From Wenyingzhuangia heitensis (GTDB taxonomy: Bacteria > Bacteroidota > Bacteroidia > Flavobacteriales > Flavobacteriaceae), in the NCBI RefSeq assembly GCF_011762155.1, contig NZ_JAASQL010000002.1, forward strand, positions 1 through 64,000: a DNA stretch of 64,000 nucleotides. Reading direction: 5' to 3'. Shown in pieces: positions 1-64,000 of this stretch. How positions within the stretch are numbered: position 1 is the stretch's first letter; every line of letters starts with the position of its first letter. The notes beneath the pieces were generated by a model. It was given only the letters and a program-made list of their open reading frames with translations, made no database searches and had not been told where the DNA came from. Made by a program: the position numbers and the translations under genes.

Positions 1-48
1 AATGAGCTAATGGGATACGATACGTTAGGCATCTATCTCTATAAATAA
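1..48 (+). CDS. Possible C-terminal end of an upstream gene (partial)
   Basis: Frame 1 is open from the first base and stops with TAA at 46-48, reading NELMGYDTLGIYLYK. The aromatic-rich tail could be the end of a real protein cut by the window edge, but 15 codons are too few to assign a family. Low confidence. Confidence 0.25.
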   Translation, partial: NELMGYDTLGIYLYK

Positions 49-258
49 CTCTAATTAAGACTGGTATTTACTCTATTATTTATTAATAGAATATTTAAAG
101 TTAATTATAACTCAGAATATATGCCTTATAAATAAAAATGTTACCTGGTGTTACTGTCGACTAAAAGTTAATTGTGTCTTTTGTTGACTAAAAGATTATG
201 TAAGTAAAAACTTTATAGAGGAATTAAGGTCTAAAGTTTTACTGAAAACAACTTTGAT
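49..258. promoter_or_regulatory. Intergenic leader of the peroxidase-sulfatase pair, with a direct repeat
   Basis: No gene is visible here. The stretch carries a near-perfect direct repeat, GTCGACTAAAAG at 156-167 and GTTGACTAAAAG at 183-194, 27 bases apart. It lies 65-100 bases before the start codon of the di-haem peroxidase. The repeat could be a regulator site; that role is inferred from position only. Confidence 0.25.
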
Positions 259-1479
259 ATGAAAAATGAAAAAGTAAATTTATTAGCTTTACTAATATTA
301 CTATTTATTGCTTGTTCAAAAAATAATAATGACATTACATATATACAAGAAGAACCTTTATTTAAATTAGATTTACCTGAAGAGTATTATAATTATGCTA
401 ATATTGAACTTCCTAATTATTATAAAGAAAGTAAATTTCCTGATGCTTTTCAATTTGAAGCTGTAACAATATATGATAATACTCCCAAAGATAATCTGAT
501 AACAGATGCAGGAGCTACTTTAGGTAGAGTACTTTTTTATGATACTAAATTAAGTTCAAACGGGACTATTTCTTGTGCTTCTTGTCACAATTTCGAACAT
601 GGGTTTTCTGATTCAGAAATTTTGAGTATTGGATTTGAAGGAGGCCGTACCCGAAGACATTCTATGGGAATTGTAAATGCTAGGTTTTATGCTGGAGGAC
701 AATTTTTTTGGGACGAACGAGCAAAAACTTTGGAAGATCAAGTTTTAATGCCATTTCAAGATGATATAGAAATGGGACTGACATTAGATGAACTTATCCA
801 TATTATAAAAAATCAATCATATTACGCTCTACTTTTTGAAGATGCGTTTGGTAACGACAATATTACAAGTGACAGAATTTCTAAAAGTTTAGCACAATTT
901 ATTAGGAGTATAGTTAGTGTTACTTCAAAATATGATAAAGCAAGAGGAGATGTAGAATCTCCACTAGATGATTTTCCTAATTTTACAGCTAAAGAAAATG
1001 AAGGGAAAAAACTTTTTTATATGCCGAGAACACTTACAAATGGAGAAAGTGGAAGTTGTGTTGGTTGCCATCAAACCGAAGCTTTTATAGGGCCTCTTCC
1101 AGTAAATAACTTTAGACTTACTACTTTTGCTACTTCAAACGGATTAGATTTAATATCGACTACTGACTTAGGTGTTAATGAGGCAACGAATAATATTAAT
1201 GATATTGGCAAATTCAAATTTCCATCTTTAAAAAATATTGCAATTCGTCCTCCTTACATGCACGATGGTAGGTTCTCAACTTTAGAAGAAGTGATTGATC
1301 ATTATAGTTTTGGTATCCAAAATAATACGGCTTTAATTACTCCTTTAGTAAATTCGAATGGAGAAGTTGGGCAGTTTAATTTTACCGAAACAGAAAAAGA
1401 AGCATTACTTGCTTTTTTAAATACATTAACTGATAATGAAATGCTTACAGATGAAAAATATAGTAATCCGTTTAAATAA
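259..1479 (+). CDS. Di-haem cytochrome c peroxidase / MauG-family lipoprotein
   Basis: A 406-residue member of the bacterial di-haem cytochrome c peroxidase/MauG family, which reduces peroxide or oxidises a protein partner outside the inner membrane. Two CxxCH haem-binding motifs are visible: CASCH at residues 106-110 and CVGCH at 267-271, one per cytochrome domain. The N-terminus is a short hydrophobic segment ending in FIAC (Cys19), so it is probably a lipoprotein. A late RPPYMHDGRFSTLEEV segment is typical of the family. The downstream sulfatase start lies inside its 3' end, suggesting translational coupling. Whether it acts as a detoxifying peroxidase or as a MauG-like modifying enzyme cannot be read from sequence alone. 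Confidence 0.85.
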   Translation: MKNEKVNLLALLILLFIACSKNNNDITYIQEEPLFKLDLPEEYYNYANIELPNYYKESKFPDAFQFEAVTIYDNTPKDNLITDAGATLGRVLFYDTKLSSNGTISCASCHNFEHGFSDSEILSIGFEGGRTRRHSMGIVNARFYAGGQFFWDERAKTLEDQVLMPFQDDIEMGLTLDELIHIIKNQSYYALLFEDAFGNDNITSDRISKSLAQFIRSIVSVTSKYDKARGDVESPLDDFPNFTAKENEGKKLFYMPRTLTNGESGSCVGCHQTEAFIGPLPVNNFRLTTFATSNGLDLISTTDLGVNEATNNINDIGKFKFPSLKNIAIRPPYMHDGRFSTLEEVIDHYSFGIQNNTALITPLVNSNGEVGQFNFTETEKEALLAFLNTLTDNEMLTDEKYSNPFK

Positions 1480-2779
1480 TTATATAAAAATATTTTATAC
1501 AGTTTTAGTTGTATTACTTATAGGATGTAAAAAAGAAAGTGTAATTATGGATCAATCTATTTTAGACCCAGCTGAGAGTACACCAAATATCCTATTTATT
1601 ATAGCAGATGATTTAGGAAAAGATGCTATTAATGGCTTTTCTGAAGGACAGATAAAACCAACTACACCTAACATTGATGCTATACGAAATTCTGGAATTA
1701 CATTTGTTAATTTTTGGAGTTATCCAACATGTTCACCAACAAGAGCTTCTATTATTAGTGGTAAATACAGTTATAGAACCGGTGTGAAATGGGCAGGTGA
1801 TGAATTAGATTCATCAGAAATGAGTTTACAAAAATTTATAAATAAAGAAACTAATGAAACTTATGCAACTGCTTTGGTAGGGAAGTGGCATTTATCTGGA
1901 AGTAATAGTTCTTTTAATCCTGAAGTATTTGGTATTGATTATTACGCAGGACTTATAAGAGGAGAAGTTCAAAGTTATTACAATTGGGTATTAACTGAAG
2001 ATGGAATAGGTAGTTTTGTCTCTGATTATACTACCGAAAGATTTACAGATTTAGCTATTAATTGGATACAAAAGCAAGAAAAACCTTGGTTTATGTGGTT
2101 GGCTTATAATGCACCACATACTCCATTTCATGTACCACCAAATGAAATGCATTCTCAGGGGAATTTGCCTGATTATATGGAAGGGATGGATGAAACACCT
2201 TACTTTATGGCTGCAATTGAAGCTATGGATTATCAAATAGGAAGATTGTTAGATAGTATTCCAGAAGATAAAAAAGAAAATACAATTATTATTTTTATAG
2301 GAGATAATGGATCCCCAAATCAAGTAGCACAATCTCCATATACATATTTTACGGCAAAAGGTTCTTTAAACCAAGGAGGTGTAAACGTACCTATGTTTAT
2401 TTCTGGTAAAGGAGTTTCTAGAAGAGGTAATGATACGAATCTAGTTACTAGTACAGATCTGTTTGCTACAATATCAGAAATTGCAGGAGTACACGTAAAT
2501 AATATTAACGATAGTAAAAGTTTTAAATCATTATTAACAGAATCTATAGGAGGAGTCAGAAATTTTCAATATGCTGAAAAAGATGATGGAGACAATAATT
2601 TATGGGCTATAAGTAATGGAAGTTATAAAATTATCGAAAATGAGAATGGTACTAAAGAATTTTACAATTTAATTGACGACCCTTACGAAGAAATTAATTT
2701 ATTAAATAGATCATTGTCCAGTTCAGAATCAAATGCTAAAATAGAATTAGAAACTGAATTGTTAAATATAAGAAAGTAA
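1451..2779 (+). CDS. Sulfatase, family S1, lipoprotein
   Basis: A 442-residue formylglycine-dependent sulfatase that hydrolyses a sulfate ester. The activation motif is CSPTR, with the Cys to be converted to formylglycine at about residue 94. The early metal-binding FIIADDLG segment and GKWHL follow the family pattern. A hydrophobic leader ends in LLIGC, so it is probably a lipoprotein. The frame also has an ATG at 1436; 1451 is preferred because it gives a normal leader length, but both overlap the preceding peroxidase gene (29 or 44 bases). A C-x-P-T-R core differs from the C-x-P-S-R of the three sulfatases in the right-hand locus, so it is probably a different subfamily. Substrate unknown. 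Confidence 0.85.
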   Translation: MKNIVIRLNNYIKIFYTVLVVLLIGCKKESVIMDQSILDPAESTPNILFIIADDLGKDAINGFSEGQIKPTTPNIDAIRNSGITFVNFWSYPTCSPTRASIISGKYSYRTGVKWAGDELDSSEMSLQKFINKETNETYATALVGKWHLSGSNSSFNPEVFGIDYYAGLIRGEVQSYYNWVLTEDGIGSFVSDYTTERFTDLAINWIQKQEKPWFMWLAYNAPHTPFHVPPNEMHSQGNLPDYMEGMDETPYFMAAIEAMDYQIGRLLDSIPEDKKENTIIIFIGDNGSPNQVAQSPYTYFTAKGSLNQGGVNVPMFISGKGVSRRGNDTNLVTSTDLFATISEIAGVHVNNINDSKSFKSLLTESIGGVRNFQYAEKDDGDNNLWAISNGSYKIIENENGTKEFYNLIDDPYEEINLLNRSLSSSESNAKIELETELLNIRK

Positions 2780-2813
2780 AAAAAGCATCTTATTTCAAAT
2801 AAGATGCTTTTTT
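2779..2813. terminator. Bidirectional terminator between the sulfatase and the RimK-like gene
   Basis: Stem GCATCTTATTT pairs with AAATAAGATGC and is flanked by an A-run on the left and a T-run on the right. It can therefore end transcripts from both converging genes. Confidence 0.85.
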
Positions 2814-2830
2814 AGATATTTTTGATTGTA

Positions 2831-4204
2831 CTAAAGACTCACATATTTTAATCTTTTTTCAATTGCTTGAATTATATTTCCAGCAATATCTTTTCCAGTA
2901 GCATTTTCTATACCTTCTAGACCTGGAGACGAATTTACTTCTAATAAAAGTGGTCCTTTGTTAGAACGTATTAAATCGACACCAGCAACAGGAAGATTTA
3001 GAATTTTAGCAGATTTTAAAGCTAATTTCTTTTCTTCTGCAGATATTTTTACAATAGATGCAGATCCACCTTGGTGAATATTAGCTCTAAACTCTCCTTT
3101 AGCAGCAGTTCTTTCAATAGAAGCAACTACACGTCCATCAACAACAAAACATCTTAAATCTTTCCCATTAGCTTCTCTAATAAACTCCTGAACTAATATG
3201 TTGGCATTTAAGCTTTTAAATGCGTTTATTACAGATTCTGCAGCCTTATTTGTTTCGGCTAATACAACTCCTTTTCCTTGCGTACTTTCTAATAATTTAA
3301 TAATTAATGGAGCACCACCAACCATGTGAATTAAATCTTTAGTATCTAATGGAGATTTGGCAAATCCAGTGGTAGGAATATGTATGTCATTTTTAGAGAA
3401 TAATTGAGAAGAGAATAATTTATCTCTAGATGATGAAATAGATTCAGCTTCATTTAAACAATATGTTCCTAAAGATTTAAACATTCTAAGTAGCGCACAA
3501 CCATAAAAAGTCATACTTGTTTTAATTCTTGGAATTACCGCATCAAAATCGTTGATAACATTACCACCTCTATATCTAATTTCAGGAGTAGCAGTGTCTA
3601 GTTTCATGTAACACTGTTGTACGTTTAAAAACACCATTTCATGACCTCTAGCACGACCTGCTTCCATTAATCTTTTGTTAGAGTATAATTCAGGATTGCT
3701 AGCCAATACAGCTATTTTTAATCCAGATTTTTTCATGACAAAAGTTTCATATTTTTGGTCAATTTCTTCTTCAGGAATATTACCCAATAAAAACTCTTCA
3801 GAAGGATTTACAATCATTCTGTTTTCCATAGCTTGTCTACCCAATAACATTTTAAATTCCATGTTATCTCTATCGGCTAAAGTAAGTTCTATATCCCACG
3901 TTTGATTTCCCATTGTTACAGGAGAAGAAACTACATATCTTTTTTCTGGAATACCAGATGAACTTTTAATAATTCTAGTGGCAACTATTTTAGACTCACA
4001 TTCTATAGAAATACTTCTATTTTCTGTTAAGGGTTGAATATAATAACGAACCCAATTTTCTTTGTTTTTTTTATATGTTGTAATATCAGTAGCTTGAATA
4101 GAAGATGTTTTAGCACCAGAATCTACTCTAGCTTTGATAGCAGGAATATTTAATTTGTCAAATTGACACCATTCTTTGTTTCCTACAATTGTTAATTCAC
4201 TCAT
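2831..4204 (-). CDS. RimB-like aspartic protease domain fused to RimK-like ATP-grasp ligase
   Basis: A 457-residue two-domain protein. Residues 1-150 match the 'ATP-dependent zinc protease' (PF05618, RimB-like retropepsin) family, with the active-site-like motif [12 protein letters not shown] around Asp28. Residues about 160-457 form an ATP-grasp domain of the RimK type, with [27 protein letters not shown], a glycine-rich QGGSAS loop and the metal-binding [15 protein letters not shown]. RimK adds glutamates to the C-terminus of ribosomal protein S6; in Pseudomonas a separate RimB protease acts in the same system. Here both activities appear in one chain. The target is inferred and could instead be another amino-ligase substrate. 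It is a single gene, divergent from the his operon. Confidence 0.85.
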
Positions 4205-4324
4205 GAATATTTATTTTTTTATCGAATGTAAAGGTAATAATATGTTGTTAGTGTTATGCTAATATTAATTTTAAAGATAGCGTATTTTCTTTATTTTAAT
4301 TCTTTTAAAATCATATTGAATTGC

Positions 4325-4332
4325 TATATTTG
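4325..4332 (+). promoter_or_regulatory. -7 box of the his operon promoter
   Basis: TATATTTG matches the Bacteroidetes -7 consensus TAnnTTTG. Transcription would start at about 4336-4340, just before the leader peptide at 4351. No clear -33 TTG was placed with confidence. Confidence 0.6.
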
Positions 4333-4350
4333 TGCAAGAAAATTAAGAAC

Positions 4351-4401
4351 ATGATTTCAATTCAATTACATCATCATCATCATATCCAGTACTGCGCTTA
4401 A
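4351..4401 (+). CDS. hisL: his operon leader peptide
   Basis: A 16-codon reading frame, MISIQLHHHHHIQYCA, with five consecutive CAT histidine codons at 4369-4383 and a TAA stop. It lies directly downstream of a promoter box and directly upstream of a terminator hairpin and hisG. This is the classic layout of a histidine attenuator leader: ribosomes stall at the His codons when charged tRNA-His is scarce. The peptide is a sensor and probably has no function of its own. Confidence 0.93.
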   Translation: MISIQLHHHHHIQYCA

Positions 4402-4480
4402 GCGAGTTGGAAGGATTATGTTGTAATAAGAACATATTTTTCAAACCCGTTTGAGCTATCTCGAACGGGTTTTTTATTTT
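4396..4480 (+). promoter_or_regulatory. his transcription attenuator (antiterminator and terminator)
   Basis: The terminator stem AAACCCGTTTGAG (4443-4455) pairs with CTCGAACGGGTTT (4460-4472) and is followed by T-rich sequence. A competing helix is visible: GCTTAAGCG (4396-4404), overlapping the leader stop codon, can pair over nine positions, two of them wobble, with CGTTTGAGC (4448-4456), which is the left arm of the terminator. A ribosome stalled at the His codons would leave 4396-4404 free, so the antiterminator forms. A ribosome reaching the stop codon would cover it, so the terminator forms. The pairing was worked out by hand. Confidence 0.85.
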
Positions 4481-4505
4481 TAAATTGATTATAAACTATA
4501 TACCA

Positions 4506-5363
4506 ATGAGCACATTAAAAATTGCCATTCAAAAATCTGGAAGATTAAATGAAGATTCTTTACAACTTTTAAAAGAGTGTGGAATTTCAATAGATCATCG
4601 TAATGCACAGTTAAAAGCTACAGCAAGAAATTTTCCTTTAGAAGTTTTTTATTTAAGAAATGGTGATATACCTCAATATTTAGAAGATGGAGTAGTGGAT
4701 ATTGCTATTTTGGGAGAAAATACATTGATTGAAAAAGGAGAAAATTTACCTATTGTAGAACGTTTAGGTTTTTCTAAATGTAAAGTATCTTTAGCAGTGC
4801 CTAAAGACGTTGAATATACGGGACTTTCTTACTTTGAAGGAAAACGCATTGCAACAACTTATACTAATACTCTTGATAAGTTTTTAAAGGAAAAAAACAT
4901 AAAAGCAAGTTATCATAAAATTGCAGGTTCTGTAGAAATTGCTCCAAATATTGGTTTGGCTGATGGTATTTGTGATATTGTAAGTTCTGGAGGAACATTG
5001 TTTGCTAACGGATTAAAAGAAGCAGAAGTAATGTTTTGGTCAGAAGCTGTATTGACAAAATCACCAGTTTTATCAGATGATAAACAAGCTTTGTTAGATA
5101 AATTACAATTTAGAATTCAGTCAATTTTAAAAGGAAGAGCATATAGATATGTTTTGTTAAACGCTCCTAATGATAAAGTTAATGCTATTATTAAAGTAAT
5201 TCCAGGAATGAAATCTCCAACAGTTTTACCTCTAGCTCAGGCAGGATGGAGTTCTATACATACCGTAATTCCTAAAGATAAATTTTGGGAGATTATAGAC
5301 GAATTAAAAACGTTAGGAGCCGAAGGTATTTTAACTACCGAGATAGAAAAAATGGTGTTTTAA
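4506..5363 (+). CDS. hisG: ATP phosphoribosyltransferase, long form
   Basis: Catalyses the first step of histidine biosynthesis, ATP plus PRPP to phosphoribosyl-ATP. The 285-residue length fits the long HisG class, which carries a C-terminal regulatory domain for histidine feedback; that region (about 215-285) is present. The family segment ADGICDIVSSGGTLFANGL is visible. The ATG at 4506 (MSTLKIAIQKSGRL) is chosen over an upstream in-frame codon at 4485 because family similarity begins there. It is the first structural gene of an eight-gene his operon and lies 25 bases after the attenuator. Confidence 0.96.
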   Translation: MSTLKIAIQKSGRLNEDSLQLLKECGISIDHRNAQLKATARNFPLEVFYLRNGDIPQYLEDGVVDIAILGENTLIEKGENLPIVERLGFSKCKVSLAVPKDVEYTGLSYFEGKRIATTYTNTLDKFLKEKNIKASYHKIAGSVEIAPNIGLADGICDIVSSGGTLFANGLKEAEVMFWSEAVLTKSPVLSDDKQALLDKLQFRIQSILKGRAYRYVLLNAPNDKVNAIIKVIPGMKSPTVLPLAQAGWSSIHTVIPKDKFWEIIDELKTLGAEGILTTEIEKMVF

Positions 5364-5365
5364 TT

Positions 5366-5450
5366 AGTACTGAGTACAAAGTACTGAGTACAGAGTGTTA
5401 AGTAAAGTATCTAAGATAAGCTTAGGACTTTATACTTGATACTTAATACT
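5366..5450. repeat. Period-7 inverted-repeat element, hisG-hisD spacer
   Basis: The spacer reads as twelve consecutive heptads in exact phase: AGTACTG, AGTACAA, AGTACTG, AGTACAG, AGTGTTA and so on, then TTTATAC, TTGATAC, TTAATAC. The left half is built on AGTAC and the right half on its complement, so the 85 bases can fold into an imperfect hairpin in the his mRNA. It fills nearly the whole spacer. Confidence 0.75.
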
Positions 5451-5458
5451 TGCAACAA

Positions 5459-6745
5459 ATGAAAACATATATAAATCCAGCAAAAAATACATGGGAAGCA
5501 ATTACCCAAAGACCTGCTAAGGAAGCAAATACCTTAGGAGCTACTGTAAAAGCTGTTTTTGATGACATAAAAAAAGAAGGAGATAAAGCTTTAAAGGACT
5601 ATACTCAAAAATTTGATGGAGTTACTTTGTTAAATTTACGAGTTTCTCAACAAGAAATTGATACTGCCATTCCTTTGGTTTCACAAGAGCTGAAAGATGC
5701 TATTATATTGGCTAAAAACAATGTTGAGAAATTTCATACTTCTCAAAAAATTGAGAAAAAAGTGATTTCTACTACAAATGGAGTAGATTGTTGGCAAGAA
5801 ATGAAACCTATAGAAAAAGTAGGTTTGTATATTCCAGGAGGTTCAGCACCTTTGTTTTCTACTATTTTAATGTTAGGAATTCCTGCAAAAATTGCTGGAG
5901 CAAGCAAAATTGTTTTGTGTACACCTCCATCAAAAGATGGAAGTATTCATCCAGCTATCTTATTCGCAGCACAATTAGTAGGAGTTACAGAAATTTATAA
6001 ATTGGGTGGTATTCAGGCCATTGCAGCCATGACGTATGGAACGGAATCTGTACCTAATGTTTATAAAATATTTGGACCTGGAAATCAGTTTGTAACGGCA
6101 GCAAAACAATATGCTACAACACAAGGTTTGGCTATTGATATGCCAGCAGGACCAAGTGAAGTTATGGTGGTTGCAGATAAAGATGCAGATGCAAGTTTTG
6201 TGGTGGCAGATTTATTATCGCAAGCAGAGCACGGAGCAGATAGTCAAGTAATTTTAGTTACAGCTTCTCAACAATTAATAGATGAAGTTCAAATAGAGTT
6301 AGATAAACAATTGGTAGAACTACCAAGAAAAGAAATTGCAGAAGGAGCAATTGAAAACTCTAGTGCTATTTTAATAGATAGCATTGCAGATCAGAATGAA
6401 TTGATTAACGCATATGCACCAGAACATTTAATTTTAAATGTATTGAATGAAGATGTGTATATTTCTGAAATTGTAAATGCAGGATCTGTTTTTATTGGAC
6501 CATTGACACCTGAGAGTGCGGGAGATTATGCATCAGGAACCAATCATACTTTACCTACAAACGGATATGCAAGAATGTATAGTGGTGTAAATTTAGATGC
6601 ATTTACTAAGAAAATCACGTATCAAAAAATCACCAAAGAGGGAATTCAGAATATTGGACCCGCTATAGAATTAATGGCTGCTGCCGAAGGTTTAGATGCA
6701 CACAAAAATGCAGTTACGTTAAGATTGGAGAGTTTAAAGAAATAA
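5459..6745 (+). CDS. hisD: Histidinol dehydrogenase
   Basis: NAD-dependent oxidation of histidinol to histidine in two steps, the last steps of the pathway. The 428-residue length is normal. Visible family segments include GLYIPGGSAPLFSTILMLG, the GPGNQFVTAAK nucleotide-binding region, DMPAGPSEVMVVAD, and the catalytic/zinc region with DLLSQAEHGADSQ and YAPEHLIL. The ATG at 5459 is preferred to the in-frame TTG at 5450, which lies at the end of the repeat element. It is the second gene of the his operon. Confidence 0.96.
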   Translation: MKTYINPAKNTWEAITQRPAKEANTLGATVKAVFDDIKKEGDKALKDYTQKFDGVTLLNLRVSQQEIDTAIPLVSQELKDAIILAKNNVEKFHTSQKIEKKVISTTNGVDCWQEMKPIEKVGLYIPGGSAPLFSTILMLGIPAKIAGASKIVLCTPPSKDGSIHPAILFAAQLVGVTEIYKLGGIQAIAAMTYGTESVPNVYKIFGPGNQFVTAAKQYATTQGLAIDMPAGPSEVMVVADKDADASFVVADLLSQAEHGADSQVILVTASQQLIDEVQIELDKQLVELPRKEIAEGAIENSSAILIDSIADQNELINAYAPEHLILNVLNEDVYISEIVNAGSVFIGPLTPESAGDYASGTNHTLPTNGYARMYSGVNLDAFTKKITYQKITKEGIQNIGPAIELMAAAEGLDAHKNAVTLRLESLKK

Positions 6746-6749
6746 GAGA

Positions 6750-6792
6750 AGTTAAGAATTCAGGAGTTAAGAAGTTTTAGAACTTAATACTA
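6750..6792. repeat. Period-8 repeat element, hisD-hisC spacer
   Basis: AGTTAAGA occurs twice (first at 6750), separated by ATTCAGG and followed by AGTTTTAG and AACTTAAT. It is a short, degraded relative of the octamer element at 9344-9403. Confidence 0.5.
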
Positions 6793-6799
6793 GTTAAAT

Positions 6800-7843
6800 A
6801 TGAATTTTGATATCAATAAAATAATAAGAGAAAATGTAGCCAATATGAAAGCTTACTCTTCAGCAAGAGATGAGTTTACAGGAGCTACAGATGATATGGT
6901 CTTTTTAGATGCGAATGAAAATCCGTTTGAAAACGGAGTAAATCGTTATCCTGACCCAATGCAAAAGACAGTCAAGTCAGAATTGGCTAAAATTAAAGGA
7001 GTGGCTCCTAAAAACATTTTATTAGGGAATGGATCTGATGAAGTCATTGATTTAATTTTACGTGCTTTTTGTGAACCTAAGATTGATAATATCATCACAT
7101 TGCCACCATCGTACGGAATGTATGATGTATCGGCAAATTTGAATAATATCACTATTAAAGAAGTTCCTTTAAGAGAAAATTTTCAACCTGATATTGCTAA
7201 AATATTAGAAACAGTTGACGAAAATACTAAAGTGATTTTCTTATGTTCTCCAAACAATCCATCTGGAAACTTGTTTGATTATGCAAACGTAAAAGCAATT
7301 GTAGAAGGTTTTAACGGTTTGGTTGTGGTTGATGAAGCTTATATTGATTTTGCATCAGAACCAAGCTGGATTACTCGTTTGGCAAAACATCCAAATTTAA
7401 TTGTAAGTCAGACTTTATCTAAAGCTTACGGAATGGCTGGAATACGTTTGGGAGTTTGTTATGCATCAACAGAAATTATTACGGTGTTAAACAAAATTAA
7501 ACCTCCATATAACGTAAACGAATTAACACAGCAAAAAGCATTAGAACGTTTACTGGCTTATGAAGATGTACAAGAGGAGATTGAAGCTATTTTGGTTGAG
7601 CGTGATAATTTAGAAATTGCATTAAAGGAAATTTCTTATGTAGAAAAAATATACCCTAGCGATGCCAATTTTTTATTGGTAAAGGTAGATGATGCAACCA
7701 AACGATACAATCAATTAATAGAAAAAGGAATTGTAGTTAGAAATAGAACCACTCAAGTACTGTGTGAGAACACGTTACGATTTACAGTGGGGACAATTAA
7801 AGAAAACGTTGCCTTAATGAAGGCTTTGAAGGAGTTAGAGTAG
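6800..7843 (+). CDS. hisC: Histidinol-phosphate aminotransferase
   Basis: A PLP-dependent transaminase that converts imidazole acetol phosphate and glutamate to histidinol phosphate. Fold type I features are visible: LDANENPFENG near the start, GNGSDEVIDLI, the PPSYGMY segment, VVVDEAYIDF with the Asp that contacts the cofactor, and SQTLSKAYGMAGIRLG with the PLP lysine. The 347-residue length is normal. The gene is followed by a truncated heptad repeat and a foreign-looking reading frame before hisB. Confidence 0.96.
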   Translation: MNFDINKIIRENVANMKAYSSARDEFTGATDDMVFLDANENPFENGVNRYPDPMQKTVKSELAKIKGVAPKNILLGNGSDEVIDLILRAFCEPKIDNIITLPPSYGMYDVSANLNNITIKEVPLRENFQPDIAKILETVDENTKVIFLCSPNNPSGNLFDYANVKAIVEGFNGLVVVDEAYIDFASEPSWITRLAKHPNLIVSQTLSKAYGMAGIRLGVCYASTEIITVLNKIKPPYNVNELTQQKALERLLAYEDVQEEIEAILVERDNLEIALKEISYVEKIYPSDANFLLVKVDDATKRYNQLIEKGIVVRNRTTQVLCENTLRFTVGTIKENVALMKALKELE

Positions 7844-7855
7844 TACAAAGTACTG
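7842..7855. repeat. Truncated period-7 element after hisC
   Basis: AGTACAA and AGTACTG follow the hisC stop directly. The sequence then leaves the heptad pattern and no right arm is seen. It looks like the surviving left arm of an element of the kind found in other his spacers, interrupted by the orphan reading frame. Confidence 0.45.
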
Positions 7856-7861
7856 ATATTT

Positions 7862-8146
7862 GAAATTGAAAAGGGAATAAGAAGTGGTTTAAATGGAGTT
7901 ATTCATTTTTATGGTTTTACAGAAACTAGAAATGATCAGAATATCTTATTTAAGAAAGTGAAAGAAGATGAATTTTTATTATTACGAATTTCAAGAGATA
8001 AAATAGCTGATTTATACTATGTAAAATATGAAAAAGGAATTAGTTCTAATAATTATTTACATGAAGAAGAAAAAATGTTAAAACTTGGTTTTGATCCTAA
8101 TGAGGTTGAAAGTTTAAACATATTGAAAAAATATATAAACAATTAA
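7862..8146 (+). pseudogene. Orphan reading frame between hisC and hisB, probably 5'-truncated
   Basis: The frame is open from just after the hisC stop to TAA at 8144-8146 and reads like a real protein (for example GIRSGLNGVIHFYGF, then KVKEDEFLLLRISRDK and EVESLNILKKYINN). No ATG precedes it; the only usual start is a GTG at 7958, which would give 62 residues and discard a coding-like upstream part. It matches no family I recognise. It sits between a cut-off heptad repeat and a CCTGAAACAAGTTCAGG palindrome, which suggests an insertion into the hisC-hisB spacer. It may be a decayed gene or one with an unusual start. Confidence 0.45.
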
Positions 8147-8158
8147 GTTATAATAATA

Positions 8159-8177
8159 TCCTGAAACAAGTTCAGGA
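8159..8177. repeat. CTGAAACAAGTTCAG palindromic repeat, copy 1
   Basis: TCCTGAAACAAGTTCAGGA is an imperfect palindrome just before hisB. Two relatives occur at 55.78 and 55.90 kb. Similar short palindromes are, from general knowledge, dispersed between genes in Bacteroidetes genomes. Confidence 0.65.
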
Positions 8178-8195
8178 TTGATTAACAAGTTAATC

Positions 8196-9335
8196 ATGAA
8201 AAAAGTTTTATTTATAGATAGAGACGGTACACTTTGTATAGAGCCGCCAGTAGATTATCAGTTAGATAGTTTAGAAAAGTTAGAGTTTTACCCAAAAGTT
8301 TTTCAATACATGGCAAGAATTGCTGAGGAGTTGGATTACGAATTAGTGATGGTGACCAATCAAGATGGATTGGGAACAGACTCTTTTCCTGAAGATACTT
8401 TTTGGCCTGCTCAGAACAAAGTAATTGATGCTTTTAAAAACGAAGGTGTAGAATTTGCAGCTGTTCATATTGATAAAACATTTCCTCATGAAAATGCAGA
8501 AACTCGCAAACCAAGAACAGGTTTGTTAACACAGTATTTTGACAAGGAAAAATACGATTTAGAAAATTCTTTTGTATTAGGTGATAGAATCACAGATATG
8601 GAATTGGCTAAAAATTTAGGAGCAAAAGGAATCTTTTTATCAGAAAACCCTGAATTAGGAGCTGATGAAACAGAAGCTGATGCAAAAGCAATTCACGATT
8701 GTATAGCGTTGACATCAACTGACTGGAAAGAAATCTATGAGTTTTTAAAATTAGAAGATAGAGTTTCTGAAATTACTAGAAATACCAACGAAACTAAAAT
8801 TTACATCAAACTAAATTTAGACGGTTCTGGTAAAAATGATATTTCTACAGGAGTAAAGTTTTTTGATCATATGTTAGATCAAATTGGTCGTCATGGAGCC
8901 ATGGATTTAACCGTAAAAGTAGATGGAGATTTAGAAGTAGATGAACATCACACTATAGAAGATACCATGATTGCTTTGGGAGAATTATTTAACAAAGCAT
9001 TAGGTAATAAATTAGGAATAGAACGTTACGGGTTCTGTTTGCCAATGGATGATTGTTTGGCACAAGCAGCGGTTGATTTTGGCGGAAGACCTTGGTTGGT
9101 TTGGGAAGCAGATTTTAAACGTGAAATGATTGGTGACATGCCAACAGAAATGTTTTTACATTTGTTTAAATCGTTTACAGATGGAGCAAAATGTAATTTA
9201 AACATTAAGGCAGAAGGAGCTAACGAACATCATAAAATAGAAGGAATTTTTAAAGCTTTTGCAAAAGCAATGAAAATGGCTGTAAAACGTGATGCGAATA
9301 AAATGTTTTTACCAAGTACAAAAGGAGTATTGTAG
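8196..9335 (+). CDS. hisB: Bifunctional histidinol-phosphatase / imidazoleglycerol-phosphate dehydratase
   Basis: A fused enzyme for two histidine steps. Residues 1-165 are a HAD-type phosphatase with the nucleophile motif FIDRDGTL and a late [11 protein letters not shown] motif. Residues about 185-379 are the IGP dehydratase domain, with [27 protein letters not shown] and [17 protein letters not shown], which supply the metal-binding histidines. The start is the ATG at 8196 ([11 protein letters not shown]); an upstream in-frame TTG at 8178 would run through spacer sequence. This fused form occurs in enteric bacteria and in many Bacteroidetes. Confidence 0.96.
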
Positions 9336-9343
9336 AATCCAGA

Positions 9344-9403
9344 AGTTAAGAATTTAAGAAGTTAAGAATTTCCTTAATTCCTCATTTCCTTAACTCCTTA
9401 ACT
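9344..9403. repeat. Period-8 inverted-repeat element, hisB-hisH spacer
   Basis: Octamers in phase: AGTTAAGA, ATTTAAGA, AGTTAAGA, a short ATT centre, then TCCTTAAT, TCCTCATT, TCCTTAAC, TCCTTAAC. The two halves are near complements, so the element can form a hairpin of about 25 pairs in the his mRNA. It belongs to a second family alongside the heptad elements. Confidence 0.75.
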
Positions 9404-9413
9404 ACTAAAAAAT

Positions 9414-9995
9414 ATGAAAATAGTAATTATAAATTACGGAGCCGGAAATATACAATCTATCCGATTTGCGATTGAGCGATTGGGTTACGATGCTATTTTA
9501 AGCAACGATGTTGAAGAAATAAAAAATGCGGACAAAGTAATTTTTCCAGGAGTGGGAGAAGCTAGTTCTGCCATGAAAATGTTAAAAGCTACAGGATTAG
9601 ATCGCTTAATTCCGACCTTAACACAACCCGTTTTAGGAATTTGTTTGGGAATGCAGTTGATGTGTAAATACTCTGAAGAAGGAGATACAACAGGTTTAGG
9701 GATTTTTGATGTTGACGTAAAACGTTTTGAAAATATTGTAAAAGTGCCTCAGATAGGATGGAACCAAATTAGTGGATTGGGTTCTAAAATATTTAACAAT
9801 GTTAAAGAAGGTGCTTACATGTATTTGGTACACAGTTATTATGCACCAATCACCAAAGAAACCATTGCGACTACAGAATATGGAATTCAGTACGCTACAG
9901 CATTGCAAAAAAATAACTTTTACGGAGTGCAATTTCACCCAGAAAAGAGCAGTACTGACGGAGCGATGATTTTAGAGAATTTTTTAAATCTATAG
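9414..9995 (+). CDS. hisH: Imidazole glycerol phosphate synthase, glutaminase subunit
   Basis: A class I glutamine amidotransferase that delivers ammonia to HisF for ring closure. The nucleophile sits in GICLGMQLM, and the His-Glu pair in VQFHPEKSS near the C-terminus. The 193-residue length is normal. The start ATG follows the octamer repeat by 10 bases. hisA lies between it and its partner hisF, a common order. Confidence 0.96.
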   Translation: MKIVIINYGAGNIQSIRFAIERLGYDAILSNDVEEIKNADKVIFPGVGEASSAMKMLKATGLDRLIPTLTQPVLGICLGMQLMCKYSEEGDTTGLGIFDVDVKRFENIVKVPQIGWNQISGLGSKIFNNVKEGAYMYLVHSYYAPITKETIATTEYGIQYATALQKNNFYGVQFHPEKSSTDGAMILENFLNL

Positions 9996-10004
9996 ATTTA
10001 ATAA

Positions 10005-10031
10005 AGTACAGAGTATTCAGTACTTAATACT
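10005..10031. repeat. Short period-7 element, hisH-hisA spacer
   Basis: AGTACAG, AGTATTC, AGTACTT, AATACT in exact seven-base phase: a minimal four-unit copy of the heptad inverted-repeat element. Confidence 0.55.
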
Positions 10032-10038
10032 ATTATAA

Positions 10039-10767
10039 ATGAGAATAATACCAGCCATAGATATTATAGACGGACAATGTGTACGTTTGTCAAAAGGAGA
10101 TTACAATACCAAAAAAGTATATAATGAGAATCCGCTAGAAATTGCCAAGCAATTTGAAGCACATGGAATTACACATTTACATTTGGTAGATTTAGATGGA
10201 GCAAAGGCAAGTCATATTGTAAATCATAAAGTGTTAGAAGAGATTGCAACCAAAACAACATTAAAAATTGATTTTGGTGGTGGTTTAAAAACCGATGAAG
10301 ATTTAAAAATTGCTTTTGAATCTGGAGCGAATCAAATTACTGGGGGAAGTATTGCAGTAAAAAATCCAGCAGTTTTTAAAAGTTGGATTTCTAAATTTGG
10401 TGCAGATAAAATCATTTTAGGAGCCGATGCAAATAATGAAAAAATTGCAGTAAGCGGTTGGTTAGAAGAATCTGATGAAGAGTTGATTCCTTTTATTCAA
10501 GGATATCAAAAAGAAGGAATTCAGTATGTAATTTGTACAGATATTGCCAAGGACGGAATGTTACAAGGTCCTTCTTTTGATTTGTACGAAAAAATATTAA
10601 AACAATGCCCTAACGTAAAATTGATTGCAAGTGGAGGAATTTCTACTTTTGATGAATTGCCTAAATTAAAAGAATTTGGATGCGAAGGTACTATTGTAGG
10701 AAAAGCGATTTATGAGAATAGAATTAGCTTAAAACAATTGGAAGATTTTATTATAGGTACAAAGTAA
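10039..10767 (+). CDS. hisA: ProFAR isomerase
   Basis: Phosphoribosylformimino-5-aminoimidazole carboxamide ribotide isomerase, a (beta/alpha)8 barrel that carries out an Amadori rearrangement. Visible features are [17 protein letters not shown] with the catalytic Asp, [20 protein letters not shown] and the second-half phosphate site [12 protein letters not shown]. The 242-residue length is normal. It is a paralogue of the neighbouring hisF. Confidence 0.96.
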
Positions 10768-10769
10768 AT

Positions 10770-10838
10770 AGTACTGAGTACAAAGTTTTAATTGTTAGAA
10801 TTTGAGTATTTAATACTCTGTACTAACTACTTAATACT
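10770..10838. repeat. Period-7 inverted-repeat element, hisA-hisF spacer
   Basis: Ten units in exact heptad phase, from AGTACTG, AGTACAA, AGTTTTA to AATACTC, TGTACTA, ACTACTT, AATACT. The halves are partly complementary. It occupies almost the whole spacer and ends eight bases before the hisF ATG. Confidence 0.75.
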
Positions 10839-10845
10839 AAAAAAT

Positions 10846-11601
10846 ATGTTAGCAAAAAGAATAGTTCCTTGTTTGGATATAAAAAATGGTCGTACTGTTA
10901 AAGGTGTGAACTTTGTAGATTTACGAGATGCAGGAGATCCTGTAGAGTTGGCAAAAAAATATGCAGAAACGGGAGCGGATGAATTGGTGTTTTTAGACAT
11001 ATCTGCAACAGAAGAACGCAGAAGAACATTGGTGAATTTAGTTCGTGATGTAGCTGCACAAGTAAACATTCCGTTTACCGTTGGGGGTGGAATATCCTCT
11101 GTAGAAGATGTAGATATTTTATTGCAAAATGGAGCAGATAAAGTTTCTATCAATTCATCAGCAGTAAAAAGACCACAGTTGGTGAATGAATTGTCTCAGA
11201 AATTTGGAAGTCAATGTGTAGTAGTAGCTATTGATGCAAAGAAGATTGATGGAGAATGGATTGTACATTTGGTAGGAGGAAAAGTACCTACGGAATTAAA
11301 TTTATTCGATTGGGCAAAAGAAGTAGAAGAAAGAGGAGCAGGAGAAATTTTGTTTACATCTATGAATAATGATGGAACGAAAGATGGTTTTGCAAATGAT
11401 GCTTTAGCACGTTTGTCAGAAGAATTAAACATTCCCATTATTGCAAGTGGTGGAGCAGGAAACATGCAACACTTTGTAGATACGTTTAAAGATGGTAAAG
11501 CAGATGCGGCCTTGGCTGCAAGTGTGTTTCACTTTCAAGAAATTGAAATACCAGATTTAAAAGAAGAATTAAAAAAACAGGGAATTCCTGTGAGATTGTA
11601 A
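10846..11601 (+). CDS. hisF: Imidazole glycerol phosphate synthase, cyclase subunit
   Basis: Uses ammonia from HisH to form imidazole glycerol phosphate and AICAR. The (beta/alpha)8 barrel begins [16 protein letters not shown] with the catalytic Asp; the second catalytic Asp lies in [14 protein letters not shown]. Phosphate-site glycines are in [12 protein letters not shown] and IASGGAGN. The ATG at 10846 gives the usual 251 residues; an in-frame upstream extension to 10792 is only translated repeat sequence. Confidence 0.96.
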
Positions 11602-11604
11602 AAT

Positions 11605-11672
11605 TGTACAAGGTAGAAAGTACAGAGCATAAATAAACGTGACTCAATACTTACTATTCAGTACTCAGTACT
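11605..11672. repeat. Period-7 inverted-repeat element, hisF-hisIE spacer
   Basis: Ten units in seven-base phase: TGTACAA, GGTAGAA, AGTACAG, AGCATAA, ATAAACG, TGACTCA, ATACTTA, CTATTCA, GTACTCA, GTACT. The outer units are complementary across the centre. Confidence 0.7.
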
Positions 11673-11680
11673 AAAGAAAT

Positions 11681-12274
11681 ATGGAAATTAAATTTGACGA
11701 AAAAGGATTAGTTCCTGCAATTATACAAGATGCCGAAACTAAAAATGTATTGATGTTAGGATATATGAATCAGGATGCATTTGACAAAACATTGGCAACT
11801 AATAAAGTTACTTTTTATAGCAGATCTAAAAACAGGTTATGGACTAAAGGAGAAGAAAGTGGAAACTTTTTAGAATTGGTTTCTATTAAAAACGACTGTG
11901 ATAAAGATACTTTGTTAATACAAACAAAACCTAAAGGACCAACGTGTCATAAAGGAACAGGTAATTGTTGGGCAGAAGAGAATACAGAAAACTTTGGTTT
12001 TTTATCTACTTTAGAAAACGTAATTGCTGAGCGTGTTAAAAATAAAGATGTTCAAAAATCTTACGTAGCAAGTTTGTTTGCTAAAGGAATTAACAAAGTA
12101 GCACAAAAAGTTGGAGAAGAAGCTGTGGAAACGGTGATTGAAGCGATGGATAATAATGACGAATTATTTTTGTATGAAGCAGGAGATTTATTATTCCACT
12201 ACTTAATGTTATTACAAGCCAAAGGATTTACATTAATAGATATTACTGCCGAATTAAAGAAACGTCAGAAGTAA
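11681..12274 (+). CDS. hisI: Bifunctional phosphoribosyl-AMP cyclohydrolase / phosphoribosyl-ATP pyrophosphatase
   Basis: HisIE fusion for steps two and three of histidine synthesis. The N-terminal cyclohydrolase (residues 1-105) shows VLMLGYMN, FYSRSKNRLWTKGEESGN, and metal-binding cysteines in KNDCDKD and GPTCHKGTGNCW. The C-terminal pyrophosphatase (about 110-197) shows KVGEEAVETVIEA and EAGDLLFHYLMLL, an all-alpha MazG-like fold. The 197-residue length is normal. It is the last gene of the his operon; a terminator follows at 12298. Confidence 0.95.
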   Translation: MEIKFDEKGLVPAIIQDAETKNVLMLGYMNQDAFDKTLATNKVTFYSRSKNRLWTKGEESGNFLELVSIKNDCDKDTLLIQTKPKGPTCHKGTGNCWAEENTENFGFLSTLENVIAERVKNKDVQKSYVASLFAKGINKVAQKVGEEAVETVIEAMDNNDELFLYEAGDLLFHYLMLLQAKGFTLIDITAELKKRQK

Positions 12275-12297
12275 ATTGTTTATAAATAATACTTGAG

Positions 12298-12331
12298 AGC
12301 CCTAGAAATTTTATGTTCTAGGGCTTTTGTT
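12298..12331 (+). terminator. his operon terminator
   Basis: Stem AGCCCTAGAA (12298-12307) and TTCTAGGGCT (12316-12325), followed by TTTGTTTTTT. It ends the his operon. Confidence 0.85.
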
Positions 12332-12334
12332 TTT

Positions 12335-12342
12335 TATATTTG
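12335..12342 (+). promoter_or_regulatory. -7 box of pcm
   Basis: TATATTTG matches TAnnTTTG and lies 16 bases before the pcm ATG at 12359, inside the T-rich tail of the his terminator. Confidence 0.55.
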
Positions 12343-12358
12343 TAAACCACTTTATGCT

Positions 12359-13015
12359 ATGAAAGACACATTTAAACATCAAGGATTAAGAAATAGATTG
12401 ATTACTGTTTTACAAACAAAAGGAGTTACAGATACTGCTGTGTTATCTGCTATAAAAACAATTCCAAGACATTTGTATATGGATTCTAGTTTTGAAGAAT
12501 ATGCCTATCAAGATGTTGCTTTTCCTATTGCTGCAGAGCAAACTATTTCACAACCTTATACAGTTGGATTTCAGTCTCAGTTATTAGAGATTAAACCGGG
12601 AGAAAAAGTTTTAGAAATAGGAACAGGGTCTGGATACCAAACCAGTGTGTTGGTAAATTTAGGAGCGCATGTTTATACAATAGAGAGACAACAAGAATTG
12701 TTTAAAAAAACACAATTGTTATTGCCTAAATTGGGGTACAAACCTAAGCATATGTATTTTGGAGACGGTTACAAAGGCTTGCCACAATTTGCTCCTTTTG
12801 ATAAAATTATAGTAACCTGTGGAGCTCCTTTTTTACCCAAACCTTTATTGTCTCAGTTAAAAATAGGAGGTAGAATGGTGATTCCCGTAGGAGATGCTCA
12901 ACAAATGATGACATTAATTACAAGGAATTCTGCGAAAGAGTTTGACAAACAAATAATTGAAGAATGTGCTTTTGTACCTATGTTAACAGATAAAAGTCTT
13001 AAGAATTTTTCTTAA
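12359..13015 (+). CDS. pcm: Protein-L-isoaspartate O-methyltransferase
   Basis: A SAM-dependent methyltransferase that repairs isoaspartyl residues in aged proteins. Motifs seen: IPRHLYMD, the TISQPYTVGFQSQLL substrate loop, and the SAM-binding VLEIGTGSGYQTSVL with VYTIERQ. The length of 218 residues is normal. The ATG at 12359 is chosen because the frame upstream reads through the his terminator. The 3' end overlaps the convergent thioesterase gene by 17 bases. Confidence 0.93.
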   Translation: MKDTFKHQGLRNRLITVLQTKGVTDTAVLSAIKTIPRHLYMDSSFEEYAYQDVAFPIAAEQTISQPYTVGFQSQLLEIKPGEKVLEIGTGSGYQTSVLVNLGAHVYTIERQQELFKKTQLLLPKLGYKPKHMYFGDGYKGLPQFAPFDKIIVTCGAPFLPKPLLSQLKIGGRMVIPVGDAQQMMTLITRNSAKEFDKQIIEECAFVPMLTDKSLKNFS

Positions 13016-13487
13016 TCGTTCTTAAGTTTTTTTCACGTTCGTCAAATGATTTTTCTGCTAGCGGTAAAACCGTGTCTTCAAATAGTTGCATAAATTTAGG
13101 ACTGTGTTCTGTGGTTTTATTTTTTTTCAAATCAAAATGCACAAAACTAATCCAAGCAACAGATTTTAAAACAGTTTTATCCTTATTAAACATACGCACC
13201 TCTGCTTGTAAATGTTTTTTAGAGTAAGCAATGGTTTGCGACTCAAAACTAACCTCTTCCATGGTATAAGCAGGAACCAAATAAGCAAGCTGAGTATTAG
13301 AAATTACCCAGCCTTTTTTTTCTTTTAAAATCATGCTAAAAATATCAATACCATAAGCATCTAAAACCTGATCTTCTCTTTGGTTGATAAAATAATCAAT
13401 ATAGCGACCATTGTTTAAATGGTTAAAAGGATCACAATCTTGGAAACGAATTTTGGTACTACTGGTTAAAATTTTAGGTTTGTCCAT
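12999..13487 (-). CDS. Acyl-CoA thioesterase, 4HBT hotdog fold
   Basis: A 162-residue hotdog-fold thioesterase. The N-terminal TKIRFQDCDPFNHLNNGRYIDYF carries the catalytic Asp and the helix of 4-hydroxybenzoyl-CoA thioesterase-like enzymes. The substrate is unknown; a medium or long acyl-CoA is a reasonable guess. The start at 13487 (MDKPKIL) is preferred to an in-frame codon at 13514, because it lies one base after the porX stop and suggests co-transcription and coupling with porX. It converges with pcm and overlaps its last 17 bases. Confidence 0.8.
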   Translation of the reverse strand: MDKPKILTSSTKIRFQDCDPFNHLNNGRYIDYFINQREDQVLDAYGIDIFSMILKEKKGWVISNTQLAYLVPAYTMEEVSFESQTIAYSKKHLQAEVRMFNKDKTVLKSVAWISFVHFDLKKNKTTEHSPKFMQLFEDTVLPLAEKSFDEREKNLRTIKKNS

Positions 13488-13488
13488 A

Positions 13489-15039
13489 TTAATTTTTAGG
13501 ATTAAAAACAGCACAAGGTATAATCATTTCTTCTAAAGATATTCCACCATGTTGGTAGGTGTCTTTAAAGTATTTAGTGTAATGATTTTGATTGTTTGGA
13601 TATACAAAAAACAAATTGTCTTTGGCAAAAATAAAAGAACTATTAATGTGTTCTTGGGGTAAAAATATTTGTTTAGGATCATGTTCTGCATACACATCTT
13701 TTTCTTGATACGTAATACTTCTTCCTGTTTTGTATCTTAGGTTAGAAGCAATTGCTTTGGTACCTATAACTTGTGTAGGTTTGCTACAATTTATGGTTCC
13801 ATGATCTGTGGTAAGAATCAATTTTATATTGTCTTTTTGAGCTTTTTTAATTAGTTCTAACATCGGTGAGTTTTGAAACCAACTATCTGTTAAAGCTCTA
13901 TAAGATTTGTCATCAGAAGCCAACTCTCTTATTACCTTGGTGTCTGTTTTGGCATGAGAGAGCATATCAACAAAATTAAAAACAACCATATTAAATTTAT
14001 TGTCTTTGTACTGGTTGTAATTCTGAATTAAATCTTTACCTGCTTTTTGATTGCTTATTTTATGATAAGAAAAAGTATATTCTTTTTGTAAACGTTTTAA
14101 TTGTCGTTTTAAAAACTCTTCTTCATACATATTTTTACCACCTTCATCATTTTCGCCTAACCAAATATCTTTGTGTTTGGTAGCCATTTCTAAGGGGGTT
14201 AAGCCAGAAAAAATAGCATTTCTTGCGTAATGTGTAGCGGTGGGTAAAATGCTATAAAAAGGAGTTTCTTTTTGTTTTTTATAGTTGTTCGCTATTGTTT
14301 TTTCAATCATTAGGTATTGATCATATCTAAGATTGTCTACTACAATAACTAAAGTTTTATCGCTACTGTCTATCTCTGGTAAAATTACTTTTTTGAATAA
14401 TTGATGAGATAAAACAGGAGCATCGTCATCGTAAAACCAATCCGCATAATTGTTTTTTATAAATTTAAAAAAGATTTGATTGGCTTCTTGTTTCTGACTT
14501 TCTAAGATTCCCAATAGTCCAGCATCATCAATATTTTCTAACTCCAACTCCCAATGAACTAATTTTTTGTAAATATCTACCCATTCTTGATGCGAATTCA
14601 CCTGAGCCAATTCCATAGATATTTTTCTAAATTCTTGTTGGTAATTAATAGTGGTACGTTCACTTATCAACCTATTGTGATCTAAATTCTTTTTTAAACT
14701 CAGTAAAATCTGATTTGGATTTACAGGTTTTATCAAATAATCGGCAATTTTAGAACCAATAGCTTCTTCCATTAAATATTCTTCCTCGCTTTTGGTAATC
14801 ATTATAATAGGAACGTTAGAAACCATATTGTTAATTTCTGTTAACGTTTCTAAACCAGAGAGTCCTGGCATGTTTTCATCTAAAAAAATAACATCGTAGT
14901 TATTTTCTTTTACCATATCTAAGGCATCAGCACCATTGGTACAGGGAGTTACTTGATAGTTTTTTTTCTCTAAAAAAAGAATATGTGGTTTTAACAAGTT
15001 GATTTCATCATCAACCCATAAAATTTGAATCGTATTCAT
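13489..15039 (-). CDS. porX: PorX-type response regulator with PglZ domain
   Basis: A 516-residue regulator. Residues 1-125 are a CheY-like receiver with acidic pocket Asp10/Asp11, phospho-acceptor Asp54 (VIFLDENMPG), Thr82 and Lys104 (YLIKP). The C-terminal half (about 215-510) is a PglZ/alkaline-phosphatase-superfamily domain with VVDNLRYDQ, NFVDMLSHAKTD and LTTDHGTINCSKP. This architecture and length match PorX, which controls type IX secretion with the sensor PorY and whose PglZ domain has reported zinc-dependent phosphodiesterase activity. No sensor kinase is adjacent. Its presence implies T9SS and probably gliding in the host, which is inference. Confidence 0.92.
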   Translation of the reverse strand: MNTIQILWVDDEINLLKPHILFLEKKNYQVTPCTNGADALDMVKENNYDVIFLDENMPGLSGLETLTEINNMVSNVPIIMITKSEEEYLMEEAIGSKIADYLIKPVNPNQILLSLKKNLDHNRLISERTTINYQQEFRKISMELAQVNSHQEWVDIYKKLVHWELELENIDDAGLLGILESQKQEANQIFFKFIKNNYADWFYDDDAPVLSHQLFKKVILPEIDSSDKTLVIVVDNLRYDQYLMIEKTIANNYKKQKETPFYSILPTATHYARNAIFSGLTPLEMATKHKDIWLGENDEGGKNMYEEEFLKRQLKRLQKEYTFSYHKISNQKAGKDLIQNYNQYKDNKFNMVVFNFVDMLSHAKTDTKVIRELASDDKSYRALTDSWFQNSPMLELIKKAQKDNIKLILTTDHGTINCSKPTQVIGTKAIASNLRYKTGRSITYQEKDVYAEHDPKQIFLPQEHINSSFIFAKDNLFFVYPNNQNHYTKYFKDTYQHGGISLEEMIIPCAVFNPKN

Positions 15040-15084
15040 GTAGTAAGAATCTGTTAATTACTAACTCTATAGGAATTAGATTTT

Positions 15085-15092
15085 TATATTTG
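15085..15092 (+). promoter_or_regulatory. -7 box of the HD-domain gene
   Basis: TATATTTG matches TAnnTTTG, 22 bases before the TTG start at 15115, in the 75-base divergent spacer with porX. Confidence 0.55.
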
Positions 15093-15114
15093 CATTACCT
15101 TAAAAGTACAACAA

Positions 15115-16347
15115 TTGAAAAGTCTGTCCAATAAAGTTAAGATTATTAACGATCCAATCTATGGGTTTATTACAATTCCGAACAAATTAATTTTCGATTT
15201 AATAGAACATCCTTATTTTCAACGTTTAAGAAGAATAACCCAAATGGGAATGTCTAACTTGGTATATCCAGGTGCTCATCACACACGTTTTCATCACGCA
15301 GTAGGTTGTATGCATTTAATGCAAAAAGCAATATCTGTATTACAAAACAAGGGTGTTGAAATTTCTAAAGAAGAAAAAAATGCGGTTTGTATTGCTATTT
15401 TATTGCACGATATTGGTCACGGACCTTATTCACACGCATTAGAACATAGTATTGTAGATGGTATAAGTCATGAATCTATTTCTTTGATATTTATGAATTC
15501 TTTAAACAAAGAATTTAAAGGAAAGTTAGATTTAGCTATAGAAATATTTGAAGGTAAGTATAAAAGAAAGTTTTTAAATCAATTAGTATCTAGTCAGTTA
15601 GATATTGATAGAATGGATTATTTAAAAAGAGATAGTTTTTATACAGGAGTTGCCGAAGGAAATATAAGTTCTGAACGTTTGATAGATATGTTAAATGTTG
15701 TAGAAGATCAATTAGTGGTAGAAGAAAAAGGAATTTACTCCGTAGAAAAATTTATTGTAGGTAGACGATTAATGTATTGGCAAGTTTATTTACACAAAGC
15801 AGGAGTTGTTGCCGAAAAAATGTTGGTAAATCTATTGGCTAGGGCAAAATATTTGGCTAGCAAAGGAGTTGTGTTGCCATCTAGCAAAGCGTTGCATTAT
15901 TTTTTATACGAAGAATTAGATACAAACTTTAGTAAAGAAACCTTAAAAACATTTTCTAGATTAGATGATTACGATATTTTATCTGCCATAAAAGACTGGA
16001 TTAGTCACGATGATAAAATACTTTCTAAGTTATCTGAAATGTTAATTAACAGAAAATTATTAAAAGTTCAATTAAATAATAAACCATTTACAGCAGAATA
16101 TATTTCTTCAGTAAAAAATAAAATGGAAGAAAAAGGATGGACACAAGAAGAGATGAAATACTTTTTTATTCAGGATACTATTACTAATCAGGCATATAAC
16201 GATACAAAAAGCAAAATATATTTATATTATAAAAATGGTCAAATCGTAGATATTGTAGAAGCATCTGATCAATTGAACATTCAAGCATTAACAAAGCCTG
16301 TAGTAAAACACTTTCTTTGTTATCCAAAAGGCATCAAAATAGCCTAA
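15115..16347 (+). CDS. HD-domain phosphohydrolase (dGTPase-like)
   Basis: A 410-residue HD-superfamily protein of the type often annotated as a dNTP triphosphohydrolase. The metal motif is split as usual: HHTRFHHAVGCMHL, then LLHDIGHGPYSHALEH (the HD pair), then a conserved Asp in QLDIDRMDYLKRDSFYTG. A TTG start is needed, because family similarity begins within a few codons (KIINDPIYGFI) and no nearby ATG fits. The actual nucleotide substrate is unknown. It lies 30 bases upstream of lpxD. Confidence 0.85.
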   Translation: MKSLSNKVKIINDPIYGFITIPNKLIFDLIEHPYFQRLRRITQMGMSNLVYPGAHHTRFHHAVGCMHLMQKAISVLQNKGVEISKEEKNAVCIAILLHDIGHGPYSHALEHSIVDGISHESISLIFMNSLNKEFKGKLDLAIEIFEGKYKRKFLNQLVSSQLDIDRMDYLKRDSFYTGVAEGNISSERLIDMLNVVEDQLVVEEKGIYSVEKFIVGRRLMYWQVYLHKAGVVAEKMLVNLLARAKYLASKGVVLPSSKALHYFLYEELDTNFSKETLKTFSRLDDYDILSAIKDWISHDDKILSKLSEMLINRKLLKVQLNNKPFTAEYISSVKNKMEEKGWTQEEMKYFFIQDTITNQAYNDTKSKIYLYYKNGQIVDIVEASDQLNIQALTKPVVKHFLCYPKGIKIA

Positions 16348-16363
16348 ATAGATTTTAATTTTA

Positions 16364-16371
16364 TATTTTTG
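16364..16371 (+). promoter_or_regulatory. -7 box immediately before lpxD
   Basis: TATTTTTG fits TAnnTTTG and ends only six bases before the lpxD ATG at 16378. If used, the lpxD message would have almost no 5' leader. Read-through from the HD gene is also possible. Confidence 0.45.
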
Positions 16372-16377
16372 CGAATA

Positions 16378-17382
16378 ATGGAATTTAAAGCAACACAGAT
16401 AGCTGAAATTTTAGGAGGTGAAATTTTAGGAGATTCATCTGCTAGTGTTTCAACATTGGCTAAAATTGAAGAAGGAGAAAAAGGAGCGATGACATTTTTG
16501 TCGAATCCTAAATACACAAAACACATTTATACTACAAATGCATCTATTGTAATTGTAAATAAAGATTTTGAGGCTACTCAACCTATATCAGCAACATTAA
16601 TAAAAGTAGAGGATGCTTATCAGGCATTTACACAAATATTAGAGTTTTACAACGAATACAAAAATCAAAAATCTGGAATAGAATCTCCAGTAAGTGTTCA
16701 TGATTCTGCCAAATTAGGAGATGATATATATATAGGAGCATTTACAAGTATAGGAGCAAACGTATCTATAGGTAATAATGTAAAAATCTATCCTAATTGT
16801 TACATTGGTGATAATGTTGTTATTAAAAATAATACAACACTTTTTGCAGGCGTTAAAATATATACTGATTGTATAATAGGAAACAATTGCAAGATACATG
16901 CAGGAACTGTAATTGGAGCTGATGGATTTGGTTTTGCCCCTACAGAAGATGGAACCTATAAAAGCATTCCGCAAATAGGAAATGTAATTATAGAAGACAA
17001 TGTAGATATTGGAGCTAATACAACAATAGATAGAGCTACTATGGGATCTACCCTTATTAAACAAGGAGTTAAGTTAGACAATTTAATTCAGGTAGGACAT
17101 AATGTTGTTATAGGCAAAAACACTGTAATTGCAGCACAAACCGCTATAGCAGGTTCTAGTAAAGTTGGAGAAAACTGTATGATTGGTGGTCATGTAGCCA
17201 TTTCAGGTCATATTAGTATTGGTAACAATGTTAAAATTTCTGGAAAAACAGGAGTTGGAAAAAGTATAAAAGATAATTCTGTGATTAGAGGAATTCCAGC
17301 TATGAATTATAATGATTACAACAAATCATATATATATTTTAGAAAATTACCCCAAATTGTAGAAGAATTAAGAAATAAATAA
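16378..17382 (+). CDS. lpxD: UDP-3-O-(3-hydroxyacyl)glucosamine N-acyltransferase
   Basis: Third step of lipid A synthesis: N-acylation of UDP-3-O-acyl-glucosamine. The N-terminal uridine-binding domain (about 1-100) is followed by a left-handed parallel beta-helix of hexapeptide repeats (for example IGDNVVIKNN, IGNNCKIHAG) and the catalytic-histidine region LIQVGHNVVIG, ending in a helical RKLPQIVEEL segment. The 334-residue length is normal. The ATG at 16378 (MEFKATQIAEIL) is chosen over an in-frame TTG three codons earlier. It heads the operon lpxD-lpxC/fabZ-lpxA-efp. Confidence 0.95.
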   Translation: MEFKATQIAEILGGEILGDSSASVSTLAKIEEGEKGAMTFLSNPKYTKHIYTTNASIVIVNKDFEATQPISATLIKVEDAYQAFTQILEFYNEYKNQKSGIESPVSVHDSAKLGDDIYIGAFTSIGANVSIGNNVKIYPNCYIGDNVVIKNNTTLFAGVKIYTDCIIGNNCKIHAGTVIGADGFGFAPTEDGTYKSIPQIGNVIIEDNVDIGANTTIDRATMGSTLIKQGVKLDNLIQVGHNVVIGKNTVIAAQTAIAGSSKVGENCMIGGHVAISGHISIGNNVKISGKTGVGKSIKDNSVIRGIPAMNYNDYNKSYIYFRKLPQIVEELRNK

Positions 17383-17403
17383 AAGCTTTTAAAAAGTAAA
17401 AGG

Positions 17404-18792
17404 ATGCTAAAACAAAGAACAATCCAAAAGGAAGTAACCTTAACAGGTATAGGATTACATACAGGTAAAAATGTTACTATGGTATTTAAACCAGCTCCAG
17501 AGAATAATGGATATGCGTTTGTACGTGTAGATTTAGAAGGAAATCCAACTATTGAGGCAAAAGTAGAATATGTAACCGAAACTGAAAGAGGTACTAATTT
17601 AGAGAAAAAAGGAGTTAGTATTAACACATCAGAACATGTTTTAGCAGCAGCAGTAGGTTTACAAATAGATAATTTAATTATTGAAATTGATGCATCAGAA
17701 CCTCCAATTATGGATGGTTCTTCTAAATATTTTATAGAAGCCTTAGAATCCGCAGGAATTGTAGAGCAAAATGCACCTGTAGAAGAATACATAGTTAAAG
17801 AAGTTGTATCATATAGAGATGAAGCAACAGGTAGCGAAATTATTTTAATGCCTGCCGATGAATACCAAGTAACTACAATGGTAGATTTTGGAACTAAAAT
17901 TTTAGGAACTCAAAACGCTACTTTAGATAGTATTACAAACTTTAAAGAAGAAATTTCTGCCGCAAGAACATTTAGCTTTTTACATGAGTTAGAAATGTTG
18001 TTAGAGCACAACCTAATTAAAGGAGGAGACCTAAACAACGCAATTGTTTATGTTGACAAAGAAATATCTACAGATACTTTAGAAAAATTAAAAAAAGCAT
18101 TTGGTAAAGACGATATTAAAGTAACACCAAATGGAATATTAGACAACTTAGAATTGCATTGGGCTAATGAAGCAGCTAAGCATAAATTGTTAGATGTTAT
18201 TGGAGATTTAGCTTTAGTAGGAACTAGAATTAGAGGAAAAGTAATTGCAAATAAACCAGGACATAAAATTAATACGTTATTTGGTAAACGTTTGTCAAAT
18301 ATTATCAAACAAGAAAAACGTAAAAATGTACCTACGTATGATTTGAATCAACCACCGTTGATGGATATCAATCAAATCATGAAAATATTACCACACAGAC
18401 CTCCATTTTTGTTAATAGACAGAATTTTAGATTTAGGAGATGATTTTGTAGTAGGGATGAAAAATGTATCTATGAATGAACCTTTCTTTGTAGGACATTT
18501 TCCAGAAGCACCTGTAATGCCAGGAGTTTTACAAATTGAAGCAATGGCTCAATGTGGGGGGATATTAGTATTAAGTACCGTTCCAGATCCAGAAAATTAC
18601 TTAACCTACTTCATGAAAATGGACAACGTTAAGTTCAAACAAAAAGTATTACCAGGAGACACTTTAATTTTTAAAGCGGAATTAATTTCGCCAATAAGAA
18701 GAGGAATTTGTCATATGAGATCTGTAGGTTATGCCAACGGAAGAATAGTAGTAGAGGCTGAATTAATGGCTCAAATAGCAAGAAAAAAATAA
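17404..18792 (+). CDS. lpxC: LpxC-FabZ fusion: UDP-3-O-acyl-GlcNAc deacetylase / 3-hydroxyacyl-ACP dehydratase
   Basis: A 462-residue fusion typical of Bacteroidetes. Residues 1-305 are the zinc deacetylase LpxC, the committed step of lipid A synthesis, with TGIGLHTGK, the zinc ligands in NTSEHVLAA and in ELHWANEAAKHKLLDVIGD. Residues about 315-462 are FabZ, the fatty-acid dehydratase, with ILPHRPPFLLID and the active-site FVGHFPEAPVMPGVLQIEAMAQ. Joining them links control of lipid A and fatty-acid synthesis, which compete for the same hydroxyacyl-ACP. It lies 21 bases after lpxD and 4 bases before lpxA. Confidence 0.95.
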   Translation: MLKQRTIQKEVTLTGIGLHTGKNVTMVFKPAPENNGYAFVRVDLEGNPTIEAKVEYVTETERGTNLEKKGVSINTSEHVLAAAVGLQIDNLIIEIDASEPPIMDGSSKYFIEALESAGIVEQNAPVEEYIVKEVVSYRDEATGSEIILMPADEYQVTTMVDFGTKILGTQNATLDSITNFKEEISAARTFSFLHELEMLLEHNLIKGGDLNNAIVYVDKEISTDTLEKLKKAFGKDDIKVTPNGILDNLELHWANEAAKHKLLDVIGDLALVGTRIRGKVIANKPGHKINTLFGKRLSNIIKQEKRKNVPTYDLNQPPLMDINQIMKILPHRPPFLLIDRILDLGDDFVVGMKNVSMNEPFFVGHFPEAPVMPGVLQIEAMAQCGGILVLSTVPDPENYLTYFMKMDNVKFKQKVLPGDTLIFKAELISPIRRGICHMRSVGYANGRIVVEAELMAQIARKK

Positions 18793-18796
18793 AAGG

Positions 18797-19579
18797 ATGA
18801 ATCAACCATTAGCATATGTACACCCAGGAGCAAAAATAGCTCGTAATGTTGTTATTGAACCATTTACAACAATTCATAACAATGTAAAAATTGGTTCAGG
18901 AACATGGATAGGGTCTAATGTAACTATTATGGAAGGAGCTGTAATTGGAGAAAATTGCAAAATTTTTCCAGGAGCAGTAATATCTGCAATGCCACAAGAT
19001 TTAAAATACGACGGAGAAGAGACAAGTACTATTATAGGTAACAATGTTACCATTAGAGAGTGTGTAACTATTAACCGTGGTACTACAGATAGAATGAAAA
19101 CAGTAATTGGAGACAATTGTTTAATTATGGCATATTGCCACGTGGCACACGATTGTATTGTAGGAGATAATTGTATTTTTTCTAACGGAAGTACTTTAGC
19201 AGGACATGCAAACGTAGGGAACAACGTTATTTTAGCAGGAATGACTGCGATTCACCAATTTTGTTCTATTGGAGATCACGCTTTTGTAACAGGTGGATCT
19301 TTAGTAAGAAAAGATGTTCCTCCCTATGTAAAAGCAGCAAGAGAACCTTTGTCTTATGTAGGAATTAACTCTGTAGGATTAAGAAGAAGAGGTTTTTCTA
19401 CAGAAAAAATTAGAGAGATTCAAAATATATATAGAATCTTATTCCAAAGTACTTATAATAATACGCAAGCAATTCGAATTATTGAAGCAGAGATGGAAGC
19501 TACCAGTGAAAGAGATGATATTATAAAATTCGTCCAAAACTCACAAAGAGGAATTATGAAAGGATATTTTAGTAATTAA
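18797..19579 (+). CDS. lpxA: UDP-N-acetylglucosamine acyltransferase
   Basis: First step of lipid A synthesis: transfer of a 3-hydroxyacyl chain from ACP to UDP-GlcNAc. The protein begins QPLAYVHPGAKIARNVVIEP and continues as hexapeptide beta-helix repeats. The catalytic His is in MAYCHVAHDCIVGDN, and a C-terminal helical bundle begins near EKIREIQNIYRIL. The 260-residue length is normal. It is tightly packed behind lpxC-fabZ. Confidence 0.96.
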   Translation: MNQPLAYVHPGAKIARNVVIEPFTTIHNNVKIGSGTWIGSNVTIMEGAVIGENCKIFPGAVISAMPQDLKYDGEETSTIIGNNVTIRECVTINRGTTDRMKTVIGDNCLIMAYCHVAHDCIVGDNCIFSNGSTLAGHANVGNNVILAGMTAIHQFCSIGDHAFVTGGSLVRKDVPPYVKAAREPLSYVGINSVGLRRRGFSTEKIREIQNIYRILFQSTYNNTQAIRIIEAEMEATSERDDIIKFVQNSQRGIMKGYFSN

Positions 19580-19595
19580 GCATAAAAAATTATAG

Positions 19596-20162
19596 ATGGC
19601 AACAACATCAGATATTAGAAACGGATTGTGTATTGTATATAACAGTGATACATTTAAAGTAGTAGAGTTTCAACACGTAAAGCCAGGAAAGGGTCCTGCA
19701 TTTGTAAGAACAAAATTAAAGAGTTTAACTTCAGGAAAAGTAATTGATAATACCTTTTCTGCAGGACATAAAATTGAAGAAGTAAGAGTAGAAACTAGAA
19801 AGTATCAATACTTGTATGCTGAAGGTGATACATTTAACTTTATGAATACAGATGATTACAATCAAATAACTTTAGAAAGATCTACATTAGATGCTCCAGA
19901 TTTGTTAAAAGAAGGAGAAATTGTAACCATCATTGTTCGTTCAGAAGATGAAATGCCATTGTCTGTAGATATGCCTCAATCTGTAATTTTAGAAGTAACT
20001 TATACAGAACCTGGTATTAAAGGAAATACAGCTACAAATGCAACAAAACCAGCAACAGTAGAAACTGGAGCATCTGTAAACGTACCTTTATTTATTAATG
20101 AAGGAGATATGATTAAAATAGAAACAGCTAAAGGTACTTACCAAGAAAGAATTAAATCTTAA
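19596..20162 (+). CDS. efp: Elongation factor P
   Basis: EF-P relieves ribosome stalling at consecutive prolines. The 188-residue, three-domain protein begins ATTSDIRNGLCIVYNSDTFKVVEFQHVKPGKGPAFVR; the domain I loop carries Lys in PGKGPAF at the position that is modified in other bacteria. The C-terminal OB domain ends with FINEGDMIKIETAKGTYQERIKS. It is the last gene of the lpx operon and is followed by a strong hairpin. Confidence 0.96.
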   Translation: MATTSDIRNGLCIVYNSDTFKVVEFQHVKPGKGPAFVRTKLKSLTSGKVIDNTFSAGHKIEEVRVETRKYQYLYAEGDTFNFMNTDDYNQITLERSTLDAPDLLKEGEIVTIIVRSEDEMPLSVDMPQSVILEVTYTEPGIKGNTATNATKPATVETGASVNVPLFINEGDMIKIETAKGTYQERIKS

Positions 20163-20180
20163 GCGTTTTAAAATCAATCA

Positions 20181-20219
20181 ACAAAAGCCCAAAACATATT
20201 ATTTGTTTTGGGCTTTTGT
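20181..20219 (+). terminator. Terminator after efp
   Basis: A perfect 16-base stem, ACAAAAGCCCAAAACA with TGTTTTGGGCTTTTGT and a seven-base loop, ends the lpx-efp operon. The U-tract is inside the right arm and short. Confidence 0.75.
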
Positions 20220-20289
20220 TATAAAATTAGCACAGTTACACAATTCTGTGATAAAAAAAATAAAACAACATATATTGTGAACAAATATT

Positions 20290-20297
20290 TATATTTG
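20290..20297 (+). promoter_or_regulatory. -7 box of sucD
   Basis: TATATTTG matches TAnnTTTG and lies 36 bases before the sucD ATG, after the efp terminator. Confidence 0.55.
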
Positions 20298-20333
20298 TTC
20301 GCAACGAATTTTCAATAAAAAAAATAAAATTAA

Positions 20334-21206
20334 ATGAGTGTTTTAGTAAATAAGAATTCTAAAATTATAGTTCAAGGGTTTACTGGGAGTGAAGGAACTT
20401 TTCATGCTTCTCAAATGATTGAATATGGAACAAATATAGTAGGTGGAGTAACTCCAGGTAAAGGAGGTCAAGAACACTTAGGAAAGCCCGTTTTTAATAC
20501 TGTACAAGATGCAGTAGACAAAGCAGGAGCAGATACTACTATTATTTTTGTACCACCAGCATTTGCTGCTGATGCAGTTATGGAAGCTGCAGATGCAGGA
20601 ATTAAGGTAATTATTTGTATTACTGAAGGAATTCCAGTTGCTGACATGGTGAAAGTAAAAGGATATTTAGAAGGTAAAGAAGCTCGTTTGGTAGGACCTA
20701 ACTGTCCAGGAGTTATTACTCCAGGAGAGGCTAAAGTTGGAATTATGCCAGGTTTTATTTTTAAGAAAGGAAACGTTGGTATTGTCTCTAAATCAGGAAC
20801 ATTAACATATGAAGCTGCTGACCAAGTTGTTAAACAAGGTTACGGAATTACAACAGCAATTGGTATTGGTGGAGATCCAATTATTGGAACCACTACTAAA
20901 GAAGCTGTAGAAATGTTAATGAATGACCCAGAAACGGAAGCAATTGTTATGATTGGTGAAATTGGAGGTCAATTAGAAGCAGAAGCTGCAAGATGGATTA
21001 AAGCTGACGGAAACAGAAAACCAGTTGTAGGATTTATTGCTGGACAAACTGCACCTGCAGGACGTACTATGGGACATGCTGGAGCTATTGTAAGTGGAGA
21101 AGGAGAATCTGCACAAGCTAAAATGGAAATTTTAGCAGAAAATGGAATTCACGTTGTTGCATCACCTGCAAAAATTGGAGAAGCTATTGCTAAAGTATTA
21201 GCTTAA
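20334..21206 (+). CDS. sucD: Succinyl-CoA synthetase, alpha subunit
   Basis: Converts succinyl-CoA to succinate with nucleotide triphosphate formation in the TCA cycle. The CoA-binding Rossmann domain has [21 protein letters not shown]; the phospho-histidine lies in [13 protein letters not shown]. Other family segments are [20 protein letters not shown] and [11 protein letters not shown]. The 290-residue length is normal. The beta subunit gene is not adjacent, a common arrangement in this group. Confidence 0.96.
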
Positions 21207-21230
21207 TAAAAATAATAATAAACTTATAGA

Positions 21231-21980
21231 ATGGGATTATTAGAAAATAAAACAGCCATTATAACTGGTGCAACTAGAGGGATTGGTAAAGGAATTGCAT
21301 TAGAGTTTGCTAAGCAAGGTGCTAATGTAGCTTTTACGTACAGTTCATCAGTGGAGGCAGCTAATGCATTAGAAACTGAATTAACTGCAATGGGAGTTAA
21401 GGCAAAAGGATATCAATCTAATGCAGCAGATTTTGATGCTGCTCAAGCTTTAGCAGCAGATGTGTTAAAGGAGTTTGGTACTATTGATGTATTAATCAAC
21501 AATGCAGGGATTACTAAAGACAATTTATTAATGCGTATATCAGAAGAAGATTTTGATAAGGTATTAGAGGTAAACTTAAAATCTGTATTTAACTTAACCA
21601 AAGCTGTAATTCGTCCTATGATGAAACAAAGAGCAGGATCTATCATTAACATGAGTTCTGTAGTAGGAGTTCAAGGAAATGCAGGTCAAACTAACTACGC
21701 TGCTTCTAAAGCAGGAATGTTAGGGTTTAGTAAGTCTGTAGCTTTAGAATTAGGATCAAGAAATATTCGTTGTAATTCAATTGCTCCAGGATTTATTGAA
21801 ACTGAAATGACTGCCAAACTAGATGAAGCAGTTGTTGATGGATGGAGACAAGCTATTCCTTTAAAAAGAGGAGGTCAACCAGAAGATATTGCAAACGCAT
21901 GCGTGTTTTTAGCTTCTGATATGTCTGCATATATTACAGGTCAAACTTTAAATGTAGATGGTGGTATGATCACTGCTTAA
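21231..21980 (+). CDS. fabG: 3-oxoacyl-ACP reductase, SDR family
   Basis: An NADPH-dependent reductase of fatty-acid elongation. The Rossmann motif is TGATRGIGKGIALEFA, the NNAG segment is present, and the catalytic residues are Ser in NMSSVVGVQGN and Tyr-x3-Lys in YAASKAGMLGFSKSVA. It ends with the usual ITGQTLNVDGGM. The 249-residue length fits FabG. It lies 24 bases after sucD and is probably co-transcribed. Confidence 0.93.
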   Translation: MGLLENKTAIITGATRGIGKGIALEFAKQGANVAFTYSSSVEAANALETELTAMGVKAKGYQSNAADFDAAQALAADVLKEFGTIDVLINNAGITKDNLLMRISEEDFDKVLEVNLKSVFNLTKAVIRPMMKQRAGSIINMSSVVGVQGNAGQTNYAASKAGMLGFSKSVALELGSRNIRCNSIAPGFIETEMTAKLDEAVVDGWRQAIPLKRGGQPEDIANACVFLASDMSAYITGQTLNVDGGMITA

Positions 21981-22002
21981 TACAATTAAAATAATAATTT
22001 AT

Positions 22003-22040
22003 AACTGCCCTAAAGGACTAACTTTAGGGCAGTTTTTTTA
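22003..22040 (+). terminator. Terminator after fabG
   Basis: Stem AACTGCCCTAAAG with CTTTAGGGCAGTT, followed by six more T residues. It ends the sucD-fabG unit. Confidence 0.9.
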
Positions 22041-22063
22041 TATTTATAAAAAGCTTACCAATA

Positions 22064-22642
22064 ATGACTATTTCCGATATTAAAGAAAAAATTTTAGCCA
22101 ATACATGGAAACCTTTAAAGTTGTTTACTTATCAGTACAAAGGATCAAGTGGTAAAGAATGGGAACAAACTAGAGAGGTATACGATAAAGGTGATGGTGC
22201 AGCAGTTTTGATGTACAACAAAGCAGCTAAAAAAATAGTGTTGACCAAACAATTTAGAATGCCTGCATATATAAATGGATTAAAAGGAGGTATTGTAACC
22301 GAAGTTCCTGCAGGAATGTTAGATAAGGATGATCCTGAAACATGTATTATAAGGGAAATTGAAGAGGAAACAGGGTATAAGGTTCCTAAAGTTATAAAAG
22401 TGAGAGATTGTTTTATGACTCCGGGTGCTGTTACTGAAATAACACATATGTTTATTGCAGCGTATGATGAGACTATGAAAGTAGCTAATGGTGGAGGTTT
22501 GGAGAATGAACAAGAAGATATTTTAGTTTTTGAAATGAGTTTTGAGGAGGCTAAAAGAGTTGTGGAGAATAATGAAATAAAAGATGCAAAAACCTTAATT
22601 TTGCTTCAATATGCTTGGATTCATCATTTATTAGAGGCATAA
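22064..22642 (+). CDS. nudK: Nudix hydrolase, NudK-like GDP-mannose pyrophosphatase
   Basis: A 192-residue Nudix enzyme. The Nudix box reads PAGMLDKDDPETCIIREIEEETG, followed by FMTPGAVTEITHMFIAAYD and a GGGLENEQEDI segment. These features and the length closely resemble E. coli NudK, which hydrolyses GDP-mannose and related nucleotide sugars; ADP-ribose is an alternative substrate for relatives. The gene begins right after the fabG terminator and may be transcribed with the MaoC gene 37 bases downstream. Confidence 0.82.
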   Translation: MTISDIKEKILANTWKPLKLFTYQYKGSSGKEWEQTREVYDKGDGAAVLMYNKAAKKIVLTKQFRMPAYINGLKGGIVTEVPAGMLDKDDPETCIIREIEEETGYKVPKVIKVRDCFMTPGAVTEITHMFIAAYDETMKVANGGGLENEQEDILVFEMSFEEAKRVVENNEIKDAKTLILLQYAWIHHLLEA

Positions 22643-22679
22643 TTAATAACGTAAATAACAAATAAAATAAAGAATAAAA

Positions 22680-23144
22680 ATGGGAAAAGTAATAATCAAT
22701 AGTTTTGATGATTTTAAAGCATATGAAGGAAAAGAAATAGGAGTTTCTGAGTATTTACCAGTGCCTCAAGAAAGAATAAATCAGTTTGCAGATGCTACAT
22801 TAGATCATCAATGGATTCATTGCGATGCCGAAAAAGCAAAAGAAGGACCTTTTGGAACTCCTATTGCCCATGGTTATTTAACATTGTCTTTAATGCCTTA
22901 TTTGTGGGAACAAATTATAGAAGTAAACAATAGTAAAATGTTGGTAAACTATGGAATTGAAAAATTAAGATTTAACAAACCTGTTACTGTTGATAGTAAA
23001 GTAAGATTAAGAACTAAATTAAAATCAATAGAAAATTTAAGAGGGATTTCTAAAGCAATCTTATCTATTAATATAGAAATAGAAGGAGAACGTAAAACAG
23101 CATTAGATGCAGATATTGTTTTCTTGTATCATTTTGTAAATTAA
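22680..23144 (+). CDS. MaoC-like (R)-specific enoyl-CoA hydratase
   Basis: A 154-residue hotdog-fold hydratase of the MaoC family. The hydratase-2 motif is visible as DATLDHQWIHCDAEKAKEGPFGTPIAHGYLTLSL, which contains the Asp/His catalytic pair. The likely reaction is hydration of enoyl-CoA or a reverse dehydration in acyl-chain metabolism. It lies between the Nudix gene and a 93-residue protein, three bases before the latter, in an apparent operon. Confidence 0.85.
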   Translation: MGKVIINSFDDFKAYEGKEIGVSEYLPVPQERINQFADATLDHQWIHCDAEKAKEGPFGTPIAHGYLTLSLMPYLWEQIIEVNNSKMLVNYGIEKLRFNKPVTVDSKVRLRTKLKSIENLRGISKAILSINIEIEGERKTALDADIVFLYHFVN

Positions 23145-23147
23145 TAC

Positions 23148-23429
23148 ATGCATAGTACAGAACAAATAAAACAGTTGGTGCAACAAAATATCCATCAAAT
23201 TAAAATTAGTGAGTTTGTGGCTGAAGGAGGTTGGCCTAATATAAATGAGATAGATGTTTCGGTCTTTAATCAAACAGAACAAAATGGTGTAGAGGTTATA
23301 AATTTACATATTTTGTATACTGTTGATAAAGCAGGATGTTGTTTTATACCTGGTGCAGAACAACAAATGAGGTTGCCAAAAAGAATAACCATTCAAAACA
23401 ATAAAGTAAAAATTGGAGAAGATGAATAA
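23148..23429 (+). CDS. Conserved-looking small protein of unknown function
   Basis: A 93-residue soluble protein without signal peptide or membrane segment. I do not recognise a family. It has the phrase AEGGWPNINEIDVSVFNQ and a CC pair in VDKAGCCFIPGAEQQMRLP. The gene starts three bases after maoC and overlaps the start of the prohibitin-like gene by eight bases, so it is probably translationally coupled to it. Confidence 0.7.
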   Translation: MHSTEQIKQLVQQNIHQIKISEFVAEGGWPNINEIDVSVFNQTEQNGVEVINLHILYTVDKAGCCFIPGAEQQMRLPKRITIQNNKVKIGEDE

Positions 23430-24252
23430 CAATCAAAATTTAAATATACCCAAAGGTTTACCCTTAATAATTATTATAGCAATAGTTGTAATTGTGTTTA
23501 TATCTAAATCTGCATTAACCATAGATTCTGGTAAAGCAGGAGTCTTGTATAAAACATTTGGAGGTGGGGTAGTAACAGATCAACCCGCTTTAGGAGAAGG
23601 GTTTCATTTAATAGCTCCATGGAATAAGGTAATTGTTTATGAGGTTCGTCAGCAAGAATTGTTCGAGAAAATGAAAGTTTTATCTTCTAATGGATTGGAT
23701 ATTATTTTAGAAGTTACTGCTTGGTATTTGCCACAAAAAGATAAAATAGGAAGATTGCATCAGCAAAAGGGACAAACCTATTTAGAGTCTGTAATTAAAC
23801 CTTCGTTAAGATCTGCAGCTCGTTCTGTAGTTGGTAGATATACTCCTGAGCAAATATATTCTAGTAAAAGAGATGTAATTCAAGAAGAAATATATACCGA
23901 AACTAAAAAAATATTAGACAATCAATTTATTCAGTTAAATGATGTTTTGGTAAGAGATGTAACTTTACCTCCTACAATTAAAACAGCAATTGAAAATAAG
24001 CTAAAACAAGAGCAAGAGTTTTTGGAATATGAGTTTAGGTTAGAAAAAGCTCGTAAGGAAGCTGAACGTCAAAAAATTGATGCAGAAGGAAAAGCAATAG
24101 CAAATAAAATTTTAAGTGAATCATTAACCGATAAAATTTTAAAGGAAAAGGGAATTGAAGCTACTAAAGAGTTAAGTAGTTCTCCTAATGCCAAAGTAAT
24201 TGTAATAGGTTCTGGTAAAGATGGATTGCCTATTATTTTAGGAAATCAATAA
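23422..24252 (+). CDS. SPFH/prohibitin-like membrane protein
   Basis: A 276-residue band 7 protein. A single hydrophobic segment (about residues 10-28) anchors it, followed by an SPFH domain with SGKAGVLYKTFGGGVVTDQPALGEGFHLIAPWNKV, and a charged, coiled-coil region rich in Lys, Glu and Arg (about 190-240). Prohibitins form membrane rings that organise proteases or lipid domains. The ATG at 23422 is preferred to an in-frame TTG at 23413 because a purine-rich GGAG precedes it. A terminator follows. Confidence 0.88.
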   Translation: MNNNQNLNIPKGLPLIIIIAIVVIVFISKSALTIDSGKAGVLYKTFGGGVVTDQPALGEGFHLIAPWNKVIVYEVRQQELFEKMKVLSSNGLDIILEVTAWYLPQKDKIGRLHQQKGQTYLESVIKPSLRSAARSVVGRYTPEQIYSSKRDVIQEEIYTETKKILDNQFIQLNDVLVRDVTLPPTIKTAIENKLKQEQEFLEYEFRLEKARKEAERQKIDAEGKAIANKILSESLTDKILKEKGIEATKELSSSPNAKVIVIGSGKDGLPIILGNQ

Positions 24253-24271
24253 TTTAAAAACAGACAGATAC

Positions 24272-24310
24272 AAAAACAGCCTTTACAAATTTGTAAAGGC
24301 TGTTTTTTTT
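24272..24310 (+). terminator. Terminator after the prohibitin-like gene
   Basis: Perfect palindrome ACAGCCTTTACAAA with TTTGTAAAGGCTGT, preceded by A residues and followed by a T-run of eight. Confidence 0.92.
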
Positions 24311-24325
24311 GTATGATTGATATAT

Positions 24326-25162
24326 TTATGATTCTTTAGTCATGGTAACTACTCTTTGTGGCAATGGAGCTTCGTAACCTGCTTCACCTAAAGCTTCTAC
24401 TATAGCTTGTTTGGTATCCCAATAAACATCCCAGTAATTTTCGCATTTAGCATATGGCAATGCTAACAATTCAACACCATTAATTCCTAAGTTATTTACA
24501 GCAACTCTTGCTTTTTTATCTGAGGTTTGTAAAATATTAGGATCGTTGTTTAAAACATTTAAAACAATTTCTTTTGCTTTTTTAATATCTGCACCATAGC
24601 GTATTGCAAATGGCATATCAATTCTTAAAGTTCCTAGTTTGGTTAGGTTTACAATTTTATTTGCAGTAATAGCACCGTTAGGTATAATTTCTGTTTCGTT
24701 CTGAAAAGTTTCTATAATAGTTACAAATACAGATATTTCCTTAACAAAACCAAACGCACCATTTGTTTTAATTAAGTCTCCCACTTTAAAAGGTTTAAAA
24801 ATTAAAAGCATAATTCCAGAAGCCAAATGACCTAAAGAACCATTAAAAGCAGCACCAATAGCAATACCTACACCAGCTATTAATGCGGCAAAAGATGCTG
24901 TAGGAACTCCTACTATACCTGCAATAGAGATAATAACCAATGCTTTTAGGGTAAATCCTAATAATGTAATTAAAAAAGGACGAAGAGTTTCGTCTATGTG
25001 TTTTGTTTCAAACAATCTAGAAATTCCTTTAAGGATAATTCTAACAATCCAAAGACCAATAATAAGTGCTGCTAAAGCTCCAATTAATTTAAGTCCCCAA
25101 TCTCCAATTCCTGTTGCAATAGTGTTGTAAAAGCTCGATAATGATTCTGTAACTGTTTCCAT
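24326..25162 (-). CDS. MscS-family mechanosensitive channel
   Basis: A 278-residue small-conductance channel that releases solutes at hypo-osmotic shock. Three membrane helices are visible: about 18-45, 62-85 and the pore helix 90-112, which is Gly/Ala rich (AALIAGVGIAIGAAFNGSLG). The beta domain follows with FKVGDLIKTNGAFGFVKEISVFVT and IPNGAITANKIVN. Length and order match the short MscS class. Single gene, opposite in direction to the prohibitin-like operon. Confidence 0.93.
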   Translation of the reverse strand: METVTESLSSFYNTIATGIGDWGLKLIGALAALIIGLWIVRIILKGISRLFETKHIDETLRPFLITLLGFTLKALVIISIAGIVGVPTASFAALIAGVGIAIGAAFNGSLGHLASGIMLLIFKPFKVGDLIKTNGAFGFVKEISVFVTIIETFQNETEIIPNGAITANKIVNLTKLGTLRIDMPFAIRYGADIKKAKEIVLNVLNNDPNILQTSDKKARVAVNNLGINGVELLALPYAKCENYWDVYWDTKQAIVEALGEAGYEAPLPQRVVTMTKES

Positions 25163-25205
25163 AAAATTTTTAGTTAATTTAGTATTCTATAAATATAGAA
25201 TAAAA

Positions 25206-25237
25206 AAAGAGGAACTAACATAGGTTAGTTCCTCTTT
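25206..25237 (-). terminator. Terminator after the ACT-domain gene
   Basis: Stem AAAGAGGAACTAAC with GTTAGTTCCTCTTT and a four-base loop. On the minus strand it is followed by a T-run, so it ends the gene at 25260-25919. Confidence 0.85.
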
Positions 25238-25259
25238 GTGTTTTAAAATTAAAATCTTA

Positions 25260-25919
25260 TTAGTTTTTTTTCATATCTATTAAAATAGAAAAAGTTTTAT
25301 TAATATCTTCTTCTTTTACTACAATTGTAATTTCGTGAGTTGTAGATATAATTTCGTGTACAGGAATATCTGCCCAAGCCAATTGCTTTAAAATAAAATA
25401 ATAAATTCCTGATTGTTGAGAATTAGATTTTGGCAACTTAATAGTAATAGATGCCAACTCTTTAGAAGAGGATAATAATTGTTCTGTTTTAAAGATATCA
25501 GAAACTTTATCGTGTAATTTTTTACTGGTGATAATATTAGTCTCAAAAATTCCTTGAGAAATGGTAAAGAAATAATCTTTGTCATCTCCAAATTCATGAA
25601 TTAAATCAGAAATACATCTTAGCAGAGTAGGAGTATTTTTAAAAGTAAAATTCTCTAAGTCAGAACGAACAATAAAATCACCTAAAGTAAGTGTTATTTT
25701 TTTTATGTTCTTGCGTATTTTTAAAATACTAGATGGAGATAATCTATTGATAGCCATCATAATAGCACCAGATTTAACATCTTTATTTAAGTCCTTTTCA
25801 ACGTCAGGCTGAATGACTCTAGCCAACGATGAAACGTTGATTAATTTATCATTTAAAGCCTCTTCTAAAAAAGGTGTTTTTCTAATAATTCCTTCTACAG
25901 ATTCTTGTATGGTTTTCAT
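25260..25919 (-). CDS. ACT-like domain protein divergent from aspartate kinase
   Basis: A 219-residue cytoplasmic protein without catalytic motifs. The N-terminal half (1-70) is helical and polar (SSLARVIQPDVEKDLNKDVKSGAIMMAI). Two ACT-like segments follow; the last (about 150-219) reads GIYYFILKQLAWADIPVHEII and then TTHEITIVVKEEDINKTFSIL, resembling the amino-acid-sensing ACT modules of aspartate kinase. It is transcribed away from lysC with 144 bases between them. A regulatory role in aspartate-family metabolism is inferred from this neighbourhood only. Confidence 0.7.
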   Translation of the reverse strand: MKTIQESVEGIIRKTPFLEEALNDKLINVSSLARVIQPDVEKDLNKDVKSGAIMMAINRLSPSSILKIRKNIKKITLTLGDFIVRSDLENFTFKNTPTLLRCISDLIHEFGDDKDYFFTISQGIFETNIITSKKLHDKVSDIFKTEQLLSSSKELASITIKLPKSNSQQSGIYYFILKQLAWADIPVHEIISTTHEITIVVKEEDINKTFSILIDMKKN

Positions 25920-26063
25920 ACGTGTTCAAATTTTAACAATTCGTATTAAGATGTAAAGATATTATTATTATTTTGTTCAAATGCCACATTTGTGAAACCT
26001 TTGCACTTTTATAGCAAATATTTTTTTGAGATAAAAAATAAATAACTGAAACTAGAAACTATT

Positions 26064-27380
26064 ATGAAAGTATTAAAATTTGGAGGTACTTCTGTAGGGA
26101 GTCCAAAGAGCATAAAAGAAGTGGCTAACATTGTTAGAAATGTTGAGGGTAAAAAAACGGTAGTTTTGTCTGCAATGTCTGGAACAACAAACTCTTTACA
26201 TGAAGTAGCAGATCACATTATTAATTATAGAGAAGAAGAAGCAAATGATTTAATTAACGATTTAGTTGCTAAATATGTTGATGTTGTTACTGAGCTTTTA
26301 GAAGAAAAAACAAATCAAAATGAGGCTATTGCTTTAATATCTGATCGTTTTGAATTTATTAGAGAACATATTGGTATAGAAATTCCATCTTCTCAAATAG
26401 AAAAAAACATTGTAGCTCAAGGAGAAGTTTTATCAACTAACTTGTTTAATTTTCATTTAAAAGAAACAGGAGCTAGTGTTTTGTTGGTTTCTGCTTTTGA
26501 TTTTATGGCTATTGATGAAGCCAACGAGCCTGTACTTTCTAAAATAACAGAAGAATACGGTAAAATTGTAGTAGCAAACCCAGCAACAGAAATTTTTGTA
26601 ACACAAGGTTATATTTGTAACAGCCATACCGGTAAAATAGACAACTTAAAAAGAGGGGGATCTGACTATTCTGCTTCTTTAATAGGTGCGGCTATTGTTG
26701 CAGAAGAAATTCAGATTTGGACAGATATTGATGGAATGCACAATAACGATCCTCGTTTTGTAGAAAATACGTTTTCCTTAAAAGAAATTTCTTTTGATGA
26801 GGCTGCAGAGTTGGCCTATTTTGGAGCTAAAATTTTACATCCACAATCTGTAATTCCTGCACGCAAAGCAAATGTGCCTGTGTTGTTAAAAAACACGTTT
26901 GAGCCAGATGCACCAGGAACTATTATTAAAAACTGTAAAGTACCCGATGGTGTTAGAGCCATTGCAGCCAAAGATGGTATTACAGCTATAAAGATTAAGT
27001 CTTTTAGAATGTTAATGGCTTATGGTTTTTTAAAAGGTGTATTTGAAGTGTTTGAGAAGTACAAAACTTCTATAGACATGATTACAACATCAGAAGTAGC
27101 TGTTTCTGTAACTATTGATGATACCACTCATTTAAAAGAAATTGTGGCAGAGTTACAAGAAATAGGTTCTGTAGAGGTAGATACAGATTTAACAATTGTA
27201 TGTTTAGCAGGAGATTTTTCTGAACAAAAAACAGGATCTAATACCGCAATTTTTAGCAGTTTGTCTAATATTCCAGTTCGTATGATTTCTTACGGAGGTT
27301 CTAATTACAATGTCTCGTTAGTAATTAATACAGAAAATAAGAAAAAAGCTTTAGTTGCTTTAAACAACGGTTTATTTTAG
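26064..27380 (+). CDS. lysC: Aspartate kinase
   Basis: Phosphorylates aspartate, the entry to lysine, threonine and methionine synthesis. The kinase domain begins MKVLKFGGTSVGSPKSI and has VLSAMSGTTNSL, NLKRGGSDYSASLIGAAI and WTDIDGMHNNDPR, covering substrate and ATP sites. The C-terminal part (about 305-438) holds two ACT modules, including SFRMLMAYGFLKGVFEVF and GSNYNVSLVI. At 438 residues it is the monofunctional form, not fused to homoserine dehydrogenase. Confidence 0.95.
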   Translation: MKVLKFGGTSVGSPKSIKEVANIVRNVEGKKTVVLSAMSGTTNSLHEVADHIINYREEEANDLINDLVAKYVDVVTELLEEKTNQNEAIALISDRFEFIREHIGIEIPSSQIEKNIVAQGEVLSTNLFNFHLKETGASVLLVSAFDFMAIDEANEPVLSKITEEYGKIVVANPATEIFVTQGYICNSHTGKIDNLKRGGSDYSASLIGAAIVAEEIQIWTDIDGMHNNDPRFVENTFSLKEISFDEAAELAYFGAKILHPQSVIPARKANVPVLLKNTFEPDAPGTIIKNCKVPDGVRAIAAKDGITAIKIKSFRMLMAYGFLKGVFEVFEKYKTSIDMITTSEVAVSVTIDDTTHLKEIVAELQEIGSVEVDTDLTIVCLAGDFSEQKTGSNTAIFSSLSNIPVRMISYGGSNYNVSLVINTENKKKALVALNNGLF

Positions 27381-27426
27381 TAGATAATTATTATTAATTT
27401 GAGGTGTTAAAATCAAAAAATAGTTT

Positions 27427-27434
27427 TATTTTTG
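27427..27434 (+). promoter_or_regulatory. -7 box of the small membrane protein gene
   Basis: TATTTTTG fits TAnnTTTG, 36 bases before the ATG at 27471. Confidence 0.45.
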
Positions 27435-27470
27435 CAAGTATTATAACACGAACAAAAGATTTAAGATAAA

Positions 27471-27632
27471 ATGGATATTTCACAATTCTCAGGATTTTTA
27501 GCATTCTTATTTGTATTTACAGCTGGTTTTTGGTTGTTAATTTTCTTACTAACATTTGTAGTACCTTATTGGATTACAGGAACTGTTATAGAAAACATCA
27601 AATTAAAAGCAGCAGCTAAAAAACTGAAATAA
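27471..27632 (+). CDS. Small membrane protein, 53 residues
   Basis: A short gene with its own promoter-like box upstream and a strong terminator downstream, which argues that it is real. The protein starts MDISQFSGFLAFLFVFTAGF and has one long or two closely spaced hydrophobic segments (about residues 7-40) followed by a basic tail, KLKAAAKKLK. This suggests a single-span inner-membrane protein with a cytoplasmic lysine-rich end. No known family recognised. Confidence 0.7.
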   Translation: MDISQFSGFLAFLFVFTAGFWLLIFLLTFVVPYWITGTVIENIKLKAAAKKLK

Positions 27633-27653
27633 TTCATATTTCATTAAAATAAT

Positions 27654-27687
27654 AAAAAGCCTAGTAGATTTCTACTAGGCTTTTTTG
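27654..27687 (+). terminator. Terminator after the small membrane protein
   Basis: Stem GCCTAGTAG with CTACTAGGC, loop ATTT, flanked by A-run and T-run. Confidence 0.92.
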
Positions 27688-27797
27688 TTATAGATCAATC
27701 ACCTTTTGTATCTTTAAATAGTATTAAATACAAATTGATTTCCAATTTTTAGAATACATTCTCACAAACAATAGCACCGTTTTACTAGGTAAATAAT

Positions 27798-28634
27798 ATG
27801 GAATTAAGTAGTAGTGATTTAGAAAAATTAAGACAAATAGCTAAAAAGGCAGCTCTAAAAGCAGGACAACACGTAATTGCTTGTTTTGGTACCGATTTTA
27901 AAATAGGTAGTAAAAATAAAGGTGGAAGTTTGGCTGCCGATGTTGTTACAGAAGTAGATATTAAATCTCAAGAAATTATACATGCTAGTTTGCAAGAAAG
28001 TATTAAAAAATACGATTTAGGTTGGTTGGGAGAAGAGTCTGAAGATGATAAAAGCCGCTTGGTTAAAGATTATTTTTGGACTGTAGATCCTATTGATGGA
28101 ACTTTGCCTTTTACTAAAAAAAGTCCAGGCTTTGCTGTTGCCATAGGTTTGGTATCTAAACAAGGAGATGCTGTTGTAGGGGTTGCTTACGATCCTTATC
28201 ATAATGACTTATATGATGCCGTAAAAGGAGGAAAGGTCTATAAAAATGAGAAGTTATTCAGTATAGAATACAATAAAAATAAAGGATTGACTTTTTATAG
28301 CGATTTAAGTTTTTTGTCTAGCGGAGCACTTCCTTACTTGATAAAATCTTTAGAAGAAAAATCTTTAGAAAAATATAATAAACCTTTAGAAGTTATTACA
28401 CATCAAGGAGCGGTTATGAATGCTATGTGTGTCTTGCAAAATGCTCCTGCGGTATACATAAAACCACACAGAGACAAATTAGGTGGAGGTTGTGCCTGGG
28501 ATTTTGCAGCAAGTGCCTGTATTGCCGAAGCTATGGGGTGTACTCCTACAGATTATTTTGGGAATAAAATCAACTTAAACAAAGAGGAAAATACCTATAT
28601 GAATAATGAGGGGATTAAATATGAGATTTGGTAA
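27798..28634 (+). CDS. Inositol-monophosphatase-family phosphatase (CysQ-like)
   Basis: A 278-residue lithium-sensitive-type phosphatase. Metal motifs are visible: GEESEDD near residue 77, WTVDPIDGTLPFTK (DPIDGT) and GGGCAWDFAASACIAEAMG at the C-terminal end. The family includes 3'(2'),5'-bisphosphate nucleotidase (CysQ) and inositol monophosphatase; the motifs do not decide between them. It has its own spacer upstream and converges on the cyclophilin gene 13 bases downstream. Confidence 0.82.
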   Translation: MELSSSDLEKLRQIAKKAALKAGQHVIACFGTDFKIGSKNKGGSLAADVVTEVDIKSQEIIHASLQESIKKYDLGWLGEESEDDKSRLVKDYFWTVDPIDGTLPFTKKSPGFAVAIGLVSKQGDAVVGVAYDPYHNDLYDAVKGGKVYKNEKLFSIEYNKNKGLTFYSDLSFLSSGALPYLIKSLEEKSLEKYNKPLEVITHQGAVMNAMCVLQNAPAVYIKPHRDKLGGGCAWDFAASACIAEAMGCTPTDYFGNKINLNKEENTYMNNEGIKYEIW

Positions 28635-28647
28635 TATGGAAATAAAT

Positions 28648-29427
28648 TTATCCTAAAATCTCAAACTCAATATTTACATCAACTTCTGGCCACTCAGAAT
28701 GTCCATCTAGTTTTACATCAATAATTTTATCAATTACATCTAAACCTTTGGTTACTTGTCCAAAAACGGTGTGCTCGCCATCTAAATGAGAGCAATCTAA
28801 TTTTGTTTGAATGATAAAAAATTCAAAAGGATTTGATTTTTTACCTGGATTATTTACCCAACGTCTAGTAGCAGATAATGCTCCGCGTTTGTGTGTAATT
28901 CCGTCTCTAAACTCAGGAGGAAGTTTGTAGTTGTTTAATTGTATTCTATAAGTATCTACAATTGTTTTTTCGGACCACCCTCCTTGAATAATAAAATCTT
29001 TAACAATTCTATGAAAACAGGTTTTGTTGTAGTATCCATTTTTAATTAAATAAATAAAACTAGCTCTGTGTAGTGGAGTTTCTTTATAGAGGGTAATGTG
29101 TATGTTTCCTAATCTAGTTTTTAGTAGTAATTTGGTTTCTGGATTTTTTTTTCCATAATCTAAAAAGAAACTCTTTACATTTTTATGATTGATGATATCT
29201 TTAATTAAAAGCTCTTTTTTAGGAATTTGAGCTAATAAAGAATCTTTAATCTCTTGCAATGTAGGTTTTTTGACCTCTTTTTTTAAGTTTTCTTTTTGAA
29301 TATGAACTACAGTTTCTTTTATTGCTGTTTTTGGTTTTTTAGATTCCGAAGAACAACTATACATCAGTAAAGAAATAAATAAAATCTTTAATAATAAATG
29401 GATATGTTTACTCAATAATACCTGCAT
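28648..29427 (-). CDS. Cyclophilin-type peptidyl-prolyl isomerase, lipoprotein
   Basis: A 259-residue predicted lipoprotein: the hydrophobic leader LLLKILFISLLMYSC ends at a lipobox Cys at about residue 25. Residues about 95-259 form a cyclophilin domain with THKRGALSATR, the active-site-like RASFIYLIKNGYYNKTCFHRIVKDFIIQGG, and HTVFGQVTKGLDVIDKI. It would assist folding in the periplasm or at the outer membrane. The start at 29427 overlaps the end of the Ppx gene by 20 bases, consistent with coupling in a minus-strand operon. Confidence 0.88.
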   Translation of the reverse strand: MQVLLSKHIHLLLKILFISLLMYSCSSESKKPKTAIKETVVHIQKENLKKEVKKPTLQEIKDSLLAQIPKKELLIKDIINHKNVKSFFLDYGKKNPETKLLLKTRLGNIHITLYKETPLHRASFIYLIKNGYYNKTCFHRIVKDFIIQGGWSEKTIVDTYRIQLNNYKLPPEFRDGITHKRGALSATRRWVNNPGKKSNPFEFFIIQTKLDCSHLDGEHTVFGQVTKGLDVIDKIIDVKLDGHSEWPEVDVNIEFEILG

Positions 29428-30307
29428 ATAAACTTTTTACAATTCCGTCTGCCAATCCTATTTTTGGAACATATATGCGTTTTGCATCGGACCATTTCAT
29501 TGCAGATAAATATATTTTTGTAGCGGGTATAATTACATCGGCTCTATCCTGATTTAAGTTTAGTTCAGAAATACGCTCATCATAACTCATAGTTTTTAAA
29601 TATCTATAATTTGCTTTCATATAAATATAAGAAAGGGGAGAACCATCTGTTCTACCAGACATTTTATAAATTTTATTAATGTTACCACCAGAACCTATTA
29701 AAGAAATATTTTTAATACCAGCAGTGTGTTTTTTAACCCACTCTTTCATTTCTTCCCATTCATCTTTTAGACTGTCTTTTTGATTTAACATTCTTACAGT
29801 ACCCATTTTAAAAGATTTAGATCTACTAATAGTTCCGTTTTTATATACGGTCATTTCTGTACTACCACCACCAACATCTACATATAAATAAGATTTGCTG
29901 TTGTCTAATAGTTCCCCTAAATCTGTAGTAGCAATAATTTTAGCTTCTATTTTACCGTCAATAATATCTATTTTTATTCCGGTTTTTTTAAGAATTCTAT
30001 CAATAACATAGTCTCCATTATCTGCATCTCTCATAGCAGATGTTGCACAAGCTTTATATTTAACGACTCCATGTATACTCATCAAAAGTTGAAAAGCATT
30101 CATAGCATCTGTTAGTCTAATAATTTTCTTTTCAGAAATTTCTCCGGTAACAAAAGTGTCTTCTCCTAAACGGATAGGAACACGTATAAGTGCTGCTTTT
30201 TTAAATTTAACACTTGTCCCGTCGTCCTTTTCTATTACATCCATAATTAAAAGTCTAACTGCATTAGATCCTATATCTATGGCTCCGTATTTTTGAATTT
30301 TAATCAA
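29408..30307 (-). CDS. Ppx/GppA exopolyphosphatase-family phosphatase
   Basis: A 299-residue protein of the actin-like ATPase fold. Visible are the phosphate-1 motif YGAIDIGSNAVRLLI, an ATSAMRDADN segment, the phosphate-2 motif YLYVDVGGGSTEMTVY, and a late GSGGNINKI. Family members hydrolyse polyphosphate or pppGpp. It lacks the C-terminal HD domain of longer relatives, as is usual for the roughly 300-residue form. The gene follows sixA, a pairing that fits phosphate metabolism. Confidence 0.9.
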   Translation of the reverse strand: MIKIQKYGAIDIGSNAVRLLIMDVIEKDDGTSVKFKKAALIRVPIRLGEDTFVTGEISEKKIIRLTDAMNAFQLLMSIHGVVKYKACATSAMRDADNGDYVIDRILKKTGIKIDIIDGKIEAKIIATTDLGELLDNSKSYLYVDVGGGSTEMTVYKNGTISRSKSFKMGTVRMLNQKDSLKDEWEEMKEWVKKHTAGIKNISLIGSGGNINKIYKMSGRTDGSPLSYIYMKANYRYLKTMSYDERISELNLNQDRADVIIPATKIYLSAMKWSDAKRIYVPKIGLADGIVKSLYAGIIE

Positions 30308-30337
30308 AATAATCTGTTTTTAATGATAGAGTTCTCT

Positions 30338-30829
30338 TTATTTTTTATGATGTTTTGGGAACTCTTTTAATATTGTTTTTCCTGGCTTTATGTTTTTCCA
30401 ATGTTGCGTGTCAAATTGTATTCCAATAACTCCACAAGTGGGTACATGTGCTATGGGTTCGCTACCAAAAGAATTTACAAAGGTGTTAATTCCATGATCG
30501 TGACTAAAAACAATGGCAGAGTCATAAGCATCATCTAAGGCTCTAATTGTTTTTACTAAATAACCATCGCTAAAGCTGTATAAAGATTTGCTTATTTTTA
30601 AATGTGCCATAGGAAAGCCTATAACGTTGCAAAAAATAATTCCTGTGTGCAATGCTCTATTGGCACAACTAGATATAAATGAATCGGGTTTTGGTATTTT
30701 ATTTTTTAAAACTTTGGCAACTATATACGCATCTTTAATTCCTCTTTTTTTTAAAGGTCTATCAATGTCTTCTATGCCTTCATATTCCCATGAAGATTTT
30801 GCATGTCTTACAATATATATTGTTTTCAT
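30338..30829 (-). CDS. sixA: SixA-like phosphohistidine phosphatase
   Basis: A 163-residue histidine-phosphatase-family protein. The catalytic motif is IVRHAKSSW at the N-terminus; the second His is in VFSHDHGINTF. SixA removes phosphate from phosphohistidine in phosphotransfer proteins; a broader phosphatase role is possible. It is 30 bases upstream of ppx and 16 bases downstream of pdxH in one minus-strand operon. Confidence 0.87.
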   Translation of the reverse strand: MKTIYIVRHAKSSWEYEGIEDIDRPLKKRGIKDAYIVAKVLKNKIPKPDSFISSCANRALHTGIIFCNVIGFPMAHLKISKSLYSFSDGYLVKTIRALDDAYDSAIVFSHDHGINTFVNSFGSEPIAHVPTCGVIGIQFDTQHWKNIKPGKTILKEFPKHHKK

Positions 30830-30845
30830 AATTTACTGCTAGGGG

Positions 30846-31493
30846 TTAGGGAGCTAAACGCTCAATTTTCCACTCAAAATTTTCTAATAAAGTATAACGT
30901 ATTCTATCGTGCATTCTATTGGGTCTACCTTGCCAAAACTCTATAGATATTGGTTTTATAATATAGCCACCCCAATGTTCTGGCCTTGGAATTTCTTTGT
31001 CCTTAAATTTTTGTGTATAGTTTTCTAACTGTTGATTTAATTGTTCTTTAGAAGATACTACTTCACTTTGGTTAGATGCCCACGCACCTAATTTACTACC
31101 CTCAGGTCTAGTTTCAAAATATCCGTCAGACAAATTTGGCTGTATTTTCTCAGCTTTTCCTTTAATGATTACTTGTTTTTCTTGTTGTTCCCAAAAAAAA
31201 GAAGCACATATATTTGGATTATTGGCTATGGCTTTCCCTTTTTCACTATTGTAGTTGGTGTAAAAAATAAAACCTTCCCAGGTAAAACGTTTTAATAATA
31301 CAATTCTACTTTTAGGAAATCCATCTAATCCTATACTGGCAATATTCATAGCATTGGTTTCTAAGCTTGTTTTAGCTTCTTCAACTTCGTAAAACCATTG
31401 TTGAAAAAGCTCAATAGGAGCTTCGGGGACTGCTGTTTCTAACAACTCTCCCTTTTGATATGTTTTTCTATAATTGCTTAAATCCTTATTCAT
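30846..31493 (-). CDS. pdxH: Pyridoxamine 5'-phosphate oxidase
   Basis: An FMN enzyme that forms pyridoxal 5'-phosphate. Family features include [26 protein letters not shown], the WASNQSEVV segment, [27 protein letters not shown] and the C-terminal WKIERLAP, nearly the standard RLAP ending. The 215-residue length is normal. The start overlaps the symporter stop by eight bases. Confidence 0.96.
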
Positions 31494-32949
31494 GTTTAAT
31501 TCTAATGATATAAAGTCCTAAATACGTGAGGATTCCGTTGATTAATAGTAATTCGTAACCAAATTGAAATCCATCAAATAGACGAACACTGTATTCGTTT
31601 ATAAAATAACTAAAAATAATAGCAATAATAGCTATAAATAACACCCATTTATCTTTGATTTTATATTGGGTGAAAATTCCAAAAGAGAACAACCCTAACA
31701 ATGGACCATATGTAAAAGAAGCTACTTTTAATAAATTGCTAATTACGTTTTCACTTAATATATATTTAAAAGTAATAATGGTGATAATTAAAACTATAGA
31801 CATATAAATATGTGTTTTTTTTCTAATTTTTTCTTGGTCTTCTTTTTTCTTTTGTTCAATCTTTAAAAAATCAATACAAAAAGAGGTGGTTAAAGACGTT
31901 AAAGCGCTATCAGCACTAGAGTAGGCTGCTGCAATTAATCCCAATACAAATAGAATAGAAGCGGTAATACCCAAACCTCCATTTAAAGCAATTTCAGGAA
32001 ATAACAAGTCGGTTTTGGCTTTTCCGTCTACTATAGGAATGTTAATGTTTTGTTGTTGTGCATAAGTAAATAATAAAGCTCCCAATGTTAAAAACAAAAA
32101 GTTGATGATAATTAAAGAAGGGGCTAGAGACATCATATTCCATTGTGCTTCTTTTTTATTTTTACAAGCTAAGTTTTTCTGCATCATGTCTTGATCTAGT
32201 CCTGTCATGGCAATGGCTATAAAAGCACCTCCTAATACAGACTTTAACCAGTAACTTTTAGCATTCACATCTTCTGTTACAAATATTTTTCCATACTTAC
32301 TATATTCTTGTGAGCTGATAAAATCAAAAAGATTGGTGTTTAATTTTTCTAACAACAAATAACCAATTACTACCAAAGCGGTTAACATAAAAAGTGTTTG
32401 TAAGGTATCTGTCCAAATAATGGTTTTAATTCCTCCTTTAAAGGTGTAAATCCAAATTAATAAAACAGAAAATACCACGGTAAATTCAAAACGAATGTTC
32501 CAAGCATCAAAAATAAAATATTGCAATACAATAGCTACTAAGTACAACCTAAAAGAGGCTCCTAATACTCTAGAAACTAAAAAAGAGGCTGCTCCTACTT
32601 TGTGACTATTGCTCCCAAAACGTTGTTCTAAATAGCCGTAAATAGAAGTAATGTTATATTTATAGTATAGTGGCAGCAAAATATAGGAGATCACTACATA
32701 TCCTAAAAAGTAACCAAAGACTACTTGCATATAACTAAACTGACTGGTAGCCACCCAACCTGGCACCGAAATAAAGGTTACTCCAGATAAAGAAGCACCA
32801 ATCATTCCAAAAGCAACAATGTACCACGGAGCTTTTTTGTTGGCTTTAAAAAAAGTATCGTTGTTATTTTCTTTTCCTGTAATTACAGAGATTGTGTATA
32901 AAACAATAAAATAAACTCCAATAATTAAAGCAATGGTTGTAGGTGTCAT
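31486..32949 (-). CDS. Sodium:solute symporter (SSS family)
   Basis: A 487-residue inner-membrane transporter with about 13 hydrophobic segments. Early [19 protein letters not shown] and the later [20 protein letters not shown] are typical of the SSS family, including the region of the sodium site. The substrate is not decided by sequence; sugars, sialic acid, proline or vitamins are all transported by relatives. It is the first gene of a minus-strand operon with pdxH, sixA, ppx and a cyclophilin. Confidence 0.9.
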
Positions 32950-33010
32950 TCAATAGATTTAAAACTAGTACAAATTAAATATTTTTTTTATTCAATTCCC
33001 GCCATATATG

Positions 33011-33018
33011 TACATTTG
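33011..33018 (+). promoter_or_regulatory. -7 box immediately before recR
   Basis: TACATTTG fits TAnnTTTG and ends seven bases before the recR ATG at 33026. The transcript would be leaderless or nearly so. Confidence 0.5.
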
Positions 33019-33025
33019 TACACTT

Positions 33026-33643
33026 ATGGATTTTTCATCAAAACTTTTAGAAAATGCCGTTAACGAAGTTTCTCAATTACCAGGAATAGGTAAAAGAACT
33101 GCTTTACGTTTGGTGTTGCATTTATTAAGACAGCCTAAAGAGCAAACAGGATATTTAACACGTGCGTTAGATAACTTAGTCACCGATATTAAACTATGTA
33201 AAAATTGTTACAATATTTCTGATGTAGAGCTTTGCGAAATATGTTCTAGCCACAAAAGAGATGAGACTACTATTTGTGTGGTAGAAGATGTACGTGATGT
33301 AATGGCTATTGAAAATACAGCTCAATTTCAAGGAATGTATCATGTTTTGGGAGGTAAAATATCGCCTATGGAAGGAATAGGACCTAACAATTTACAAATA
33401 GAAAGTTTGGTAGATAAAGTAAAAGCAGGAAAAGTAAAAGAATTGGTTTTTGCTTTGAGTTCTACTATGGAGGGAGATACCACCAATTTTTATATTTACA
33501 AACAAGTAAAAGACTTAGATATAAAAATATCTGCCATTGCTAGAGGTATTTCTGTAGGAGATGAGTTAGAGTATGCAGATGAAGTTACTTTAGGTAGAAG
33601 TATCTTAAATCGTATTCCGTTTGAAAATAGTTTAAGACAATAA
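33026..33643 (+). CDS. recR: Recombination mediator RecR
   Basis: RecR acts with RecO and RecF to load RecA at gaps. The 205-residue protein has the helix-hairpin-helix [17 protein letters not shown], the four-cysteine zinc finger [16 protein letters not shown], and a Toprim domain with [13 protein letters not shown]. An in-frame ATG at 33008 precedes the promoter box, so 33026 ([12 protein letters not shown]) is the better start. It marks the edge of the core genome before the polysaccharide locus. Confidence 0.95.
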
Positions 33644-33644
33644 A

Positions 33645-33680
33645 AAAATGCTCTTTTAACTAAATAGAAGAGCATTTTAA
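33645..33680. terminator. Bidirectional terminator between recR and the aldolase
   Basis: Stem AAAATGCTCTT with AAGAGCATTTT. An A-run on the left and T residues on the right serve both converging genes. Confidence 0.85.
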
Positions 33681-33701
33681 TTTTAGATATATAATAATTA
33701 C

Positions 33702-34337
33702 TTAAACTTTTGTATTTGCTTTAATCTCATCAAAATGAGCTTTTAAAGTTACTTTGTTACCCGATGCTATGATGGTTTTGTCAAACAAAGAACCACCCAT
33801 TCCGCAACCCACAACACCTACTTTAAAAAAGTCGTTAATATTGTTTTTATCTACACCACCTGTTGGTAATAACTTAATGGTGTTTAAAGGTCCTAAAATA
33901 TCTTTAATGTATTTAGTTCCTAATTGTGTTGCCGGAAATATTTTAACCGCATTTGCACCTAGAGACCAAGCTTTGTAAATTTCGGTAGGAGTATAAGCTC
34001 CAGGAAATACCGGAATTTTATTAGCTACACAGTATTTAATAACTTCTTCGTCAATAACAGGGGTTACAATAAATTGAGAACCTGCTTTTAAGGCACGTTG
34101 CAAATCATCCATATTACAAACGGTACCCGCACCTACATTTAAAGTAGGGTATTCTTTACGCAAAGTAGCTATAGATTCTTCTGCGTTTTCAGAATTCATC
34201 GTAATTTCTACCGTATAAAAACCACTTTCTATATATACAGGTATAATTTCTCTAATTTGCTCCATAGAAAATCCTCTCATGATTCCTACCACAGGAGTTT
34301 CGTTATATTTTTCCCAAGAAAATGTTGATTTAGACAT
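33702..34337 (-). CDS. 2-keto-3-deoxy-6-phospho-gluconate/galactonate aldolase
   Basis: A class I KDPG/KDPGal aldolase of 211 residues that splits 2-keto-3-deoxy-6-phospho-sugar acid into pyruvate and glyceraldehyde 3-phosphate. The Schiff-base lysine is Lys132 in NAVKIFPATQLG; the catalytic Glu44 is in VEITMNS, and the phosphate site is in LPTGGVD. Together with the kinase whose gene overlaps it by eight bases, the substrate is most likely the galactonate form. It is the last gene of a five-gene minus operon for 3,6-anhydro-galactose use. Confidence 0.9.
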   Translation of the reverse strand: MSKSTFSWEKYNETPVVGIMRGFSMEQIREIIPVYIESGFYTVEITMNSENAEESIATLRKEYPTLNVGAGTVCNMDDLQRALKAGSQFIVTPVIDEEVIKYCVANKIPVFPGAYTPTEIYKAWSLGANAVKIFPATQLGTKYIKDILGPLNTIKLLPTGGVDKNNINDFFKVGVVGCGMGGSLFDKTIIASGNKVTLKAHFDEIKANTKV

Positions 34338-35271
34338 GTGATTTTACTATTTTTTTGTGACCTATTAATAATGCTTTGTCAATCATATCTGCATCAAAAC
34401 AAACTATATTTTGATGAATTTGATCTAACGCTAATTTGTATAATTTGTATAAAATTCCGGTAGTGGCAATGTATATTTGCTGATGACTCTGTTTTAAATA
34501 AGCTAATTCTCCACCAATTAACAAACCAGATAAAAAGTAAAAGTTTTGTTGTGGTGTTTTGTTTTGTAACAAGTCATTAGCTCTTATAGAAAATAAAGAA
34601 GTCAAAGATTGATTGTTTAGTCCTTTTTGAACACCTTCTAAAAAAGAAGATTCAACATCGTTACTCCAATCGGTTTTTGTTAAAGAGTTTGCTAAGAGTG
34701 TGTTTTTACTAATTACATCAAAAAGCTCTCCTGTCATGTACGTGGTAAAATGGGTAAACACTCCATTTTTAAAATGAATGTGTTTGCTGTGCGTACCTGG
34801 TAATAACAAAACCCCTTCCTGGTTTTTTGGGATATGTTTAGACAAACCAATAGCTTGTATTTCTTCCCCTCTCATCACATCATCAAAAGTTTTGGCTCCT
34901 GATACTAGAATAAGATCTAATCCGTTTTCTGAAATTGTTTTGCTGAATAAATTAGCTCCACTAAAATTAATAGGCATGTCTACATAAGGCAATTCCATCA
35001 TTCCAATGCTAGAAGTAGCCATTCCCGAGGCAACAATAATAGGGGTAGTACCTATACTATTTAGGTGTTTAATTTGCTCTTTTAAATAGTTTACAAAGTA
35101 AGATGTTTGGCTTTCTGTTGATTTACTTTCTTTGTAGTTAAGATGTAGTTTTTTAACTCCAACATCAGTAGTGTGTTCTGCAATTACTTCTAAATTAGAA
35201 GTGTTTACCAAACGCAATCTAAAATTAGAGGTTCCCCAATCGCAACTTATAAATGTTTTAGGTAAAGACAT
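34330..35271 (-). CDS. dgoK: 2-dehydro-3-deoxygalactonokinase
   Basis: Phosphorylates 2-keto-3-deoxy-D-galactonate at C6. The 313-residue protein has the DgoK pattern: ISCDWGTSNFRLRLV at the N-terminus, VASGMATSSIGMMELPYVDMP, the GEEIQAIGL segment, LLPGTHSKHI and FLSGLLIGGEL. The stop overlaps the aldolase start by eight bases, and the start is two bases after the dehydrogenase stop, so these three are tightly coupled. Confidence 0.92.
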   Translation of the reverse strand: MSLPKTFISCDWGTSNFRLRLVNTSNLEVIAEHTTDVGVKKLHLNYKESKSTESQTSYFVNYLKEQIKHLNSIGTTPIIVASGMATSSIGMMELPYVDMPINFSGANLFSKTISENGLDLILVSGAKTFDDVMRGEEIQAIGLSKHIPKNQEGVLLLPGTHSKHIHFKNGVFTHFTTYMTGELFDVISKNTLLANSLTKTDWSNDVESSFLEGVQKGLNNQSLTSLFSIRANDLLQNKTPQQNFYFLSGLLIGGELAYLKQSHQQIYIATTGILYKLYKLALDQIHQNIVCFDADMIDKALLIGHKKIVKSHV

Positions 35272-35273
35272 AG

Positions 35274-36716
35274 TTATAGTTGTATGCTTATTCTTTTTCT
35301 GATTAAATAATCTTCCAAAGCAAATTCAGAACAATCTACACCAATACCACTGTTTTTAATTCCACCATGTGGTAAATAGATGTCGTATTTTACTCCGTTA
35401 ATTTGTACTTCTCCAAAAGCTAATTTTTCAGAAAAATATTTTTGCGTTTCATTATTCTCTGTAAATACGTAAGAAGCTAGTCCAGCATCTGTGTTATTTG
35501 CCCATTGTAATACTTCTTCTTTTGTTTTAAAAGGAACAATTAAAGCAATAGGACCAAATACTTCGTGTGTTAAAATCTCTGCTTTTGGATTGTTTATTTT
35601 AATTGCTGTAGGTTCAAAGAAATAACCAGGTGTATTTATCGCTTTTCCTCCTGTGATGATTTCACCACCTTGGGCAATTGCTTTAGCTACTGTATTTACC
35701 ATTCTAGTAACCGATGCTTTGTTAGCTAAAGGTCCCATGTCAGGTTTATTTTCCTTACCAAATCCAACTTTGGTGTTTTCAAATTTAGCTTTCATTCCAG
35801 AAATAAATGTATCAATAACAGATTCATGTACATAGAATCTATTAGGAGCTACACAAATTTGACCTGTATTTGCTGTTTTTAGAATACTACCAATATTGAT
35901 GGCATTTTCTAAATTGGCATCTTCACAAACAATAAAAGGAGCATTTCCACCACATTCCATACTGTATTGTTTGATGGATGTTTTACTACTTTGTTCTATT
36001 AATTTTTGAGCAGTTTTTGTAGAACCAATCATTGTGATTAATTGTGGAATTGTACTTTCGCACAACGGAATTCCAACATTTTCTAAATCTCCACAAATTA
36101 CGTTGATGACCCCTTTCGGAAAATTAATTTCTTCGCAAATTTCTCCAATTAAATAAGCAGAAATAGGAGAGAATTCAGAAGGTTTTAAAATAATACTACA
36201 ACCAGCTGCTAGAGCAGGGCCTAGTTTAAAACCTAAATTTAGCAATGGAAAATTATAAGCTAAAAAAGCAACAGCTACACCTAAAGGTTGTTTAATAACA
36301 GTATGTTTATGTGTACCTTCTTTGTCTTTAATGTCTAAGTCTTCTATTTTTTGAATTTCGTCTGCATAAAATTGTAAAGAATTGGTAATACTAGTAATGT
36401 CTTCTTCTGAACCTTCCCAAGTTTTTCCCATTTCGTGAACAATGGCAGTACGTAATGTATCTGCTTTTTCTAAAAGTTTGCTTCTTAGTTTAGACATCCA
36501 AGAAACTCTCTCTGATATAGGAAGTTGAGACCAATTTTCAAATCCTTCTTGAGCAGATTTTAAGGTTTTTAAAGTATCTTCTTTAGTCGCCCAACTTATG
36601 GTAGCGATAATTTTTTCAGTTCCGGGACAAATTACTTCAAAAGTAGTGTTGTTGGTTGCCGGATTTAATTGACCGTTTATATATAAATTTTTATGTCCAA
36701 ATAATAAATTGCTCAT
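35274..36716 (-). CDS. NAD(P)-dependent aldehyde dehydrogenase, probably 3,6-anhydro-galactose dehydrogenase
   Basis: A 480-residue aldehyde dehydrogenase. The catalytic Cys288 lies in NTGQICVAPNR and the general base Glu254 in YSMECGGNAPF; the cofactor segment is MIGSTKTAQ. The start at 36716 (MSNLLFGHKN) is chosen because an upstream in-frame extension to 36755 would overlap the cycloisomerase gene. By sequence alone it resembles succinate-semialdehyde-type dehydrogenases. Its position between the cycloisomerase and kinase genes points to oxidation of 3,6-anhydro-galactose to 3,6-anhydro-galactonate, as described for carrageenan- and agar-degrading bacteria. Confidence 0.85.
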   Translation of the reverse strand: MSNLLFGHKNLYINGQLNPATNNTTFEVICPGTEKIIATISWATKEDTLKTLKSAQEGFENWSQLPISERVSWMSKLRSKLLEKADTLRTAIVHEMGKTWEGSEEDITSITNSLQFYADEIQKIEDLDIKDKEGTHKHTVIKQPLGVAVAFLAYNFPLLNLGFKLGPALAAGCSIILKPSEFSPISAYLIGEICEEINFPKGVINVICGDLENVGIPLCESTIPQLITMIGSTKTAQKLIEQSSKTSIKQYSMECGGNAPFIVCEDANLENAINIGSILKTANTGQICVAPNRFYVHESVIDTFISGMKAKFENTKVGFGKENKPDMGPLANKASVTRMVNTVAKAIAQGGEIITGGKAINTPGYFFEPTAIKINNPKAEILTHEVFGPIALIVPFKTKEEVLQWANNTDAGLASYVFTENNETQKYFSEKLAFGEVQINGVKYDIYLPHGGIKNSGIGVDCSEFALEDYLIRKRISIQL

Positions 36717-36721
36717 TGTGT

Positions 36722-37876
36722 TTATTTTACAAATAGTTTGGTGTTGGCATCGCAAGAATATTTTTTAAGAGCATCCTCGTCAATATCTACTCCTAAACCA
36801 GGGTTTTTAGGAACGGTTAAAACTCCATTTTTAATAATTAAGCTATGTTTTACAACTTCATCTCTTAAAGGGTTTTCTGTTCTGTCTAATTCCATTACAG
36901 GTTTGTCAGAATACATTCTACCAGGATTTTTATCTAAGTTTGCTACTAAATGTACAGCAGCACTAATAGCAATCCATGTACCCCAAGTGTGCGGAACTAC
37001 ATCTTTAGAATAGGTTTGTGCTAAAGAAGCAATTCTTTTAACTTCTGTTAAACCTCCGGTAGCACAAATATCAGGCTGTGCAATATCTACACAATCGTTA
37101 TCAAATAATCGTTTAAATCCGTGTTTTAAATATTCACACTCACCTCCTGCAATAGGTATAGAGGTTCTTAAACGTAGTTTTCTATATCCATCGTAATCTT
37201 CTGGAGATACAGGTTCTTCAAACCAAGAGATGTTGTATTTTTCAACATTTAAAGCTAATTCTAAAGCTTCTTTATAAGAGTATGCGTGGTTGGCATCTAT
37301 CATCAATTTAATATCATCACCAATAGCTTCTCTTACTGCTTTTACGTAATGAGTATCTTGCTCAATACCCAAACCAACTTTCATTTTGATGGCTTTAAAA
37401 CCTTCGTTTTTATAACTTAAAGCTTCGTCAACTAATTTTTTTTCTAAATTTTCTACTCTTTCAAAATACAAACCTGTTGCATAAGGATGAATTTCGGGGT
37501 TTTTAACACCACCTAAAAGAACAGATACAGGTTGGTTTAATATTTTTCCTTTTAAATCCCAAAGGGCAACATCAATAGCACTTACTGCAGCCTGAAAAAC
37601 TCCACTTCTACCAAAATCTAAAGATCTTAAGTACATTTCTTGCCAAATACATTCGTTTTCTATGGCATTTTTTCCAATAATAAAAGGTCTAAAAAATTCA
37701 ATTCCAGCTTTAATTACATCTGCAGGACCATATCCTTCTCCCCACCCATAGGTACCATCTTCTAAAGTAATTTTAACCAAACATATTTTTCTGGTATCGT
37801 ATTGCCATTGCGAAAAATAAAAAGGTTCGTCTAGTTTACTAGTTAGTACGTAAGGAGTGATTTCTTTGATAATCAT
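36722..37876 (-). CDS. Enolase-superfamily enzyme, probable 3,6-anhydro-galactonate cycloisomerase
   Basis: A 384-residue member of the mandelate racemase/muconate lactonising group. The capping domain is followed by a barrel with the KxK motif Lys164-Met-Lys166, metal ligands Asp194 (MIDANHAY), Glu220 or Glu221 (WFEEPVSPED) and Glu246 (AGGECEY), and the catalytic-type His296 in VVPHTWGTW. Relatives include galactonate dehydratase and anhydrogalactonate cycloisomerase. The neighbours (dehydrogenase, KDGal kinase, aldolase) favour conversion of 3,6-anhydro-galactonate to 2-keto-3-deoxy-galactonate. It is separated from the permease gene by 57 bases. Confidence 0.82.
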   Translation of the reverse strand: MIIKEITPYVLTSKLDEPFYFSQWQYDTRKICLVKITLEDGTYGWGEGYGPADVIKAGIEFFRPFIIGKNAIENECIWQEMYLRSLDFGRSGVFQAAVSAIDVALWDLKGKILNQPVSVLLGGVKNPEIHPYATGLYFERVENLEKKLVDEALSYKNEGFKAIKMKVGLGIEQDTHYVKAVREAIGDDIKLMIDANHAYSYKEALELALNVEKYNISWFEEPVSPEDYDGYRKLRLRTSIPIAGGECEYLKHGFKRLFDNDCVDIAQPDICATGGLTEVKRIASLAQTYSKDVVPHTWGTWIAISAAVHLVANLDKNPGRMYSDKPVMELDRTENPLRDEVVKHSLIIKNGVLTVPKNPGLGVDIDEDALKKYSCDANTKLFVK

Positions 37877-37933
37877 AATAATGATTTTTTGTTTATATAC
37901 GCAGGGTGTAATCCATACGTTTAATTAATTTTT

Positions 37934-38959
37934 TTATAAAGTATTAGAGTAAGCCAACACGCAGGTAGCTACAATAATGATCCCAATTCCTACTAATAAA
38001 GTTTGGAATGCTTTGGATACATTTTTCCATTCTCCTGCTCTGTATGCCCATATATTACTAATGATTAATGATATTCCTAACATCATTGGCCAAGCAATCA
38101 TAGTTCCAATGTCTCCAATTAAAGCAACTCCTTGTCCGTAAGTTCCCAAAGCTGCAAACCATAACAATCCTGCAATTACAGACCATTTTAAAGCTTTCCC
38201 CATTTCTGGAGTTTTAAAAGAATTGAATGATTTGTTTTTAATTAATAAAAATAAAGAGTATCCTAAATTCATAACATAAGCACCAGCTAATACAACTACC
38301 CAGCGAGCTAAAGCTGTGTTTCTTTGTAAAGCACCTGCCTTTTCTGCAATTTTCCCTATTTCAGAAGTACTGTCAAATCCAACAGCTAACATAGCTGATA
38401 AAATTCCACTTGCAGAAGCAATAATTAATCCTGTTTTAAAATCTTTTCCTTTTTTAATTCCTTCAATTTCATCTCCTTGTTCGGCTAAAATTTTGTCTCT
38501 TTTTAAACCTGCAATAGTTACAACTATAACAGCAACGGCTAACAATATCAATCCTAGTAAAATATAAGGAATACTGTCTGGGTTTATAGAATTGTATCTT
38601 AAAAACATTGGAATTAAAGCACCTACAATAGAACAAAGTCCCATTACAATACCATAAGTTAAAGACATTCCTATATAACCAACAGAAACACCAAACATAA
38701 TTCCTCCAATACCCCATCCAAAACCAAGAGCTGCACCAGACCAAATTTCTTCGGAAGGAGCTTGAGCAATTACATCAAACAAATTAGGAACTACTAGCAT
38801 AGCCCAGATTAAAGGAAAAATAACCATAGCTACCGTTGCATGTACAATCCACCAAGCTTCCCATTTTAAAGGAGCTATATATTTCATTCCTAAACCAAAG
38901 CTACCTTGAAATAAACTAGCAAATAAGATAAGTGCAATTGCAATTAAGTAAGTATCCAT
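37934..38959 (-). CDS. RhaT-like sugar permease
   Basis: A 341-residue inner-membrane protein with about ten hydrophobic helices, of the L-rhamnose/H+ symporter (RhaT) type in the drug/metabolite transporter superfamily. Typical are SLFQGSFGLGMKYIAPLKWEAWW at the first helix and GFGWGIGGIMFGVSVGYIGMSL. As first gene of the anhydro-galactose operon it most likely imports 3,6-anhydro-galactose or galactose; specificity is inferred from position. Confidence 0.85.
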   Translation of the reverse strand: MDTYLIAIALILFASLFQGSFGLGMKYIAPLKWEAWWIVHATVAMVIFPLIWAMLVVPNLFDVIAQAPSEEIWSGAALGFGWGIGGIMFGVSVGYIGMSLTYGIVMGLCSIVGALIPMFLRYNSINPDSIPYILLGLILLAVAVIVVTIAGLKRDKILAEQGDEIEGIKKGKDFKTGLIIASASGILSAMLAVGFDSTSEIGKIAEKAGALQRNTALARWVVVLAGAYVMNLGYSLFLLIKNKSFNSFKTPEMGKALKWSVIAGLLWFAALGTYGQGVALIGDIGTMIAWPMMLGISLIISNIWAYRAGEWKNVSKAFQTLLVGIGIIIVATCVLAYSNTL

Positions 38960-39211
38960 ATTTTTATTTTGTATTAAATTAAAATTTTATTGTTTAGTTA
39001 ATAGTACTTTTTTTACAGTTAAGAATATATTGTAGTATTCTATTGATTTGTACTAATGTTAGTTGTGAAAACAAATTTCGTTAATATTTATCCAATAAAT
39101 TCACAACAATATACCAAAACAAGTATCTTATTGACATATTATTAAATTAGCAGTCTTTTTTTGATAAAATATGTTAGTTTTATATTTCATAAATAAAACA
39201 ACTTATTAAAA
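38960..39211. promoter_or_regulatory. Divergent control region of the sugar operon and the AraC gene
   Basis: 252 bases with no gene, very AT-rich, between the permease (minus) and the AraC regulator (plus). It must hold both promoters. A near-consensus box, TATATTTC, lies at 39181-39188. No clear palindrome was found that could be named as the AraC site. Confidence 0.5.
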
Positions 39212-40078
39212 TTGAAGATTTTACAAAAAAAAATCACACCGTCTAACAAAAGTTTTTCAGTGTATAAGAATACCAAACCTTACTTGGATGAATCTTGGCA
39301 TTTACATCAAGAGTTAGAGTTGATTTATATTATAGAAGGTACGGGTACTTGTTTTATTGGAGATAATGTTCATGAATTTGCGTCTGGTGAGCTTGCACTA
39401 ATAGGTTCTAACATGCCACACTTGTGGAGAAATTCCGAAGATTATCATAAAAACATCAATTTAAAAGCAGAAGTGATCGTTTTACATTTTACGGAAGATT
39501 TTTTAGGAAAAGAGTTTTTTGAGAAGAATGAAATGGTACTAATAAAAAATTTAATCAGTAGAGCAAATAATGGAATTGCTTTTCTAGATGATAAGTTAAA
39601 AGCCTATGTATCTAGCGAGTTAGAAAGATTAATTCCATTAACGGGTTTTAAAAGTATACAGTGTATGCTTAATATTTTAGATGCATTAGCATCTACCAAA
39701 GATGTTAAAGAGTTTGCAAGTAATGGATACACTGAAAAAGTATATGTAAAAGATTCTCAACGATTAGAAAAAGTATATCAATACGTATTGACTAATTTAA
39801 GTAGAGAAATTCACTTAGATGAGGTAGCAGAAATAGCTCATTTGGGAGTTTCTCCTTTCTGTAGGTTTTTTAAGAAAAGAATGCATAAAACTTTTTCTCA
39901 GTTTTTAAATGAAGTTAGAGTGGGGTATGCTTGCAAGTTGCTTATAGAGAATAAGTTATCGATATCTGAAGTAACTTATAGTTGTGGATACAATTCTCAA
40001 ACTAATTTTAACAGACAGTTTAAAAAAATAAAAGGGATCAATCCCAAAGCTTATCAAAAAATGTATTTAGATAATTAA
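39212..40078 (+). CDS. AraC-family transcriptional regulator
   Basis: A 288-residue regulator. The N-terminal cupin (about 20-100) has LDESWHLHQELELIYIIEGTGTCFIGD and binds the effector in relatives. The C-terminal double HTH (about 185-285) has IHLDEVAEIAHLGVSPFCRFFKKRMHKTFSQFLNEVRV and ISEVTYSCGYNSQTNFNRQFKKIKGINP, the standard AraC signature. A TTG start is required, as the next Met is too far in. It sits between the anhydro-galactose operon and the beta-galactosidase gene, so it is the likely local regulator. Confidence 0.92.
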   Translation: MKILQKKITPSNKSFSVYKNTKPYLDESWHLHQELELIYIIEGTGTCFIGDNVHEFASGELALIGSNMPHLWRNSEDYHKNINLKAEVIVLHFTEDFLGKEFFEKNEMVLIKNLISRANNGIAFLDDKLKAYVSSELERLIPLTGFKSIQCMLNILDALASTKDVKEFASNGYTEKVYVKDSQRLEKVYQYVLTNLSREIHLDEVAEIAHLGVSPFCRFFKKRMHKTFSQFLNEVRVGYACKLLIENKLSISEVTYSCGYNSQTNFNRQFKKIKGINPKAYQKMYLDN

Positions 40079-43342
<3,264 letters not shown>

Positions 43343-43440
43343 TACAATTTACATATTTATTTATCTGGTTTGTATGAGTTTTTCTCATATAAACTAGGTG
43401 AATACTGTCTAATTTTAAAATTAAAACCAAAAATAAAATT

Positions 43441-43764
43441 ATGGAATACAAATTTAGTCACATCGGAATCCCAACAACAGAAGAAAAAGAATGGGATGGT
43501 TTTTTTGAACCAGGAAAAGTTCATTTTACAGAGTTTGATAAAGATGAGTTTAACGTAGAATGGGTAAAGTTTGATGCCGATAGTCCTTGGCATGAATTGG
43601 TAACTACCCAACCACACGTTGCATATTTAGTTGATAATATTGAAGAAGCTATTGCAGGTAAAGATGTTATAGTTAAAACATTTAGCCCTGCAGAAGGAGT
43701 TAGAGTGGTATTTGTTGCTCACAACGGTTCTCCTGTAGAATTTATGGAAATTAAAGAAGAGTAG
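43441..43764 (+). CDS. VOC/glyoxalase-like small protein
   Basis: A 107-residue cytoplasmic protein with features of the vicinal-oxygen-chelate fold: an N-terminal YKFSHIGIPTTEE strand with a possible metal-binding His, a central HVAYLVDNIEEAI helix-strand unit, and a C-terminal VVFVAHNGSPVEFMEIK with a possible metal-binding Glu. The function is unknown. Placed directly after the GH2 gene and before a terminator, it may be an isomerase or epimerase for a released sugar, but this is speculation. Confidence 0.65.
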   Translation: MEYKFSHIGIPTTEEKEWDGFFEPGKVHFTEFDKDEFNVEWVKFDADSPWHELVTTQPHVAYLVDNIEEAIAGKDVIVKTFSPAEGVRVVFVAHNGSPVEFMEIKEE

Positions 43765-43787
43765 TTGTTAAAACTATAATACATCAT

Positions 43788-43829
43788 AAAAAGGCAGTTA
43801 AGAAATAATAATTCTTAACTGCCTTTTTT
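43788..43829. terminator. Bidirectional terminator between the VOC and TPR-HTH genes
   Basis: Perfect 17-base stem AAAAAGGCAGTTAAGAA with TTCTTAACTGCCTTTTT. The A-run and T-run serve both strands. Confidence 0.92.
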
Positions 43830-45381
43830 ATATAGAATTCATAAATATAGTTAGATTTATGTTTCTATCAAGGTTCATTTTTTTTCTTAATCTATGACGA
43901 GCCACGTGCACACTTCCCAAGGAAATACCTAATAAATAAGCCATTTCTTTTCCGTTAAAATTCAACTTAATCAAAGCGCATAGTTTAAGATCAGAAGCAG
44001 TTAGGTCGGGAGATTTTTTTAACAAACGCTCATAAAAACCTTTGTTTTGTGCTACAAACCTGCTGTTAAATGCATCCCATAAATTTTCAGATCTTTTGTC
44101 AATGGTTTTTAACAATACCTTAGAGCTAGAGTCTGTATTGTTCTTTTTAATGTGTGACTTTAACGTATTGATAATTTCTTCTTTTTCAATCAGATTTAAA
44201 ATGTTTGTAGTGAGTTCTTTGTTGTTTAAAGCAATTGTGTTTTCTGAAAATTCTTGTTCCTCTTTGTGTTTTGTAGCTTTAATTTTTATCCACGTTAACA
44301 ATAGTGTAAGTGCTATAATAAGTAATGCAATGGTTAAATATATTTTAAAAAGTAAGATCCTTTTTTCAATACGATTCATTTGGTTTTGTTGCTGATTGAT
44401 TTCAGAACTAAAAGCAGTTAGTTGTTCTTGATACTTGCTTTTTAATGTTAAAAAACTTTGGTTCTCATCGTTTCTAGGATTTAAATAAGTATCATTAATT
44501 TTAGCAGCATAGTTTAAATTTACATAAGCGTTTTTATAATCTCCGTTCGCAAATAAAAGGGAAGCATATCTATTGTAAACATAAGCCTTGTAAAAAGTGT
44601 TTTCACCATAAGTATCTTTTGTGTTTATAGATTTTTGGTAATAAATTTTTGCATTGTTGATTTCATTTTTATTTTGATATATATTTCCTAATGATGCATA
44701 AAGAATAATTAAAAAACCGGAATCTTTTTTTGTTTTTTTAGCTAAAAGGATAGATTCTTTTAAAAGTTTTTCGGCATTAAGATAATCTTCATTCCATCTA
44801 TATAACGTTGCCTTTTTTTCATTTAAATAAAGCTGGTAACTAGAGTTTAAGTTGTTGTGCTTAGCAACAATTTCACAACTATCAATATAAGATTTGGTTA
44901 AGCTAGCATTGTCGGTACGTTGGTAATAAAGTATTAGATTGTAGTAAGAGTTAAACAGCTTAGGGTGCGTTTTGTCTTTGTAAACTTGTTTGTAATAAAA
45001 ATGAGATTTTTTAAAGTTTGTTCCTGCTAAATTATCTTGTTTAAACAAATAATTTAAAATACCGTATTCTTGGTGTGCCTCTGCTATTAGTAAAGTATCT
45101 CTTAATTGTTCTGATAAAAAAAGTGCTTCTCCTGCATAGTCAAAAGCAGCTCCATAGTCTAAGTGAATACGTTTGTATCTACTTAGTTGAATTCCTTTTT
45201 GAATCATTTTAATAGAGTCTTTCTCTTTTATCGCTTTTTTATATAATCCTTGTAGTTGAGAAGAGTCTGTATTGTTAAATTCTTTCTCATTTTTTAACAA
45301 ATAAAATTGCTGAGCATATATGGTTTGTGTAAAAATAAAAATGACAATAGTTAAACTTGTTTTTTTTGTTAACGTTTTCAT
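43828..45381 (-). CDS. Membrane-anchored TPR protein with C-terminal LuxR-type HTH
   Basis: A 517-residue regulator. An N-terminal signal-like helix (1-23, ending IYAQ) leads to a region of tetratricopeptide-like repeats (about 30-320, for example GFLIILYASLGNIYQNKNEINNA). A membrane helix follows at about 343-362, then a coiled-coil stretch, and the C-terminus is a LuxR-type helix-turn-helix (LTASDLKLCALIKLNFNGKEMAYLLGISLGSVHVARHRLRKKM). This arrangement places TPRs in the periplasm and DNA-binding in the cytoplasm. It is widespread in Bacteroidetes, but the ligand is unknown. It is likely a regulator of the adjoining sulfatase/GH operon. Confidence 0.83.
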   Translation of the reverse strand: MKTLTKKTSLTIVIFIFTQTIYAQQFYLLKNEKEFNNTDSSQLQGLYKKAIKEKDSIKMIQKGIQLSRYKRIHLDYGAAFDYAGEALFLSEQLRDTLLIAEAHQEYGILNYLFKQDNLAGTNFKKSHFYYKQVYKDKTHPKLFNSYYNLILYYQRTDNASLTKSYIDSCEIVAKHNNLNSSYQLYLNEKKATLYRWNEDYLNAEKLLKESILLAKKTKKDSGFLIILYASLGNIYQNKNEINNAKIYYQKSINTKDTYGENTFYKAYVYNRYASLLFANGDYKNAYVNLNYAAKINDTYLNPRNDENQSFLTLKSKYQEQLTAFSSEINQQQNQMNRIEKRILLFKIYLTIALLIIALTLLLTWIKIKATKHKEEQEFSENTIALNNKELTTNILNLIEKEEIINTLKSHIKKNNTDSSSKVLLKTIDKRSENLWDAFNSRFVAQNKGFYERLLKKSPDLTASDLKLCALIKLNFNGKEMAYLLGISLGSVHVARHRLRKKMNLDRNINLTIFMNSI

Positions 45382-45536
45382 TTTTAGTGTTTTATGTTGT
45401 TTTATGAAGTTAGATGTTAAGTTTTAATTTTAAACCTTTTACTAGGATGTTAAGTTTTTGTAATAGGTTTTATTACAATTAAGACTTGTTACGTAGCTAA
45501 TTTAGATGAAAAATTAATGACCAACAATACTATAAA

Positions 45537-47129
45537 ATGAAAAAAATCAAAATCATTTTTTTACTGACTTTTATCTTTCAATATACATATGCACAACCAA
45601 AACCTAACATCTTATTTATAGCAGTAGATGATTTAAGACCTGAATTAGGATGTTACGGTTCCAAGGAAGCAATTACACCTAATATAGATAAATTGGCAAG
45701 TCAAGGAGTACTATTTAACAATGCTTATTGTCAACAAGCTATTTGTGGTCCCTCAAGAGCAAGTATCATGACTGGTATTAGGCCCGAAAATAGTGGAGTA
45801 TTTCATAACTATATAAAGTTTAGAGAAGCCAACCCCAATGTGATTACACTCCCTCAAAATTTCATTAATAATGGATATCAGTCTGTGCATTATGGAAAAA
45901 TTTTTCATCATGGAGACGAAGATCCAAGTTCGTGGAATAGAACAGCATTAAAAACAAGTCAAAACTCAGCCACAAAAGGAGGATTTGCATTGTTAGAAAA
46001 TCAAAACATCAAAATAAATGATAAAAAAGAAATGTTTGCAAAATACGGTAATGTTGCAAAATATGGTTTAGCAATGGGTCCTGCTTATGAATGTGCAGAT
46101 GTTCCTGACAATACTTACAAGGATGGACAAAATACAGACTTAGCTATTAAAACTTTAAATGCTATGGTTAAAGAAAAAAGTGCTCCTTTCTTTTTGGGTT
46201 TGGGTTTTCACAAACCTCATTTAAATTGGGTGGCTCCTAAAAAATATTGGGATTTATATAATGAATCTTCATTGCAATTACCCTCACAAGTTACTGCTCC
46301 CAAAAATGGGGCGACTATGGGAGTGCCTCCTTCTTTTGAGTTAAGAGTACGAAGTGGTATTCCTAAAACAGAAGATTTTTCTCCAGAGTTAGAACGTAAA
46401 TTAAAGCATGCTTATTTAGCTTGTGTTAGTTATGTAGATGCTCAAATAGGTAGAATGTTAGCTGCTTTAGATGCTTCAGGAGAGAGAGACAATACTATTA
46501 TTGTTTTGTGGAGTGATCATGGATATCATTTAGGAGAAATGGGGCATTGGGGAAAGGCTACCAATTATGAAATTGCCACACGTGTTCCGTTAATAATAGC
46601 GACACCCAATATGTCTAAAAAACAAAAAGGAACAAAAACAAATGCTTTGGTAGAGTTGGTAGATCTTTATCCAACATTGTGTGATTTAGCAGCTATAAAT
46701 GTTCCTATAACAGCAGAAGGAAAAAGTTTTGCACCGTTATTAAAAAAGCCTACTAAAAAATGGAAAAAAGCAGCTTTTAGTGTGTTTCCAACACCTGCAT
46801 TAAGGGAATGGGGTGCCTATCCTATAAGACCAGCAATGAGAGAAACTTATTTTGGGCCTTTGTTAAAAGAGGTTGAAGCAAAAATAAAAGAGCAGCAAAA
46901 AGAGAATTGGAACAGAGAATTGTTTGAAAATAATTTGATGGGTTTTGCCATGAGAACAAAAAAACACAGAGTTGTGTTCTGGAAAGATTTAAAAAATGAG
47001 GATCAGGCACCTTTGTTTGTAGAATTATATAATCATAAAAAAGATCCATTAGAAACTAAAAATATAGCTAAAGAACAACCAAAGTTGGTTCAAAAACTAT
47101 ACAAGCAATTTCAACAAAGAAACAAATAG
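45537..47129 (+). CDS. Sulfatase, family S1 (iduronate-2-sulfatase-like)
   Basis: A 530-residue exported sulfatase; signal peptide to about residue 20 (TYAQ). The metal-binding AVDDLRPELGCYG segment is followed by the activation motif CGPSRASIMTG, formylglycine at Cys70. Later metal site: VLWSDHGYHLGEMGHWGKAT. These features fit the iduronate-2-sulfatase-like group, which includes carrageenan sulfatases of the S1_7 type. The exact target sulfate (probably on galactose or anhydrogalactose) cannot be assigned here. It is the first gene of a plus-strand series, 155 bases after the divergent regulator. Confidence 0.9.
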   Translation: MKKIKIIFLLTFIFQYTYAQPKPNILFIAVDDLRPELGCYGSKEAITPNIDKLASQGVLFNNAYCQQAICGPSRASIMTGIRPENSGVFHNYIKFREANPNVITLPQNFINNGYQSVHYGKIFHHGDEDPSSWNRTALKTSQNSATKGGFALLENQNIKINDKKEMFAKYGNVAKYGLAMGPAYECADVPDNTYKDGQNTDLAIKTLNAMVKEKSAPFFLGLGFHKPHLNWVAPKKYWDLYNESSLQLPSQVTAPKNGATMGVPPSFELRVRSGIPKTEDFSPELERKLKHAYLACVSYVDAQIGRMLAALDASGERDNTIIVLWSDHGYHLGEMGHWGKATNYEIATRVPLIIATPNMSKKQKGTKTNALVELVDLYPTLCDLAAINVPITAEGKSFAPLLKKPTKKWKKAAFSVFPTPALREWGAYPIRPAMRETYFGPLLKEVEAKIKEQQKENWNRELFENNLMGFAMRTKKHRVVFWKDLKNEDQAPLFVELYNHKKDPLETKNIAKEQPKLVQKLYKQFQQRNK

Positions 47130-47148
47130 AATAATAAAACATACATTT

Positions 47149-49083
47149 ATGAAAAGAAGAGATTTTTTTACAAAAACAGCTAAGAGTACTTTAGGATTAG
47201 GGTTGATTCCTATAATAGGAAGTGCTACAAATATAGAGGGAAGTTCTAGTGATTTTATATACGATGATAAAATTGGAGGTAAAAGAAAACGTAACACCAT
47301 CCATAGACATAAAGATATTAAAGTAGATGTTGCTGTAATTGGAGGAGGAATTGCAGGTATTTGTGCTGCAGTTTCGGCAGCAAGAAATGGAGTTAAAGTC
47401 GTATTGGTACAAGATAGGCCTGTGTTGGGAGGGAATGCTTCTAGCGAAATACGTGTGCATTTAAATGGGGTAACTCATCTAAAAGACCATATGGCAGAGA
47501 GAGAAACGGGGGTGGTAGAAGAATTGTTACTGCATAATAGATTTCACAATCCACAAGAGTCTTATCCTGTTTGGGATCATATTTTATATGATTATGTAAC
47601 ATCTATTCCTAATTTAGAAGTAATTCTAAATACATCAGCTATTGATGTAGCCATGAAAAAGGATAAAATTAAATCTGTTTTTTGTTGGCAATTAACCACA
47701 GAAACAGAAATCACAATCAATGCAGGTATTTTTATAGATTGTTCTGGAGATGGATTGGTAGCTGCTAGTGCTGGTGCAAAATTTAGAACAGGTAGAGAGG
47801 CTTCGTCTGAATTTAATGAGAAATATGCACCTAAAAAAGCAGACGGTTGGCAAATGGGAGCAACCTTATTATTGTCTACTAAAGACATGGGAAAGCCAAT
47901 GCCGTTTGAAGCTCCTAATTTTACCATACCCTATGATGCTGAGAGAGCAAATAAGGAACGAAAATTAAAGTTTTTTAAAGATGGTTTTTGGTGGGTAGAA
48001 GTTGGTAGTGAGCATGATATTATTGGAGAGTTTGAAGATAATAGGAAAAAGTTAATGGGATATGCTTATGGAGTTTGGGATTATATGAAAAATTCAGGAA
48101 AGCATCCAGAGGTAGAAAATTATGCTTTAGATTGGGTTGGGTCTTTACCAGGAAAAAGAGAGTCTCGTCGTTTTATAGGAGATTTTATCTTGTCGGAAAA
48201 AGACTTAACAACCTATAAACATTTTGACGATGCTGTTGCTTATGGAGGATGGTCTTTAGATGAACACAATCCAGGAGGAATAGAAAACATTGAAGAAAGA
48301 CCTAGTTTTTTTCACGAGCGATTTAAAAAAGTATATGAAATACCTTATCGTTGTTTGTACTCTAAAAATATACCTAACTTGTTGTTTGCTGGTAGAAACA
48401 TTAGCCAAACACATATTTCACTTTCATCAACACGTTTAATGGGTACTTGTTCTTTAATGGGACAAGCAGTAGGGACTGCAGCAGCCATGTGTATAAATAA
48501 AGGAGTAGAACCAAGGACAATTTATAAAAAGTATATACATAATTTACAAGAGCAATTGTTAAGAGACGATGCTTATATTCCTAACAGACCTGCAAAAGAT
48601 ACAAATGATTTAGCTCCAAAAGCAAATGCAATTTTTGCTTCTTCAACCGTGTCTGGAAATGCAAACTTGTTGGTTGATGGGTATTCTAGAGATGTAAAAA
48701 CAGATCAAGGTTATGATATTCATCATTGGGAGTCTGATGGTCAATCTGCGCATGTTCAGTTAGAGTGGGAGAGCTTAATATTGCTGTCTAAAATTGAAAT
48801 AAAATGTGACACCAACGTGCATAGAAATATATTAATGCGCAAAGATTCTAAAAATGATACAAGATTTACAAATACTGTACCTGTTGAATTGCTAAAATCT
48901 TTAGATGTAGAAGGTAGGGTAAATGGAAAATGGGTAAAATTAGGAGGCTTAGATAAAAACCGTAAACGTTTGATAAAATTCAATTTTGATAAAATACAAA
49001 CAACAGCTATCCGAATCAACGTGAAAGAAACGTATGGAAGTAAAAATGTAAGATTGTATGAAGTAAGGTGTTATGAATCTTAA
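47149..49083 (+). CDS. FAD-dependent oxidoreductase with C-terminal discoidin-like domain
   Basis: A 644-residue exported flavoprotein. The N-terminus MKRRDFFTKTAKSTLGLGLI resembles a twin-arginine leader. The FAD-binding Rossmann motif is DVAVIGGGIAGICAAVSAARNG (about 62-83), then GGNASSEIRVH. Late flavin contact: LLFAGRNISQTHISLSSTRLMGTC. The last hundred residues (about 540-644) look like a discoidin/F5-8C-type beta-sandwich. Such enzymes accompany carrageenan loci in marine Flavobacteria, but their role is not established; oxidation of a galactan sugar is a possibility. It lies 19 bases after the sulfatase and is closed by a terminator. Confidence 0.85.
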   Translation: MKRRDFFTKTAKSTLGLGLIPIIGSATNIEGSSSDFIYDDKIGGKRKRNTIHRHKDIKVDVAVIGGGIAGICAAVSAARNGVKVVLVQDRPVLGGNASSEIRVHLNGVTHLKDHMAERETGVVEELLLHNRFHNPQESYPVWDHILYDYVTSIPNLEVILNTSAIDVAMKKDKIKSVFCWQLTTETEITINAGIFIDCSGDGLVAASAGAKFRTGREASSEFNEKYAPKKADGWQMGATLLLSTKDMGKPMPFEAPNFTIPYDAERANKERKLKFFKDGFWWVEVGSEHDIIGEFEDNRKKLMGYAYGVWDYMKNSGKHPEVENYALDWVGSLPGKRESRRFIGDFILSEKDLTTYKHFDDAVAYGGWSLDEHNPGGIENIEERPSFFHERFKKVYEIPYRCLYSKNIPNLLFAGRNISQTHISLSSTRLMGTCSLMGQAVGTAAAMCINKGVEPRTIYKKYIHNLQEQLLRDDAYIPNRPAKDTNDLAPKANAIFASSTVSGNANLLVDGYSRDVKTDQGYDIHHWESDGQSAHVQLEWESLILLSKIEIKCDTNVHRNILMRKDSKNDTRFTNTVPVELLKSLDVEGRVNGKWVKLGGLDKNRKRLIKFNFDKIQTTAIRINVKETYGSKNVRLYEVRCYES

Positions 49084-49110
49084 ATAGATAATTTGTTTTT
49101 TGTAAAAATA

Positions 49111-49157
49111 AGTTTAGTTCTTAAATGGGTATTTAATTTAAGAACTAAACTATTTTT
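49111..49157 (+). terminator. Terminator after the FAD oxidoreductase
   Basis: Stem AGTTTAGTTCTTAAA with TTTAAGAACTAAACT, followed by ATTTTTG. It separates the first sulfatase/oxidoreductase unit from the next sulfatases. The remaining spacer to 49332 shows no gene. Confidence 0.8.
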
Positions 49158-49332
49158 GTGTGTATTCTTAACTGATTTGTTGTTGTTGGCTTCTAATTAA
49201 AGTCAAAATAATACTACTAGTAGCTAAAATAGATTGATAAAATACTGCAATGTTTTGCTTAATTTGTAAAACGATAGATTTAAAAGTTAGAATTTGTCAT
49301 ATTATTAACTTGTTTGTTAAAACATTGTCAGA

Positions 49333-50721
49333 ATGAAGAGAGTTTTGTTATTGGTGTTGTTGGTATTTAGTCAGCAATACTTTTTTGCGCAAAAAAAGCC
49401 CAACATTGTATTGTTGTTTGCGGATGATGCCGGATATATAGATTTTGGTTTTCAGGGAAGTAAGGTTATGAAAACACCTAACTTAGACAAACTTGCCAAG
49501 TCAGGAGTTGTCTTTACTCAGGGGTATGTTTCTGATCCTACTTGTGGTCCTTCTAGAGCAGGCTTAATGACAGGAAAGTACCAAGCAAGATTTGGTTACG
49601 AAGAAATTAACGTTCCTGGTTATATGAGTTCTCATTCTGCTTTAAAAGGAGATGAAATGGGATTGCCTTTAGATCAAAAAACAATAGGAAATTATTTACA
49701 AGCACAAGGTTATAAAACCGCTGCTTATGGTAAATGGCATTTGGGAAATGCAGATCGTTTTCACCCATTAAACCGTGGATTTGATGAGTTTTATGGTTTT
49801 AGAGGAGGAGCAAGAAGTTATTTTGCTTATAAAAATCCGAAGGGAGACCATAAAATGGAAACTAATTTTGGGATTTATGAAGAGCCAGACCATTATGCAA
49901 CAGATGTGTTTGCCGAAAAAGCAATAGATTTTATAGAAAGAAATAAAGAAGAGCCTTTCTTTATTTACTTATCTTTTAATGCAGTGCATACACCTATGGA
50001 AGCTACAGAAGAAGATTTGGCTAAATTTCCTCATTTAACAGGAAAAAAACAGCAATTAGCAGCCATGACTTTGGCATTAGATAGAGCTTGTGGTACCGTT
50101 TTAAATAAATTAAAAGAATTAAAGTTAGATAAAAATACTATTGTGGTATTTACAAACGACAATGGAGGGCCTTCTGATAAAAATGCATCTATCAACAAAC
50201 CTTTAAGCGGTACTAAATCTAATCACTTAGAAGGGGGAATTAGAGTTCCTTTTGTAATGAGTTGGCCTGCTAAAATAAAATGCAAATCAACTTACGACTA
50301 TCCTGTTATTACATTGGATTTGTTGCCTACTTTTTATGCTGCTTCGGGAGGTGATGAAAGTCAACTTACGGATGTTAATGGAGTAAATATTGTTCCATTT
50401 GTAACGGGAGAGAAAGAGAAAAGACCTCATGATGTTTTGTACTGGAAAAAAGAAACAAGAGCTGTTATTAGAGAGGGAGATTATAAGTTGATTCGTTTTC
50501 CGGATAGACAAGCAGAGTTGTATCATATTCCTAATGATGTATCTGAACGATATAATTTGGCAAATAAATATCCTGAGAAAGTGCAAAGTATGTATCAAAA
50601 ATTATTTGATTGGGAAATGACTTTAGAACGTCCGTTGTGGTTGTTAAAAAGAAAGTACGAACAATATGATATTAATAGAATGAATAAGTACAGAAAAGGG
50701 TGGGAGCTAGTAAAAGAATAA
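49333..50721 (+). CDS. Sulfatase, family S1 (arylsulfatase A-like)
   Basis: A 462-residue exported sulfatase; signal peptide to about residue 20 (FFAQ). The metal segment [13 protein letters not shown] precedes the activation motif [11 protein letters not shown] (Cys71). [24 protein letters not shown] and [12 protein letters not shown] are further family segments. It fits arylsulfatase A-like groups such as S1_19, which includes carrageenan 4-O-sulfatases; that subfamily is an inference. The next sulfatase begins four bases after its stop. Confidence 0.9.
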
Positions 50722-50725
50722 AAAA

Positions 50726-52309
50726 ATGGAGAATAAAAAAGGTTTTACGAGATTATGGGTCCTTATTGTAGTTCTGTTTGTAGGTGTTAAAAACACAAGT
50801 ATAGCTCAATCTGCTAAACAACCCAATGTCATCCTAATTATGTTAGATGATTTAAATGATTATACAGGTTTTTTAAAAGGACATCCACAAGTGCAAACTC
50901 CTAATATGGATGCTTTGGCTAAAGAAGGTATTGTGTTTAACAATGCACATACAAATGCTCCTATTTGTGCTCCATCTCGATCTAGTATGTTAACAGGAAT
51001 TTACCCTCATACATCTAAAATTTTTTGGTTCTCTAAATGGCATCAAAACAATGTGTTGTCCAATAGCAAAACGTTAATGCAGTTTATGGGGGACTGTGGT
51101 TATGCTACTTTTGGAACAGGTAAACTAATGCACGATAGGGTAAAAAGTGAATGGAATGAATTTGGTGTTGAACACAATTTTGGTCCCTATGCTTTTGATG
51201 GTAAAAGACCTGTAAAGCATCCCTCGGTACCTAAAGAATATTATCAAAATAAGAATGATGGATTGTATGCATCGTTGGCAGATGTACCTAACATTGCTAG
51301 TTCTAATAATGTAAAAGGATACAAGGGTTGGTATGACGTTAAGAACAGAAAACCTTTTAAGTATATTGATGAAGAGAATCGTGATTTGTTAAGTGATGAG
51401 TTAAGTGCGAATTGGGCAGTTGATAAAATAATAGAACTAGAAAAAAGCAAGAGTTCTAAACCTTTCTTTTTAGCTGTAGGGTTTGTAAAACCCCATACAC
51501 CTTTGGTTGCACCTCAAAAATATTTTGATTTGTACCCTTTAGAAACTTTACAATTGCCAAAAATTAAAGAAAATGATATTGAAGATACTTTTTACAGATC
51601 TACTTTTAAATGGACTCCACCCTGGGCAAGCCATTATGAAGAGTTAAAGGCATCTTATACAGATTTTAATAAGGGGTTGCGTACGTATCTTCAAGCATAT
51701 TTAGCATGTGTAAGTTTTGCAGATGCACAAGTAGGTAAGGTAATGACAGCTTTAAGAAAAAGTGAGTTTGATAAAAATACCATTGTTATTTTGGTTAGTG
51801 ATCACGGTTACAATCACGGAGAAAAAGAATTTATATACAAGAATAACTTATGGGAAAAGACCACTAGAATACCTATGATTGTGCGTGCTCCTGAATTCAA
51901 AGAAAATGCTGGACAGGTAGTAAATCATCCGGTTTCTTTGGTAGATGTTTACCCTACGATTACAGACTTGTGTGGTATAAATAATGCAAGTAATGTAAAA
52001 AATGATAAGGGAGCTGTATTGAGTGGTTTTAGTATGAAACCATTTTTAGAGCATCCAAAAAAAGGAACATGGAAAGGTCCTGGGGTTGCATTAACGGTTG
52101 TGAGAGGTGATTTTAAGAGTAATGAAGTAGATAGTCAAAGTTATTCGGTAAAATCTAAAGATTATCGTTACATACGTTATGTAAATGGAAAAGAGGAATT
52201 GTATGATCATACAAAAGATCCTAATGAGTGGACAAACTTAGCAGAAAATAGAAAGTACAGAAAGATAAAAAAGGACTTAGAACATCAATTAGATATGTTG
52301 TTAAAATAA
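50726..52309 (+). CDS. Sulfatase, family S1 (iduronate-2-sulfatase-like)
   Basis: A 527-residue exported sulfatase with a hydrophobic leader (about 9-28, ending SIAQ). The metal segment IMLDDLNDYTGFL is followed by the activation motif CAPSRSSMLTG (Cys81); a further metal site is VSDHGYNHGEKEFIYKNNLWEK. It is distinct from the sulfatase at 45.5 kb and could belong to the S1_17-like group that removes 2-O-sulfate from anhydrogalactose, which is inference. It lies tightly between another sulfatase (4 bases) and the GH16 gene (11 bases). Confidence 0.9.
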   Translation: MENKKGFTRLWVLIVVLFVGVKNTSIAQSAKQPNVILIMLDDLNDYTGFLKGHPQVQTPNMDALAKEGIVFNNAHTNAPICAPSRSSMLTGIYPHTSKIFWFSKWHQNNVLSNSKTLMQFMGDCGYATFGTGKLMHDRVKSEWNEFGVEHNFGPYAFDGKRPVKHPSVPKEYYQNKNDGLYASLADVPNIASSNNVKGYKGWYDVKNRKPFKYIDEENRDLLSDELSANWAVDKIIELEKSKSSKPFFLAVGFVKPHTPLVAPQKYFDLYPLETLQLPKIKENDIEDTFYRSTFKWTPPWASHYEELKASYTDFNKGLRTYLQAYLACVSFADAQVGKVMTALRKSEFDKNTIVILVSDHGYNHGEKEFIYKNNLWEKTTRIPMIVRAPEFKENAGQVVNHPVSLVDVYPTITDLCGINNASNVKNDKGAVLSGFSMKPFLEHPKKGTWKGPGVALTVVRGDFKSNEVDSQSYSVKSKDYRYIRYVNGKEELYDHTKDPNEWTNLAENRKYRKIKKDLEHQLDMLLK

Positions 52310-52320
52310 AAACAATCAAA

Positions 52321-53304
52321 ATGAAAAAAATAAATACAATACTACTATCGTCACTATTATTGATGATGTCTTGCGGTAAAAAAATAAATTCTACAGCAAC
52401 AAAAGGAAGAACTTTAATAGTATCTCCTTTTTCAGATCCTACCAATACAGAAGGATGGATTTTAAATACAGCGGTTAGTGATGAGTTTAATGAGAATAAA
52501 TTAGATAGAGAAAAATGGCATTTGGTAGGAGAAGTTACCAATGGAGTTCCTAGTTATAAAAATCCAGACAGACCTCAAAGAGAAGATTGGATAGGTAGAG
52601 CACCCTCACAATTTTCGGGAAACAACTATAGGTTTGAAAACGGAATGTTAAAATTAGAAACAAGATGGGAACCTAATTTTGCTTTTAGCGATAAAGTGGA
52701 TAACGTTGGAGGTAAAAAAGTAAAACACGAAAATATTACCACAGCTTGTATTATTGGTAGAAGAGAATTTTTATATGGATATATGGAAATTAAATGTAAA
52801 GCAGCAGATGCTGAGGTTTCTAGTGCTTTTTGGGCAACAGGAGGACAAACAGAATTTGATATGTTTGAGTTTTTTGGAGATCATAGACAACCTAAGAAAG
52901 AAGCTAACGGAAAAGATAAAGAATTGTGGTGGTCTATGCATGATTGGAGTAGAACCGGTAAAGGAAAAACAACGTATACCGAGCATAAATATTTTGACTT
53001 TAGAGTGGCAAGCGATTTTCATGTATACGGATATGATTGGAGTAAAAATGGAGTGAAAATATTTGTAGATGGAAAGTTGTTTAGAAATGTATCTAGAAAA
53101 CAAATCAACGAATGGGATGATGTAAAACTAAGCAAAGGAGGAAACGGAGCTGCAGAGAATTATGTAATTACACATCCTCTTAAAATTTGGTTAGACCAAG
53201 AAACGTTTCCTTGGCATGGAGTTCCAGATTCTAAAGAAGATTTACATCCTTCTGGAAAGGTAGATTTTGAAATAGACTACGTAAGAGTTTGGCAAAAAAA
53301 ATAA
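52321..53304 (+). CDS. GH16 glycoside hydrolase, lipoprotein (carrageenase/furcellaranase or related)
   Basis: A 327-residue lipoprotein (leader ending LLMMSC). The GH16 active site is Glu178-Phe-Asp180-Met-Phe-Glu183, the beta-bulge ExDxxE pattern of laminarinases, agarases, porphyranases and carrageenases rather than the ExDxE of lichenases. Flanking segments are REFLYGYMEIKCKAADAEVSSAFW before and DFHVYGYDWSKNGVKIFVDGKLFRNV after. The neighbouring genes suggest a kappa-, beta- or furcellaran-type substrate. A surface lipoprotein endo-enzyme would make the first cut in the polymer. Confidence 0.88.
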   Translation: MKKINTILLSSLLLMMSCGKKINSTATKGRTLIVSPFSDPTNTEGWILNTAVSDEFNENKLDREKWHLVGEVTNGVPSYKNPDRPQREDWIGRAPSQFSGNNYRFENGMLKLETRWEPNFAFSDKVDNVGGKKVKHENITTACIIGRREFLYGYMEIKCKAADAEVSSAFWATGGQTEFDMFEFFGDHRQPKKEANGKDKELWWSMHDWSRTGKGKTTYTEHKYFDFRVASDFHVYGYDWSKNGVKIFVDGKLFRNVSRKQINEWDDVKLSKGGNGAAENYVITHPLKIWLDQETFPWHGVPDSKEDLHPSGKVDFEIDYVRVWQKK

Positions 53305-53330
53305 AAAGTAAACACTAATATATACATAAG

Positions 53331-55361
53331 ATGAGAAAGTTAATCACAAGCGCATTGAGCGTTATTATGTTTAGTGCAGGTTTTGCACAAGAGCATGGAA
53401 TCTTAAATCATAGACATAGTAAACATGTTAAGTTAAAAAGTATTAACATGGGGGACTGTCATTGGACAGAAGGTTTCTGGGCAGATAAATTTAAAGTAGC
53501 AGAGAAGTCTATGATACCTTATATGCGTAAAGTATTAACAGGAGATGTAGGGCATGCTTTAAATAATTTTAAGATTGCTGCAGGTTTAAAAGAAGGAGAA
53601 CACAAGGGGATGAAATGGCATGATGGAGATTTCTATAAGTTTATGGAAGCCGAATGTTATTTGTACGCTCAGAATAAAGACAAAGCTTTGTTAACAGAGT
53701 TGGATGGGTATATTGATATTATTAAACAAGCACAAGCAGAAGATGGGTATTTACAAACTCAAATTCAGTTAGATAAAGATGTAGATCGTTATGAAAATCG
53801 TAAGTATCACGAAATGTACAATTCTGGACATTTTTTAACTACCGCTTGTATTCATTACAGAACTACAGGACAAAGAAATATGTTAGATTTGGCTATTAAG
53901 CATGCTAATTTACTGCATACTCAGTTTATGCCAGATAACAAATTGTTAGGACGTTTTGGATTCAATCAAACTCAGATAATGGGATTGGTAGAATTGTATA
54001 GAACTACTCAAGATGAGCGTTATTTAAAGTTGGCAGAAAAATTCATCAATAACAGAGGAAAATACAAGGTTACAGAAGTATCTACAACAATTGGTTACCC
54101 TATTGGAGATATGGTGCAAGAGCGTACACCGTTACGCAAATCTAGCGAAGCGGTAGGACATGCAGTATTGGCTTTGTATTATTACGCAGGAGCTGCAGAT
54201 GTATATGCAGAAACTGGAGAGGAAGCATTGATTAGTGCTTTGGATAAACTGTGGTACAATGTTACAGAGCAAAAAATGTATGTAACAGGTGCTGTAGGAC
54301 AAACACATTATGGAGCCTCTACTAACAGAGATAAAATTGAAGAAGGATTTATAGATAAGTACATGATGCCTAACTTAACGGCTTATAACGAAACTTGTGC
54401 CAATGTATGTAACTCTATGTTTAGTTACCGTATGTTAGGATTGCACGGAGAGTCTAAGTATGCTGATGTTATGGAATTGGTATTGTACAACAGTGCATTG
54501 TCTGGAATTAGTTTAGATGGTGAAAACTATTACTATGCAAACCCTTTACGTGTGATAGAAGGATCTAGAGATTATAAAAAAATGAATACAGAGTATCCTA
54601 CTCGTCAACCATATTTAGATTGTTTTTGTTGTCCTCCAAACTTGGTAAGAACTATTGCTAAGGTTTCTGGATGGGCATATAGTTTGGCAGAAAATGGAGT
54701 GGCTGTAAACTTGTATGGAGGAAACAAGTTAGATACTAAATTGTTAGATGGTTCTAAATTGGTATTAACACAAGAAACACAATACCCTTGGGAAGGAACG
54801 GTAAAGTTTACGGTAGAAAAAGCTAAAAGAAGTGCTTTTGATGTGATGTTAAGAATACCTAACTGGGCTAATGGAACCAAAGTTTTGGTTAATGGAAAAG
54901 ATGCAGGAGTAAGTGTAAAAGTGGGAGAGTTTGCTACCATTAACCGTAAATGGAAAAAAGGAGATGTAGTTACTGTAGAATTTCCTATGGATGTTTATTT
55001 TGTAGAAGGACATTCTAGAATAGAAGAAGTAAGAAACCAAGTTGCTGTAAAAAGAGGTCCGGTAGTGTATTGTTTAGAGTCTGCAGATTTGCCTAAGGAT
55101 ACAAAAATAGTAGATGCTTATATTAAAGGAGATGCATCTGCTTTAAAAACAGAATATCGTGCTGACTTTTTAGGGGGAGTTACGGCTATAACAGGAGAAT
55201 TATTGTTACGTAAGGATAAGTCTGATAAAAGTATGTATAACAAAGTAGGAAAACCAACTTTGGAAACCTACAAAACTACATTGGTACCTTATTTTTCTTG
55301 GTCTAACAGAAACAAAGGAAAGGAAAGTGAAATGAGTGTGTTTTTACCTGTAGTTTGGTAA
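53331..55361 (+). CDS. GH127 glycoside hydrolase, probable 3,6-anhydro-D-galactosidase
   Basis: A 676-residue exported GH127 (DUF1680) enzyme with a signal peptide ending GFAQ. The (alpha/alpha)6 barrel carries the zinc and catalytic set: Glu354 and Cys356 in ETCANVC, and Cys433-Cys434 in CFCCPPN. The spacing of 79 residues from Glu to the first Cys equals that of the characterised beta-L-arabinofuranosidase HypBA1. GH127 members in carrageenan loci were shown to release 3,6-anhydro-D-galactose, which fits the operon at 33.7-39 kb. A second copy starts at 63630. Confidence 0.9.
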   Translation: MRKLITSALSVIMFSAGFAQEHGILNHRHSKHVKLKSINMGDCHWTEGFWADKFKVAEKSMIPYMRKVLTGDVGHALNNFKIAAGLKEGEHKGMKWHDGDFYKFMEAECYLYAQNKDKALLTELDGYIDIIKQAQAEDGYLQTQIQLDKDVDRYENRKYHEMYNSGHFLTTACIHYRTTGQRNMLDLAIKHANLLHTQFMPDNKLLGRFGFNQTQIMGLVELYRTTQDERYLKLAEKFINNRGKYKVTEVSTTIGYPIGDMVQERTPLRKSSEAVGHAVLALYYYAGAADVYAETGEEALISALDKLWYNVTEQKMYVTGAVGQTHYGASTNRDKIEEGFIDKYMMPNLTAYNETCANVCNSMFSYRMLGLHGESKYADVMELVLYNSALSGISLDGENYYYANPLRVIEGSRDYKKMNTEYPTRQPYLDCFCCPPNLVRTIAKVSGWAYSLAENGVAVNLYGGNKLDTKLLDGSKLVLTQETQYPWEGTVKFTVEKAKRSAFDVMLRIPNWANGTKVLVNGKDAGVSVKVGEFATINRKWKKGDVVTVEFPMDVYFVEGHSRIEEVRNQVAVKRGPVVYCLESADLPKDTKIVDAYIKGDASALKTEYRADFLGGVTAITGELLLRKDKSDKSMYNKVGKPTLETYKTTLVPYFSWSNRNKGKESEMSVFLPVVW

Positions 55362-55431
55362 TTTATAATCTCAACTGTATTACTATTATCTGTAACTAGA
55401 TGTAGAGTGCTTTTAAAATAAAATTATATAG

Positions 55432-55467
55432 AAACAGGATTGTATTTAGCAATCCTGTTTTTTTTGT
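55432..55467 (+). terminator. Terminator of the plus-strand sulfatase/GH operon
   Basis: Stem AAACAGGATTG with CAATCCTGTTT and a T-run; it ends the operon that runs from 49333 to the GH127 gene. Confidence 0.9.
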
Positions 55468-55653
55468 TATTATTAGGTGTTTTGATTATGTTTTTATAGA
55501 GTAGTTTAGAATTTAAATAGGCTTTTATTGGTTATAGGTCTGGGTTCAAAAACGATATGGTTTTATTGTATTACTTTGGTGATATATAAAATTATAAAAG
55601 CATACGTTGGATGTGGGTAATATCAATTTTTTAGAATTAAAAGCAAGAGAAAC

Positions 55654-55740
55654 TTAAGCTCCTAGTATCGTAAACTTCTCTACTTCAGTTGCAGAGTAAT
55701 TTAGCTTTGTGACTTTTGCTTTTACGTAGCAGTTGGTAAG
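55654..55740 (-). pseudogene. Possible gene remnant (C-terminal tail)
   Basis: The minus strand is open for 28 codons and ends VTKLNYSATEVEKFTILGA followed by TAA, which reads like a protein C-terminus. It is preceded by an in-frame stop; a shifted frame upstream (MSLQNKKLFNLPTA) could be the earlier part if a frameshift occurred. The family is not recognised. It may be chance. Confidence 0.25.
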
Positions 55741-55781
55741 TTAAATAGTTTTTTGTTTTGTAAACTCATCCTAGGTACTTC

Positions 55782-55808
55782 CTGAAACGAGTTCAGAACA
55801 TATGAATT
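55782..55808. repeat. CTGAAACGAGTTCAG palindromic repeat, copy 2
   Basis: The palindrome at 55782-55796 is followed by AACATATGAATT. It matches copy 3 at 24 of 27 positions from the start of the palindrome, counted by hand. Confidence 0.65.
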
Positions 55809-55893
55809 GACAGGTAAGTGTTGATAGTTTTGAATGTTTTTTAGGAGTTGAGAGTTTGAGGAGTAAGGCAGGTGTTGATTAATTCCCAATACA

Positions 55894-55922
55894 TTCTGAA
55901 ACAAGTTCAGAACACTCGAATT
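55894..55922. repeat. CTGAAACAAGTTCAG palindromic repeat, copy 3
   Basis: TTCTGAAACAAGTTCAGAA at 55894-55912, followed by CACTCGAATT. It lies about 112 bases from copy 2 in the same orientation. Confidence 0.65.
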
Positions 55923-55954
55923 AATATGATAAGTCTTTAAAAATTATCACCATA

Positions 55955-55990
55955 AAAAAAGGGTTTGACTTATTAGTCAAACCCTTTTTT
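55955..55990 (-). terminator. Terminator of the minus-strand SusC/D operon
   Basis: Perfect stem AAAAAAGGGTTTGACT with AGTCAAACCCTTTTTT, loop TATT. It lies 22 bases beyond the stop of the last gene of the minus operon. Confidence 0.92.
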
Positions 55991-56011
55991 TATAGAAGTG
56001 TTGTTTTTGTC

Positions 56012-56455
56012 TTAATTGTAAACTTCTTCTTCACTAATGGTGATTGCCGTGTACGTAGTTGCTGGGTTTACACCATCGTTAATAATTAAAGTTCCTGTTC
56101 CAGAAGTTTTGTCTCCGTCTAATACCCAAGTAATTTCTTGATTAATGATAGAGCCATCCTCTTGTGTTTCTGGAACTAGTTTAACCAAAGTAACGTCGTA
56201 TACTGTTTCTGTAGAATTGTCTGTGTAATTTTTGGTTGTGTACTTGTTTAGCTTGGTGTCTGTTAGGTATTCTATAACAATAGATTCTGTTTGGTAGATG
56301 TTTATTTTTTCTAAACTATTACCTGTTAAATTGCTTAGGCTGTATGTTTTTGTTAACTCAATATTTGGAGTTCCTTCAAAAATAGATTCTTTGGAGCAGC
56401 TACTTAATAAGATAGCAAAGCAAAAAAAGATTGTTTTTTTTAATATATTTTTCAT
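56012..56455 (-). CDS. Small lipoprotein of the SusC/D operon
   Basis: A 147-residue predicted lipoprotein; the leader ends ILLSSC at about residue 20. The mature part is short and beta-rich, with TWVLDGDKTSGTGTLIIND. No family recognised. As last gene of the operon susC-susD-lipoprotein-lipoprotein it is likely exposed at the cell surface with SusD, perhaps in glycan binding; this rests on position only. Confidence 0.75.
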   Translation of the reverse strand: MKNILKKTIFFCFAILLSSCSKESIFEGTPNIELTKTYSLSNLTGNSLEKINIYQTESIVIEYLTDTKLNKYTTKNYTDNSTETVYDVTLVKLVPETQEDGSIINQEITWVLDGDKTSGTGTLIINDGVNPATTYTAITISEEEVYN

Positions 56456-56509
56456 TTTTTTGATTTTAAATTACTCCTTTGTCTACACAAAGGAGTAATT
56501 GGTGTGTGT

Positions 56510-58213
56510 TTAAGGTCTTAATTCAATAGCTACTATAGAAATATCATCTATATATAATTTTTGAGCCCCTGTTACTCCTGGGTTTAAAGAAGATAAAATT
56601 CTTAATTGAAATGAAGCATCAGTTGGCACATCTCCAGTAAAAACAATTTCTTGTTTTAATTCTATCCACTTACCTCTTTCTATACTTTCTAAGTTCCAGT
56701 CTCTTTGAACCCATGTAGGTTTGTTTACAATAGTTCTAAAAGCTTTGATATCTGAACCAGACTCAATAAATAATTTTAAAGACATAGAGTAGGTTCCTGC
56801 TGGTATACCGTCTGGTGCAGCAAAGGCATTAGAGCTAATAAATGGAGTAGGGAAAGGAGTTGTGTCAGTAGATTCAAATTTCATACTAGCACTACCACTT
56901 GCAAACTTATCGGTAGTTCTTTCGTAGTAGAAACCAGCTCCATGCGAATTTGTATTCCCTACCCAGTAAGTAGATGCAAAAGCACTGTTTGCGCTTGTAG
57001 TAGCATCTTCAAATCCTTTATTAAAGCTTAAAATATTGTTTCCAAAATAAGGAACTACTTTTATTGGAGTTGTAAAACTTTCTAAAGTTCTTTCATCAGA
57101 AGACATAATAGTACCTCCTGCATAATTTACGGTAATTATATCAGAATTATAAATAGGTTGGTCTAAGGTTAGTTCGATAAAAGTTGCATCTGTTTCACTA
57201 ACTTTTGCATTGGTAACAGAAATATTTTGATTAAATGTACCATTGGCTACGTTTACGGTAAAAAAGCTTTCTTGCGCTGTAAAAGGAGCTAGTTCTCCAG
57301 TAACCTGAAAACGTAAAACCTCTTCTTTAGTTTCTTTAATTTGTCCGTTAATTGCAAAAGGTTGGTTAGATTTAATGACTTTAACTTTTAAGGGAATTAT
57401 TTTAGTTGTAGATGCTGTAGGGTAGTTTATTCCTTCTGAAACACCTCTAAGTACTGTAATGTTTCCGGCATCATATGTACCTAACTTAAAGAATTTTATG
57501 GTTGCTTCTTTTAGGTTTGAAGAAAGAGGGCTTGCGTTTTCTACTTGCCATCTTCTACTTGTAGGTCTACCTTCTGTTGTTAAATCTTGATAGGTTAAAG
57601 ATCCACCAGCTTCTACTTCTACTATAGGCCAAGAGTCTTTATTTTTTATACTAGTCAATTCATCAGCGGTAACTACTAATTTTTCTGTTCCTGCTTGTAA
57701 AATTTTAAAACTAGGTTTGATATGTCCATAGACATCAAAAGTAAAAGTAGTGTCTATTACCCACTGGTTACCAACTTTTACAGATGTAAGAGTTCCTATA
57801 CTAGTTTTATTGGTAACAGGAGCGTTATAAGTGTTGAATAAACGAATTTTATTTACTCCTTTTTTTCTAAAAAACACATGAGCTTTAGCATTTTTGGTAA
57901 CAGTATCGTTGTTTTTAATAAACAGTGGTAAAGAGTCTGCTGCTGTAAATCTTTCTTTTAAAAAGAAATTTCCTTTCTCTATGATCCATCGATGTTCTTT
58001 TTGTCCTTGTGATAGGTCTAAAAAGCTGATGTAGGTATCTATATTTATAGAAAACCTATCATCGCCACTTGCGTTTGGGTCTAAACCAATCATCCAAGAC
58101 GTGTCGTTAATTTCGTCTGGTGCTGTATAATCAGCATATTCTGAGGTACAGCTTACTACTGCTAAAAGTAGTAAGGTACCTAGTATTATTTTTTTTATGA
58201 TTTTATTTTTCAT
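56510..58213 (-). CDS. Surface glycan-binding lipoprotein (SusE/F-like position)
   Basis: A 567-residue predicted lipoprotein; leader ending VVSC at about residue 22. The mature protein is beta-rich and appears to hold several immunoglobulin- or PKD-like domains (about 130-390), then a C-terminal jelly-roll-like domain (about 400-567) with GSASMKFES, GTYSMSLKLFIE and AQKLYIDDISIVAIEL, as in carbohydrate-binding modules. It follows susD by 33 bases. A role in binding galactan chains at the surface is inferred. Confidence 0.75.
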   Translation of the reverse strand: MKNKIIKKIILGTLLLLAVVSCTSEYADYTAPDEINDTSWMIGLDPNASGDDRFSINIDTYISFLDLSQGQKEHRWIIEKGNFFLKERFTAADSLPLFIKNNDTVTKNAKAHVFFRKKGVNKIRLFNTYNAPVTNKTSIGTLTSVKVGNQWVIDTTFTFDVYGHIKPSFKILQAGTEKLVVTADELTSIKNKDSWPIVEVEAGGSLTYQDLTTEGRPTSRRWQVENASPLSSNLKEATIKFFKLGTYDAGNITVLRGVSEGINYPTASTTKIIPLKVKVIKSNQPFAINGQIKETKEEVLRFQVTGELAPFTAQESFFTVNVANGTFNQNISVTNAKVSETDATFIELTLDQPIYNSDIITVNYAGGTIMSSDERTLESFTTPIKVVPYFGNNILSFNKGFEDATTSANSAFASTYWVGNTNSHGAGFYYERTTDKFASGSASMKFESTDTTPFPTPFISSNAFAAPDGIPAGTYSMSLKLFIESGSDIKAFRTIVNKPTWVQRDWNLESIERGKWIELKQEIVFTGDVPTDASFQLRILSSLNPGVTGAQKLYIDDISIVAIELRP

Positions 58214-58246
58214 CTTGCTTATGTTTTAAGTTCGTTATGACAACAA

Positions 58247-60046
58247 TTAATCTATATTATCGTTTGCGTTCTTTTCTCTTGATGGAATAGGGTAATAGCT
58301 GTGCAAAGCATCTGAATAATTACTGTTGGCTAAATCATATTCATAATCTACTACAGTTGCCGCATTTAAATCTGCAGGAGCAGTAGCTGTTAGGGATGGG
58401 AAATTTTGTTTCAGTTTAGCAGCTCCAGTATTATCTGTATAGCTATAATTTACTCCATATAAGGTTAAGTCAGATAGTTCTTGCAAACGTTCTTTAAACC
58501 CATAATTGTCTGATTTTTTCCATCTTAAAAAATCAGTCCAACGCATTGCGTGACCTTCTGCACCTAATTCCAAAGGTTTTTCAATTCTCATAAAACGATC
58601 CATTAACGTTGCTTGTGTGTATGCTTCTTCGTCATAAGTTTTGCTAGAATCTCCGTTAGAAGCCCCTAATAAAACCAATCCCCATCTTTGTCTAATTTGA
58701 TTGATTAACTTTAAAGCACCAGTGATATCATTGGTTTTAATTTTACATTCAGCTAAGTTTAAAATAGTTTCGGATAGACGAATAACAGTAAGGTTTTTTG
58801 CTGAGTAAGCTACTCCGTTAGGAATGTCTCTTTCTGCGGCTACAATATCGTGATTGGTATATTTTTTCCACCAAGCAAAACCTCCCCAAGCTCTACCATT
58901 AAATGCAGGTCCTGTAACATCTGTTGTTGGTGCTTGGTAATAAGTAGTTTGATAATCTTCTACAAGAGCTATCATAGAAGAAGCTCTTAAGGGCACGTTT
59001 CTTAATTTTTTGGTGTCATCAGCAGGATCTATATAATAGTTTCTGTTGTCTAATGGGTCTTTAGGTTCATTTTTATAAGCTAAAGCAACCCATGCAGGTC
59101 CTGAAGCAGTACTAGAAGAGTTACCACGTGTATATAAAGCTAGTGAGTTGGTACCTGTTCCTCCATCCCATGGGCCATAATTTAGATTTACGTTGTCTGC
59201 TGTAAAGTTTACTTCAAAAATAGATTCACTATTAAACTCACCAGCTGTAGTAAACATTTTGGATAAATCTGTTTCAAGTTCATAACCGTGATTGTCTATC
59301 ACATCTTGATAATAAACACTAGCTAGATCATATTTTAATTCGTTTAAGTATGAGTTACCCAACAACATTGCTGCAGCACCTGCATTAACTTTAGAAATAT
59401 CACCGTCTGGATATTCTCCTTTTTTATACAAATTAGCGTATGCATACTCTAAATCTGTTCTAATAAAAGCGATTACATCAGTAGCAGAAGATAGTGGTAA
59501 TTCATACTCATTTCTGGTTGTAGGTACTTTGTTTCTTATAATAATGCTACCGTTGTTATAGGTAGTGTATAAAAAATAGTGAAATAAACCTCTAAAGAAA
59601 CGAGCTTGTGCCATTTGAGAAGTCCATTCTTCTGTATCTATATTTGTATTTCCTTGAATTCTTTCTAAAGCTTCTATTACTAGATTAGCTCTAAAAATTC
59701 CTAAGTAATTAGACTGCCATTTCTCATTTACTTCATCAGAAGTTTCTGAATAGGTATGAATGTAAAAAGGAGAAGGAGATGCCGGAATAGGTCTGTTTAA
59801 TGAAGGATATCCCATGTCTGATCTTAACATTTCTTCAGTAATGTTAAAAGTACTAGGAGAGTATAGCGTTTTGTATACAGAATACAATCCTTTTTGTGTT
59901 TCTGTTAAATCTCTCCAAAAGTTAGCAGAGGTAGCTTCGTTTGGGTTTTCTTGCTCTAAAAAGTCTCTTTTTACTTCATCTGTACACGAGGCTATAAAAC
60001 CAAGTGCAAATGTGAATAGAGTTATTTTTAATATGATATTTTTCAT
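58247..60046 (-). CDS. SusD/RagB-family outer-membrane lipoprotein
   Basis: A 599-residue glycan-binding lid of the SusC transporter. The leader ends GFIASC (about residue 21). Typical features are an N-terminal region DFLEQENPNEATSANFWRDLTETQKGLYSVY, helical TPR-like repeats with QARFFRGLFHYFLYTTYNN, and a C-terminal RDIPNGVAYSAKNLTVIRLSETILNLAECKIKTND and RIEKPLELGAEGHAMRWTDFLRWKKS. It lies 12 bases after susC. Confidence 0.94.
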   Translation of the reverse strand: MKNIILKITLFTFALGFIASCTDEVKRDFLEQENPNEATSANFWRDLTETQKGLYSVYKTLYSPSTFNITEEMLRSDMGYPSLNRPIPASPSPFYIHTYSETSDEVNEKWQSNYLGIFRANLVIEALERIQGNTNIDTEEWTSQMAQARFFRGLFHYFLYTTYNNGSIIIRNKVPTTRNEYELPLSSATDVIAFIRTDLEYAYANLYKKGEYPDGDISKVNAGAAAMLLGNSYLNELKYDLASVYYQDVIDNHGYELETDLSKMFTTAGEFNSESIFEVNFTADNVNLNYGPWDGGTGTNSLALYTRGNSSSTASGPAWVALAYKNEPKDPLDNRNYYIDPADDTKKLRNVPLRASSMIALVEDYQTTYYQAPTTDVTGPAFNGRAWGGFAWWKKYTNHDIVAAERDIPNGVAYSAKNLTVIRLSETILNLAECKIKTNDITGALKLINQIRQRWGLVLLGASNGDSSKTYDEEAYTQATLMDRFMRIEKPLELGAEGHAMRWTDFLRWKKSDNYGFKERLQELSDLTLYGVNYSYTDNTGAAKLKQNFPSLTATAPADLNAATVVDYEYDLANSNYSDALHSYYPIPSREKNANDNID

Positions 60047-60058
60047 GATTGTTCGGTA

Positions 60059-63000
60059 TTAAAAGTTGAAATTAATTCCTGCTAAATATTGTACAGATAT
60101 AGGTCCTGTTCCTTTATCTAAACCTTTTGCTGTTACGCCTCCTCCAACTTCGGGATTGTATCCTGTATATTTTGTAAAGGTTAATGGGTTTTGTGAACTG
60201 ATGTAAAATCTTAGTCTTTCAATCCCTAAATTTTTAGTTGTCTTTTTAGGTAGACTGTACCCTAAGGTAACTTGTCTTAAACGTAAATAAGAACCATCTT
60301 CTAACCATAAATCACTATATCCAATAAAATTTCTATGATTTCTAATATCATCACGATAGGCGGGAACTGTAGTTATAGGGTTTGCTTCAGACCATTGATA
60401 GATTAAATCTTTATGTCTACCAAAACCATAAGCCCAAGCGTTAAAACCGTTCATAATTTCGTGACCTAGCGATGCGTACCAGTTCATAGAAAAATCAAAA
60501 TTTTTGTAATTAGCGTTTACATTGTAACCAATTTCATATTTGGGAAGTCCACTTCCGCTGTATACTCTATCGTTATCATCTAATTGTTTGTCATTATTTT
60601 GATCGATAAATCTTACATCACCCATCTTAGCGTTTCCATCAATAGTTTGGTATTCTGCTAGTTTTTCTTCCGTGTCAATAATTCCATTGGTTCTCCATAA
60701 GTAAAAAGCTCCTGCTTCTCTACCTACTTTGTGGGCTGTAATTCTAGATTGAGTAGAAGCTCTACTTACCAGGCCATTATCATTGGTAAATAGAAAATCG
60801 CTGTCTCCGTTAATTTTGGTGATTTTGTTTTGGTTGGTTGCAAAAGTTCCTGTCATTTGATAAGACACTTTTCCAATTCTATTTCTGTATTTAAGAGACA
60901 ATTCAAGTCCCTTGTTGGTCATGTTTCCTGCGTTGTAAACAATAGTAGCATTGTTCCCTCCACCAGCAGATGTTGGTAGAAAAATAGGAAATAACATATT
61001 CTCTTTATTTGTGGTGTAAAAATCTGCTCCCAATGTTATTTTATTTTTTAGGAAAGCCATATCAATCCCTAGATTTGTCTGTCTTGTAGTTTCCCATTTT
61101 AAATTAGGATTCTTAAAGTCTGTTTGAGTAGCACCGTTGTTTAAAATTTCATTAGTACCGTTGCTACCAATGTAATCTATGTTTTGAGTAATGGTGGCAG
61201 TGTGTTCGTAAGGAGCAATTCTGTCGTTACCTACAGTACCGTGGGTAATTCTAACTTTAAAGTTGTTAACGGTACTTTTAAAATCATCCCAAAAATTTTC
61301 ATCAGAAACATTCCATGCAAATGCCATAGAAGGGAACATAGCAAAGTTGTTTTCATATAAAAATTTAGAAGACCTATCAAAACGAACACTAGAGCTAAAG
61401 TTGTATTTACCTTTGTAGTTGTATTGAAAACGAGCTATTTGGCTTAGTCGAGTATCTACAAAGTCAAAACCAGAACTTACTATTTGTTCACCTGTAGCAC
61501 TGTTTAATACATCTAAATCTTTGTTTACAGCCTCTAATCTTCTTGCTCTAAATTGATCTGATGTTGTTTTTTCTGCGGTAAAAAATAAACCTAAATTTAA
61601 TTTATGTTCTCCAATTTCTTTTTTGATATTGGTACCTACTTCTGCATAAAAATTAACCCTTTCCGTGCTATTGTCTTCAATATAGCTATTGGTTGGTTGT
61701 GTAATAGGTTGTTTTGTACTACTATTGATAACTTCTTGATAAGGAACTTTAATTTTTCCTCTACCAACATTGTAAGTAACCCCAGAATTTGCTCTTATGC
61801 TAATGTTATCGTTTACATCGTAATTAAGATTGATAGAGGCATTAGATCTTAGATTTTTTAAATATTGTTTGGTTTTTAAACTTTGAAGTACCCAAGTTAA
61901 ACGATTCGCTTGATCTCCATTGTCTAATAAATCATTAAAATCATCTAAGACTAATCCGTTTTGGTTAGGGTTGTAAACAATTGCTTGTGATAATAAGTTG
62001 TTTCTAGGGATGTCTCTTTTGTCGATAGACAAACCTACACTTGTACCAACGCTAAGTTTTCCTTTTTTGTAAGTTGTGTTAGAGCGGGTGTTGAATCTTT
62101 CATAGTTAGAGTTTAATTGCAACCCTTTCTGATTGAAAATTCCCATCGTAACATTGTAAGTAAGTTCTTTAGTACCACCAGAAACACTAGTGTTGTAATT
62201 ATGAACATATGCTTGGTCATTAAATATTAATTTATTTAAATCAGTATCATTTTGTAATGCATATGGGTTTTGTAGTGTAGGTATTCTTAAATCTGCATCT
62301 ACATTTCCAGTAGTGTTTCTAAAGCTTACTGTGTTTACATACAATTGTTCCGTTGCGTTTAGTAAAGGAATAGCCGGTTTTCTTAATTGAATAGCAGAAC
62401 TACCATTAAAACGTACTTTTAAAGTTCCTGCTTCTCCTTTTTTTGTTGTTATTAAAATTACCCCAGCGGCACCACGTGCTCCATAAATAGCAGTAGAGGC
62501 AGCATCTTTTAAAATATCTATAGTCTCAATTTCACTTGGCGGAATTCTAGGGTCTCCATCTTGAATAATGTTATCTACTACATACAAAGGTGTATTGTCT
62601 CCACCTACAGAAGTAATACCACGAATTAAAATTTCAGATTCTCCCCCTGGAGTAGAAGGAGCAACTACGTTAACTCCTGATACTTGTCCTTGTAAAGCAG
62701 ATCCTAAATCTGAAGTAACAATTTTTTCTAGCTCTTCAGCTTCTACTCTGGCAACAGCTCCTGTTAATTCTTTCTTTTTAACAGAACCGTATCCAATAAG
62801 TACTACATCGTTTAAGTTTTCTACGTTACTTTTTAATGTAATGTTTAACGTTGGGTTTTTTACGGTTAAGGTTTTGTTTTCAAATCCTAAATAAGTGAAT
62901 TTAAGAATGTCTCCTTTTTTTGCGTTAATAATGTATTGACCATCAAAGTCTGAAGTAGTAATTATTTTGGTACCCAATTTATAAATATTGGCACCAATTA

Positions 63001-63145
63001 ATGGTTCTCCGTTTTCATCAACAATAGTTCCTGTAGTTTTTTTAAAGGATTGTGCTTGTGATTGAAAACAGACTAATGAAAACATTATAAATAGCATTAA
63101 TATGCTTTTTATAATGATTAATCTTGAAAAAATAAAATTTATCAT
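60059..63145 (-). CDS. SusC/RagA-family TonB-dependent outer-membrane transporter
   Basis: A 1028-residue importer of oligosaccharides, energised by TonB. An exported leader ends QSQAQS (the start may be 63145 or the ATG at 63097). Next comes a carboxypeptidase-like beta-sandwich (about 38-110, TGTIVDENGEPLIGANIYK), a TonB-box-like LNDVVLIGYGSVKKKELTGAV, the plug domain with VDNIIQDGDPRIPPSEIETIDILKDAASTAIYGARGAAGVILITTKKG, and a 22-strand barrel ending in NFNF. First gene of the minus operon with susD and two lipoproteins. Confidence 0.95.
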   Translation of the reverse strand: MINFIFSRLIIIKSILMLFIMFSLVCFQSQAQSFKKTTGTIVDENGEPLIGANIYKLGTKIITTSDFDGQYIINAKKGDILKFTYLGFENKTLTVKNPTLNITLKSNVENLNDVVLIGYGSVKKKELTGAVARVEAEELEKIVTSDLGSALQGQVSGVNVVAPSTPGGESEILIRGITSVGGDNTPLYVVDNIIQDGDPRIPPSEIETIDILKDAASTAIYGARGAAGVILITTKKGEAGTLKVRFNGSSAIQLRKPAIPLLNATEQLYVNTVSFRNTTGNVDADLRIPTLQNPYALQNDTDLNKLIFNDQAYVHNYNTSVSGGTKELTYNVTMGIFNQKGLQLNSNYERFNTRSNTTYKKGKLSVGTSVGLSIDKRDIPRNNLLSQAIVYNPNQNGLVLDDFNDLLDNGDQANRLTWVLQSLKTKQYLKNLRSNASINLNYDVNDNISIRANSGVTYNVGRGKIKVPYQEVINSSTKQPITQPTNSYIEDNSTERVNFYAEVGTNIKKEIGEHKLNLGLFFTAEKTTSDQFRARRLEAVNKDLDVLNSATGEQIVSSGFDFVDTRLSQIARFQYNYKGKYNFSSSVRFDRSSKFLYENNFAMFPSMAFAWNVSDENFWDDFKSTVNNFKVRITHGTVGNDRIAPYEHTATITQNIDYIGSNGTNEILNNGATQTDFKNPNLKWETTRQTNLGIDMAFLKNKITLGADFYTTNKENMLFPIFLPTSAGGGNNATIVYNAGNMTNKGLELSLKYRNRIGKVSYQMTGTFATNQNKITKINGDSDFLFTNDNGLVSRASTQSRITAHKVGREAGAFYLWRTNGIIDTEEKLAEYQTIDGNAKMGDVRFIDQNNDKQLDDNDRVYSGSGLPKYEIGYNVNANYKNFDFSMNWYASLGHEIMNGFNAWAYGFGRHKDLIYQWSEANPITTVPAYRDDIRNHRNFIGYSDLWLEDGSYLRLRQVTLGYSLPKKTTKNLGIERLRFYISSQNPLTFTKYTGYNPEVGGGVTAKGLDKGTGPISVQYLAGINFNF

Positions 63146-63629
63146 AATTAGTTAGTTAAAATTAGAGTTGCTTACTTTTTAAATAAGCTAGTTTTGGTTT
63201 TTTAAATAATGACACTTTATTGATGTGTAATTGTTTTAAATGGCAACTTTTCTTTTGATTGAATAGTTGTTGGTTTTTTGGGTTTTTTATTGTTTTTTTT
63301 ATAATTAAAAAGGTTTGTATTGTGTTATATAGCAAAATAATAGCTTTTTAATTGTTGATTCGTTACAGTATTTTGCAATTATTAGTACTATTTTGATGTT
63401 TTGTTATAAAAACAATCTTTGAGCTTATATAGGTTAATTGCTACTTTACAGTAGTAAACAAATTACAGTACAATATTGACTTGAATTAAACGAATCGTTT
63501 TTTAAATTATCATAGAGGTAAGCTTTTGTTTAAGTTTGTGTTAAAAAATAAAGACATAATATGTCATAGTTATTTTTTTAATCTGTGTTTTTTAGCAAAA
63601 GCATAATTATTAATGAATTTGAATTTACC
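63146..63629. promoter_or_regulatory. Divergent control region between susC and the second GH127 gene
   Basis: 484 bases without a gene, very AT-rich. The octamer TTACAGTA occurs three times, at 63363-63370, 63446-63453 and 63463-63470, all in the same orientation; the last two are 17 bases apart. They are candidate binding sites for the locus regulator. Positions of the promoters themselves could not be fixed. Confidence 0.5.
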
Positions 63630-64000
63630 ATGAGAAAAATTGTTTTAGGACTTGTTAGTTTGCTAGTATTAAATGTTGTTAATGCTCAACAAAAAGGGAT
63701 TATGAATACTACAAATAGTCCCAATGTAAAATTTAAAAGTATAGATATTGGAGACTGTACTTGGACAGAAGGTTTTTGGGCTGATAAGTTTAAAGTAGCC
63801 GAAGAAACAATGGTTCCTTATATGGGGGAATTGTTAACAGGAGATGTAGGTCATGCGCTTAATAACTTTAAAATAGCAGCAGGCCTAAAAGAAGGAGTAC
63901 ATAAAGGAATGAAATGGCATGATGGAGATTTTTATAAATGGATAGAAGCTTCTATGTATATATATGCTCAAAATAAAGATCCTAAAATAGTAAAAGAGTT
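63630..64000 (+). CDS. Second GH127 glycoside hydrolase (partial, cut by the window end)
   Basis: The first 123 codons of a paralogue of the GH127 enzyme at 53.3 kb. Signal peptide MRKIVLGLVSLLVLNVVNAQ, then SIDIGDCTWTEGFWADKFKVAEETMVPYM and LNNFKIAAGLKEGVHKGMKWHDGDFYKW, which align with the first copy almost residue for residue. The catalytic part is outside the window. A second copy could act on a differently substituted anhydrogalactose residue, as multiple GH127 copies in carrageenan loci suggest. Confidence 0.9.
   Translation, partial: MRKIVLGLVSLLVLNVVNAQQKGIMNTTNSPNVKFKSIDIGDCTWTEGFWADKFKVAEETMVPYMGELLTGDVGHALNNFKIAAGLKEGVHKGMKWHDGDFYKWIEASMYIYAQNKDPKIVKE

Follow-up and report, generated by a model that had tools for sequence, protein, structure and literature searches.

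The stretch of DNA analysed here (the window) comprises 64,000 nucleotides of Wenyingzhuangia heitensis and includes a his operon whose spacers are occupied by tandem repeats of short words. Heptads fill the hisG-hisD spacer (5366-5453), where an AGTACNN left arm is followed by a complementary right arm, and are also found in the hisH-hisA (10005-10031), hisA-hisF (10756-10838) and hisF-hisIE (11605-11672) spacers; the left arm of the hisA-hisF element overlaps the last codons of hisA. Octads form two arms between hisB and hisH (9341-9405) and a degraded element between hisD and hisC (6748-6799). A cut-off heptad arm that overlaps the hisC end was read from the sequence at 7839-7857. A 100-codon ORF in the hisC-hisB spacer (7844-8146) has no Pfam match. 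All elements sit between his genes and not in 23S rRNA.

A periodicity scan of the 32 inter-ORF gaps of 30-900 nt in the window, in which each gap was represented by its most periodic 28-nt segment (lag 7 or 8) and compared with 200 dinucleotide shuffles, revealed six periodic gaps (equalled by at most 4/200 shuffles), every one a his spacer of 43-95 nt. Lag 7 was reached by 0, 0, 1 and 0 of 200 shuffles in hisG-D, H-A, A-F and F-IE, and lag 8 by 0/200 in B-H and 1/200 in D-C, in agreement with the heptads and octamers that a sequence-only reading had assigned to these spacers. Its observation that the repeats are confined to the his spacers within the window also holds, no further gap among the 32 being significant; the octamer-like stretch that it had noted at 55.84 kb is not significant in the shuffle scan. 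Over whole spacers, the lag-7 autocorrelation z is 5.0 for G-D, 4.5 for A-F, 4.5 for F-IE and 1.7 for H-A, and the lag-8 value is 7.2 for B-H and 2.7 for D-C. A hairpin had been expected in each spacer. RNA folding gives a clear stem from the complementary arms in G-D (z -4.9; repeat run -5.3), F-IE (-3.1) and B-H (-2.8), a weak one in A-F (-1.8) and H-A (-1.7), and none in D-C (+1.0), which lacks a stable fold.

The heptads recur across the genome of W. heitensis and in 7/7 genomes of the genus. With up to two mismatches, AGTACNNAGTACNNAGTAC has 42+40 matches in its own genome, a count that includes overlapping registers, versus 0+1 for the reversed pattern. The spacers exceed shuffled sequence and the elements recur in the genome and in relatives; neither of the outcomes that the sequence-only reading had named as refuting was seen. 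The octamer pattern that had been proposed for the same search, GTTAAGNAGTTAAGNA, gives 73 matches versus 100 for the control at up to two mismatches, with no overall excess. Overlapping GTTAAGNAGTTAAGNA matches bunch at few sites in the genome. In the his spacers of other Flavobacteriaceae the period is retained with other words (lag-7 z 31), and the hisC-B spacer of W. aestuarii (L057) holds a full heptad element. One and the same spacer carries different families, or none, among congeneric genomes. A thiolase site has an array or an S23p gene (see below) of some sort in 7/7 congeners, while at a WecA-like site two congeners appear empty, as judged by eye, and no target-site duplication was defined.

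Relatives carry between such arms a gene for a four-helix bundle of about 118 amino acids, S23p (PF05635), the 23S-rRNA-intervening-sequence protein. In four congeners, an S23p gene flanked by heptad arms occupies the hisH-hisA spacer itself. The flanks of 129 S23p entries show a lag-7 z of 53, and of lags 4-22 only 14 and 21 also exceed z 2. The two arms of an entry pair with -18.3 kcal/mol, versus -9.0 with arms from other clusters and -10.3 with shuffled arms, and own arms outpair swapped ones in 110/129 entries. These period and pairing figures count five duplicates among the 129 and exclude broken S23p copies; a periodic arm was scored in 125/129 entries, a raw count with no shuffled control that we do not use as evidence. 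Most arms have 2-5 words, with no fixed five. The full copies are strictly intercistronic, lie on the same strand as their neighbours and occur in many unrelated operons. A copy from Azospirillum (L261) has heptad arms around its S23p gene and resides inside 23S rRNA, like a classical intervening sequence. The window elements have no S23p ORF, all PF05635 matches of the genome lying outside the window, and an intact copy of the AGTAC-type S23p seen at hisH-hisA is absent from this genome; its solo copies would therefore be relics or act in trans. S23p was absent from a phage collection of 50,697 records.

The arms correspond to the protein across sites and genera. Between genera, arms that belong to one protein cluster (287 pairs) have a similarity of 0.149 and arms of different clusters one of 0.042 (0/2000 permutations), after removal of duplicates and of pairs with a homologous neighbour gene. 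Without the largest cluster the values are 0.145 and 0.042; an earlier version that still contained duplicates and homologous-site pairs outside his gave 0.180 and 0.043. Raw flanks (80 nt per side, 5-mers) show no overall correlation between arm and protein (rho -0.024); similarity was raised just for pairs whose identity exceeds 60%. The correlation emerged once the comparison was limited to the periodic, spacer-bounded part of the flanks. The clusters derive from an average-linkage cut rather than a tree, and the period was tested in 14 of the 25. Cluster 14 has period 8 (lag-8 z 8.7, lag-7 z 0.1), its seven entries falling into no more than three types of site when homology of the adjacent genes is considered, and cluster 23 has no clear period. 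It had been suggested that the 7/8-base period is itself under selection, which proves right in an altered sense: period 7 is kept as the word changes, and both word and period track the protein cluster.

Among S23p arms, those of cluster 16 are the best match for the window heptads, including the hisG-hisD and hisH-hisA elements and the cut-off arm at hisC. The octads are matched less clearly, best by cluster-23 arms for hisD-hisC, and to about the same degree by the arms of L172 and of cluster 23 for hisB-hisH. The octad link is weaker than the heptad link, given the lack of a genome-wide octad excess and of a clear period in cluster 23. For the solo spacers of congeners, the best-matching arms come from the same genus in 8/14 cases and from other genera in 6/14.

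We conclude that the his-spacer repeats are probably solo, ORF-less relatives of small selfish S23p intervening-sequence elements that inhabit operon spacers. The full form consists of a left arm of tandem 7-nt words (8-nt in some protein clusters), the S23p gene and a complementary right arm. Several observations weigh against this reading: the genome has no intact AGTAC-type S23p, the arms that best match solo spacers of congeners often come from other genera, the number of words per arm varies, raw flanks show no overall correlation with the protein, the octads are linked less firmly, cluster 14 covers few types of site, and gaps are shorter in genomes lacking PF05635. Of the three options put forward by the sequence-only reading (a mobile repeat family, transcript-stability signals or DNA-structural elements), the first is favoured because the arms belong to S23p-carrying families and one spacer holds different families in congeners; the elements would move together with their arms. 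Five chains are present in each of the relatives 2gsc and 2rld, and a pentameric S23p ring may touch one word per subunit, in which case the ring geometry would set the 7/8 ruler. The arms may form an RNA stem that RNase III cuts as in 23S intervening sequences, so that an intercistronic insertion would split the mRNA and leave the neighbouring genes intact. Solo copies could originate via loss of the ORF or insertion in trans.

Alternatively, the hairpins could be host regulatory RNA, serving as intercistronic stability or processing sites bound by S23p host regulators, so that the solo arrays would form a regulon. The strictly intercistronic position and the pairing of the arms are compatible with such a role, as is the presence of several arrays in biosynthetic operons, according to our own reading of the adjoining ORFs. 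We nevertheless regard it as unlikely, since one spacer holds different families or none among congeners, solos persist in a genome that has no matching intact S23p, and full copies are spread over many unrelated operons.

It is less likely still that another enzyme acting in trans, a transposase or reverse transcriptase, moves the arms, with S23p as a passenger or accessory. S23p is described as having no known function in the accessible part of PMC4990558. PF05635 is described as a homologue of the reverse-transcriptase accessory protein Avd in the portion of PMC10053308 available to us, and Pfam bAvd matches S23p below its cut-off (24.1 versus 40 bits). Further ORFs accompany heptads in his spacers, those listed including, beside S23p, GIY-YIG, acyltransferase-like and other proteins. 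However, the arm words correspond to the S23p cluster, which makes a pure passenger role unlikely.

Heptad spacers are absent from genomes that have no S23p, in further support of the solo-element reading. We compared spacers from 17 genomes of the family with no PF05635 match and from 24 of 43 with a match, hand-picked. hisA was located in 15 negative and 21 positive genomes, and 15 and 20 stretches were taken (G018 omitted), the positive spacers coming from 19 of the 20. Strongly periodic codirectional spacers number 0/58 without PF05635 versus 20/109 with it (Fisher 2e-4), and the median gap is 13 nt versus 49 nt. The stretches contain no intact S23p ORF; at least one broken copy (G007:C12, 505.0 kb) falls in L304, and the count retains the spacers next to this copy. 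Neutral slippage, in which a polymerase prefers 7-nt units, quasi-palindrome correction copies arm to arm and S23p is incidental, would suit the fast word turnover between species and the polymerase-footprint hypothesis for heptamer abundance cited in the accessible text of PMC4692102, but we consider it the least probable explanation, as the words track the protein cluster in different genera and at different sites, period 8 prevails in one cluster, S23p-negative genomes lack period 7, and in positive genomes the spacers between divergent or convergent genes reach only z 1.4.

If the repeats are solo S23p elements, a family of known fold and without known function acquires a testable role, intervening sequences extend from rRNA to operon spacers, and the geometry of a protein oligomer is predicted to set the length of a repeat word. 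This would help account for the long, fast-changing operon spacers of many flavobacteria and offers a possible origin for unexplained bacterial heptamer repeats. A broader proposal, which we consider less likely than not, is that the intergenic heptamer arrays recorded over decades from unrelated bacteria (the cyanobacterial heptamer repeats named STRR, GGGAATC of Xanthomonas, TAACTGA of Beggiatoaceae and the flavobacterial spacers) are one phenomenon, the arms of S23p elements, with an S23p ring reading both the identity of the word and its length of 7 or 8 nt at one word per subunit, and with the elements reaching new intercistronic sites via RNA, aided by this Avd-like protein.

REP/REPIN-RAYT systems and MITEs consist of many short gene-less inverted-repeat copies and few gene-bearing ones, the REPIN partner being the Y1 HUH transposase RAYT. 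The same mix of copies is found here; in contrast, the partner is PF05635, not a known transposase, and the arms are tandem words. As in MITEs, the window heptads share termini with a gene-bearing relative, the octads less clearly. Intergenic heptamers have been described as TAACTGA (PMC4679880) and, in PMC4692102, as GGGAATC (Xanthomonas) and GGGGA(C/T)T (Nostoc), the Xanthomonas repeat forming 70-75 inverted pairs, mostly between aligned ORFs. By these descriptions they are likewise tandem 7-mers and mostly intergenic; the accessible text of neither source makes the link to S23p, and we found no report in the literature that connects heptamer repeats with it. The likeness to Avd of diversity-generating retroelements consists of the PF05635 homology described in the accessible part of PMC10053308 and the weak sub-threshold Pfam match. 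The intervening sequences of 23S rRNA are excised by RNase III and have been termed selfish elements (PMC4990558); the available text of that source does not mention tandem 7/8-nt words in their arms. Unlike them, the window copies are ORF-less and separate the cistrons of an operon for proteins. The full elements of relatives share with them an S23p gene between complementary arms.

A 7- or 8-nt periodicity marks six of the 32 gaps tested in the window, and every one is a spacer of the his operon (5366–11672). Tandem 7-nt words (heptads) define hisG-D, H-A, A-F and F-IE at lag 7, while 8-nt words (octads) define D-C and B-H at lag 8. Whole-spacer statistics agree with the gap scan for most his spacers; H-A is short, with a whole-spacer z of 1.7, and the RNA folding check found no fold for D-C. 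The sequence-only reading had described these arrays of complementary words, and its description and coordinates are borne out, except that an octamer-like stretch at 55.84 kb is not significant in the gap scan.

We searched the whole genome of Wenyingzhuangia heitensis (3.67 Mb, 26 contigs) for the AGTAC-type pattern AGTACNNAGTACNNAGTAC. With up to two mismatches it has 82 matches (overlapping registers counted), compared with one for the reversed pattern. With up to one mismatch it occurs 22 to 55 times per genome in the seven genomes of the genus, where the control pattern never occurs; it is present in 21 of the 60 genomes searched, with 0–6 matches per genome outside the genus and one exception of 11. 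By HisA comparison, the window falls beside Wenyingzhuangia aestuarii (96%) and Wenyingzhuangia sp. 2_MG-2023 (95%). Sixteen of the 20 non-his array sites in the W. heitensis genome lie between codirectional genes, as read from neighbouring ORFs; the other four comprise one in-frame within a gene, two single weak matches within ORFs and one beside a tRNA. A GatB-AspRS fusion of 1112 aa encoded in this genome (locus L032, 843–4181, minus strand) has Pfam domains that stop at residue 476 and restart at 538. The linker between them is an in-frame AGTACNN array (L032, 2667–2747), as if a spacer element had turned coding.

Across Flavobacteriaceae, the period outlives the word. For 243 his spacers of 30–130 nt from 80 loci, the lag-7 match reaches 0.389, and shuffles reach 0.300 (z 31). 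Lags 14, 21 and 8 follow with z 22, 8 and 4, and the remaining lags from 4 to 24 lie between z −6.4 and 3.0. Removal of the two Wenyingzhuangia loci and Ochrovirga leaves a lag-7 z of 22, and the coding sequence control gives −5.5. By eye, the word varies between genera and between spacers: Ochrovirga has GATACC types, Flavicella TAGC types, Aquimarina ATCTCAT, and one W. aestuarii spacer GAACAAC.

Heptad and octad arrays are associated with genes for S23p. Among the matches listed, long hisH-hisA spacers of several genera contain an ORF of ~118 codons between heptad arms, and two such ORFs, of two types, score 130 and 64 bits against PF05635, the 23S rRNA-intervening sequence protein, for which the cut-off is 33.8. 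PF05635 occurs in all seven genus genomes and, among the matches listed, in 43 of 60 family genomes and none of 14 control genomes. A 144-aa ORF without a Pfam match adjoins heptad arms in the hisA-hisF spacer of another locus (L058), so the arms may carry cargo besides S23p.

Our S23p sample has 129 intact entries from 122 loci, five entries being duplicates. Flanks of the 129 entries peak at lags 7, 14 and 21 (z 53, 39 and 26), with every other lag between 4 and 22 at z 1.9 or below, and mostly hold 2–5 words per arm. The left arm is closer to the complement of the right arm in 68 of 96 cases and to the right arm itself in 25, with three ties. The pairing energy of an entry's own two arms is −18.3 kcal/mol; an arm taken from another cluster gives −9.0 and shuffling −10.3, and own arms beat swapped arms in 110 of 129 entries. 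Outside his operons, the upstream gene is codirectional in all 96 entries having one (100/100 with duplicates), and both neighbours are in 85 of 97 (87/101 with duplicates).

Arms correspond to proteins. A raw-flank test gave no overall arm–protein correlation. The refined test used the periodic flank part only and dropped duplicates and all pairs with a homologous neighbour gene. Here, between-genus arm similarity is 0.04–0.05 below 50% protein identity, 0.129 at 50–60% (186 pairs), 0.171 at 60–70% (74) and 0.274 above 70% (11). It is 0.149 within protein clusters (287 pairs) versus 0.042 between them, a difference that none of 2000 permutations reached; removing the largest cluster gives 0.145 versus 0.042. 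Different clusters sharing a genome or genus label reach 0.035 (duplicates still included). Proteins that resemble each other thus have arms that resemble each other even where their sites are unrelated, which would be expected if arms and protein travel together.

The ruler, 7 or 8 nt, also follows the protein cluster. Ten of 14 tested clusters have the 7-nt period (lag-7 z 6.9 to 21.6), and cluster 14 has the 8-nt one (lag-8 z 8.7, lag-7 z 0.1); clusters 18 and 7 show both periods and cluster 23 has no clear period. The heptad spacers of the window best match cluster-16 arms. For D-C the best match is to the genus's cluster-23 arms, followed by a cluster-18 locus of another genus (L172); for B-H, L172 and cluster 23 are about level. 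By eye, cluster-23 genes lie directly before, or near, a gene starting MIINKLHYISQGAT, which we take to be thiE-like; in the W. heitensis genome the position before this gene is taken by an octad array, with no S23p. Cluster 14 has seven entries with four genus labels, yet about three kinds of site by neighbour homology. The octad part of the case is accordingly weaker than the heptad part.

Spacer periodicity was also compared between genomes with and without PF05635, using codirectional spacers in 20-kb stretches around hisA. In 15 negative genomes the lag-7 z is −1.0, with 0 of 58 spacers strongly periodic, versus z 12.3 and 20 of 109 in 20 positive stretches (Fisher 2e-4). By genome, such spacers occur in 11 of 19 positives versus 0 of 15 negatives (Fisher 5e-4); both tests ignore phylogeny. 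For divergent or convergent spacers the z is 1.4 where PF05635 is present and 0.2 where it is absent. The median gap is 13 nt in negatives versus 49 nt in positives, and these shorter gaps may confound the comparison.

The elements turn over among the seven congeneric genomes. hisA-hisF carries AGTAC (three genomes), GTAACAA/GATACC, GATACC with another ORF, TTGGTAN and GTTGTTA types; hisH-hisA carries S23p (four), an ORF-less (solo) AGTAC array (one), CGAACAA (one) or a TTGG type (one); and the spacer before a thiolase gene carries, by eye, S23p (two), AGC-type arrays (three) or octad-like arrays (two). Of 14 solo spacers, eight find their best S23p arm match within the genus and six in other genera. 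The W. heitensis genome also has a broken S23p copy (L163, about 1430–1890; G000:C2, about 140.3 kb), with a solo AGTAC array ~1.1 kb away.

A second insert type, among the matches listed, is a GIY-YIG ORF flanked by CCTGAAC/GTTTCAGG-like palindromes. It lies in hisC-hisB of L067 (PF01541 match) and, by eye, in hisH-hisA of L109 and L134 and hisC-hisB of L058. The hisC-B spacer of the window (7844–8196) retains a palindrome of this type ahead of hisB and a 100-codon open frame, for which a Pfam search gave no match.

What is observed for the S23p elements is the association, the arm–protein correspondence, the position, the pairing and the turnover; that they move, and that solos arise through ORF loss or in trans, is inferred. 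RNase III could cut the arms. Our literature search found no paper tying heptamer repeats to S23p; an earlier report may exist in the subscription literature. The Xanthomonas S23p is described as a toroidal homopentamer of unknown function (PMC4990558), and the solved PF05635 relatives 2gsc (XCC0516) and 2rld have five chains apiece. Such a ring might bind one word per subunit, a model that 2–5 words per arm neither proves nor disproves.

The association extends beyond Flavobacteriaceae. Plasmid records with an S23p match number 23, including 17 from cyanobacteria, whose pooled flanks have a lag-7 z of 22. Singly, 15 of these 17 loci have a lag-7 z of at least 3.3, one is 8-periodic and one shows nothing; a few of the loci are near-copies of one another. 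On cyanobacterial plasmids, three S23p genes flanked by words of 7 or 8 nt (L253, L254, L257) lie within cas operons, ordered cas6-S23p-cas4 twice and cas10-S23p-cmr3 once. The arms are octad in a Gemmatirosa copy and heptad in one from Azospirillum. In both, none of 500 shuffles reaches the best 35-nt stretch of either side, although over 130 nt the Azospirillum arms have a z of only 1.4 and 1.1. The Azospirillum copy sits inside a bacterial 23S rRNA match, where the heptad element is a classical intervening sequence.
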